A DNA stretch of 41,286 nucleotides from Sedimenticola sp. (GTDB lineage: Bacteria > Pseudomonadota > Gammaproteobacteria > Chromatiales > Chromatiaceae). The stretch is taken from positions 1 through 41,286 of the forward strand of contig JALVEB010000038.1 in assembly GCA_027008705.1 (NCBI GenBank), given 5' to 3'. The first letter of the stretch is position 1, and each line of letters begins with the position of its first letter. Below, in pieces: positions 1-41,286 of the stretch. A program made the translations under genes and the position numbers. The notes below the pieces were generated by a model. The model was not told the origin of the DNA. It saw only the letters and a program-made list of their open reading frames with translations, and ran no database searches.

Positions 1-1
1 T

Positions 2-103
2 GCCAAGGTGCTGATTCAACGTGGAAAGTCCGGGCGCGGCAAGCTGGTGATCAGCTACTCGTCACTCGACGAGCTGGACGGCATCATCGATCATATCCAT
101 TAG
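2..103 (+). CDS. parB: ParB chromosome-partitioning protein, C-terminal end (partial)
   Basis: Only the last 33 residues are in the window. They read in frame from base 2 to a TAG stop. The segment GKLVISYSSLDELDGII is the typical ParB C-terminal dimerisation tail, which ends in a short run after SLDELDGI. ParB binds parS sites and, with ParA, segregates the chromosome origin. In many Gammaproteobacteria parA-parB sits directly before the atp operon, as here, which supports the call. Too little sequence is present to judge the DNA-binding or CTPase domains. Confidence 0.88.
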   Translation, partial: AKVLIQRGKSGRGKLVISYSSLDELDGIIDHIH

Positions 104-183
104 TCGCGTGAGCGGGGGGCGGAATTGGGGTAATCCCTGATGCAAGTTCGATTGATGGCAGTGCTAAAGAAATTTATTTGGCA

Positions 184-212
184 TTGACCCTCCCACGCCT
201 TCCGCCTATACT
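184..212 (+). promoter_or_regulatory. Sigma70-type promoter of the atp operon
   Basis: A TTGACC -35 hexamer (184-189) and a TATACT -10 hexamer (207-212) are separated by exactly 17 bases. Each differs from consensus at one position. It is the only strong promoter-like pair in the parB-atpI gap and lies about 40 bases before the proposed GTG start of atpI, so it probably drives atpIBEFHAGDC. Start-site mapping was not available. Confidence 0.72.
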
Positions 213-252
213 TCCGCGCCATTGGCCCGGGCCTGTGCGATTGGGGGATCCT

Positions 253-1516
<1,264 letters not shown>

Positions 1517-1571
1517 TTTCCTGTCCTGCGGCAGGCTGCATTCTTCACATCTCAATCAACTCATCTTCTGA

Positions 1572-1814
<243 letters not shown>

Positions 1815-1869
1815 ACTTTGGAACCCCACCACTCATCCCGAGTTTCCATGTGATTGACGGGGAAGCGAT

Positions 1870-2340
1870 ATGAACATCAACCTGACCCTGCTGGGGCAGC
1901 TCATCACCTTTGCGATCTTTGTCTGGTTTACGAAGAAATTCGTCTGGACGCCGATTCTCGCGGCGCTGGAAGAGCGCCAGAAGAAGATCGCCGACGGACT
2001 CGCCGCCGCCGATCGCGGAAAGCACGAGCAGGAACTGGCCGAGCAGCGCGCCGCCGAGCGCCTGCACGAGGCCAAGGCGCAGGCCGCCGAGATCATCTCG
2101 TTGGCGCAGAAGCGCGCCGCCGAGATTGTCGACGAGGCCAAGGAAGACGCGCGCGCCGAGGGTGAGCGCATCCTGACCGCGGCGAGGGCCGAGATCGAGC
2201 AGGAGGCCAACCAGGCGCGCGAGGAGCTGCGCAAGAAGATCGGTTCGCTGGTGATTGCCGGCGCGGAGAAGATCCTGCGCAAGGAGATCAATGCCGACGC
2301 GCACCAGAAAGTCATCGAATCGATAGCCAGCGAGATATAG
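1870..2340 (+). CDS. atpF: ATP synthase Fo subunit b
   Basis: The 156-residue protein is the peripheral-stalk subunit. One N-terminal membrane helix (about residues 5-25, [20 protein letters not shown]) is followed by a long, charged Ala/Glu/Arg-rich coiled coil (about 35-140), which dimerises and reaches delta at the top of F1. The length equals that of E. coli AtpF. It lies between atpE and atpH in the standard order. I use ATG 1870, preceded by GGGGAAGCG; the ATG 1854 ORF is another frame. Confidence 0.97.
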
Positions 2341-2349
2341 GGCGGAGCC

Positions 2350-2889
2350 ATGGCGGATGAATCAAGCACCCTGGCGCGGCCCTATGCCGAGGCCATCTTC
2401 GAACTTGCCGGCGAAACCGGCAAGTTGACGGAATGGTCCGAGATGCTCGCCTTTCTTGCCGCGGTGATCGAAAACCCGGCGATGGATGGCGTGATCGGCA
2501 ACCCGCGCCTGGATCGTGAGCGCATGACCGAGCTGCTGCTCGATATCGGCGAGGAGCGGCTCGACGAGGAAGGCCGGAATCTGGTCCGTCTGTTGGTGCG
2601 CAACGGGCGCGTTGCGCTGTTGCCGCGCATCGCTGAACAGTTCGAGCAGCGCAAGGCCGATGCCGAGGGCGTGATCGACGTCCATGTCACCAGCGCGTAT
2701 GCGATGAAGCCCGCGCAGCAGAAGATGCTCGCCGGCATGCTGGAGAAGCGCCTGGGCAAGAAGGTCGAGATCCGCAGCGAAAAAGACCCGAGCCTGCTCG
2801 GCGGCGTGGTGATCCGCGCCGCCGACACCGTTATCGACGGTTCGCTCCGTGGCCAGCTACAACGCCTGGCAACCGAATTGGAAATCTAA
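2350..2889 (+). CDS. atpH: ATP synthase F1 subunit delta
   Basis: The 179-residue delta subunit joins the b-dimer to the alpha3beta3 head. The N-terminal helical domain starts with the typical [13 protein letters not shown], and the C-terminal part has the family pattern [43 protein letters not shown]. It begins 9 bases after atpF ends, with GGGCGGAGCC as ribosome site, and is followed 13 bases later by atpA. Confidence 0.97.
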
Positions 2890-2902
2890 GCGAGAAGCCA
2901 TC

Positions 2903-4444
<1,542 letters not shown>

Positions 4445-4457
4445 GCGGGGCTGAGCC

Positions 4458-5324
4458 ATGGCAGTTGGAAAAGAGATTCGCACGCAGATCGGCAGTATCA
4501 AGAATACGCAGAAGATCACCAGTGCGATGGAGATGGTCGCCGCGAGCAAGATGCGCAAGGCGCAGCAGCGCATGGAGGCGACACGCCCCTATGCCGACAA
4601 GATGCGTCAGGTGATCTCGCACCTGGCCAAGGCGCACCCGGAGTATCGGCATACCTTCATGATCGCGCGCGATGTCAGCCGCGTCGGCTATATCATCATC
4701 TCGTCCGATCGCGGCCTGTGCGGCGGCCTCAACAGCAATCTGTTCCGCAAGCTGGTAAAGGAGATGCAGAAGCAGCGCGAGGCCGGTATCGAGCTGGATT
4801 TCTGCACCATCGGCAGCAAGGCCTCGGCGTTCTTCAAACGCTTCGGTGGTAACGTCGTCGGCAATGCCGAGCACCTTGGCGACAGCCCGCGCATCGAAGA
4901 CCTGATCGGCACCGTCAAGGTCATGCTCGATGCCTACAAAGAGGGTCGGGTCGACCGCATCTGCATCGCCTACAACCGCTTCGTCAACACCATGACCCAG
5001 GAACCGACGATCGAGCAGCTGGCGCCGATCGTCTCCGGGGAGGATGAGCAGAAGCGCCATCCGTGGGATTACATCTACGAGCCCGACGCGAAGGAGGTGC
5101 TCGAAGGTCTGCTGGTGCGCTATATCGAATCGCTGGTCTACCAGGGCGTGGTCGAGAACGCGGCCTGCGAACAGTCGGCGCGGATGATCGCGATGAAGGC
5201 GGCCACCGACAACGCCGGCGAGCTGATCGACGAATTGCAGCTGATCTACAACAAGGCGCGCCAGGCGGCGATCACGCAGGAAATCTCCGAGATCGTCAGC
5301 GGGGCGGCGGCCATCGGTGGTTGA
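4458..5324 (+). CDS. atpG: ATP synthase F1 subunit gamma
   Basis: Gamma is the central rotor shaft of F1. The 288-residue product has the two long terminal helices typical of the family. The N-terminus runs [29 protein letters not shown], and the C-terminus ends in [22 protein letters not shown]. The middle contains [13 protein letters not shown], another family hallmark. It starts 13 bases after atpA and is followed by a 68-base gap before atpD. Confidence 0.98.
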
Positions 5325-5359
5325 GACCGTGACCAGACAACCCAATCGAAACACTTTGA

Positions 5360-6781
<1,422 letters not shown>

Positions 6782-6800
6782 CAACGGCGGGAGACGGACA

Positions 6801-7232
6801 ATGGCCATGACAATTCACGTCGATATCGTCAGCGCGGAGGGGGAGATCTTCTCCGGGTTGGCCGAGATGGTGTATGCGCCGGCGGTGATGGGCGAGGTCG
6901 GCATCGCGCCGCGCCATGCCCCGTTGGTTACGCGCATGAAGCCGGGCGAGGTGCGCGTCGACCGGGGCGCGGGCAAGGAGATGCTCGATATCTTCATCTC
7001 CGGCGGCATTCTCGAGGTACAGCCCGATGTCGTGACCATCCTCGCCGATACCGCGATCCGCGCCGAGGATCTCGACGAGGCCGCCGCGCTCGAAGCCAAG
7101 GAGCGCGCCGAGAAGGCGATGAAGGACCGCGCCTCCGATTTCGAGTACGCCAAGGCCAAGTCCGAGCTGGCCGAGGCGATGGCCCAGCTTCAGGCGATTC
7201 AAAAGATCCGCGAGCGTACCTCGAAACACTGA
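6801..7232 (+). CDS. atpC: ATP synthase F1 subunit epsilon
   Basis: Epsilon couples the c-ring to gamma and inhibits ATP hydrolysis. The 143-residue protein has the N-terminal beta-sandwich (HVDIVSAEGEIFSG, MGEVGIAPRHAPLVT) and the C-terminal helical hairpin rich in Ala/Glu/Lys from about residue 90. ATG 6801 follows GGCGGGAGACGG. ATG 6807 two codons later is possible. It closes the atp operon. Confidence 0.96.
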   Translation: MAMTIHVDIVSAEGEIFSGLAEMVYAPAVMGEVGIAPRHAPLVTRMKPGEVRVDRGAGKEMLDIFISGGILEVQPDVVTILADTAIRAEDLDEAAALEAKERAEKAMKDRASDFEYAKAKSELAEAMAQLQAIQKIRERTSKH

Positions 7233-7254
7233 GCAGGGCGCCGGGGGGCGGCGT

Positions 7255-7380
7255 AGGGCAATCGCGCTTAAATGCCATTGACCCGACAGGGCGTAGGCTC
7301 GATCAAGCGAAGTGGATCGGGCGACAGCGCCAAGCCTTTGAAGTCAGGAAACGTCAAGCGAAATCAAGCGCGATTGCCCT
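7255..7380. repeat. Intergenic structured element with 15-bp inverted repeat
   Basis: AGGGCAATCGCGCTT at 7255-7269 is the exact reverse complement of AAGCGCGATTGCCCT at 7366-7380. The 96 bases between contain repeated TCAAGCG words (three at about 7303-7370). The left arm, extended to 7279 as ...AAATGCCATT, recurs in slightly changed form at 15484-15507, so this belongs to a dispersed family. Its function is not known to me; a folded 3' end of the atp transcript or a small mobile/REP-like unit are both possible. Confidence 0.6.
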
Positions 7381-7432
7381 GGTGGGTGGCTCAGGAACTG
7401 TGGTCCGGATCGACAATGGAGTATAGAATACA

Positions 7433-7464
7433 GCGGTCCCGGCGCGGTGCGGGGCCGCTTTTTT
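7433..7464 (+). terminator. Rho-independent terminator after the atp operon
   Basis: GCGGTCCC (7433-7440) pairs with GGGGCCGC (7451-7458), with one G-U wobble, around a 10-base loop, and six T residues follow. It is about 200 bases past atpC and 43 bases before the FKBP start codon, so it may end the atp transcript. A TATAGA -10-like word sits just upstream at 7422-7427, but I see no convincing -35. Confidence 0.7.
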
Positions 7465-7506
7465 GTGTGCGTCGAGGCGCATGCGCACCCAGGCAGCGAG
7501 AAATCC

Positions 7507-7992
7507 ATGAGTAAACAACAGGTAACCGAAGGCAAGTATGTGTCGTTGACCTACTCAATCTCCGACGAGAATGGCAACGTCGTCGAGCAGAACGACCTTC
7601 CGGTGGGCTACGTCTTCGGCGGAGATGCCGAGCTGATCGGCGGCATGGACGAGGCCCTGCGCGGCAAGCGTCCCGGCGACAAGGTCGTCGTCGAGGTGCC
7701 GCCCGAAAAGGGCTTCGGCGCGCGCGACCCCGAGCTGACCTTCGTCGATGACATCGCCAATGTGCCCGAGCAATTCCGCTTTGTCGGCGCCGAGGTGACC
7801 ATGGCCAACGAGGCCGGCGAGACCAAGACCTTCCACGTCTCGCGCATCGAGGACGGCAAGGTCACGATCGACGGCAACCACCCGCTCGCCGGCAAGACCT
7901 TGAACGTCGCGGTCAACATCCTCGATGTGCGTGACCCGACCCCGGAAGATCTCGCCACCGCCGGCAAGCCGCCAGGCACCACGTTGAACTGA
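7507..7992 (+). CDS. SlyD-type FKBP peptidyl-prolyl cis-trans isomerase
   Basis: The 161-residue cytoplasmic protein has the split FKBP fold with an inserted chaperone flap, as in SlyD and FkpB. The N-terminal strand [18 protein letters not shown] leads to [37 protein letters not shown], a typical FKBP core. The insert-in-flap region covers about residues 75-125, and the core closes with [19 protein letters not shown]. It lacks the metal-binding His/Cys-rich tail of E. coli SlyD. There is no signal peptide. The start at ATG 7507 is preceded by AGCGAGAAA; the ORF-track start at 7447 lies inside the terminator. Its place between atpC and glmU is unusual for this otherwise standard region. Confidence 0.9.
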
Positions 7993-8015
7993 AACCCGCC
8001 ACCAAGGAATCCCCG

Positions 8016-9383
8016 ATGAGTCTGGCAGTCGTCATCCTTGCCGCGGGCAAGGGCACGCGGATGAAGTCCGCGCTTCCGAAGGTACTGCATCCGCTGGCCG
8101 GCCGGCCATTGTTGCGGCACGTCGTCGATACCGCCCGCCGCCTCGATCCGGCGCGCATCGTCGTGGTCTACGGCCACGGTGGCGAGCAGGTGCGCGCGCG
8201 CATCCGCGGTGACGACATCGAGTGGATCGAGCAGGCCGAGCAGCTCGGCACCGGTCATGCCGTACAGCAGGCGCTGCCCGCGCTTGCCGGCATCCAGCGG
8301 ACCCTGGTGCTCTATGGGGACGTGCCGCTGATCCGCGAGACGACACTGCGGCGGTTTCTCGATGCCGCGGCGACGACCTCGATCGGGCTCATCAGTCAGA
8401 TACTGGACGACGCCAGCGGTTATGGTCGCATCGTGCGTGATGCCAGTGGCCGGGTGCGCGCGATCGTTGAGCACAAGGACGCCACTCCGGAGCAGCTGGC
8501 GATCCGCGAGATCAACACCGGCATCATGACCTTCGACAATCCGCGTCTGGCCGAATGGCTCGGGGGCCTGCGCAACGATAACGCCCAGGGAGAGTACTAT
8601 CTCACCGACCTGGTCGCCGCCGCGGTCGCGACCGGCGAGGAGGTCGCGACCGCCTCGCCGGATCATCCGGCCGAGGTCGCGGGCGTCAACGACCGCGCCC
8701 AGCTCGCCGCGCTCGAGCGCGTCTACCAGGGGTGGCGAGCCGAAGCCTTGATGCGTGATGGCGTCTCATTGGCCGATCCGGCGCGCATCGACGTGCGCGG
8801 CGAGTTGAAGGCAGGGCAGGACGGCTTCATCGACATCAACTGCGTATTCGAGGGGCGGGTGCGTCTCGGCGAGGGTGTGCGCATCGGACCGAACTGCATG
8901 CTACGGGACGCCGAGATCGGAGACGGCGCCGAGATCCTGGCGAACAGCCATATCGACGGCGCGCGGGTCGGCCCCGGCAGCCGGGTCGGTCCGTTCGCGC
9001 GGCTGCGTCCCGGCACCGATCTGGTGGAAGCCGCGCATATCGGCAACTTCGTCGAGTTGAAGAACGCCCATGTCGGTACCGGCAGCAAGATCAATCACCT
9101 GAGCTATGTCGGCGATGCCGAAGTCGGCAGCGGGGTCAACATCGGCGCCGGTGTCATCACCTGCAACTATGACGGCGCCAATAAGCACCGTACCCGGATC
9201 GGCGACAACGCCTTCATCGGTTCCGACGTACAGCTGATCGCGCCGGTCGAGGTAGGCGCCGGCGCGACGATCGGCGCCGGCTCGACCCTTGTCAAGGATG
9301 CGCCGGACGGAGAACTGACGCTGAGTCGGGCGCGCCAGGTCACGGTGGAAGGCTGGAAGCGCCCGGTAAAGAAGACCGACTGA
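8016..9383 (+). CDS. glmU: Bifunctional UDP-GlcNAc pyrophosphorylase / glucosamine-1-P acetyltransferase
   Basis: GlmU makes UDP-N-acetylglucosamine, the precursor for peptidoglycan and lipid A. The N-terminal nucleotidyltransferase begins with [22 protein letters not shown] (residues about 7-28), and YGDVPLI is the metal/sugar site. From about residue 250 the left-handed beta-helix hexapeptide repeats appear (for example [27 protein letters not shown]), with [11 protein letters not shown] and [11 protein letters not shown] of the acetyltransferase site. The length of 455 matches E. coli GlmU. It is followed 165 bases later by glmS, the usual pairing. Confidence 0.98.
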
Positions 9384-9548
9384 ACTACCGCGAGGAATGG
9401 CCGAATCCCTGTATACTCGTCATCGCAAGGCGTACTCGTCGCCGCTGCCCGATCCGCGGTACATGGTCGGACCTGCGCTTTTGTCGGGCCGATTTGTTAG
9501 CGGTTAGTGAAGTCGTTACATTTATTTGACCGGATTGGATTACAGACT

Positions 9549-11381
9549 ATGTGTGGAATCGTTGGAGGCATCGCGCAGCGTGACGTAGCGCCGATCCTGA
9601 TCGAAGGGTTGCGGCGGCTGGAATATCGCGGCTACGACTCGGCCGGTCTCGCGGTGTTGGACGAGTTGGGTCGCCTGCGCCGCGAGCGTACCCAGGGCAA
9701 GGTCCAGAAGCTGGCCGATGCGCTGGCCGAGAGCGAGCTGCATGGCCGGATCGGCGTCGCCCACACCCGCTGGGCGACCCACGGCGAGCCGGCGGTGCGC
9801 AACGCCCATCCCCATGTCTGCCGCAACGCGGTCGCGGTGGTGCATAACGGCATCATCGAGAACCACGCCGAGTTGCGCCGCCAGCAAGAGAAACAGGCGC
9901 ATGTCTTCACCTCGGACACCGATACCGAGGTCATCGTCCACGCGATCTACGACCATCTGCAACGCGGCGGAGACTTGTTCGACGCGGTGCGCCAGACCGT
10001 GGCCGGGCTGCACGGCGCCTATGCGCTCGGGGTCATCGCGGTCAACGAGCCGGATCGCCTGATCGCCACCCGACACGGCAGCCCGCTGGTGATCGGCGTC
10101 GGCATCGGCGAGAACTTCATCGCCTCCGACGTCTATGCCCTGCTGCCGGTGACCCAGCGCTTCATCTTTCTGGAAGAGGGCGACATCGCCGATATCCGCC
10201 GCGACAGCATCCGCATCGTCGACAAGCATGGCCAGGAGGTCGAGCGCGAGATTAAGGAATCCGCGCTGTCCGGCGACGCCGTCGGGCGTGGCGGTTATCG
10301 CCACTATATGCTCAAGGAGATCCACGAGCAGCCGCGCGCGATCGCCGATACCCTCGAAGGACGGATCGCAGAAGACAGCGTGTTGGCGAATGCCTTCGGT
10401 GCCGCGGCCGAGGCGATCTTCGCCGATACCCATGCGATCCAGATCGTCGCCTGCGGCACCTCTTATCACGCTGGCATGGTCGCGCGCTACTGGTTCGAGG
10501 GCCTGACCGGCCTGCCGTGCCAGGTCGAGGTCGCCAGCGAATTCCGCTACCGCAAGCATGTGGTCGCGCCCGGCACCCTGTTCGTCACCATCTCGCAGTC
10601 CGGCGAGACCGCCGATACCCTCGCCGCGCTGAAGCTCGCCAGGCAACTCGGCTACGCCGCCTCGCTGGCGATCTGCAACGTGCCGGAGAGCTCGTTGGTG
10701 CGGGAGTCCGATCTTGTGCTCTTGACCCGTGCCGGTCCCGAGATCGGTGTCGCCTCGACCAAGGCGTTCACCACCCAGCTCACCGCCTTGCTGTTGTTGG
10801 TGGTTGCGCTTGGCAAGCAGCACGGCCTGCGTCCCGGGCTGGAAGCCGAGCTGGTGGGCGAGCTGCGTCGGCTGCCGGGGATCTGCGAGCAGGTGCTCGA
10901 GCTCGATGCGCCGATCGCCGAGTTGGCCGAAGACTTCAACGACAAACACCATGCCCTGTTTCTCGGTCGCGGCACCCAGTACCCGGTCGCGATGGAGGGC
11001 GCGCTGAAGCTGAAGGAGATCTCCTATATCCACGCCGAGGCCTACCCGGCGGGCGAGCTCAAGCACGGCCCGCTGGCGCTGATTGACGAAGACATGCCGG
11101 TGATCGCGGTGGCGCCGAACAACAGTCTGCTCGAAAAGCTCCAGTCCAACCTCGAGGAGGTACGCGCGCGCGGTGGTCGTCTCTATGTGTTTGCCGACGC
11201 CCGCGTCACGATGGAGTCCAGCGACGAGGTTCGGGTGATCGAGGTCGACAACACCGAGACCGCCATCGCCCCGGTCGTGTTCACCATCCCGTTGCAATTG
11301 CTGTCCTACCATGTCGCGGTGCTGAAGGGCACCGATGTCGACCAGCCGCGCAATCTGGCGAAGTCGGTTACTGTGGAATAG
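9549..11381 (+). CDS. glmS: Glutamine-fructose-6-phosphate aminotransferase (isomerizing)
   Basis: GlmS makes glucosamine-6-phosphate from fructose-6-phosphate and glutamine, the first committed step of the hexosamine pathway. I choose ATG 9549 because the glutaminase nucleophile must be Cys1 after Met removal ([13 protein letters not shown]). The track start at 9507 would bury it behind 14 residues. The 610-residue protein then has the glutaminase domain ([16 protein letters not shown]), the linker, and two SIS isomerase domains ([26 protein letters not shown]) ending in [14 protein letters not shown] see no glmS ribozyme or riboswitch in the 165-base leader. Confidence 0.98.
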
Positions 11382-11425
11382 GGCTTTTCTCCGGCCCTCT
11401 GGTCGTGTATCCTACGCGCTCTCGC

Positions 11426-11501
11426 GGGTCGTTAGCTCAGTCGGTAGAGCAGTGGATTTTTAATCCATTGGTCATAGGTTCGAATCCTATACGACCCACC
11501 A
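11426..11501 (+). tRNA. tRNA-Lys (anticodon TTT)
   Basis: A 76-base cloverleaf can be read: acceptor GGGTCGT pairs with ACGACCC; the D-arm contains AGCTCAGTCGGTAGAGC; the anticodon stem-loop TGGATTTTTAATCCA has anticodon TTT; the T-arm TAGGTTCGAATCCTA follows. The discriminator A and CCA are encoded. It lies 44 bases after glmS. The 124-residue ORF across it (11405-11779) is a shadow. Confidence 0.97.
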
Positions 11502-11599
11502 TCTCCCCGTTTGCGGCGTACCGGGGCCGCTTCCGATCCGGCTGCTGCGGACTGTTCCCGTTTCTGGCGAGCAAACCCGGGGTGGCGACCGCGGGCCGC

Positions 11600-12397
11600 T
11601 CAGGCCACGCTGTCGATGTCGGCGATCAACTCGTCTTCCAGCCACTGATGAAGAAAGCCGGCCGCGCGCGCGGGAATATGGGCTTCATCGATCCACTCCA
11701 CCAGTCCAGCGCAGACGCTGGAAAAATCCACGCCTTCACGCATCTGGCCCAGGGCCCAGGCCTCGTCAACCGGCAATGACCGGTAGCGGGTTCGTTGGTC
11801 AGCCGAGCGCCAGATCGCCCAGGTTTCCACTTCGGGAAGCGCTTGGGGCGGGATGGGATCGCTTTCGGCTTCGATCGCGCGCCACAGCGCCACCGTGTTC
11901 CAGTGGTGGTGGCGCAGCGCTTGCAGGCTGGGTGCGAAGCGCAGGCGCAGCCCGGCCCACCGCTCGGGCGGGATCCGGCGCAGCGTTTCGCGCTCCAGCG
12001 GGCGGGCATCGGGGGCGTCGAAGGCGCCGCGCAGCGCCCATTCGAAATCCGCCATCTCGGCGAGCAACGGGGTGTCCCGCCAGGGCGGGCGTTCGGCGAG
12101 GAAATGGGCGAGCTGGTCGCCAAACCAGCGGATCGAACGGTAGCTGGACGGATGAGCCTCGAGATAGGCGGCGCCGAGTGCCGCGAAGCCTTCATCGCCG
12201 AGCAGGGTATGAACCGCCGGGTAGGCGTCGCTCAAGGCTTCGATCAGGCGCAGGCGGTAGGCGTCGCTGTAGATACCCAGCCGGGTCTCGATGGGAAAGC
12301 GCGGGGTGCCCACGATCAGTTCGCGCACCTGTTCGTCGCCATTGGTCAGGTGGCGTTGCAGGGCCTCCTGGATGTCTCGCAGGGAGCGTTCAGCCAT
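11600..12397 (-). CDS. BufC/HvfC family protein (DUF2063), bufferin maturation partner
   Basis: The 265-residue protein begins RDIQEALQRHLTNGDEQVRELI and contains IYSDAYRLRLIEALSDAYPAVHTLLGDEGFAALGAAYLEAHPS, the hallmark of the DUF2063 N-terminal helical domain. In bufferin clusters this protein is the partner that helps the MNIO enzyme recognise or modify its precursor peptide. Although DUF2063 has been labelled a putative DNA-binding domain, its steady pairing with DUF692 argues for a maturation role. Its start overlaps the bufB stop by 8 bases, indicating translational coupling. It is the last gene of the operon. Confidence 0.9.
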   Translation of the reverse strand: MAERSLRDIQEALQRHLTNGDEQVRELIVGTPRFPIETRLGIYSDAYRLRLIEALSDAYPAVHTLLGDEGFAALGAAYLEAHPSSYRSIRWFGDQLAHFLAERPPWRDTPLLAEMADFEWALRGAFDAPDARPLERETLRRIPPERWAGLRLRFAPSLQALRHHHWNTVALWRAIEAESDPIPPQALPEVETWAIWRSADQRTRYRSLPVDEAWALGQMREGVDFSSVCAGLVEWIDEAHIPARAAGFLHQWLEDELIADIDSVA

Positions 12398-13232
12398 TGG
12401 CGGCCTCGGGGTGGATGCGATCCCCGGCGATTCGACGGGCCTGCTCGAGCTCGGCCAGCAGGTCGGCCAGCGGCGGGATGTTGTCGTCGCGTTCGATCAT
12501 CGTCGAGACATTGCCGTAGCGTTCCACGGCTTGTTCGTAGAGACTCCATACCGATGGGATGATCCCGGCATCGTGGGTGTCGATGGCGTAATCGCCGAAA
12601 TCACTGTGTCCGGCGAGATGGAACTGTTGCACCCGTTCGCCGGCAATCCCTTCGAGATAGGCGCGAGGGTCGAAGTCGTGGTTCAGCGCGCTGACATGGA
12701 TGTTGTTGATGTCGAGCAGGATCAGGCAATCGGCGCGCTCGCTGATGGCGTTGAGAAATTCCCATTCGGTGAGTTGCGAATCGGCGTAGCTGATATAGCT
12801 GGAGACGTTCTCCAGCAGGATGCGGCGGCCGAGGTAGTCTTGCACCCGCATCACGCGTTCGACGACATGGGCGATGGCTTCCTCGGTATAGGGGAGTGGC
12901 AGCAGGTCATGCAGGTTGAGGCCGTTGATGCCGGTCCAGCACAGGTGATCGGAGATCCAGCGGGGTTCGATCTCGTCGGCGAGCGCCTTGAGCTGCTTCA
13001 GGTAGTCCTGATCGAGCGGGTCGGTCGAGCCGATCGACAGGGAGACCCCGTGCATCACCAGCGGATAGCGTTCGGCGATGCGCGCGAGAAAGTAGCGCGG
13101 CTTGCCGCCGGGCACCAGATAGTTTTCGCTGAGGATCTCGAACCAATCGATGGCCGGATCGGTATCGAGAATTTCGTGGTAGTGCTCCTTGCGCAGGCCA
13201 AGGCCGTAGCCGAGCGAGGGATATCGGGACAA
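12390..13232 (-). CDS. BufB/HvfB family MNIO enzyme (DUF692), bufferin-modifying
   Basis: This is a 280-residue TIM-barrel protein of the multinuclear non-haem iron oxidase (MNIO) family. Characterised members (MbnB, TglH, ChrH, BufB) oxidise cysteines of peptide substrates to thiooxazole, oxazolone or related groups. Likely iron ligands are visible in VMHGVSLSIGSTDPLD, ISDHLCW, ILLENVSSYI, LLDINNIHVSA, FHLAGHSD and the IERDDNIP C-terminal strand. The N-terminal LGYGLGLRKEHYHEIL is also family-typical. It lies 63 bases downstream of the cysteine-rich precursor bufA and overlaps bufC. The long plus-strand ORF opposite it (12291-13637) is a shadow. Confidence 0.93.
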   Translation of the reverse strand: MSRYPSLGYGLGLRKEHYHEILDTDPAIDWFEILSENYLVPGGKPRYFLARIAERYPLVMHGVSLSIGSTDPLDQDYLKQLKALADEIEPRWISDHLCWTGINGLNLHDLLPLPYTEEAIAHVVERVMRVQDYLGRRILLENVSSYISYADSQLTEWEFLNAISERADCLILLDINNIHVSALNHDFDPRAYLEGIAGERVQQFHLAGHSDFGDYAIDTHDAGIIPSVWSLYEQAVERYGNVSTMIERDDNIPPLADLLAELEQARRIAGDRIHPEAANG

Positions 13233-13295
13233 ATCAGTGGTATCCGGGAGAGCTTTGGAGCAAAACCGGCGGGCATGGTACCCGCCGGAGGTGGG

Positions 13296-13580
13296 TCAGC
13301 TCTTGATTTCGCCGCCCTTGTCGATGCATTCGGATGCGCTCATCGGCAGCCAGCCCAGGCCTTTGCACTTGTTCTGACCCTTGCACTTGTTGCTGGCGGT
13401 GGCGCAGGCGGTGGTGCCCTTGCACGAGTTCACGCCGTAGCAGTGGACCTTGGCCGAGCCGGCCTTGGCGCTGCTTTCCGACATGCCCGACATGCCGGGC
13501 ATGCTGTCACAGCCGGTGAGCAGGAAGGCGGCGGCCGCGCCGGCGAGTGCGACACCACTGGTTTTCTTTACACTATTCAT
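13296..13580 (-). CDS. BufA2-like bufferin precursor (copper-binding RiPP) with lipobox
   Basis: The 94-residue precursor has a Lys-containing hydrophobic N-terminal signal. Unusually for this family as I know it, the signal ends in a lipobox LLTGC (Cys24), followed by Asp25 and a Met/Ser-rich stretch (SMPGMSGMSES). The mature core carries the BufA2 pattern VHCYGVNSCKG, ATASNKCKGQNKCKGLGW and a last Cys85, six core cysteines in all (47, 53, 59, 66, 72, 85). BufB-type enzymes turn such cysteines into heterocycles, and bufferins buffer periplasmic copper. A strong AAGGAG ribosome site precedes the start. What metal this variant binds, and whether it is lipidated, is inference. Confidence 0.87.
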   Translation of the reverse strand: MNSVKKTSGVALAGAAAAFLLTGCDSMPGMSGMSESSAKAGSAKVHCYGVNSCKGTTACATASNKCKGQNKCKGLGWLPMSASECIDKGGEIKS

Positions 13581-13744
13581 TCAGATGACTCCTTAAGAGT
13601 GGTTTGTGTTTTGTTCTTGGGCCGCATCCTACAATGAGGGTGGCGTACAGGCCCCTCCAGCCGTCAGGCGAGGCCTGGCGGCATTTTGATAGACCGGCGC
13701 GCAAGCGGTTTTCTTTCCGTTCATGGCTCGGTCGGCGACGAGTA
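13581..13744. other. Upstream region of the bufferin operon
   Basis: On the minus strand the leader of bufA contains CTTAAGGAGTCATCTGA before the ATG, which is a strong ribosome site. I could not identify a clear sigma70 pair. An ECF-type promoter, as reported for bufferin operons in Caulobacter, cannot be excluded by eye. No coding frame in this stretch looks real. Together with the palindromic repeat at 13745-13908 it fills the 388-base gap before the mgtE 3' end. Confidence 0.4.
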
Positions 13745-13908
13745 TATACTCGTCGCTCATGAATTTTCGGATTTTCGAGAGCGTTCCTCGTGCCCGTGGG
13801 CTAGGCGCGGAAACGAGTCATAGCCCATTCTATGGCGAGTTTCCGCAACAACGCCCACGGGTGCGAGGGGCGGTCGCAGTGGCCGAAAATTCATGGGCGA
13901 CGAGTATA
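13745..13908 (+). repeat. MITE/REP-like 164-bp palindromic repeat, copy 1
   Basis: The ends read TATACTCGTCGCTCATGAAT and ATTCATGGGCGACGAGTATA. The two arms stay complementary, with mismatches, right to a centre near CATAGCCCATTCTATG. Internal landmarks shared with the other copies are GTTCCTCG, CCGTGGGC and GGAAACGAGTCAT on the left, and GAGTTTCCGCAAC, GCCCACGGGTG and CAGTGGCCGAAAATTCATGGG on the right. Just outside its left end lies GCGACGAG, giving a second small palindrome GACGAGTATATACTCGTC, perhaps the scar of an abutting copy. It has no gene of its own; short ORFs in it are by-products. Confidence 0.9.
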
Positions 13909-13968
13909 GAATAGATTCCCGGTCGTGTTACAGGTTTTTTCGCCACGGATTGCCTTTTGGGACATCGG

Positions 13969-15330
13969 CTACATCAGAAAAAGCTTGGCAAGGCCGAGAA
14001 AGGCGAAGAAACCGACGATGTCGGTGACCGTGGTCAGGATCACGCCGCCGGCCAGCGCCGGATCGATGCGCAGGTGGTGCAGAATCAACGGCAGCACCGC
14101 GCCGGCGAGCGCGGCGAGCACCAGGTTGACGGTCATCGCGACGCCGATCAGGCCGGCGATATTGACATCTTTCAGCCAGATGCCGGCGATCGTGGCGACC
14201 ACGGCGGCCCAGATCAGGCTGTTGATCGCGCCGACCGCGAGTTCTTTCAGGATCAGCCAGCGCGAGTTGCTGGCGTTGAGCTGGCCGAGCGCGATGCCGC
14301 GGATCGTCAGCGTCAATGTCTGGCTGCCGGCGATGCCGCCCATGCTGGCGACGATCGGCATCAGCACCGCGAGCGCGACGTATTGTTGCAGTACGTCTTC
14401 GAACAGGCTGATGACCCAGGAGGCGAGAAAGGCGGTGCCGAGGTTGACGCCCAGCCATACCGCGCGGCGCTTGGCGCTGTCGAGCACTGGAGCGAACATG
14501 TCTTCTTCCTCGGAGAGACCGGCCTGCCCCATGAATTGGTGTTCGCCTTCCTCGCGCACCAGGTCGAGGACGTCGTCGACGGTGATGCGGCCGAGCAGGC
14601 GGCCTTCGTCGTCGACCACCGGCGCCGAGAGCAGATCGTGCTGCTCGAAGCGTTCGGCGACCTTGCGCGCTTCCCAGTTCGCCGGGATCGGCTTCAGATC
14701 GAGGCTCATGACCTCGGCCACGGTGTCTTCCGGATCGTGCGTGACCAGCGCTGCAAGACTCAGGGCGCCGAGGTATTTGTCATCGCGGTTGACGACGAAC
14801 AGGGTGTCGGTGGATGGCGGCACGCGTTCGGAGAGCAGGCGCAGGTAGCGCAATACCACGTCCAGGGTGACTTCTGGACGCACCGTTACGGTGTCGGTGT
14901 TCATCAGCCCGCCGGCGGTGTCCTCCGGGTAGGAGAGCACGGCCTTCAGGCGATGCAGATGCTGTGAGTCGAGCGAGGCGATGACCTCGCGCGAGAGGCT
15001 CTCGGGGAGGTCTTGCACCAGGTCGGCGAGGTCGTCGATCGGCAGGTCGGTGACCGCGGCGACGATCTGCTGGCCGTCCATGTCCTGAATCAGGTCATCG
15101 CGCACCTCGTCGCTGAGCTCGACAAGGACCTCGCCTTCCTTGTCGGGAGGGATCAGCTCCCACACCAGCTGGCGCTCGGCCAGCGGCAGGGATTCGAGAA
15201 AGTGCGCGATCTCGGAAGGCGTCAGCGCATTGAGCAGGCGCGCGGTCTGCTGCAGGGTGCCGCTGTCGAAGACGCTCTGCAAGGCCTCCAGGCGGGTTTT
15301 TTTCTGGGCTTGGGGCGCGGTTGCAGGCAT
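13969..15330 (-). CDS. mgtE: Magnesium transporter MgtE
   Basis: This 453-residue protein is an MgtE-type Mg2+ channel/transporter of the inner membrane. The N-terminal superhelical domain (LLNALTPSEIAHFLESLP..., LPIDDLADLVQDLP) is followed by two CBS domains (about residues 125-250, including DTVTVRPEVTLDVVLRYLR) that sense Mg2+. The five-helix pore domain contains GSQTLTLTIRGIALGQL and ends TDIVGFFAFLGLAKLFL. The track start at 15366 takes its first 12 residues from a repeat element, so I prefer ATG 15330 (MPATAPQAQKK). It follows ptsI on the same strand, a usual arrangement, but here a short repeat copy lies in between. Confidence 0.95.
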   Translation of the reverse strand: MPATAPQAQKKTRLEALQSVFDSGTLQQTARLLNALTPSEIAHFLESLPLAERQLVWELIPPDKEGEVLVELSDEVRDDLIQDMDGQQIVAAVTDLPIDDLADLVQDLPESLSREVIASLDSQHLHRLKAVLSYPEDTAGGLMNTDTVTVRPEVTLDVVLRYLRLLSERVPPSTDTLFVVNRDDKYLGALSLAALVTHDPEDTVAEVMSLDLKPIPANWEARKVAERFEQHDLLSAPVVDDEGRLLGRITVDDVLDLVREEGEHQFMGQAGLSEEEDMFAPVLDSAKRRAVWLGVNLGTAFLASWVISLFEDVLQQYVALAVLMPIVASMGGIAGSQTLTLTIRGIALGQLNASNSRWLILKELAVGAINSLIWAAVVATIAGIWLKDVNIAGLIGVAMTVNLVLAALAGAVLPLILHHLRIDPALAGGVILTTVTDIVGFFAFLGLAKLFLM

Positions 15331-15351
15331 GGTTTTTCCATCGAGAATGAC

Positions 15352-15429
15352 ATACTTGTCGCCCATGAACTCTCGTTTATCAAGGCGGTTCCTCCGCGGA
15401 GGCCGAAAAATTCATAGGCGACGAGTATA
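15352..15429. repeat. Short copy of the palindromic repeat, copy 2
   Basis: ATACTTGTCGCCCATGAACT at the left and AAAAATTCATAGGCGACGAG at the right match the tips of the 164-bp repeat. The centre is reduced to GGCGGTTCCTCCGCGGAGGCC, giving about 78 bases in all. It therefore looks like an internally deleted copy, still able to fold into a hairpin. It lies between ptsI and mgtE, just 22 bases upstream of the mgtE start. Confidence 0.8.
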
Positions 15430-15483
15430 AATTGATTTTATCAGGACGGAGGCGGGGAAGGAACCGGCGCGGGCGCGCCTGCC

Positions 15484-15507
15484 AGGGCAATCGCACTCGA
15501 ATGCCAT
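15484..15507 (+). repeat. Dispersed AGGGCAATCGC motif, second locus
   Basis: AGGGCAATCGCACTCGAATG followed by CCAT is a near copy of the left arm at 7255-7279, differing at a handful of positions. It lies in the ptsI-mgtE gap next to the short palindromic repeat. No reverse partner comparable to the one at 7366 is seen nearby, so this may be a solo unit. Confidence 0.55.
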
Positions 15508-15534
15508 ATAGGCGGAATCGCTATAAGTCTTCCC

Positions 15535-17274
15535 CTACCCGCACGAGCCATCGAGGTCGTCGAGCACGCCGCGGATGATATCGGCATCGTTGCTCGCGCA
15601 GGCCACGCGCAAGGCGCGGTCGAGCTGTTCGGTATCGGCGTCGAGCACCCGTTGCTTGACCGGCAGCAGGGCCGATGGCTGCATGCTGAAGCGTGTCAGG
15701 CCAAGCCCCAGCAACAGGCGGGTGTATTGGGTCTCGCCGGCCATCTCGCCGCACATCGAGACCGGGGTGCCGGTTTCCGCGCCGGCGCGAAGGATGTTGC
15801 GGATCAGCTGTAACAGCGCTGGATGAGTGGGGTCGTAGAGGTAGGTGACTTCTTCATCCATGCGATCGATCGCGAGGGTGTATTGGATCAGGTCGTTGGT
15901 GCCGATCGACAGGAAATCCAGCTCGCGCGCGAGCGGCTCGCAGATCAGTGCGGCGGCGGGTACCTCGATCATGCCGCCGAGCGGGACTTCGGGGTCGAAG
16001 GCCAGGCCGTCGCGGCGTAGCTGGCGCTGGGTCGAGGCGATCAGCGCGCGCACCTGGCGCACCTCGTCGACCGAGGACAGCATCGGCAACATGATGCGCA
16101 ACGGCCCGAGCGCCGAGGCGCGCAACAAGGCGCGCAGTTGCGGCAGGAACAGCTCGGGTTCGGTCAGGCACAGGCGGATCGCGCGCAGCCCGAGCGCTGG
16201 GTTGCGACAGCCCTGACTGGGCAGGTTCTCGCACCATTTGTCGGCGCCCAGATCGAGCGTTCGGAACACCACCGGCTTGCCATCCAGCTGCTCGAGCACC
16301 CGTTGGTAGACCGCAAAGTGCTCTTCCTCATCCGGGGGGGTGTCGCGGTTCATGTAGAGCCATTCGGTGCGGTACAGGCCGATACCGTCGGCGCCGCTGC
16401 GATGCACCAGCTCGACATCCTCGGGCAGCTCGATATTGGCCATCAGCTCGATCTCGACGCCGTCGCGGGTGATCGCCGGCAGTGTCAACAGGGCGTGCAG
16501 CGCGGCGTCCTCGCCGCGTTCCTCGCGCAGGCGGCGGTGGTACCAGGCGAGAATTCCAGGGTCGGCCTCGGCAAGCACCGTGCCGTTGTCGGCATCGACG
16601 ATCAGCAGTTCCCGGTCGCGCAGCAGGCTGGCGACATGACGCGCGCCGACCACCGCCGGGATGCCGAGGCTGTTGGCGAGGATCGCGGTGTGCGACATCG
16701 GCCCGCCGAGTTCGGTCACCAGCCCGGCGATGCGATGACGTTTCAGCACGAAGATGTCGGCCGGAGAGATATCGTGGGCCACCACGATGCCGCCGTCGAG
16801 CGCATCGTTGTCGTCGAGATCGCGCCGCTGCCCGGTGAGCAGCTTCAGCACTTGGTTGACGAGATGGTTGATATCGTCGCGCCGGGTGCGCAGATAGGGA
16901 TCCTCGACCGCGTCGAAGACCTTCAGCAGGGCCTCGCGACGGAGCTGCAAGGCCCACTCGGCGGCGCAGCCCTCCTCGCGGATCAGGCTTTCGACCACGC
17001 TGCTGAGCGCATCGTCCTGAAGGATCAATAGATGGGTATCGATGAAGGCGACGATGTCGCTCGGCGTGTCTTCCGGGATCTGCTCCCGGATCGCGCGCAG
17101 CTCGCCGCGCGCATCGCGCATCGCGGCGCGGAAGCGTTCCAGCTCGCTGTCGGTTTCGCTGGCGGTGACCCAGCGCGGGGTGATGACGATCTCGCCGCCG
17201 GGCAGCAGCCAGGCCGGGCCGATGGCGACGTGTCTTCGGCTGCCGACGCCGGTGCCCAGGCAGGCGAAGGTCAT
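15535..17274 (-). CDS. ptsI: Phosphoenolpyruvate-protein phosphotransferase (PTS enzyme I)
   Basis: Enzyme I takes phosphate from phosphoenolpyruvate and passes it to HPr. The 579-residue protein has no N-terminal GAF domain, so it is EI and not the PtsP/EINtr type. The phosphohistidine domain contains ELGGPMSHTAILANSLGIPAVVGA with the active His. The PEP-binding barrel shows GLYRTEWLYMNRD, RTLDLGADK, GGMIEVPAAALI, DFLSIGTNDLIQYTLAIDR and the catalytic Cys in MCGEMAGE. The start codon overlaps the HPr stop by 4 bases. The track start at 17661 reads through the HPr gene in another frame and is wrong. Confidence 0.95.
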   Translation of the reverse strand: MTFACLGTGVGSRRHVAIGPAWLLPGGEIVITPRWVTASETDSELERFRAAMRDARGELRAIREQIPEDTPSDIVAFIDTHLLILQDDALSSVVESLIREEGCAAEWALQLRREALLKVFDAVEDPYLRTRRDDINHLVNQVLKLLTGQRRDLDDNDALDGGIVVAHDISPADIFVLKRHRIAGLVTELGGPMSHTAILANSLGIPAVVGARHVASLLRDRELLIVDADNGTVLAEADPGILAWYHRRLREERGEDAALHALLTLPAITRDGVEIELMANIELPEDVELVHRSGADGIGLYRTEWLYMNRDTPPDEEEHFAVYQRVLEQLDGKPVVFRTLDLGADKWCENLPSQGCRNPALGLRAIRLCLTEPELFLPQLRALLRASALGPLRIMLPMLSSVDEVRQVRALIASTQRQLRRDGLAFDPEVPLGGMIEVPAAALICEPLARELDFLSIGTNDLIQYTLAIDRMDEEVTYLYDPTHPALLQLIRNILRAGAETGTPVSMCGEMAGETQYTRLLLGLGLTRFSMQPSALLPVKQRVLDADTEQLDRALRVACASNDADIIRGVLDDLDGSCG

Positions 17275-17540
17275 TGCGCTTCTCCAAAGCGCGCTTCGAC
17301 CAGCTCCTCCAGCGCGGCCAACGCGGCCTCGGCGTCTTCCCCCTCGGCCTCGATTGTGATCTCGCTGCCTTGGCTCGCGGCCAGCAGCATCACTCCCATG
17401 ATGCTTTTGCCGTCGACCTGCTGGCCGTTTCTGGCGATGCGGATCGTCGCGCTGAAATGGCTGGCGCAGGTGACGAATTTGGCTGCGGCGCGCGCGTGCA
17501 GGCCGAGTTTGTTGATGATGGTCAGTTTCTTGCTGGGCAT
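17271..17540 (-). CDS. ptsH: PTS phosphocarrier protein HPr
   Basis: The 89-residue HPr has the active His15 in NKLGLHARAAAKF and a Ser46 site in GKSIMGVMLLAAS, which can be a regulatory phosphorylation site where an HPr kinase exists. No hprK is in this window. It sits between the mannose-type EIIA gene and ptsI and overlaps the latter, so the three proteins probably form one phosphorelay. No sugar-specific EIIB/EIIC genes are present, pointing to a regulatory PTS. Confidence 0.95.
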   Translation of the reverse strand: MPSKKLTIINKLGLHARAAAKFVTCASHFSATIRIARNGQQVDGKSIMGVMLLAASQGSEITIEAEGEDAEAALAALEELVEARFGEAQ

Positions 17541-17587
17541 GGGAGCACTCTATACAAAACCAAGGAGCAACCCAAGCGGAGTCGGGC

Positions 17588-17986
17588 TCATTGCCCGTCG
17601 GGCTGGTATTCCATGACGCCGCGGCAGCCTCCAGCGAGCGCTTTGTCGACCAGCGCGTCAAGATCGAGTCGGGCGTAGTTGAAGATCTTGATCAGCATCG
17701 GCAGGTTGACGCCGGCAATGACGCGGACTTGCCCGGGATGGTACAACGAGCAGGCGATATTCGACGGCGTCGAGCCGAACAGGTCGGTCAGCACCAAAGC
17801 GCCGCTGCCCTGGTCGATCTGGCGCAGCACGCCTCGCGCCTGATCGCTGATTTGCTGCGGCTCGCTGTAGGGCGCCACCGACAGGCATTCGGTGTTCAAC
17901 GGGCAGATGCCAAGGATCGAGGTCGCGCTTTCGAGCAGCGCGCTTCCGATCTGACCGTGGGTGATCAGCAACAGTCCGACGCTCAT
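17588..17986 (-). CDS. PTS mannose-family EIIA-like protein
   Basis: The 132-residue protein starts MSVGLLLITHGQIGSALL with the EIIA-Man phosphohistidine at His10. It continues with LVLTDLFGSTPSNIAC and VIAGVNLPMLIKIFNYA, both family hallmarks. It likely accepts phosphate from HPr and reports carbon or nitrogen status; no cognate transporter is encoded here. The start ATG overlaps the rapZ stop (ATGA), so I reject the longer track start at 18136, which lies inside rapZ. Confidence 0.92.
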   Translation of the reverse strand: MSVGLLLITHGQIGSALLESATSILGICPLNTECLSVAPYSEPQQISDQARGVLRQIDQGSGALVLTDLFGSTPSNIACSLYHPGQVRVIAGVNLPMLIKIFNYARLDLDALVDKALAGGCRGVMEYQPDGQ

Positions 17987-18843
17987 GATCCCAGCTCGCG
18001 GTGGAAGATGGAGATGTCCTTCGCGACCGGCTTCAGCGCGTCGGCGAGACGTTCCGCGACGTACACCGAGCGGTGCTGGCCGCCGGTGCAGCCGATCGCG
18101 ATCGTCAGATAGCTTACGCCTTCCCGCTGAAAGCACGGGATATAGGTACGCAGGTAATCACCGAGGTGTTCGAGCAGGCGTGATGCCTGGCCGGTGGCGT
18201 CGAGGTAGTCGATCACCGCCTGGTCCTTGCCGCTCAGCGCGCGCAGTTCGCTCACCCAATACGGGTTCGGCAGGCAGCGCACGTCGAACACGAAATCGGC
18301 ATCCTGGGGGATGCCGTACTTGAACCCGAACGATTGCAAAAAAACCGAGATCCCCGCCTGGTGCGGCATCAGCAGTTTATTGCGGATCATCGCGCGCAGC
18401 TGATGCAGATTGCTGCGGCTGGTGTCGATGACGAGATCGGCGATCGCGCGGATCGGGCCGAGGATCTCGCGTTCCCGCGCGATGGTCTGGGCCAGGTTGG
18501 CGCGCTCATTGGTCAAAGGATGGGGGCGGCGGGTCTCGTTGAAGCGGCGGATCAGGACCTCGTCGCTGGCGTCGAGAAATAGCACCTTGCAATCGATGCC
18601 GCGATTGCGGATGCCGAGCACGATGGCCGGGATCTGACGCAGACTCTCCGGCTGGATGCGCGCATCCAGCCCGGTTGCGCTCCATTCGTACAATGGGTTG
18701 GGATCCTCGACCAGCTGATCGGTAAAACGCTCCAGCAGGAAGACCGGCAGATTATCGATGCTGTAGTAGCCGGCATCGCTGAGCGAAGCCAGGGCAATGG
18801 ACTTTCCCGAGCCGGACAGGCCGGTGACGATGACGAGGCGCAT
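17983..18843 (-). CDS. rapZ: RNase adapter protein RapZ (nucleotide-binding)
   Basis: The 286-residue protein begins MRLVIVTGLSGSGKSIALASLSDAGYYSIDNLPVFLL, containing the Walker A GLSGSGKS and the family-specific DNLP stretch. The C-terminal domain has SFGFKYGIPQDADFVFDVRCLPNPYW and IGCTGGQHRSVYVAERLA. In E. coli RapZ senses glucosamine-6-phosphate and guides RNase E to the sRNA GlmZ, thereby controlling glmS. Here glmS lies elsewhere in the same window, and I see no GlmY/GlmZ-like gene. It leads the PTS gene run. Confidence 0.95.
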   Translation of the reverse strand: MRLVIVTGLSGSGKSIALASLSDAGYYSIDNLPVFLLERFTDQLVEDPNPLYEWSATGLDARIQPESLRQIPAIVLGIRNRGIDCKVLFLDASDEVLIRRFNETRRPHPLTNERANLAQTIAREREILGPIRAIADLVIDTSRSNLHQLRAMIRNKLLMPHQAGISVFLQSFGFKYGIPQDADFVFDVRCLPNPYWVSELRALSGKDQAVIDYLDATGQASRLLEHLGDYLRTYIPCFQREGVSYLTIAIGCTGGQHRSVYVAERLADALKPVAKDISIFHRELGS

Positions 18844-19148
18844 GGGCGGCGGTTGAACGCAGTGTCAGTGGGCTGAGCTTTCAGTCTGGACCACAAGGCC
18901 GACCGGATCAACCAGCGACCGGCCAGTTTCAGTGGAATCGCGAACGCAACTCGCGCAGCACGGCAATAGCCAACAGGCCGATGCCGATCAACAACAGGGA
19001 CGCGGGTTCTGATAAGCTCATCGGTCCGGCCTTTTGCGCGGGAGGCGTCGGTGATGAATCGAGCAAGAGTCACGCCATCTTTAACGAATGGAGCAGAATC
19101 AATGGTTTGCATTTCTCTCGCGCAGGTCTTCGATCGGGAGTGTAAGAA
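18844..19148. other. Divergent intergenic region with PEP-CTERM-like short frame
   Basis: The 305 bases between rapZ (minus) and the secreted-protein gene (plus) must hold both promoters, but I cannot assign a convincing hexamer pair. On the minus strand it contains the short PEP-CTERM-like frame listed separately. A longer minus-strand ORF through it (18552-19112) runs into rapZ out of frame and looks spurious. Confidence 0.4.
18929..19069 (-). CDS. Short ORF or gene remnant consisting of a PEP-CTERM-like sorting signal
   Basis: Not in the supplied ORF track. The minus-strand frame between an in-frame TGA (19070-19072) and a TGA stop at 18929-18931 encodes 46 residues. A Pro/Ser-rich linker SSPTPPAQKAGP is followed by SLSEPASLLLIGIGLLAIAV and a basic tail LRELRSRFH. 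This is the layout of a PEP-CTERM exosortase signal: Pro-Glu-Pro-like motif (here SEPAS), hydrophobic helix, then arginines. ATG 19019-19021 would give a 30-residue peptide; longer versions need a TTG or CTG start. It could be the tail of a decayed gene, a true microprotein, or chance. No exosortase is seen in the window. Confidence 0.33.
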   Translation of the reverse strand, partial: LLLDSSPTPPAQKAGPMSLSEPASLLLIGIGLLAIAVLRELRSRFH

Positions 19149-19721
19149 ATGTTGACAAGGCTGCGCGGCTGTCTGCCGGTCTTGGTGCTGGCTCTGTCAG
19201 GAGCCCGGGCGGCCTCGCTCACGCGCCTCGACAATCCCGAAACCGGGCTCAGCCGCTGGCGCCTGGACCTGCCGGTACTGCATCTCGAACTGGCGCAGCG
19301 TCTGCCGGACCAGGTGCGTGGCTTCTTCCTCGCGCGGGGCTTTCCGTCCGCGCTGGCCGATGCCTTCGCGCGCGCTTGCGTGTTTCAGGTGATTGCGCGC
19401 AATGTCGGCGAGCGCGCGCCGCTGGTAATCGACCTTGCGGCGTGGCGGGTGCGCCGAGAGGGAGAGGCGCGACCGCTGCCCGACAAGCAGACCTGGCTGA
19501 ACTCGTGGCGCGCGGCGGGGTTGGCGCCGGCCGCCGCGCTGGCGTTTCGCTGGGCCACCTTCCCCGAGCGTCAGCGCTTTGCGCCGGGCGACTACAATTG
19601 GGGCATGCTCGGTTTCGGACCGGCGCCCGGAGAATCCTTCGATTTGCAACTGGTCTGGCGCGAGGGCGATGAGCCCAAGAGTCGATGGATTCGCAACCTG
19701 CAATGCGCGGAGGACAAATGA
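19149..19721 (+). CDS. Secreted protein of unknown function, coupled to tlpA-like gene
   Basis: I do not recognise the family. The 190-residue product has a Sec-type signal (LTRLRGCLPVLVLALSGARA, cleavage likely near residue 22). The mature part is rich in Arg, Ala and Trp with one Cys in ARACVFQVIARN, one in LQCAEDK, and a GDYNWGMLGFGPAPGESFDLQLVWREG segment that looks like beta strands. Ribosome site GGGAG precedes ATG 19149. Its stop overlaps the start of a periplasmic thioredoxin-like gene, suggesting the two act together in the periplasm, perhaps in redox or thiol handling; that is inference. Confidence 0.8.
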   Translation: MLTRLRGCLPVLVLALSGARAASLTRLDNPETGLSRWRLDLPVLHLELAQRLPDQVRGFFLARGFPSALADAFARACVFQVIARNVGERAPLVIDLAAWRVRREGEARPLPDKQTWLNSWRAAGLAPAAALAFRWATFPERQRFAPGDYNWGMLGFGPAPGESFDLQLVWREGDEPKSRWIRNLQCAEDK

Positions 19722-20239
19722 GACCCATCACCCACCTGATCCTGCTGTTCTGGCTGCTGAGCAGCGCGGCATCGTCGCTCGCGGGCGGCCACCAGACCCT
19801 GACCCCGGTCGACCCGCCGTTGCCGGCGCCGCCCACGCGGTTGACCGATCTCGACGGAAACCCACACAGCCTCGCCGAGCTTCGCGGCAAGCCCGTGATC
19901 GTCAACTTCTGGGCCACCTGGTGTCCACCCTGCCGCGCCGAGATGCCGGCGATGAACCGCGCCTGGGCGCGCATCGGGAAAGAAGGCATCGCGCTGGTTG
20001 CGATCGATGTCGGCGAGGACGAGGACACCGTTTTCGCCTTCACCGGCGAGGTGCCGGTCGATTTCCCGATCTGGCTCGATCGCGACGGCGGGAAGGTCGC
20101 CGCCTGGCCGGTGCGCGGCCTGCCGACCACCTTCGTGCTCGATCCGCAAGGCCGCATCGTCTACCGCGCGATCGGCGGGCGCGACTGGAACGACGACGCG
20201 CTGCTCGACAAGATCCGCGCATTGAGAAAACAGCCATGA
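19718..20239 (+). CDS. TlpA-like periplasmic thiol-disulfide oxidoreductase
   Basis: The 173-residue protein has an N-terminal signal or anchor (PITHLILLFWLLSSAASSLA) and a thioredoxin fold of the AhpC/TSA-Redoxin type. The active site is NFWATWCPPCRAEMP, and the cis-proline loop is GLPTTFVLDPQGRIVYRAIGG. Such proteins reduce disulfides or apo-cytochrome thiols in the periplasm (TlpA, ResA, CcmG group). Start ATG 19718 follows GCGGAGGA and overlaps the preceding stop by 4 bases; the track start at 19685 is upstream of that site. Its stop overlaps the next start. Confidence 0.93.
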   Translation: MRPITHLILLFWLLSSAASSLAGGHQTLTPVDPPLPAPPTRLTDLDGNPHSLAELRGKPVIVNFWATWCPPCRAEMPAMNRAWARIGKEGIALVAIDVGEDEDTVFAFTGEVPVDFPIWLDRDGGKVAAWPVRGLPTTFVLDPQGRIVYRAIGGRDWNDDALLDKIRALRKQP

Positions 20240-20640
20240 AGCCCGCCGACCACCATGTCGCGGTATTGGGCGCCAGCCCCAAGCCGGCGCGTTACGCCAA
20301 TCAGGCGGTGCGCTTGTTGAAGGCGCAGGGCTACCCGGTTACGCCGCTGCACCCACGCTTCGAACGGATCGAAGATTTGCCGGTCACGCACGCGCTGGCC
20401 GACATCGAGCGGCCGGTGGATACCCTGACGCTATATGTAGGCCCGGCCGGACTCGAACCCTTGCAGGACGACATCGTCGCGTTGCGCCCCGGGCGCGTGA
20501 TCTTCAACCCCGGCAGCGAGAGCCGCGCGTTGCAACAGCGGCTCGACGCCGCCGGCATCCCGTGGCAGCAGGCTTGTACCCTGGTACTGCTGAAGACCGG
20601 CGTCTTCCTCGCCGACATCCCGCCTCCCGATGCCGGATGA
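20236..20640 (+). CDS. CoA-binding domain protein (YccU-like)
   Basis: The 134-residue protein is a single Rossmann-type CoA_binding_2 domain: VAVLGASPKPARYANQAVRLLKAQGYPVTPLHP at the N-terminus, then VDTLTLYVGP and the NPGSES loop, ending with the second-half pattern QQACTLVLL. E. coli YccU is similar; its precise role is unknown. The start is ATG 20236, overlapping the TlpA-like stop. The track start at 19579 belongs to a shadow that opens in the upstream gene. It overlaps greB by 4 bases. Confidence 0.88.
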   Translation: MKPADHHVAVLGASPKPARYANQAVRLLKAQGYPVTPLHPRFERIEDLPVTHALADIERPVDTLTLYVGPAGLEPLQDDIVALRPGRVIFNPGSESRALQQRLDAAGIPWQQACTLVLLKTGVFLADIPPPDAG

Positions 20641-21131
20641 GCCGCTATCGACCGCCACCGGCGCGCAAATCGCCATACATCACCGCCGTCGGATTCGCCG
20701 TGTTACAAGGCGAATCGCGCTCCCTGTGGAAGCGCCGGCGCGAGGTGGTCGCCGCGCTCTCCGCCGCCGCGGCCGAGGGCGATCGCTCTGAGAACGCCGA
20801 ATACATCTATCGCAAACAACAGCTCCGCGGGCTGGACCGGCGCATCCGCTACCTGGAAAAACGCCTGGGCGAGCTGAACGTGGTCGAGCATCCTCCCGAG
20901 GATCGCGAGCGCGTCTACTTTGGTGCCTGGGTTACGCTGGAAGACGAGAACGGCCAGGAGCAGCGTCTGCGCATCGTCGGGGCTGACGAATTCGATCCGG
21001 AGCGCAACTGGATCAGCATCGATGCCCCCCTCGCGCGCGCCCTGCTGAAACGCGCCCGCGACGACGAGGTAGAGGTACGCACGCCGGTCGGTCCGCGACG
21101 CTACTGGATCGTCACGATCGACTATGAGTAG
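20637..21131 (+). CDS. greB: Transcription elongation factor GreB
   Basis: GreB inserts its coiled coil into the RNA polymerase secondary channel and stimulates cleavage of backtracked RNA. The 164-residue product has the GreB N-terminus (YRPPPARKSPYITAVGF), the coiled-coil with the acidic tip GDRSENAEYIYRKQQLRGLDRRIRYLEKRL, and the C-terminal FKBP-like domain (VYFGAWVTLEDENGQ, VRTPVGPRRYWIVTIDYE). ATG 20637 overlaps the previous stop (ATGA). The track start at 20562 is too early. Confidence 0.96.
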   Translation: MSRYRPPPARKSPYITAVGFAVLQGESRSLWKRRREVVAALSAAAAEGDRSENAEYIYRKQQLRGLDRRIRYLEKRLGELNVVEHPPEDRERVYFGAWVTLEDENGQEQRLRIVGADEFDPERNWISIDAPLARALLKRARDDEVEVRTPVGPRRYWIVTIDYE

Positions 21132-21249
21132 GATTCCGGGTGACGCCCCGTTCCTTTTGGAAATGTTATGACTGCGGGTGGTAATCATTGTGTTATTGCT
21201 CAAACGTTACGGGTAGTAGAGAACGATAAATGAACGTAGGTGATCGGCT

Positions 21250-22578
21250 ATGCTAAAACGCATAAAGATTATGGGTTATAAGTCCCTGAAGGATATCCAG
21301 GTGGAGCTGGTGCCTCTTTCGGTTCTGTTTGGCCCAAACGGCGCTGGGAAAAGCAATTTTCTGGATGCGTTGCAATTGCTTTCCAAGATCGCGGTCAGCC
21401 GAACCCTGAAAGAAGCTTTTGATCCACCTTACCGGGGCAAGCCCCTGGAGTCGTTCTCATTTCCTCCCAGTGGTTTGGAAGGCTTGTTGGATTCAGAGTC
21501 CAGGCGCTTCAGTATAGAAGTTGATGTCGAGCTTTCGCCAGCTGTTGTCGAGCATGTGAACCGCCAGATTCGTGAGATGAGAGGAGGCATGCCGGGAGAT
21601 GGGCCTTCGGATACTTTGAAAGAGAAATCAAAAAAAATCGCAACAGTCCGAGAAAGAAATCTCCGTTACCGTATCGAGATAGAGATATTGCCGAAGAAGA
21701 GTGGCCTTCTGCGTGTTGCCGATGAATATCTGGTAGCGTTGAATACCAAGGGTGAGCCGACAGGCAAGAGGAGACCCTTTCTAGAGCGGATGGGAGACAA
21801 GATCCATCTGAGAATGGAGGGTCAGGCTCATCCCACTTATCATGAACGATATCTTGATCATAGCATCCTTTCGTTGCCCAATTATCCACCCCATTATCCT
21901 CATTTGGTGGCGATGCGGAGAGAGCTGGAAAGTTGGTTCTTTTTTTATTTCGAGCCCAGGGAGAGGATGCGGTCTCCCAACCCTGTTAAAGAGGTTCGAC
22001 ATGTCGGTCTTATGGGTGAGGAGCTGGCTGCTTTTTTGAATACCTTAAATGCCATTGATCCCCGCCAATTTAAAGCAGTTGAAAAAGCGCTGCATACCAT
22101 CCTGCCTAATGTCGATGGACTGGAAGTCGAAGTAAATAATTTGGGTGAGGTTGAGTTAAAAGTAAAGGAGAATGGAATTCTTGTCCCCGCCCGGGTGCTG
22201 TCCGAAGGAACCTTACGGGTGCTTGGCCTGTTAGCACTGTCTGGCGCCAAGGATCAGCCCTCTCTGGTTGGTTTCGAGGAGCCGGAAAACGGTATCCATC
22301 CCCGCAGGCTCCAGCTTGTAGCAGAGTTGTTCAAAACTCGTGCTGGGATGGGAGAAACCCAGTACATCATTACTACCCACTCTCCGATCCTGCCCGACCT
22401 CATGCCTGATGAATCATTGTTTGTTTGTAAGAAGGTTGGAGGCGAGACTCGTATTGAATCATTCAAAACATGGGGCGCTTTAGGTCGTCGGGCGGATATA
22501 GATCTTTCCTTGATGGAAGAGGATGAAAATGAACTGACGGTTTCCGAGCGGATCCTGCGGGGCGATTTCGATGCATAG
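21250..22578 (+). CDS. AAA/ABC-type ATPase of a putative two-gene defence module
   Basis: The 442-residue protein belongs to the AAA_15/AAA_21 (OLD/RecF-like) ATPases. The start is LKRIKIMGYKSLKDIQVEL, then Walker A GPNGAGKS (residues 28-35), a long helical insertion, an ABC-type signature LSEGTLRVLGLLALSG, Walker B SLVGFEEPENGIHP and the switch His in ITTHSPILPDLM. It ends without a fused TOPRIM domain. That function may be supplied by the next gene, which overlaps it by 8 bases. Base composition is clearly lower in GC than its neighbours (26 of 60 in 22081-22140 against 47 of 60 in 24241-24300), a sign of recent transfer. Similar pairs act in anti-phage defence; that role is inference here. 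Confidence 0.88.
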   Translation: MLKRIKIMGYKSLKDIQVELVPLSVLFGPNGAGKSNFLDALQLLSKIAVSRTLKEAFDPPYRGKPLESFSFPPSGLEGLLDSESRRFSIEVDVELSPAVVEHVNRQIREMRGGMPGDGPSDTLKEKSKKIATVRERNLRYRIEIEILPKKSGLLRVADEYLVALNTKGEPTGKRRPFLERMGDKIHLRMEGQAHPTYHERYLDHSILSLPNYPPHYPHLVAMRRELESWFFFYFEPRERMRSPNPVKEVRHVGLMGEELAAFLNTLNAIDPRQFKAVEKALHTILPNVDGLEVEVNNLGEVELKVKENGILVPARVLSEGTLRVLGLLALSGAKDQPSLVGFEEPENGIHPRRLQLVAELFKTRAGMGETQYIITTHSPILPDLMPDESLFVCKKVGGETRIESFKTWGALGRRADIDLSLMEEDENELTVSERILRGDFDA

Positions 22579-23161
22579 TATCGTGCTTTTCGTGGAAGAT
22601 TATGCGCATAAGGAATTTCTTGCATGCTTGTTGCGGAGGCTGGCAAAAGAGCACGATGTCGATATTGGTGATCTGGTCTGGCTCAATACTCGCAGGGGGC
22701 ATGGGGCTGTAATCAAGGAGTTAAGGCAATTTTTGCGCGACTTGCAACGTGGGCGTGCTGATTCCTACGATCTCATCGTAGTTGCCACGGACGCCAACTG
22801 CAAGGGGTTCAATCATCGTGTAAAGGAGATTATGGATGTGACAAGGAATGTTCCAATCCCGGTTGTCTGCGCTGTGCCCGATCCGCACATTGAACGATGG
22901 TTGCTTCTAGATTCAGCGGCTTTTAAGGAGGTGTTCGGGCGCGGCTGCCATGCCCCAGACCAGAAATGCGAGCGCCATCGCTATAAGAAGGCGTTGATTG
23001 ATGCTATCCGTGATGCCGGCGTGACCCCAAGTCTCGGTGGTGTTGAATTTTCCACCGATCTTGTGGATGTGATGGATCTACAGCGGGCGGCCAGGGTCGA
23101 CGGTTCGTTCCACCGATTGTTGGATAACATTAATGAAGTCTTTTCTGAATGGAAGCGATAA
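22571..23161 (+). CDS. Small TOPRIM-like protein, partner of the AAA ATPase
   Basis: This 196-residue protein has features seen in TOPRIM-type partners (DUF4276/DUF4435-like) of AAA_15/AAA_21 ATPases. The first strand is IVLFVEDYAHKEFL with acidic Glu9/Asp10, a second acidic site is IVVATDANCKG (Asp74, here D-A-N where many have D-x-D), and the third region VVCAVPDPHIERWLLLD resembles the usual PxxEIExWLL pattern. Such a fold suggests a nuclease, but the DxN variant makes catalysis uncertain. The ATG overlaps the ATPase stop. It shares the low-GC composition of its partner and is followed by two repeat copies. The exact family needs a profile search. Confidence 0.72.
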   Translation: MHSIVLFVEDYAHKEFLACLLRRLAKEHDVDIGDLVWLNTRRGHGAVIKELRQFLRDLQRGRADSYDLIVVATDANCKGFNHRVKEIMDVTRNVPIPVVCAVPDPHIERWLLLDSAAFKEVFGRGCHAPDQKCERHRYKKALIDAIRDAGVTPSLGGVEFSTDLVDVMDLQRAARVDGSFHRLLDNINEVFSEWKR

Positions 23162-23201
23162 TTCCTTTCGAAGGTCTATCAGGTTTTGATTGGTTTCTAT
23201 T

Positions 23202-23275
23202 GCCCATGAATTTTCGGTTTTCCGAGGCCGTTCCTGGCGTCCTCGAGCGTTTTTCGAAAATTCGTCTTCGTCCCA
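23202..23275 (+). repeat. Degenerate copy of the palindromic repeat, copy 3
   Basis: GCCCATGAATTTTCGGTTTT and CCGAGGCCGTTCCTGGCG match the left arm of the full repeat, and TTTCGAAAATTCGTCTTCG is a worn match to the right tip. The TATA tip on the left and most of the centre are gone. It begins about 40 bases after the TOPRIM-like gene stop. Confidence 0.55.
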
Positions 23276-23402
23276 GTTATGTGTCAAGATCCGGCCGGTG
23301 GCGTCAATGCGACAGCGAAGCGGCTTCATTCCGCTGCTGTGGACACTGATCATTTCTGCTGTGCGATGCCAGCAGGGTTCGAAGTATCCCGGTGCGGCGT
23401 GG

Positions 23403-23560
23403 TATACTCGTCGCCCATGGTTTTCCGAGGCCGTTCCTCGCGCCGGTGGGCCAGGCATGGAAACGAGTCATCGCCTTTTCAGACATGGTGAGTTTCCGCA
23501 ATGATGCCCATGGGTGTGAGGGACGGTCGCAGTAGCCGAAAATCATGGGCGACGAGTATA
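23403..23560 (+). repeat. MITE/REP-like palindromic repeat, copy 4
   Basis: A 158-bp copy in the same orientation as copy 1: left tip TATACTCGTCGCCCATGG, right tip CATGGGCGACGAGTATA. Internal marks GTTCCTCG, GGAAACGAGTCAT, GAGTTTCCGCAATG and CAGTAGCCGAAAATCATGGG are retained. Both tips end in TATA, in keeping with a TA or TATA target duplication. It lies between the defence-like cassette and the LPS operon. Confidence 0.88.
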
Positions 23561-23651
23561 TTAAGGCGGAGTAGAAGCCTGCGGAGGACGGATCTTGGTG
23601 TTCGCCAGCGGGTTCGTTTCCGGTGATTGCAACGTTATAGAGATTCAGAAT

Positions 23652-23840
23652 ATGACCGCCTCCTCAGCGAAGACCCTCGATCAGCGGGAGGTCGAGATCA
23701 CGCGTGACCAGTTGCCGCTGTGTTGTCCGCCGTTGGATGTCGATGTCTACGGTTTGCATCCCCGCGTCTGGCTGGCCTTCGGACGCGACGGCAAGGCGAC
23801 CTGTCCCTACTGCGGGACCGATTACCTGCTGAAGGACTGA
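23652..23840 (+). CDS. Zinc-finger domain protein (zf-CHCC type)
   Basis: The 62-residue protein carries the CHCC zinc-finger pattern known from NDUFS6 and small bacterial relatives. Cys-Cys occurs in LPLCCPPLD, the His in YGLHPRVWLAF, and the pair in TCPYCGTDYLL at the C-terminus. Its role in bacteria is not well defined. ATG 23652 gives the family-like N-terminus; the track start at 23595 adds residues from the leader. Its TGA shares one base with the next ATG (TGATG), so it is the first gene of the LPS operon. Small zf-CHCC genes beside waaF-like genes are, to my knowledge, common in related bacteria. Confidence 0.88.
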   Translation: MTASSAKTLDQREVEITRDQLPLCCPPLDVDVYGLHPRVWLAFGRDGKATCPYCGTDYLLKD

Positions 23841-24850
23841 TGTCGCGGGTGCTTGTCGTCGGTCCGTCGTGGGTCGGCGACATGGTGATGGCGCAGAGCT
23901 TGTTCAAGGTGTTGCGCGCGCGTCGTCCGGGGGTGACCATCGATGTGCTTGCGCCGGGCTGGAGCCTGCCGTTGCTCGAGCGCATGCCGGAGGTCGCGCG
24001 CGGGTTGACGATGGCCCTCGGTCATGGCGAGCTTGGGCTGCTTCGGCGCTATCGCCTCGGTCGCTCGTTGCGTGCCGCCGGCTATGAGCAGGCGATCTTG
24101 CTGCCGAACTCGCTGAAATCCGCGCTCGCGCCGTTCTGGGCGCGCATCCCGCGTCGTACCGGTTGGCTTGGCGAGCAGCGTTACGGTCTGCTCAACGATA
24201 TCCGCCGTCTCGATCCGAAACGCCTGACGATGACGGTGCAGCGCTTCGTCGCGCTGGCCGGCGAGCGCGACGACGAACCGCCGGCGGAGATTCCGCCGCC
24301 AGCGCTGCGGGTCGACGCCGAGGCGGTGGCGCGCGCGCGCGCGCGCCATGGTCTGGACGCGGATGGGCCGCTGTTGGCGCTGTGTCCGGGCGCCGAGTAT
24401 GGGCCGGCGAAGCGTTGGCCGGAAGCCCACTATGCGGAGCTGGCGCGCGCTTATCTCGGGCGCGGCTGGCGGGTTGCGGCGTTCGGGTCGAAGAAGGATC
24501 AGGCGGTCGGCGCGGCGATCGCCGCCGCCGCGCCGGGTTGTCTCGATCTGTGTGGCCGTACCACGTTGGCGGAAGCCATCGACCTGCTTTCCATCGCCAG
24601 CGCCGTGGTCAGCAACGATTCCGGCTTGATGCATGTCGCCGCCGCCTTGCAACGCCCGCTGGTCGCGCTCTACGGCTCTTCCGATCCGGCGTTCACGCCG
24701 CCATTGAATCAGGCCCACCGTATTGCCACGTTGGGTTTGCCGTGTAGCCCCTGTTTCCAGCGGGAATGCCCGTTTGGCCATCTCGATTGCCTGGCGAAGC
24801 TGCAACCGGCGCGCGTCGAGGCCTTGCTCGAAGAGCTGCTGGCGGCATGA
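23840..24850 (+). CDS. waaF: ADP-heptose:LPS heptosyltransferase II
   Basis: WaaF adds the second L-glycero-D-manno-heptose to the LPS inner core at the cytoplasmic face of the inner membrane. The 336-residue GT9-family product starts VLVVGPSWVGDMVMAQSLF, the typical WaaF motif. It has LCPGAEYGPAKRWPEAHYAELA for nucleotide-sugar binding and VVSNDSGLMHVAAALQRPLVALYGSSDP near the C-terminus. Four Cys in LPCSPCFQRECPFGHLDC are also typical. ATG 23840 overlaps the zinc-finger stop. The track start at 23720 lies inside that gene. Confidence 0.95.
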   Translation: MSRVLVVGPSWVGDMVMAQSLFKVLRARRPGVTIDVLAPGWSLPLLERMPEVARGLTMALGHGELGLLRRYRLGRSLRAAGYEQAILLPNSLKSALAPFWARIPRRTGWLGEQRYGLLNDIRRLDPKRLTMTVQRFVALAGERDDEPPAEIPPPALRVDAEAVARARARHGLDADGPLLALCPGAEYGPAKRWPEAHYAELARAYLGRGWRVAAFGSKKDQAVGAAIAAAAPGCLDLCGRTTLAEAIDLLSIASAVVSNDSGLMHVAAALQRPLVALYGSSDPAFTPPLNQAHRIATLGLPCSPCFQRECPFGHLDCLAKLQPARVEALLEELLAA

Positions 24851-25875
24851 GGGTGTTGGTGGTCAAAACCTCGTCGCTCGGCGACCTGGTGCATTGCTTT
24901 CCGGCGCTGACCGATGCCGCGCGCGTGATCCCCGGCATCCGTTTCGATTGGGTGGCCGAGCAGGCTTTCGCCGCCTTGCCGCGATTGCATCCGGCGGTCG
25001 AGCGGGTGATCCCGATCGGGTTGCGCCGCTGGCGTGGCGGCTGGTGGCGGGCGTGGCGGCGCGGCGAGATGCAGCGCTTTTGGCAAGCGCTGCGCGCGCG
25101 CGACTATGACCGAGTCATCGACGCGCAGGGGCTGTTTTTCAAGAGCGCCTGGGTGGCGCGCGCCGCGCGCGGCCCCAGCGCCGGTTTCGACGCGCGCTCG
25201 GCGCGCGACCGCTGGGTCGGCTGGAGCTACCAGGATGCCTTCCGCGTCGCGCGGGATCAGCACGCCATCGCGCGCAACCGCCGGTTGTTCGCGGCGGCGC
25301 TCGGTTATCGCCTGGACGGCAGCGCGCCGGATTATGGCCTGCGCGTCGAGGCGCCGCGCCCGGCGCGTCCTTACCTGGTGTTTCTGCACGCCACCACCTG
25401 GCCGAGCAAGCATTACCCGGAGGCCGGCTGGATCGATCTGACGCGGCGCGCGCGCGCCGCCGGGTTGCCGGCGGCGATGCCGTGGCATGCGCCGCTGGAG
25501 CGTTTGCGCGTCGAGCGCATCCGTGAGCAGGGCGGCCAGCCATTGCTGCCTGAGCGCATGGAGCTGCCGGAGCTGGCGCGTTTTCTCGCCGCCGCGAGCG
25601 GGGTGATCGGCGTCGATTCCGGGCTGACCCATCTGGCTGCCGCGTTGGAGCGTCCGACCGTCGGCCTCTATGGACCGACCGCGCCGGGGCTCAGCGGCGT
25701 GATCGGACGCCGGGTGAGCAACCTGCAAGCCGATTTTCCGTGCGCGCCCTGCCTGAAGCGCGAGTGCGATTATCCCGGCGAGAGCGAATCCCGGCCGGCC
25801 TGTTTCACCCGGCTGCCGCCATCGCGGGTGTGGGATACCTTGCGCGAACTCCTCGCCAGGGAGGATGCCGCGTGA
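24847..25875 (+). CDS. waaC: ADP-heptose:LPS heptosyltransferase I
   Basis: WaaC adds the first heptose to Kdo2-lipid A. The 342-residue GT9 protein starts MRVLVVKTSSLGDLVHCFPALTDA, the WaaC hallmark. It shows FLHATTWPSKHYPEAGWIDLTRRA for donor binding and GVDSGLTHLAAALERPTVGLYGPTAPG in the C-terminal domain. ATG 24847 overlaps the waaF stop by 4 bases. The track start at 24766 lies in waaF. Its TGA in turn overlaps the next start. Confidence 0.95.
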   Translation: MRVLVVKTSSLGDLVHCFPALTDAARVIPGIRFDWVAEQAFAALPRLHPAVERVIPIGLRRWRGGWWRAWRRGEMQRFWQALRARDYDRVIDAQGLFFKSAWVARAARGPSAGFDARSARDRWVGWSYQDAFRVARDQHAIARNRRLFAAALGYRLDGSAPDYGLRVEAPRPARPYLVFLHATTWPSKHYPEAGWIDLTRRARAAGLPAAMPWHAPLERLRVERIREQGGQPLLPERMELPELARFLAAASGVIGVDSGLTHLAAALERPTVGLYGPTAPGLSGVIGRRVSNLQADFPCAPCLKRECDYPGESESRPACFTRLPPSRVWDTLRELLAREDAA

Positions 25876-26792
25876 ACCGCTCCAAGTCCCTGTATGCGCC
25901 GCGTCACTGGCCGACCTGGTTCGCGGTCGGCGGCCTGCGCGCGGCGGTCACCTTGCTGCCGTGGTCGTGGAATCTGGCGCTGGGGCGGGCGCTCGGTCGG
26001 CTCGCCTTTCGCCTCGCCGGCAAGCGCGTGCGGATCGCGCGGCGCAACCTGGAGCGCTGTTTCCCGGAATGCTCGCGGGACGAGCGCGAGGCGCTGTTGC
26101 GGCGCCATTTCGCCTCGCTCGGGATGGCTTTGTTCGAGACCGGACTGGCCTGGTGGACCGGCCCGGCGCGCCTTGCGCGGCATCTCGAGGTGGCTGGGCG
26201 CGAGCATCTCGACGCGGCGCTGGATTCCGAGCAAGGCGTGATCCTGGTGGTGGCGCACGCCACCCTGGTGGAGTTGGGCGGGCGCTTCATCGCCGCGCAG
26301 CTCGGCGACCGGCCGCGCGCATTGATGTACCGGCCGGCCGATGACCCGGTGCTCGAGCGCATGCTGGTCCGCCGGCGCCGCGCGGCCATGGGCGAATTGA
26401 TCGCGCGCGACGATGCGCGTGACATGGTGCGCCGCCTGCGTCGCGGCGAGGTCGTCTGGTATGCCTCGGATCAGAACTACGGCGGGCCGCACAGCGTCTT
26501 CGCGCCGTTCTTCGGCATATTGGCGGCGACCAACCCAGGCATCAGCCGGCTGGCGCGGCTGGGGCGCGCGCGGTTGCTGTTCGCGAACATCCGGCGGGTC
26601 GACGACCGTGGTCGTTACCTGTTGCGCTTCGAGCCGGGGCCGGTGAAGTTTCCGGGCGCATCGCCACGGCAGGATGCCGAGATGATCAACCGCGCGATCG
26701 AGCGTTGGGTGCGCGAGGCGCCGGAGCAATACCTGTGGATTCACCGGCGCTTCAAGACGCGCCCTGAAGGCGAGCCCCCGTTCTATGACTGA
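25872..26792 (+). CDS. Lipid A biosynthesis lauroyl/myristoyl acyltransferase (LpxL/HtrB-like)
   Basis: The 306-residue inner-membrane enzyme likely adds a secondary acyl chain to lipid A. One N-terminal hydrophobic segment (FAVGGLRAAVTLLPW) is followed by the catalytic HX4E motif AHATLVELGG (His129, Glu134) and by VWYASDQNYGG, the family's acyl-donor site region. The C-terminus shows PEQYLWIHRRFKTRPEGEPPFY. The start is GTG 25872, overlapping the waaC stop as GTGA; the track start at 25740 lies inside waaC. Which acyl chain it uses cannot be told from sequence by eye. Confidence 0.93.
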   Translation: MNRSKSLYAPRHWPTWFAVGGLRAAVTLLPWSWNLALGRALGRLAFRLAGKRVRIARRNLERCFPECSRDEREALLRRHFASLGMALFETGLAWWTGPARLARHLEVAGREHLDAALDSEQGVILVVAHATLVELGGRFIAAQLGDRPRALMYRPADDPVLERMLVRRRRAAMGELIARDDARDMVRRLRRGEVVWYASDQNYGGPHSVFAPFFGILAATNPGISRLARLGRARLLFANIRRVDDRGRYLLRFEPGPVKFPGASPRQDAEMINRAIERWVREAPEQYLWIHRRFKTRPEGEPPFYD

Positions 26793-27924
26793 GACGCCCG
26801 ACCTGATCCTTGTGCGTCAGACCTTCACCCCGTTCGGCGGCGCCGAGCGCTTCGTCGGTCGGGCGCTCGACAGCCTGCGCGGGCAGGGCGTCGGCGTTGC
26901 GGTGTTGGCGCGGCGTTGGCGTGGCGAGGCGGCCTATCCGGTGATCCCGTGCAACCCGTTCTCGATCGGTCGCCTGTGGCGCGATGCCGGCTTTGCGCGC
27001 GCCGCCTGCCAGCGGCTGCGAGACTACCCGAACAGCCTGGTGCAATCCCACGAGCGGATTCCCTGTTGCGATCTGTACCGCGCCGGCGACGGCGTGCATC
27101 GCGAATGGCTGCGACAGCGCGCGCGGCTGCGCGGTCGCGCCGATCACTTGGCACGCTTCAGCCCCTATCACCGCTACCAGCTCGCCGCCGAGCGGCGCTT
27201 GTTCGCCAGCCCGCGGCTGCAACGGGTGATCTGCAACTCGCACATGGTGGCCGATGAGCTGCGTCATTGGTATCAGTTGTCCGACGAGCGCATCGCGGTC
27301 ATCCACAGCGGGGTCGATACCGAGCGCTTCCATCCCGCGCGGCGCGCCGGGCTGCGCGAGGCGATGCGCGAGCGGCTCGGGATCCGCCCCCACGAAACCC
27401 TGCTGCTGTTCGTCGGCTCCGGCTACGAGCGCAAGGGGCTGGAAGCCTTGCTGCGCGCGTTGCGCGGCCTGCCGCGCACCACCCGCCTGGCGGTCGTCGG
27501 GCGCGACAGCCACGAGCGCCGCTGGCGACGCTGGGCGCGGCGTCTCGGCGTCACCATGCGTCGCCGGGTGTTGTTCGCCGGTCCCCAGGAGGACGTATTG
27601 CCGTGGTACGCCGCAGCCGATGTGCTGACCTTGCCAACCCTGTATGATCCCTTCCCGAATGTGATCCTGGAGGCCATGGCCTGCGGTCTGCCGGTGGTCA
27701 CCTCGACGAAGAGCGGGGCGCGCGACATCCTGCGCGACGGAGACAACGGCTATGTGCGTGACGCCCTCGATCAGGCCGGCGTGCGCGATGCGATCGAGGC
27801 GCTGAGCGAACCGGGCTGGCGCGAGCGCGTCGGTCGCGCCGCGCGCGCGACGGTCGAGCCGATGACCCTGACGCGCATGGCCGAGGCCTACCGCGCCCTC
27901 TACCAGGAGTTGCTCGCAGACTGA
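26785..27924 (+). CDS. GT4-family LPS core glycosyltransferase (WaaG-like)
   Basis: The 379-residue protein has the GT-B fold of GT4 retaining glycosyltransferases. The acceptor-side start LILVRQTFTPFGGAERFVGRAL is typical of the LPS-core WaaG type. The donor-side half has VIHSGVDTERFHP, LFVGSGYERKGLEALLRAL and the EX7E-like segment LYDPFPNVILEAMACGLPVVTS. WaaG adds the first outer-core hexose; the actual sugar here is unknown. It overlaps the LpxL-like gene by 8 bases and shares one base with the next gene. Confidence 0.9.
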   Translation: MTETPDLILVRQTFTPFGGAERFVGRALDSLRGQGVGVAVLARRWRGEAAYPVIPCNPFSIGRLWRDAGFARAACQRLRDYPNSLVQSHERIPCCDLYRAGDGVHREWLRQRARLRGRADHLARFSPYHRYQLAAERRLFASPRLQRVICNSHMVADELRHWYQLSDERIAVIHSGVDTERFHPARRAGLREAMRERLGIRPHETLLLFVGSGYERKGLEALLRALRGLPRTTRLAVVGRDSHERRWRRWARRLGVTMRRRVLFAGPQEDVLPWYAAADVLTLPTLYDPFPNVILEAMACGLPVVTSTKSGARDILRDGDNGYVRDALDQAGVRDAIEALSEPGWRERVGRAARATVEPMTLTRMAEAYRALYQELLAD

Positions 27925-29030
27925 TGCACATCGTACACACCGAGGCCTCCCAGGGCTGGGGCGGTCAGGAGATTCGCATCCTCACCGAGGCGCGCGGCCT
28001 GCTCGAACGCGGCCACCGCGTCACCCTGCTGACGCCGCCGGGCGCGCGCATCTTCGAGGCCGCGCGCGGGCAGGGCATCCCGGTCGTGGCGATGCCGTTC
28101 GAGAAGAAGCGCCCGGCCGGGGTGCGCGCCTTGCGTCGCTGGCTGGATGAAGAGCGGCCGGATCTGGTCAATACTCACAGCTCGATCGACAGCTGGCTGA
28201 TGGCCCTGACCCAGCCTTTCGCCCACCGCGTGCCGGTGGTGCGCACGCGCCATATCTCGGCGGCGCTGCCGCGCAGCCCGACCACGCGCTGGTTGTATAC
28301 GCGAGGGGCCGATCATGTCGTCACCACCGGCGAACGTCTGCGTCGTCATATGATCGAACGGCTGCGTGCCGACCCAGAGCGTTTCACCTCGGTACCCACC
28401 GGCATCGATCTGCACCGTTACCATCGCGCCAGCGCCGCGCCCCGGGCGGTCACGCGCGCCGCGCTGGCGATACCGGACGAGGCGCTGGTGATCTGCATCG
28501 CCGCGACCCTGCGCAGCTGGAAAGGCCACGCGGTATTGCTCGATGCCTTCGATCCGCTTGCCGCGATGCGTGCCGATGTTCACCTGCTGATCGTCGGCGA
28601 CGGTCCGGTGCGTGCCGCGACCGAGGCGCGCGCGACAAGTTCGCCGGCATCTGAGCGTATCCATTTCACGGGTCATTCCGAGCAGGTCGAGGATCTGCTC
28701 GCGGCGAGCGACATCTTCGCGCTGCCATCGTGGGCCAACGAGGGTGTGCCGCAGGCCATCATGCAGGCGATGGCGCTGGAGCTGCCGGTGGTGTCGACCC
28801 CGGTGGGCGCGATCGATGAGGCGCTGGTCGACGGCGAGACCGGGTTGATGGTCGCGCCGCGTGATCCGTTGTCGTTGACCGGGGCGCTGCGTCGTCTCGC
28901 GGATGACCCGGATCTGCGCGCTGCCTTTGGCCGCGCCGGGCGCGCGCGCGCCGAGCGGTATTTCTCGGATACCGCGATGACCGACGCGATGGAACGGATC
29001 TTTCAGCGATTGGCCGGAGCGAGCCGATGA
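27924..29030 (+). CDS. GT4-family glycosyltransferase
   Basis: The 368-residue protein is a second GT4 enzyme. It starts MHIVHTEASQGWGGQEIRILTEARGLLERGH, with the GGQE loop seen in several LPS transferases, and has VPTGIDLHRYH, ATLRSWKGHAVLLDAF and NEGVPQAIMQAMALELPVVSTPVGAIDE. The usual Glu of the EX7E pair is replaced in part (IMQAMA instead of ILEAMA); the upstream Glu of ANEG is retained. It probably adds another core sugar. ATG 27924 uses the last base of the previous stop, and it overlaps the methyltransferase start. Confidence 0.9.
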   Translation: MHIVHTEASQGWGGQEIRILTEARGLLERGHRVTLLTPPGARIFEAARGQGIPVVAMPFEKKRPAGVRALRRWLDEERPDLVNTHSSIDSWLMALTQPFAHRVPVVRTRHISAALPRSPTTRWLYTRGADHVVTTGERLRRHMIERLRADPERFTSVPTGIDLHRYHRASAAPRAVTRAALAIPDEALVICIAATLRSWKGHAVLLDAFDPLAAMRADVHLLIVGDGPVRAATEARATSSPASERIHFTGHSEQVEDLLAASDIFALPSWANEGVPQAIMQAMALELPVVSTPVGAIDEALVDGETGLMVAPRDPLSLTGALRRLADDPDLRAAFGRAGRARAERYFSDTAMTDAMERIFQRLAGASR

Positions 29031-29686
29031 AACCCACCCCAAGCACCACGCCAATGCTGTCCGTCGAGCGGATCGCCTTCCGTCAGCGCGCCGATCGCTC
29101 ACGCTATATCGCCAGCCGTTTCGGTGAATGGCTGGCGCCGTCGCTGCTCGATGTCGGTTGCGACCGCGCGCTGTTGCGCGAGCTGTTGCCGCTGGAGCGC
29201 TATACCGGCGTCGATGTCGGTGGCGCGCCCGATCTGCGCCTGGATCTGGAGCGCGCCGGCGGCCTGCCGTTCGAGGATCGTCAGTTCGCCGCCTGCGTCT
29301 GTTCCGATGTGCTCGAACACCTCGATAACCTGCACGCGATGTTCGCCGAGCTGGCGCGCGTCACCGATCGCTATCTGCTGGTCTCGCTGCCGAACAACTG
29401 GGCGAATGCGCGGCGGCCGATCGAGCGCGGGCGTGGACGCCTGGCGCACTACGGCCTGCCGCTCGATCCGCCGCCGGACCGGCACAAGTGGTTCTTCGGT
29501 TTCGACGAAGCGCGGGATTTCCTGGTCGCGCAATGCGAACGTCAGCCGTTGCGCCTGCTGGCGCTGGTCGCCAATGACAAGCCCCGCCATCCGCTGGTGC
29601 GTGGCGCGCGGCGGCTGCGTTACCCGGGGATGCGTTACCTGAACCGCTACGCCCACACCCTGTGGGCGCTTTATGAGCGCGACTGA
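29027..29686 (+). CDS. Class I SAM-dependent methyltransferase
   Basis: The 219-residue protein has a Rossmann-like methyltransferase core. Motif I is SLLDVGCDRALLREL (DVGCDRA in place of the commoner DxGxG), followed by YTGVDVGG, then the post-motif FAACVCSDVLEHLDNLHAMFAELARV, typical of Methyltransf_11-like enzymes. The C-terminal part is basic (RGARRLRYPGMRYLNRYAH) and may touch membrane or LPS. Coupling to the LPS genes (4-base overlap) suggests it methylates a core sugar or a related glycan, which is inference. Confidence 0.87.
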   Translation: MKPTPSTTPMLSVERIAFRQRADRSRYIASRFGEWLAPSLLDVGCDRALLRELLPLERYTGVDVGGAPDLRLDLERAGGLPFEDRQFAACVCSDVLEHLDNLHAMFAELARVTDRYLLVSLPNNWANARRPIERGRGRLAHYGLPLDPPPDRHKWFFGFDEARDFLVAQCERQPLRLLALVANDKPRHPLVRGARRLRYPGMRYLNRYAHTLWALYERD

Positions 29687-29702
29687 GCTCGGGGCGGGTT
29701 CT

Positions 29703-30518
29703 TCAGGCCGGATCCAGACCACGCTGCATGTTGCGACCGTAGAAGATCTCCAGCATCTCGCGGCGCAGCTCGCGCGTGATGCGCCTGACCTCGCGCGCCG
29801 GCAGATCGGCGCTGGAGACGTTGAACAGGTAGTCGTCGAGGTCGAACGCCTTCAGCATCATCTTGGTATGGAACAGGTTTTCCTGGTAGACGTTGACATC
29901 GATCGCGGTGAAGCGCTGCTGGGTGTCGTCGGCGAGGAAGTTCTGGATCGAGTTGATACGGTGGTCGATGAAATGCTTCTTGCCACGCGTGTCGCGGGTG
30001 AAGCCGCGCACCCGGTAGTCCATCGTCACGATGTCGGATTCGAACGAGTGGATCAGGTAGTTCAACGCCTTCAGCGGCGAGATGCGCCCGCAGGTCGAGA
30101 CATCGATATCGGCGCGGAAGGTGCTGATGCCGATCTCCGGGTGGCTCTCCGGATAGGTATGGACGGTGATGTGGCTCTTGTCGAGGTGGGCGACGACGCT
30201 CTCCGGCAGCGGACCGGGCGCCTCGGTATTCTCGATGCCGCTCGGCAAGCCGCTCTCCTCCGAGATCAGCATCGTCACGCTGGCGCCCTGGGGCTCGTAA
30301 TCCTGGCGCGCGACGTTGAGGATGTTGGCGCCGATGATTTCGGCGACATCGGTCAGGATCTGGGTCAGGCGCGCGGCGTTGTAGGCCTCGTCGATATAGG
30401 CGATGTAACTGGCGACATCGTCGCGCGTGACCGCGTAGCAGACATCGTAGATGTTGAAGCTCAGCGTCTTGGTCAGGTTGTTGAAGCCGTGCAGCTTGAT
30501 CTTCTTGGCGTGGGGCAT
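29703..30518 (-). CDS. speD: S-adenosylmethionine decarboxylase proenzyme (E. coli type)
   Basis: SpeD makes decarboxylated SAM for spermidine synthesis. The 271-residue proenzyme is the long bacterial class, starting [25 protein letters not shown]. Self-cleavage occurs at Lys114-Ser115 in [14 protein letters not shown], and Ser115 becomes the pyruvoyl group. [30 protein letters not shown] is another hallmark. speE is not adjacent. The gene converges with the methyltransferase gene, with 16 bases between them. Confidence 0.95.
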
Positions 30519-30525
30519 GACAGGG

Positions 30526-31068
30526 CTACCCGGAAGGCTGACCGGATGACTGGGTCTCGACGACTTGCTTGAGTTTGCGCAGCCCGCTTTCGAAGGCGGC
30601 GCCGACCGATTTGCCGGCGAGGATCGCGAGATAGCCGCCGAGCACCGGCAGGTCGATGCGCCCGCGCATGCGCCAGGTGACGCGGGTGGCGTCTCCGGCG
30701 GGCTGGTAATGGATCCCGGCCCTGGCCTGGTCGGCGTGGTCGCCGAGGCGCAGTTCGTAGTCCAGCCCCTGCTGCGGCGACGAGCGCAGGATCGTCAGCT
30801 TGCCGCTGCCGCCCTGATCGGTCCAGCTCAGCGAGGCGCCGGGGCCGGACGAAGGCCGGCTGATCGTGATCCGGACCGAATCGCCGTCCAGCCTCCATGG
30901 TGTCCAATCCTTCCAGCGCGTAAGGTCGCCGACCTCGTGGTGGATCGCCGCCGGCGGCGCGGCGATCACGATCTCGCGCGAGGCCTCGAAATCGCGCGGC
31001 AGGAACAGGCCGACGGCAAGCAGCAGCGCGGTCAGTATCAACAGGGCTTTGAGGATTTTCTTCGACAT
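30526..31068 (-). CDS. SRPBCC-superfamily (polyketide-cyclase-like) membrane-anchored protein
   Basis: The 180-residue protein has an N-terminal membrane helix or signal ([21 protein letters not shown]) followed by a START/SRPBCC-like domain: [32 protein letters not shown], then [23 protein letters not shown] and a C-terminal helix [21 protein letters not shown] domains bind small hydrophobic ligands; this one has no assigned substrate. I use ATG 31068 (MSKKILK); the track start six codons earlier lacks a better ribosome site. It is 7 bases upstream of speD, so the two may be co-transcribed. Confidence 0.87.
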
Positions 31069-31098
31069 GGTGGCGATCCGGGGCAAAGGACGCCATTA

Positions 31099-31262
31099 TA
31101 TACTCGGCGTCCATGAATTTTCGGCCACTGCGACCGTCCCTCGCACCCGTGGGCGTCGTTGCGGAAACTCGCCATGGAATGGGCTATGACTCGTTTCCGC
31201 GCCTGGCCCACGGGCGCGAGGAACGGTCTCGAAAAACCGAAAATTCATGGGCGACGAGTATA
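31099..31262 (-). repeat. MITE/REP-like 164-bp palindromic repeat, copy 5 (inverted)
   Basis: The tips are TATACTCGGCGTCCATGAAT and ATTCATGGGCGACGAGTATA. Its reverse complement aligns along its whole length with copy 1 (GTTCCTCG, CCGTGGGCCAGGCGCGGAAACGAG, GAGTTTCCGCAACGACGCCC), so it is inserted in the opposite orientation. It separates the divergent SRPBCC gene and the small gene at 31413. Short ORFs in it (31096-31389, 31159-31392) are by-products. Confidence 0.9.
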
Positions 31263-31412
31263 TAGTCTCCGTCGGCCAAGCGGCGGATTCTGGCATGCTT
31301 GCGGGAATACCCGGCTTGATTGGCGGAGACGGGACCCGTCGCCCGGGATTTTCGGCCATCGTGGCTGCCCCGGGCAAGGAACGAATCAATAGGCATCTCC
31401 TTAGAAGTTACC

Positions 31413-31703
31413 ATGAAATCATTGGATTTTCTCGATACGCTCGCCGCCGGGCGCTGCCCCGAGACGCTGCCAGCGCCGCTATGCGCGCTGTGGCACGCGC
31501 ATAACGAGGACTGGGAGCGCGCGCACCGCATCGTCCAGGCGCTGGACGATCCGCTGGCCGCGCGCATCCATGCCTATCTGCATCGCGTCGAGGGAGACGA
31601 GGCCAACGCGCGTTACTGGTACGCCCGCGCCGGGGTCCGCTTTCCGGCCGGCCGGACACTGGACGAGGAGTGGCGCGCGCTGGTCGCGCTGGCGAGTGAT
31701 TAG
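31413..31703 (+). CDS. Small conserved-looking helical protein of unknown function
   Basis: The 96-residue product has a core LCALWHAHNEDWERAHRIVQALDDPLAARIHAYLHRVEGDEANARYWYARAG that reads as two or three amphipathic TPR- or SEL1-like helices. I recall similar small proteins in proteobacteria annotated only as hypothetical. No signal peptide is seen. The start ATG 31413 follows TTAGAAGTTACC; the track start at 31320 is in the repeat-adjacent leader. It ends directly before the next gene (TAG-ATG). Confidence 0.8.
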   Translation: MKSLDFLDTLAAGRCPETLPAPLCALWHAHNEDWERAHRIVQALDDPLAARIHAYLHRVEGDEANARYWYARAGVRFPAGRTLDEEWRALVALASD

Positions 31704-32261
31704 ATGCTGCGCTTTCTCCCCGGTATCCTGCTGGCCCAGGCGGCGTTGCTCGGCGTCTACTGGCTGCTCTCGCGCGCGACGATCGACAGCGCCCAACGCT
31801 GGTCGATCGTCGTCTTGTTCGCGCTGGTGATCGCCTTGCTGGTGGCGTTCTGGTTCGGCGCGTTGGCGCGTCACATGAACCAGGCGCGGCTCGATGCGCT
31901 GCGCGAGGCCCACGCACGCGAGCGCGAGAAGCTCAAGGTCAATGCCGAGCGCGCCAAGGCGCGGGTGATGCGCGAGAGCCAGAAGCGCATCGACAAGGAG
32001 ACCAGCCGCGCGCATGCGCGCGCGGGCTTCAAGGTTGGCGCGGTGCTCGCCGGCGCGGCCGGTTTCGGGGTGTTGATGATGTTCACTCAGTTCGTCACCG
32101 TCGGTCTGCTGGCGCTGAGCACCGCGGGCGGCGGCCTGGCCGGCTATCTCGCGCGGCTGCGTCAGGAACGCCTGGCGCGCGCGCGTCAGGAGCTGTTGCC
32201 GCGCGAGGCCCGGCCGGTGCCCGGGCGGCGGATCGGGCATGAGCCGGAGACGAAGCCCTGA
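31704..32261 (+). CDS. Membrane protein with central coiled coil, unknown function
   Basis: The 185-residue protein has two N-terminal membrane spans (about 5-23 and 34-56), then a highly charged helical stretch rich in Arg/Glu/Lys (about 57-110, likely coiled coil), then one or two more hydrophobic segments (VGAVLAGAAGFGVLMMFTQFVTVGLLALSTAGGGLAGYLA) and a basic tail. I do not recognise a family. It starts immediately after the preceding stop and its stop shares one base with the murB start, so it is probably translated with both. Confidence 0.82.
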   Translation: MLRFLPGILLAQAALLGVYWLLSRATIDSAQRWSIVVLFALVIALLVAFWFGALARHMNQARLDALREAHAREREKLKVNAERAKARVMRESQKRIDKETSRAHARAGFKVGAVLAGAAGFGVLMMFTQFVTVGLLALSTAGGGLAGYLARLRQERLARARQELLPREARPVPGRRIGHEPETKP

Positions 32262-33271
32262 TGCGGCTCGTCGCCGACGCCGATCTGCGCCCATTGAACA
32301 GTTTCCGGGTCGCGGCGCGGGCGCGTTGGCTCCTCGAGCTGCACGCGCCCGGCGAGTTCTCGCGGCTGCGGGACGAGGCGCGTCTCGCCGGCCTGCCGTG
32401 GCTGGTTGTCGGTGGTGGCAGCAACCTGCTGTTCGTCGACGATTATCCCGGGGTGGTCGTGCGGCCGCTGTTTCGCGGCCGGGAATGGCATGAGGACGGC
32501 GATGCCTGGCGGCTGCGCGTGGGCGCCGGCGAATCCTGGCACGAGACCGTGCGCTTCTGTGTCGAGGCGGGTCGTGGCGGCCTCGAGAACCTGTCGTTGA
32601 TCCCGGGCACGGTCGGCGCCGCGCCGGTGCAGAACATCGGCGCCTACGGCGTCGAGCTGAGCGATCTCCTGCATGCGGTCGAGGCGCTGGAGATGAAGAG
32701 CGGCAAGCGCCATCGCTTCGCCGTCGATGCCTGCGGCTTTGCTTATCGCCACAGTCGCTTCAAGGCGGAGCCGGGGCGCTGGTTGATCCTTGCCGTCGAA
32801 TTGCGCCTGCCGAAACGTTGGCGACCGCGCCTCGATTACCCCGGGGTGGCCGAGGCGCTGGCCGGCGCCGAGCCGACGCCGCGCGCGGTCAGCGATGCGA
32901 TCTGCGCGATCCGCCGGCGCAAGCTGCCGGATCCGGCCGCGCTCGGCAACGCCGGCAGCTTCTTCCAGAACCCGCTGGTCACGGCGGCGGATTATGCCCG
33001 TCTGCGCGCGGCGCATCCCGGCATGCCGGGCTATCCCGCCGGGGCGGGACGGGTCAAGCTGTCGGCGGCCTGGCTGATCGAGCGCTGCGGCTGGCGCGGT
33101 CGGCGCGAGGGAGATGCCGGCGTCAGCGCGGAACATGCGCTGGTGCTGGTCAATCACGGCCGCGCCAGCGGCGCCGGGTTGTGGGCGCTGGCGCGGCGCA
33201 TTCGCGATTCGGTGGCGGCGCGCTTTGGCGTGGAGTTGGAACCGGAGCCGCGCGTGATCCCCGATCAGTGA
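32261..33271 (+). CDS. murB: UDP-N-acetylenolpyruvoylglucosamine reductase
   Basis: MurB makes UDP-MurNAc with FAD and NADPH in peptidoglycan synthesis. The 336-residue protein is the E. coli (type I) form. It begins LRPLNSFRVAARARWLLEL, has the FAD-binding VVGGGSNLLFVDDYPGVVVRP, then ENLSLIPGTVGAAPVQNIGAYGVEL. The catalytic serine lies in GNAGSFFQNPLV, and the C-terminal acid is in AEHALVLVNHG. Its last bases overlap the convergent cytochrome gene by 7. Confidence 0.96.
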   Translation: MRLVADADLRPLNSFRVAARARWLLELHAPGEFSRLRDEARLAGLPWLVVGGGSNLLFVDDYPGVVVRPLFRGREWHEDGDAWRLRVGAGESWHETVRFCVEAGRGGLENLSLIPGTVGAAPVQNIGAYGVELSDLLHAVEALEMKSGKRHRFAVDACGFAYRHSRFKAEPGRWLILAVELRLPKRWRPRLDYPGVAEALAGAEPTPRAVSDAICAIRRRKLPDPAALGNAGSFFQNPLVTAADYARLRAAHPGMPGYPAGAGRVKLSAAWLIERCGWRGRREGDAGVSAEHALVLVNHGRASGAGLWALARRIRDSVAARFGVELEPEPRVIPDQ

Positions 33272-33702
33272 ACCCGGTAGGCGGCATGGCAGGCGACGCA
33301 GGCGGCGGTGATCCCGCCGAGCGCGCGGTAGCTGGCGGCGGCGTCACCCTCTTGCGCGGTCAGCGCGAAGTGGCTCGCGGCGCGATGCATGCGCATCCCG
33401 GCGCGGCGCATGCCGGCGGGCAGAAAAGGCGCCAGCCGGTGGGCGCCGTGACGCGCCAGCGAGCTGACGCCGAGGCGGGTTTCGGCGATCCCGGCGGCGC
33501 GGTCGGGATCGTCATCGGCGAGACAGCGCAGGATCTGGTCGATCGCGGCGAGGTGGTCGCGCATGTTCGCCAACAGGTGCTGGCGCATCGGCCCGGGCAG
33601 CTTCACCGGGGTGCGCGGGTCCGGCTCGTCGGCGCGTGCGCCGATGCCGATGAGCGGCAGCACGAGCGCAAGCGCGGCGAGGCGGAGCTTGAGCCGGGGC
33701 AT
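33265..33702 (-). CDS. Cytochrome c'-like (class II) haem protein
   Basis: The 145-residue protein has a Sec signal (RLKLRLAALALVLPLIGIGARA) and a helical mature part. A single haem-binding site lies at the extreme C-terminus, TAACVACHAAYRVH. The C-terminal CxxCH after four predicted helices is the layout of class II cytochromes (c', c556). The exact subtype is not certain; the function could be electron transfer or NO binding. ATG 33702 gives the signal start; the track start at 33726 is eight codons earlier. It follows the four-cysteine gene by two bases. Confidence 0.82.
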   Translation of the reverse strand: MPRLKLRLAALALVLPLIGIGARADEPDPRTPVKLPGPMRQHLLANMRDHLAAIDQILRCLADDDPDRAAGIAETRLGVSSLARHGAHRLAPFLPAGMRRAGMRMHRAASHFALTAQEGDAAASYRALGGITAACVACHAAYRVH

Positions 33703-33704
33703 GC

Positions 33705-33998
33705 TCAGATCTCCTCGCATGGGCACAGGTAGCTATAATCGTTGCGCACATCGCGTATCAGGCGCTTCAGTTCGTCGCGGTCGCCGGAGAAGATCGCCAC
33801 CTCGGGCGCATTGCGATCGAACAGCGCGTCGATGGCTTCATCGGCGCGCGTCAGCACCTCCTCGCCGACTTGTTTGTCGGCATAACCCCGGCATACCGGG
33901 CATTCCTCCAGCACCTGCGTGCTGGCCGCGATCGTCGTTGCAATGCGACGTTTCTCGGCTTCGCGTCCGAACAGGCGGTCGAACAGTCGTTTCCACAT
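33705..33998 (-). CDS. Small protein with CXXC and CXC cysteine pairs
   Basis: The 97-residue protein has a basic amphipathic start (WKRLFDRLFGREAEKRR), a CPVC pair (Cys33, Cys36) and a C-terminal CPC (Cys92, Cys94). The middle is acidic and helical. There is no signal peptide. The four cysteines could bind zinc or an iron-sulfur cluster, or work as a redox switch; none can be chosen from sequence alone. It lies 11 bases after the DegS-like protease gene and 2 before the cytochrome gene, on the same strand. The huge ORF 33705-35261 is a frame that merely ends in this gene. Confidence 0.8.
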   Translation of the reverse strand: MWKRLFDRLFGREAEKRRIATTIAASTQVLEECPVCRGYADKQVGEEVLTRADEAIDALFDRNAPEVAIFSGDRDELKRLIRDVRNDYSYLCPCEEI

Positions 33999-34009
33999 GG
34001 TGAGGGCTC

Positions 34010-35158
<1,149 letters not shown>

Positions 35159-35205
35159 AGTGCAGGTCCGCGTGGGCCAGTCGGAGACTATCACAGGGGG
35201 AGCGG

Positions 35206-35958
35206 ATGATCGAGTTGAGCGAGCTGGCGGCCTGGTGCGACGAACTGCTGGCGGTCGACACCTTCCAGGACTATTGCCCTAACGGCTTGCAAGTGGAAGC
35301 GGGGCGCGAGGTGCGCCGCCTGGTCAGTGGCGTGACCGCCTCGCAGGCGTTGGTCGACGCCGCGGTCGCGGCCGGCGCCGATGCGTTGCTGGTGCATCAC
35401 GGCTATTTCTGGCGCGGCGAGGCCGAGCCGCTGACCGGGATCAAGGGGCGGCGCATCGCCACGCTGTTGCGTAACGGCGTCAGTCTGCTGGCCTACCATC
35501 TGCCGCTCGATGCCCATCCGGAGCTCGGCAACAACCGCCAGCTCGGCGAGCGTCTGGGCATCTCGCCCGGGGCCGCGCCATGGCGCGTCGGCTCGTTGCT
35601 GTGGCAAGGACGGCTGGAGGCGCCGCTGTCACCGTCCGGGTTCGCCGCGCGCATCGCCCGCGCGCTCGGGCGGGAGCCGTTGCACATCGCCGTCGGGGAC
35701 GATCCGATCGAGCGCATCGCATGGTGCAGCGGCGGCGCCCAGGGCGCGATCGAAGAGGCCGCGCGGGCGGGCGCGCAAGCCTATGTCAGCGGCGAGATCT
35801 CCGAGCAGACCACGCACCTCGCGCGGGAGCTCGGCATCCATTACTTCGCCGCCGGTCATCACGCCACCGAGCGCTATGGCGTGCAGGCGCTGGGCGCCCG
35901 GCTGGCCGCGCGCTTCGGCATCGGCCATCGTTATATCGAGATCCCGAATCCGGCCTGA
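35206..35958 (+). CDS. Nif3-like dinuclear metal-centre hexameric protein (YbgI family)
   Basis: The 250-residue protein begins ELAAWCDELLAVDTFQDYCPNGLQVEAG and has the metal-site motifs LLVHHGYFWRG, YHLPLDAHPELGNN and GHHATERYGVQALG. Family members form hexamers with two metal ions per subunit. They are often labelled GTP cyclohydrolase I type 2, but the true reaction is uncertain. It is divergent from the DegS-like gene and precedes petABC, a context shared with several Gammaproteobacteria. Confidence 0.93.
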   Translation: MIELSELAAWCDELLAVDTFQDYCPNGLQVEAGREVRRLVSGVTASQALVDAAVAAGADALLVHHGYFWRGEAEPLTGIKGRRIATLLRNGVSLLAYHLPLDAHPELGNNRQLGERLGISPGAAPWRVGSLLWQGRLEAPLSPSGFAARIARALGREPLHIAVGDDPIERIAWCSGGAQGAIEEAARAGAQAYVSGEISEQTTHLARELGIHYFAAGHHATERYGVQALGARLAARFGIGHRYIEIPNPA

Positions 35959-35992
35959 CCCAGGTCAAGGGACCTGGAATATTAACCTGGGT
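35958..35992 (+). promoter_or_regulatory. Competing hairpins upstream of petABC
   Basis: CCAGGTC (35960-35966) pairs with GACCTGG (35971-35977) in a 7-bp hairpin with a 4-base loop. The same left arm, as ACCCAGGT (35958-35965), can instead pair with ACCTGGGT (35985-35992). The two forms exclude each other. They lie directly after the nif3 stop and about 160 bases before petA. No T-run follows, so it is not a standard terminator; an operator or attenuator is possible. Confidence 0.4.
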
Positions 35993-36007
35993 AAACCCTT
36001 GGATTGC

Positions 36008-36037
36008 TTGACCTTGGCGTGGTTTTTGTACGACAAT
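36008..36037 (+). promoter_or_regulatory. Possible sigma70 promoter of petABC
   Basis: TTGACC (36008-36013) is separated by 18 bases from GACAAT (36032-36037). The -35 is good (5 of 6) and the -10 is moderate (4 of 6). It lies about 115 bases before petA, after the competing hairpins. Experimental support was not available. Confidence 0.38.
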
Positions 36038-36152
36038 GGCGCGCCATATTAGAGTATTACCTATCGGTGTTTTTTTCGGCTGACGCGGGTCCGGGCATGA
36101 TGGTTCGGGTCACCGGTGTCGTCGGCCATCCAGCCTTGGGGAGTAAAAACCA

Positions 36153-36746
36153 ATGAGCGCAGAAGGCGTTGATTTGAAGAAACGCCGCATGCTGGTCGCA
36201 GCGACATCCGTCGTCGGTGCGGTCGGAGCTGTGTATGTCGCGGTACCGTTCGTGGCATCGATGCAACCCAGCGCCAAGGCAAAGGCGTTGGGCGCACCAG
36301 CGGAAGCGGATATCAGTAAGCTCGAGCCCGGACAGCTGATGCGCGTCAAATGGCGCGGAAAGCCGGTCTGGATCGTTCATCGCACCAAACAGAACCTCGC
36401 CGATCTGCCGACCCTGGACGACGGATTGCGCGATCCCGATTCGGAGGTGCCGCAACAGCCCCCGTACTGCAAGAACAAATACCGCTCGATCAAGCCCGAA
36501 TACCTCGTCGCGGTCGGTATCTGCACCCATCTGGGCTGCTCGCCGACCTACCGCCCGGACATCGCGCCGGCCGATCTGGGCCCGGACTGGAAGGGCGGCT
36601 TCTTCTGTCCCTGCCACGGTTCCCGCTTCGACCTCGCCGCGCGCGTCTTCAAGGGCGTGCCGGCGCCGATCAACCTGGAAGTGCCGAAGCACCAGTACCT
36701 CAATGACACGACGATCCTGATTGGCGATGATGGAGGGAAATCCTGA
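36153..36746 (+). CDS. petA: Ubiquinol-cytochrome c reductase Rieske iron-sulfur subunit
   Basis: The Rieske subunit passes electrons from quinol to cytochrome c1 in complex III. The 197-residue protein has a twin-arginine-type signal anchor ([23 protein letters not shown]) and the two cluster-binding boxes CTHLGC (Cys124, His126, Cys129) and CPCHGS (Cys152, Cys154, His155). Its stop shares a base with the petB start (TGATG). ATG 36153 follows TTGGGGAGTAAAAACCA. Confidence 0.97.
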
Positions 36747-37978
36747 TGAGCATGCTGACGAACCTGGTCGGCTGGATCGATGAGCGTTTCCCCCTGACCA
36801 AGGTCTGGAACGAGCATCTGGCCCAATACTACGCGCCGAAGAACTTCAACTTCTGGTACTACTTCGGCTCGCTCGCGATACTGGTGCTGGTCAACCAGCT
36901 GCTCACCGGTATCTTCCTGACGATGAACTACAAGCCAGACGCCACCCTGGCCTTCGGTTCCGTCGAATACATCATGCGCGACGTGAACTGGGGCTGGCTG
37001 ATCCGCTACATGCACTCGGTCGGCGCCTCGGCGTTCTTCATCGTCGTTTACCTGCACATGTTCCGCGGCCTGCTCTATGGCTCGTACCGCAAGCCGCGCG
37101 AACTGGTGTGGATCTTCGGCATGCTGATCTACGTCGCCTTGATGGCCGAGGCCTTCATGGGCTACCTGCTGCCTTGGGGGCAGATGTCCTACTGGGGCGC
37201 GCAGGTCATCATCTCGCTCTTCGGCGCGATTCCGGTGATCGGCGATGACCTGTCGTTGTGGATTCGGGGCGATTATGTGGTCTCCGACGCCACGCTGAAC
37301 CGTTTCTTCGCCTTCCACGTCATTGCGGTCCCGCTGATCCTGGTGATGCTGGTGTTCCTGCACATCGTCGCGCTGCACAAGGTGGGGTCGAACAACCCGG
37401 ATGGCATCGAAATCAAGAAGGGACCCAAAGGCAACCGCTGGAGCGATACCGCGCCGGCCGACGGCATCCCGTTCCATCCGTACTACTCGGTCAAGGACAT
37501 CGTCGGCGTCGGCGTGTTCCTGATCCTCTTCGCGGCGATCATCTTCTGGCTGCCGGGATTCGGCGGCTGGTTCCTGGAGCCGGACAATTTCACTCCGGCC
37601 AATCCGCTGAAGACGCCGGAGCACATCGTGCCGTTGTGGTACTTCACGCCGTTCTACGCGATCCTGCGCGCGGTGCCGGACAAGTTCCTCGGCGTCGTCG
37701 CCATGGGCGCGGCGATCGTGATGTTGTTCCTGCTGCCGTGGCTGGACCGCAGTCCAGTGAAATCGATCCGCTACAAGGGGCCGATCTTCAAGACCTGGCT
37801 GGTGATCTTCGTCATCTCGTTCATCGCGCTCGGTTACCTCGGCACCCAGCCGGCGACGCCGGGACGCACGATGATGGCGCAGTTCTTCGGTGTGTTGTAT
37901 TTCCTGTTCTTCCTGCTCATGCCCATCTATAGCAAGATGGACAAGACCAAGCCCGTGCCAGAGAGGGTAACCAAATGA
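36746..37978 (+). CDS. petB: Cytochrome b subunit of the bc1 complex
   Basis: The 410-residue, eight-helix protein holds both b-haems and the Qo/Qi quinone sites. The haem ligands are His90/His104 and His191/His206. The second pair has 14 residues between ligands, the longer spacing seen in beta/gamma-proteobacterial enzymes (Rhodobacter has 13). The Qo region shows [13 protein letters not shown], and the ef-loop reads PLWY (residues 296-299), where many homologues have PEWY. The C-terminus is a single chain without fused c1. It overlaps petC by 4 bases. Confidence 0.97.
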
Positions 37979-38718
37979 AAAAGCTGATCGGTATATTGCT
38001 TTTGTTGGCGGTCCCGCTGGCGGGGGTGGCGAGCGGCCATGCGCACCTCGACAGCGCCAACATCGACCTGAACAACAAGGAGGCCTTGCACAAGGGCGCG
38101 AAGTATTTCGTCAACTACTGCATGGGTTGTCATTCGTTGCAGTACGAGCGCTGGGAGCGCATGGCGAAGGATATCGGCCTGACCAAGGAGCAGGTGATGG
38201 ATAACCTGGTGTTTACCGGCGCCAAGTTCGGCGAGACCATGAAGAACGCGATGCCGGCCGAGGACGCCGCCAAGTGGTTCGGTACCGCGCCGCCCGATTT
38301 GAGCCTGATCGTGCGCTCGAAGAAAGGCGGCCCGGACTGGCTGTACACCTATCTGCGCAGCTTCTACCTGGATCCGTCGCGCCCGTTCGGGGTCAACAAC
38401 CACGTCTTCAAGGATGTCGGCATGCCGCATGTGCTATGGGAGCTGCAAGGTTTGCAGAAAGCCAGGTTCCGCACGGAGAAGGATGCCGAGGGGCACGAGC
38501 ACGAGGTGTTCGAGGGCTTTGAACTCGTCCAGCCGGGCAGCATGTCGCCGGAAGAGTACGACGCCATGGTGCGTGATCTGACCACCTTCCTGGCCTATGT
38601 CTCGGAGCCGGTCAAGCTCAAGCGCCAGCATCTGGGCGTCTGGGTCATCCTGTTCCTGGTCGTGTTCACCGTGCTCGCCTACTTGATGAAGAAGGAATAC
38701 TGGAAAGACGTGCACTGA
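37975..38718 (+). CDS. petC: Cytochrome c1 subunit of the bc1 complex
   Basis: Cytochrome c1 accepts electrons from the Rieske centre and hands them to a soluble cytochrome c. The 247-residue protein has a Sec signal ([20 protein letters not shown]), the haem site [11 protein letters not shown] (Cys49, Cys52, His53), the c1-typical [19 protein letters not shown] with the likely Met ligand region, and a C-terminal anchor helix [23 protein letters not shown]. It overlaps petB and is followed by a strong terminator. Confidence 0.97.
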
Positions 38719-38740
38719 GCGCGCCGGATTCCAGTGAGCG

Positions 38741-38788
38741 GGGGGTGCCTGACCCGGGTTCCGTGGTCGGCGCCCCCTTTGTGTTTTT
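38741..38788 (+). terminator. Rho-independent terminator after petC
   Basis: GGGGGTGCC (38741-38749) pairs with GGCGCCCCC (38769-38777), a nine-pair stem with one G-U, and is followed by TTTGTGTTTTT. It lies between petC and sspA, so it separates or attenuates petABC from sspAB. Confidence 0.8.
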
Positions 38789-38805
38789 CGTGGTGGAGTG
38801 AACCC

Positions 38806-39429
38806 ATGTCCGTTGTCTCGAACAAGCGATCCGTCATGACGCTGTATTCAGACCCTCAAAGCATCGATTGCCATCGTGTCCGCTTCGTTCTGGCGGAGAA
38901 GAACGTCACGGTGGATATCGTCGATGTCGATCCGCTCGCCTTGCCAGAGGACGTGATGGATCTGAACCCCTACGGCACCTTGCCGACCTTTGCCGACCGG
39001 GATCTGAGTGTCTATGACGCGATGATCGCCATGGAATACCTCGACGAGCGTTTTCCGCATCCGCCACTGTTGCCGGTCGATCCGGTTTCCCGTACCGCCA
39101 GCCGTCTTTTGCAATATCGCGTGAATCGAGACTGGTACAGCCTTGTCGGGCGCATCCTGGGTGGTGGTAAGGATGCGACCAAGGCGCGCAAGGAACTGCG
39201 TGAAAGCCTGTTGTCGACGGCACCGGTGTTCGCCGCGAAGCCCTTCTTCATGAGCGAGGATTTTTCGCTGGTGGATTGCAGCGTTGCGCCCTTGCTGTGG
39301 CGCCTGCCCAGCCTTGGCGTCGATCTCGGACCGAAGGGCAAGGCGGTCAATGAGTATGCCGAGCGGCTGTTCGCGCGACCGGGATTTCAGCACAGCCTGA
39401 CCGAGCTCGAACGCGAGATGCGACGCTGA
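38806..39429 (+). CDS. sspA: Stringent starvation protein A (GST-like, RNA polymerase-associated)
   Basis: SspA is a glutathione-transferase-like protein that binds RNA polymerase and modulates stationary-phase transcription. The 207-residue protein starts with VSNKRSVMTLYSDPQSIDCHRVRFVLAEKNV, then NPYGTLPTFADRDLSVYDAMIAMEYLDERFPHPPLLPVDPVSR, typical of SspA. I use ATG 38806; the track start at 38734 would begin inside the terminator. It is followed 23 bases later by sspB, the normal pair. Confidence 0.95.
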   Translation: MSVVSNKRSVMTLYSDPQSIDCHRVRFVLAEKNVTVDIVDVDPLALPEDVMDLNPYGTLPTFADRDLSVYDAMIAMEYLDERFPHPPLLPVDPVSRTASRLLQYRVNRDWYSLVGRILGGGKDATKARKELRESLLSTAPVFAAKPFFMSEDFSLVDCSVAPLLWRLPSLGVDLGPKGKAVNEYAERLFARPGFQHSLTELEREMRR

Positions 39430-39452
39430 TCGTCATTTTCGGATAGGTCGAC

Positions 39453-39851
39453 ATGACTCCAAAACGTCCCTACCTGCTGCGCGCCATCCACGAATGGCTG
39501 GTCGATAACCACCTGACGCCCCATCTGCTGGTGGACGCCGGGCGTGATGGCGTACAGGTTCCCGAGGCTTATGTCCGTGATGGGCAGATCGTACTGAACA
39601 TCGCGCCGGGCGCGGTGCGAGACCTCGAGCTTGCCAATGACCTGGTGTCCTTCAGCGCGCGTTTCGGCGGCGTGCCCATGCAGGTGCGGGTGCCGCCGGA
39701 AGCGGTGCTGGGCATCTACGCCCGTGAGAACGGTCACGGTATGATGTTTCTCGACGAACCGGAAGCGGAAACGCCACCCGACGGAGACGACAGCGGTCCG
39801 TCCGGATCGTCCGGCGGTTCGCGGCGCCCCTCGCTGAAGGTGGTCAAGTAG
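39453..39851 (+). CDS. sspB: ClpXP protease specificity-enhancing factor SspB
   Basis: SspB tethers ssrA-tagged and other substrates to ClpXP. The 132-residue protein has the substrate-binding domain (RPYLLRAIHEWLVDNHLTPHLLVDA, LNIAPGAVRDLELANDLVSFSARFGG), a flexible Pro/Gly/Ser-rich linker and the ClpX-docking tail RPSLKVVK. Its stop lies 3 bases from the stop of the convergent beta-barrel gene. Confidence 0.95.
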   Translation: MTPKRPYLLRAIHEWLVDNHLTPHLLVDAGRDGVQVPEAYVRDGQIVLNIAPGAVRDLELANDLVSFSARFGGVPMQVRVPPEAVLGIYARENGHGMMFLDEPEAETPPDGDDSGPSGSSGGSRRPSLKVVK

Positions 39852-39854
39852 TCG

Positions 39855-40781
39855 TCAATCGATTACCAGTTCCACTTTCAACTCAATGCCCCAATCGGCG
39901 CGAAAATCGCCCTCGCGATACAACGCGAGTTGCGGCGCGATCTCTCCGAACAGCTTTTTTCTCCACAGTGGGCGCCGGTAGCGCAGGCGCAGGCGCGACT
40001 CGTCGAGTTGTCCTGCGACGCCGCTTTTGAAGGCGTTGTTCCATTCGTAGCGCAATACCTCGCCGCTGCGCAGCTTCTGGTCGATTCCAAGATCCAGGGA
40101 ATAGGCGTAGCCGTTTTCGGCCTCTTCCAGCCAGAGCCCGCGCAGTCGCACGCGCAACAAACGGCGCTCGCCGAGCAAATGCTCGAAGCCGAGTTGGGTA
40201 TCGGATTGCCAGCCGTCATCGCCATGCCACAACAGTTCCTCGCTGAAATGTCCGAGCCAGCGGCCGGCCTCGAAGGTATGCCGGTAGCGTGGGCCGAGGA
40301 ATATCCGTGGCGCGAGCCGCTGTAATTTCAGGCCGCCGCGCAGGCTGATAGTCGTCTGTTCTTTCTCGCGAAGGAAGTATTGCAGGCCCAGGTTCGAGCT
40401 TTTGTCGAGGCTGCTGCGCGGGCCGAAGAAATCGCTGCTGTCGCCGAGGTCGCTGTCGTTGCCGCTGTCTCCGCTGAAGAACAGGTGCAAGCGATGCGCG
40501 AAGCGCGGCAGGCGAAGCTTGAAGCGCAGCGCGTAGTCCAGTGCGTTGTCGCCGCGTTGTTGAAGCAGCCCTTTGACACCGAGAATCATGCGACTGTTGG
40601 CTTGTTCGAGCAGCAGGCGCTTGTCGCCGAAATGGGCATCGAGCGCGCGCGCATAGTGATCCAGCCGCAAGGCGATCGCGGATAGCGTATGCTCCACCCG
40701 TCGGCCGCTGGCGGCGTCCGCCAACGAAGAGGCGCAAAAAAGTGCGACGAGAAGCCAGGGACGGACGGAAGCGACGGGCAT
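39855..40781 (-). CDS. Putative outer-membrane beta-barrel protein of unknown function
   Basis: I do not recognise a named family. The 308-residue product has a Sec signal (SVRPWLLVALFCASSLADA). After a short helical part it shows many alternating strands ending in aromatic or basic residues: GLQYFLREKEQTTISLRGGLKL, FLGPRYRHTFEAG, HFSEELLWHGDDGWQSDTQLGFEHL, SLDLGIDQKLRSGEVLRYEWNN, ending in the strand WGIELKVELVID. These are marks of an outer-membrane barrel. ATG 40781 is chosen because it opens the signal; the track start 56 codons earlier adds unlikely residues. No good ribosome site is seen, so the exact start is uncertain. Confidence 0.78.
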   Translation of the reverse strand: MPVASVRPWLLVALFCASSLADAASGRRVEHTLSAIALRLDHYARALDAHFGDKRLLLEQANSRMILGVKGLLQQRGDNALDYALRFKLRLPRFAHRLHLFFSGDSGNDSDLGDSSDFFGPRSSLDKSSNLGLQYFLREKEQTTISLRGGLKLQRLAPRIFLGPRYRHTFEAGRWLGHFSEELLWHGDDGWQSDTQLGFEHLLGERRLLRVRLRGLWLEEAENGYAYSLDLGIDQKLRSGEVLRYEWNNAFKSGVAGQLDESRLRLRYRRPLWRKKLFGEIAPQLALYREGDFRADWGIELKVELVID

Positions 40782-41101
40782 GCGGCATGGTAGCAGACCG
40801 CCGCGTTCGGCGTAATCCGTCGCGGCGGCGGGAAAGCGGCCGTTTTTCTGTCGGGGGGGGATTACCCTGATAAGGGTGCGAGAAATCACCCGGGACGGTT
40901 GATCTGGGTTAATCAGAGTTCGCTTATGCATCCAAGATGGCGGCAGCATTCAAGGAAAAAGTCAGGCAAACATGATCTGGATCAAGGTTTTGATGGGCGT
41001 CGCGGCGTTCTACTTGCCGTCGAGGGGATCCGCGGTGACGGGTCGAGCCGAAAGATCAAGGCGAAAGCCGACAATAGATGAACACCGAGAGGAGGAATAC
41101 C
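40782..41101. other. 320-base divergent intergenic region
   Basis: This lies between the minus-strand barrel gene and the plus-strand multihaem cytochrome. It contains a small dyad ACCCTGATAAGGGT near 40864, a TGAT(N8)ATCA dyad near 40901 and a near-consensus FNR-type site at 40972-40985 (listed separately). The ORF 40899-41081 through it shows no protein-like character. No clear -10/-35 pair was found for the cytochrome gene. Confidence 0.5.
40972..40985 (+). promoter_or_regulatory. FNR/Anr-type box upstream of the multihaem cytochrome
   Basis: ATGATCTGGATCAA matches the FNR/CRP-family consensus TTGAT-N4-ATCAA at 9 of 10 fixed positions. Its centre is about 123 bases before the start codon at 41102. 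If real it would place the cytochrome under oxygen control, which fits a nitrogen-oxide-reducing or related haem protein. The match is by eye, not from a matrix scan. Confidence 0.5.
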
Positions 41102-41286
41102 ATGCGGAGTGTCGTTCTCTGTATCAGCTTGCTGCTGTTCAGCAGTATCTCCATGGCGTCCGTGAAGGCGCCGCCGAAGACCATGTCCGACACCACCAAG
41201 GAATGCGTGAAGTGTCACAAAAAGCACAGCCCGGGAATCGTTCAGCAATGGGGCGCGAGCAAGCACTACCGCGCCAATGTCGGCTG
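41102..41286 (+). CDS. Multihaem cytochrome c, hydroxylamine-oxidoreductase-like (partial, runs off the window)
   Basis: The first 61 residues are visible. A signal peptide (RSVVLCISLLLFSSISMAS) precedes SDTTKECVKCHKKHSPGIVQQWGASKHYRANVGC. The CxxCH followed by the (S/T)PGIVxQW...SKH pattern is what I know from octahaem HAO-family cytochromes (HAO, epsilon-HAO and related nitrite or hydroxylamine-active enzymes). The remaining haem sites lie beyond the window, so haem number and the catalytic Tyr cross-link cannot be checked. A strong GAGGAGGAAT site precedes ATG 41102. Confidence 0.78.
   Translation, partial: MRSVVLCISLLLFSSISMASVKAPPKTMSDTTKECVKCHKKHSPGIVQQWGASKHYRANVG

What the first reader, a model, noticed from the sequence alone, without database searches (positions are those of the whole stretch)
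13296..13580. Bufferin precursor with a lipobox and Met-rich spacer
The BufA2-like precursor ends its signal with LLTGC (Cys24) followed by Asp25. That fits a lipoprotein anchored in the inner membrane, not a freely secreted peptide. A Met-rich stretch (SMPGMSGMSES) separates the lipid site from the six-cysteine bufferin core. A membrane-tethered, MNIO-modified copper buffer would be a distinct form of bufferin. Sequence shows the lipobox and core; MNIO modification follows from the adjacent DUF692/DUF2063 genes; tethering and metal are inference.
Basis: partly seen in the sequence, partly recalled or inferred. Interest (0 to 1): 0.72.

Follow-up and report, generated by a model that had tools for sequence, protein, structure and literature searches.

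The report
Predicted lipid-anchored copper-binding peptide (bufferin)
A small bacterial protein of a known copper-buffering family carries a convincing signal for attachment to a membrane by a lipid; this form of the family has already been predicted in print, so this is a well-supported new example, not a new kind.

Summary
The minus-strand ORF 13580-13296 (94 aa) passes NCBIfam BufA2 (88.1 bits, cut-off 60), precedes bufB and bufC genes, and has a lipobox (LLTGC, Cys24) before a six-Cys core. The lipobox is not chance: of 217 non-fusion BufA2 precursors collected here, 30 have a lipobox, and none of the other 187 has any Cys upstream of the core apart from one mis-started row. Both congeners keep LL(T/A)GCDSMPGMSG. 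'Inner membrane' is weaker: Asp at +2 occurs only in this genus, the rule is unreliable outside enterobacteria, and this genome may have a LolF-type system. The Met-rich linker is not a family trait (third Met unique to the window). Novelty fails: PMC12452194 (2025) already predicts lipoprotein signals in about 16% of Buf2 bufferins and suggests anchoring; PMC12636315 showed triacylation of a related MNIO product, NedA. What I add: lipobox state changes at least 7 times on the BufB tree; 12 of 16 close tandem bufA2 loci combine one lipobox and one plain precursor (one call doubtful; not significant after correction for descent); a terminator-like hairpin between bufA2 and bufB in all three congeners. 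Lipidation, modification, copper and location remain untested.

The parts
13296..13580 (-). bufA2: bufferin precursor, 94 aa
   Evidence: NCBIfam NF050166 88.1 bits over cut-off 60; only BufA2 in this genome
13512..13580 (-). signal peptide, residues 1-23 (predicted SPII type)
   Evidence: Lys in n-region, uncharged h-region, lipobox
13509..13520 (-). lipobox L21-T22-G23-C24 (Cys24 = predicted lipid site)
   Evidence: regex rule; conserved in both congeners; pattern hit 13506-13520
13506..13508 (-). Asp25 (+2 residue of the mature protein)
   Evidence: D only in this genus; A, S, T, Q, N, G, M, V, Y elsewhere
13443..13508 (-). linker, residues 25-46, with M27, M30, M33
   Evidence: pLDDT under 50 for residues 29-39 in a low-confidence model; MPGMSG in congeners, M33 only here
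13299..13442 (-). six-Cys bufferin core, residues 47-94 (C47, C53, C59, C66, C72, C85)
   Evidence: all six Cys invariant in 47 aligned homologues
13266..13288 (-). terminator-like hairpin between bufA2 and bufB, possible attenuator
   Evidence: scan; a stem-loop also present at this place in both congeners with different sequence
12390..13232 (-). bufB: MNIO (DUF692) bufferin maturase, TTG start as listed
   Evidence: NF050167 385.5 bits over cut-off 310; PF05114 376.8 bits
11600..12397 (-). bufC: DUF2063 partner protein
   Evidence: PF09836 72.2 bits over 27.2; NF050145 HvfC only 38.7, below its cut-off 142

Best explanation
A three-gene bufferin (BufA2/Buf2) operon whose only precursor is a prolipoprotein. 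BufB with BufC oxidise core Cys residues in the cytoplasm (5-thiooxazoles by analogy); the precursor is then exported by Sec, Lgt adds diacylglycerol to Cys24, LspA cuts before it, Lnt may N-acylate it, and the mature peptide stays on the periplasmic face of a membrane on a flexible linker of about 22 residues, binding excess Cu(I). Shown: the genes, lipobox, conservation in the genus, operon order, Lnt and a Lol transporter in the genome. Inferred: modification, lipidation, copper, membrane and its side.
For: BufA2 and BufB pass curated cut-offs and DUF2063 is adjacent. Lipobox in all three congeners. Upstream Cys occurs only in lipoboxes: 30 against none of 187, one mis-started row aside. 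Lnt and a LolC/E-type protein in this genome. Precedent: about 16% of Buf2 predicted as lipoproteins (PMC12452194); NedA of the related EGKCG family made as a triacylated, -12 Da product with its MNIO in E. coli (PMC12636315); MNIO-DUF2063 products generally bind Cu and carry 5-thiooxazole in characterised cases (PMC13097082).
Against: No SignalP/LipoP run and no experiment. No copper genes recognised next to the operon in the stretch examined. BufC is below the HvfC equivalog cut-off. Which core Cys of a BufA2 are modified was not established here.
Confidence: 0.82

Rival explanations
1. [quoted passage not shown]
For: Most lipobox BufA2 elsewhere have +2 residues such as A, S, T, Q, N, which in E. 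coli go to the outer membrane. The Asp+2 rule is weak in P. aeruginosa (PMC6469965). Only one strong LolC/E hit, perhaps a LolF-type system whose sorting rule I did not find.
Against: Asp+2 is kept in all three congeners and is the classical E. coli retention residue.
Confidence: 0.35
2. An ordinary soluble periplasmic bufferin: signal peptidase I cuts the signal and Cys24 is incidental.
For: Most BufA2 precursors have plain signals (187 of 217).
Against: A Cys does not occur upstream of the core outside a lipobox context; conserved in the genus; Leu at -3 is unfavourable for SPI.
Confidence: 0.06
3. A lipidated buffer of another metal or stress, not copper.
For: MerC-Buf2 fusions link some members to mercury (PMC12452194; six MerC-like fusions seen here). 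No copper gene recognised in the operon.
Against: [quoted passage not shown]
Confidence: 0.15
4. The Met-rich linker is a functional Cu(I) relay between the lipid site and the core.
For: M27, M30, M33 spaced by three; MPGMSG kept in both congeners.
Against: M33 only in the window; lipobox linkers elsewhere have mostly 0-1 Met, and plain precursors show a similar spread.
Confidence: 0.1

Closest known systems
Buf2 / BufA2 bufferins (NF050166; PMC12452194), lipoprotein-type subset
   Same: Six-Cys core, bufA-bufB-bufC order, predicted lipoprotein signal; the subset is already reported at about 16%
   Different: Asp+2 and the MPGMSG linker are particular to this genus in my set; no DoxX gene in this operon
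NedA, a lipidated oxazolin/captophorin (DAG-RiPP; PMC12636315)
   Same: MNIO plus DUF2063-type partner, Sec/SPII signal, predicted Cu-binding product; lipidation proven in E. coli
   Different: NedA carries EGKCG repeats, not the BufA2 core; no lipidated BufA2 has been shown experimentally in the papers I could read
EGKCG captophorin locus of the same genome (L271)
   Same: Precursor, MNIO, DUF2063 protein in a row
   Different: EGKCG repeats and a DoxX-like gene; it is a separate, second cluster

Membership tests
BufA2 (Buf2) bufferin | Score above the curated NF050166 cut-off | tested here: met
   88.1 against 60 bits
BufA2 (Buf2) bufferin | Six conserved core Cys | tested here: met
   C47, 53, 59, 66, 72, 85 invariant in 47 rows
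BufA2 (Buf2) bufferin | bufA-bufB-bufC gene order with MNIO and DUF2063 partner | tested here: met
BufA2 (Buf2) bufferin | MNIO-installed thiooxazoles on core Cys | not testable with these tools
   needs mass spectrometry or UV near 305 nm
BufA2 (Buf2) bufferin | Copper binding / protection | not testable with these tools
   needs experiment
Bacterial lipoprotein (DAG-RiPP) | Lipobox with Cys at 15-35, charged n-region, uncharged h-region | tested here: met
   PROSITE-type rule; not run through SignalP
Bacterial lipoprotein (DAG-RiPP) | Lipid on Cys24 | not testable with these tools
   needs mass spectrometry
Inner-membrane-retained lipoprotein | Lol-avoidance signal valid in this organism | tested here: inconclusive
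   Asp+2 present; a strict LxGCD search gave only one other plausible D+2 lipoprotein (L260); single strong LolC/E hit

The most novel reading that the evidence does not exclude
Bufferin operons recurrently deploy the same metallophore core in two compartments: tandem bufA2 genes giving one membrane-tethered and one soluble form matured by a single BufBC, with some lineages, such as this genus, keeping only the tethered form and pinning it to the inner membrane by Asp+2.
Probability: 0.35. Interest if true: 0.5.

Novelty: new member of a known kind. Interest (0 to 1): 0.33.

Why it matters
If lipidated as predicted, it adds a BufA2 case to the lipidated MNIO products, so far demonstrated experimentally only for other families in the papers read. 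The tandem lipobox/plain pairs would let one maturase be tested on a tethered and a soluble substrate in the same operon, and ask why a copper buffer is fixed to a membrane.

Tried and rejected
First lipobox regex gave 36 hits; six are MerC-like Buf2 fusions whose first membrane helix matches by chance and were removed. No solved structure matches BufA2. The AlphaFold model is weak (mean pLDDT 59.9, pTM 0.36), so no fold search was made. A sigma-70-type promoter match lies over 320 bases upstream inside a repeat and was not credited. The link between tandem genes and lipobox is strong by raw count (Fisher p 5e-8) but not after correction for descent (sign test median p 0.125). Copper operators were not tested.

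Full report
What is there. The finding lies on the minus strand: the ORF 13580-13296 encodes 94 aa, MNSVKKTSGVALAGAAAAFLLTGCDSMPGMSGMSESSAKAGSAKVHCYGVNSCKG.... It passes the NCBIfam BufA2 model (88.1 bits, cut-off 60) and is the only BufA2 in its genome. Downstream in the same direction are bufB (12390-13232; NF050167 385.5 bits, cut-off 310) and a DUF2063 gene (11600-12397; PF09836 72.2 bits; below the HvfC equivalog cut-off). No DoxX gene follows: the next feature is a plus-strand tRNA-Lys at 11426-11501 and an apparent glmS. On the other side lies an apparent mgtE. Both names rest on reading the translations, not on a family search.

Is the lipobox real? I collected BufA2 precursors from genome searches and locus searches. 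After removal of six MerC-like Buf2 fusions, 217 distinct proteins remain; 30 have a lipobox by a PROSITE-type rule, with Cys at 21-28. Of the 187 others none has a Cys before the core, save one row (L123) whose start was called too far upstream. A seventh Cys therefore occurs only where a lipobox would put it. The two congeners (L007/L032 and L008/L031, 'Sedimenticola' MAGs by record title) read LLLAGCDSMPGMSG and LLLTGCDSMPGMSG. One of the 30, L235, is doubtful.

Which membrane? Asp at +2 is the E. coli retention residue, but here it is found only in this genus; the other lipobox precursors have A (14), S, T, Q, N, G, M, V or Y. The rule is weak outside enterobacteria: 3 of 17 P. aeruginosa inner-membrane lipoproteins have it (PMC6469965). 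The genome has Lnt and one strong LolC/E-type hit, compatible with a LolF-type transporter, though the assembly is in 244 contigs. I regard inner-membrane location as somewhat more likely than not, but open.

The Met-rich linker. M27 and M30 are shared by the congeners, M33 is not. Across the set, Met counts of 0/1/2/3 in the 20 residues before the core are found in 103/52/28/4 plain and 10/13/4/3 lipobox precursors. I see no case for a conserved Met-rich function. A weak AlphaFold model gives pLDDT under 50 for residues 23-27 and 29-39, consistent with a flexible linker but no more.

Distribution. On a BufB tree of 183 loci the lipobox state needs 11 changes, at least 7 forced by well-supported branches. 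All lipobox loci found are in the window's class or a named gammaproteobacterium (Amphritea); a clade of 79 rows, mainly Alphaproteobacteria, has none. The window and its two congeners form a supported clade (97).

Tandem genes. Among 16 loci with close tandem bufA2 genes, 12 combine a lipobox and a plain precursor (one with the doubtful L235; in another, L190, no bufB was seen because the contig ends) and 4 are plain only. In most the lipobox gene comes first; the printed order for L148 is an artefact of stop-to-stop coordinates. Five of the 12 are one genus. The association with lipobox is strong by raw count but not significant after correction for descent. The 2025 landscape paper mentions tandem precursors and, separately, lipoprotein signals, but the passages I read do not pair them.

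Possible stoichiometry control. A GC-rich hairpin followed by T's (13288-13266) separates bufA2 from bufB. Both congeners have a stem-loop at the same place with different sequence, CAGCCC...GGGCTGTTTTCTT in L032. This may limit enzyme relative to precursor; inference.

What is known. PMC12452194 states that about 16% of Buf2 bufferins have predicted lipoprotein signals and might be membrane-anchored. PMC12636315 takes this up, lists bufferins among RiPP-lipoprotein hybrids and shows triacylation with a -12 Da core change for NedA, an EGKCG-type product. PMC13097082 groups MNIO-DUF2063 products as thiooxazole captophorins that generally bind copper. The finding is thus a good new member of a published prediction. 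No paper I read proves lipidation of a BufA2 protein.

Noticed in passing
window 13734-13908, about 15345-15432, 23403-23560, 31250-31262: A MITE-like intergenic repeat with inverted ends; the 13-mer GGCGACGAGTATA occurs 141 times in this genome against 0 for the reversed control, often in inverted pairs about 163 bases apart. None at the bufA2 loci of the congeners.
   Followed up: partly
L271:50-2559 (G000 contig C51): Second MNIO cluster in the same genome: EGKCG-repeat precursor, MNIO, DUF2063 protein and a DoxX-like protein. Two captophorin-type clusters in one genome.
   Followed up: partly
L011, L015, L128, L148, L149, L150, L151, L190, L215, L224, L233, L235: Tandem bufA2 genes with one lipobox and one plain signal, mostly under a single bufBC.
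   Followed up: partly
L018, L221, L223, L226, L230, L243: Long fusions with a MerC-like multi-helix N-terminal part and a C-terminal BufA2 core; a known type (PMC12452194).
   Followed up: no
L224:3973-4437: Lipobox BufA2 with a His-Gly repeat linker (KGHGHGHGHSHG) before the core, a possible extra metal site.
   Followed up: no
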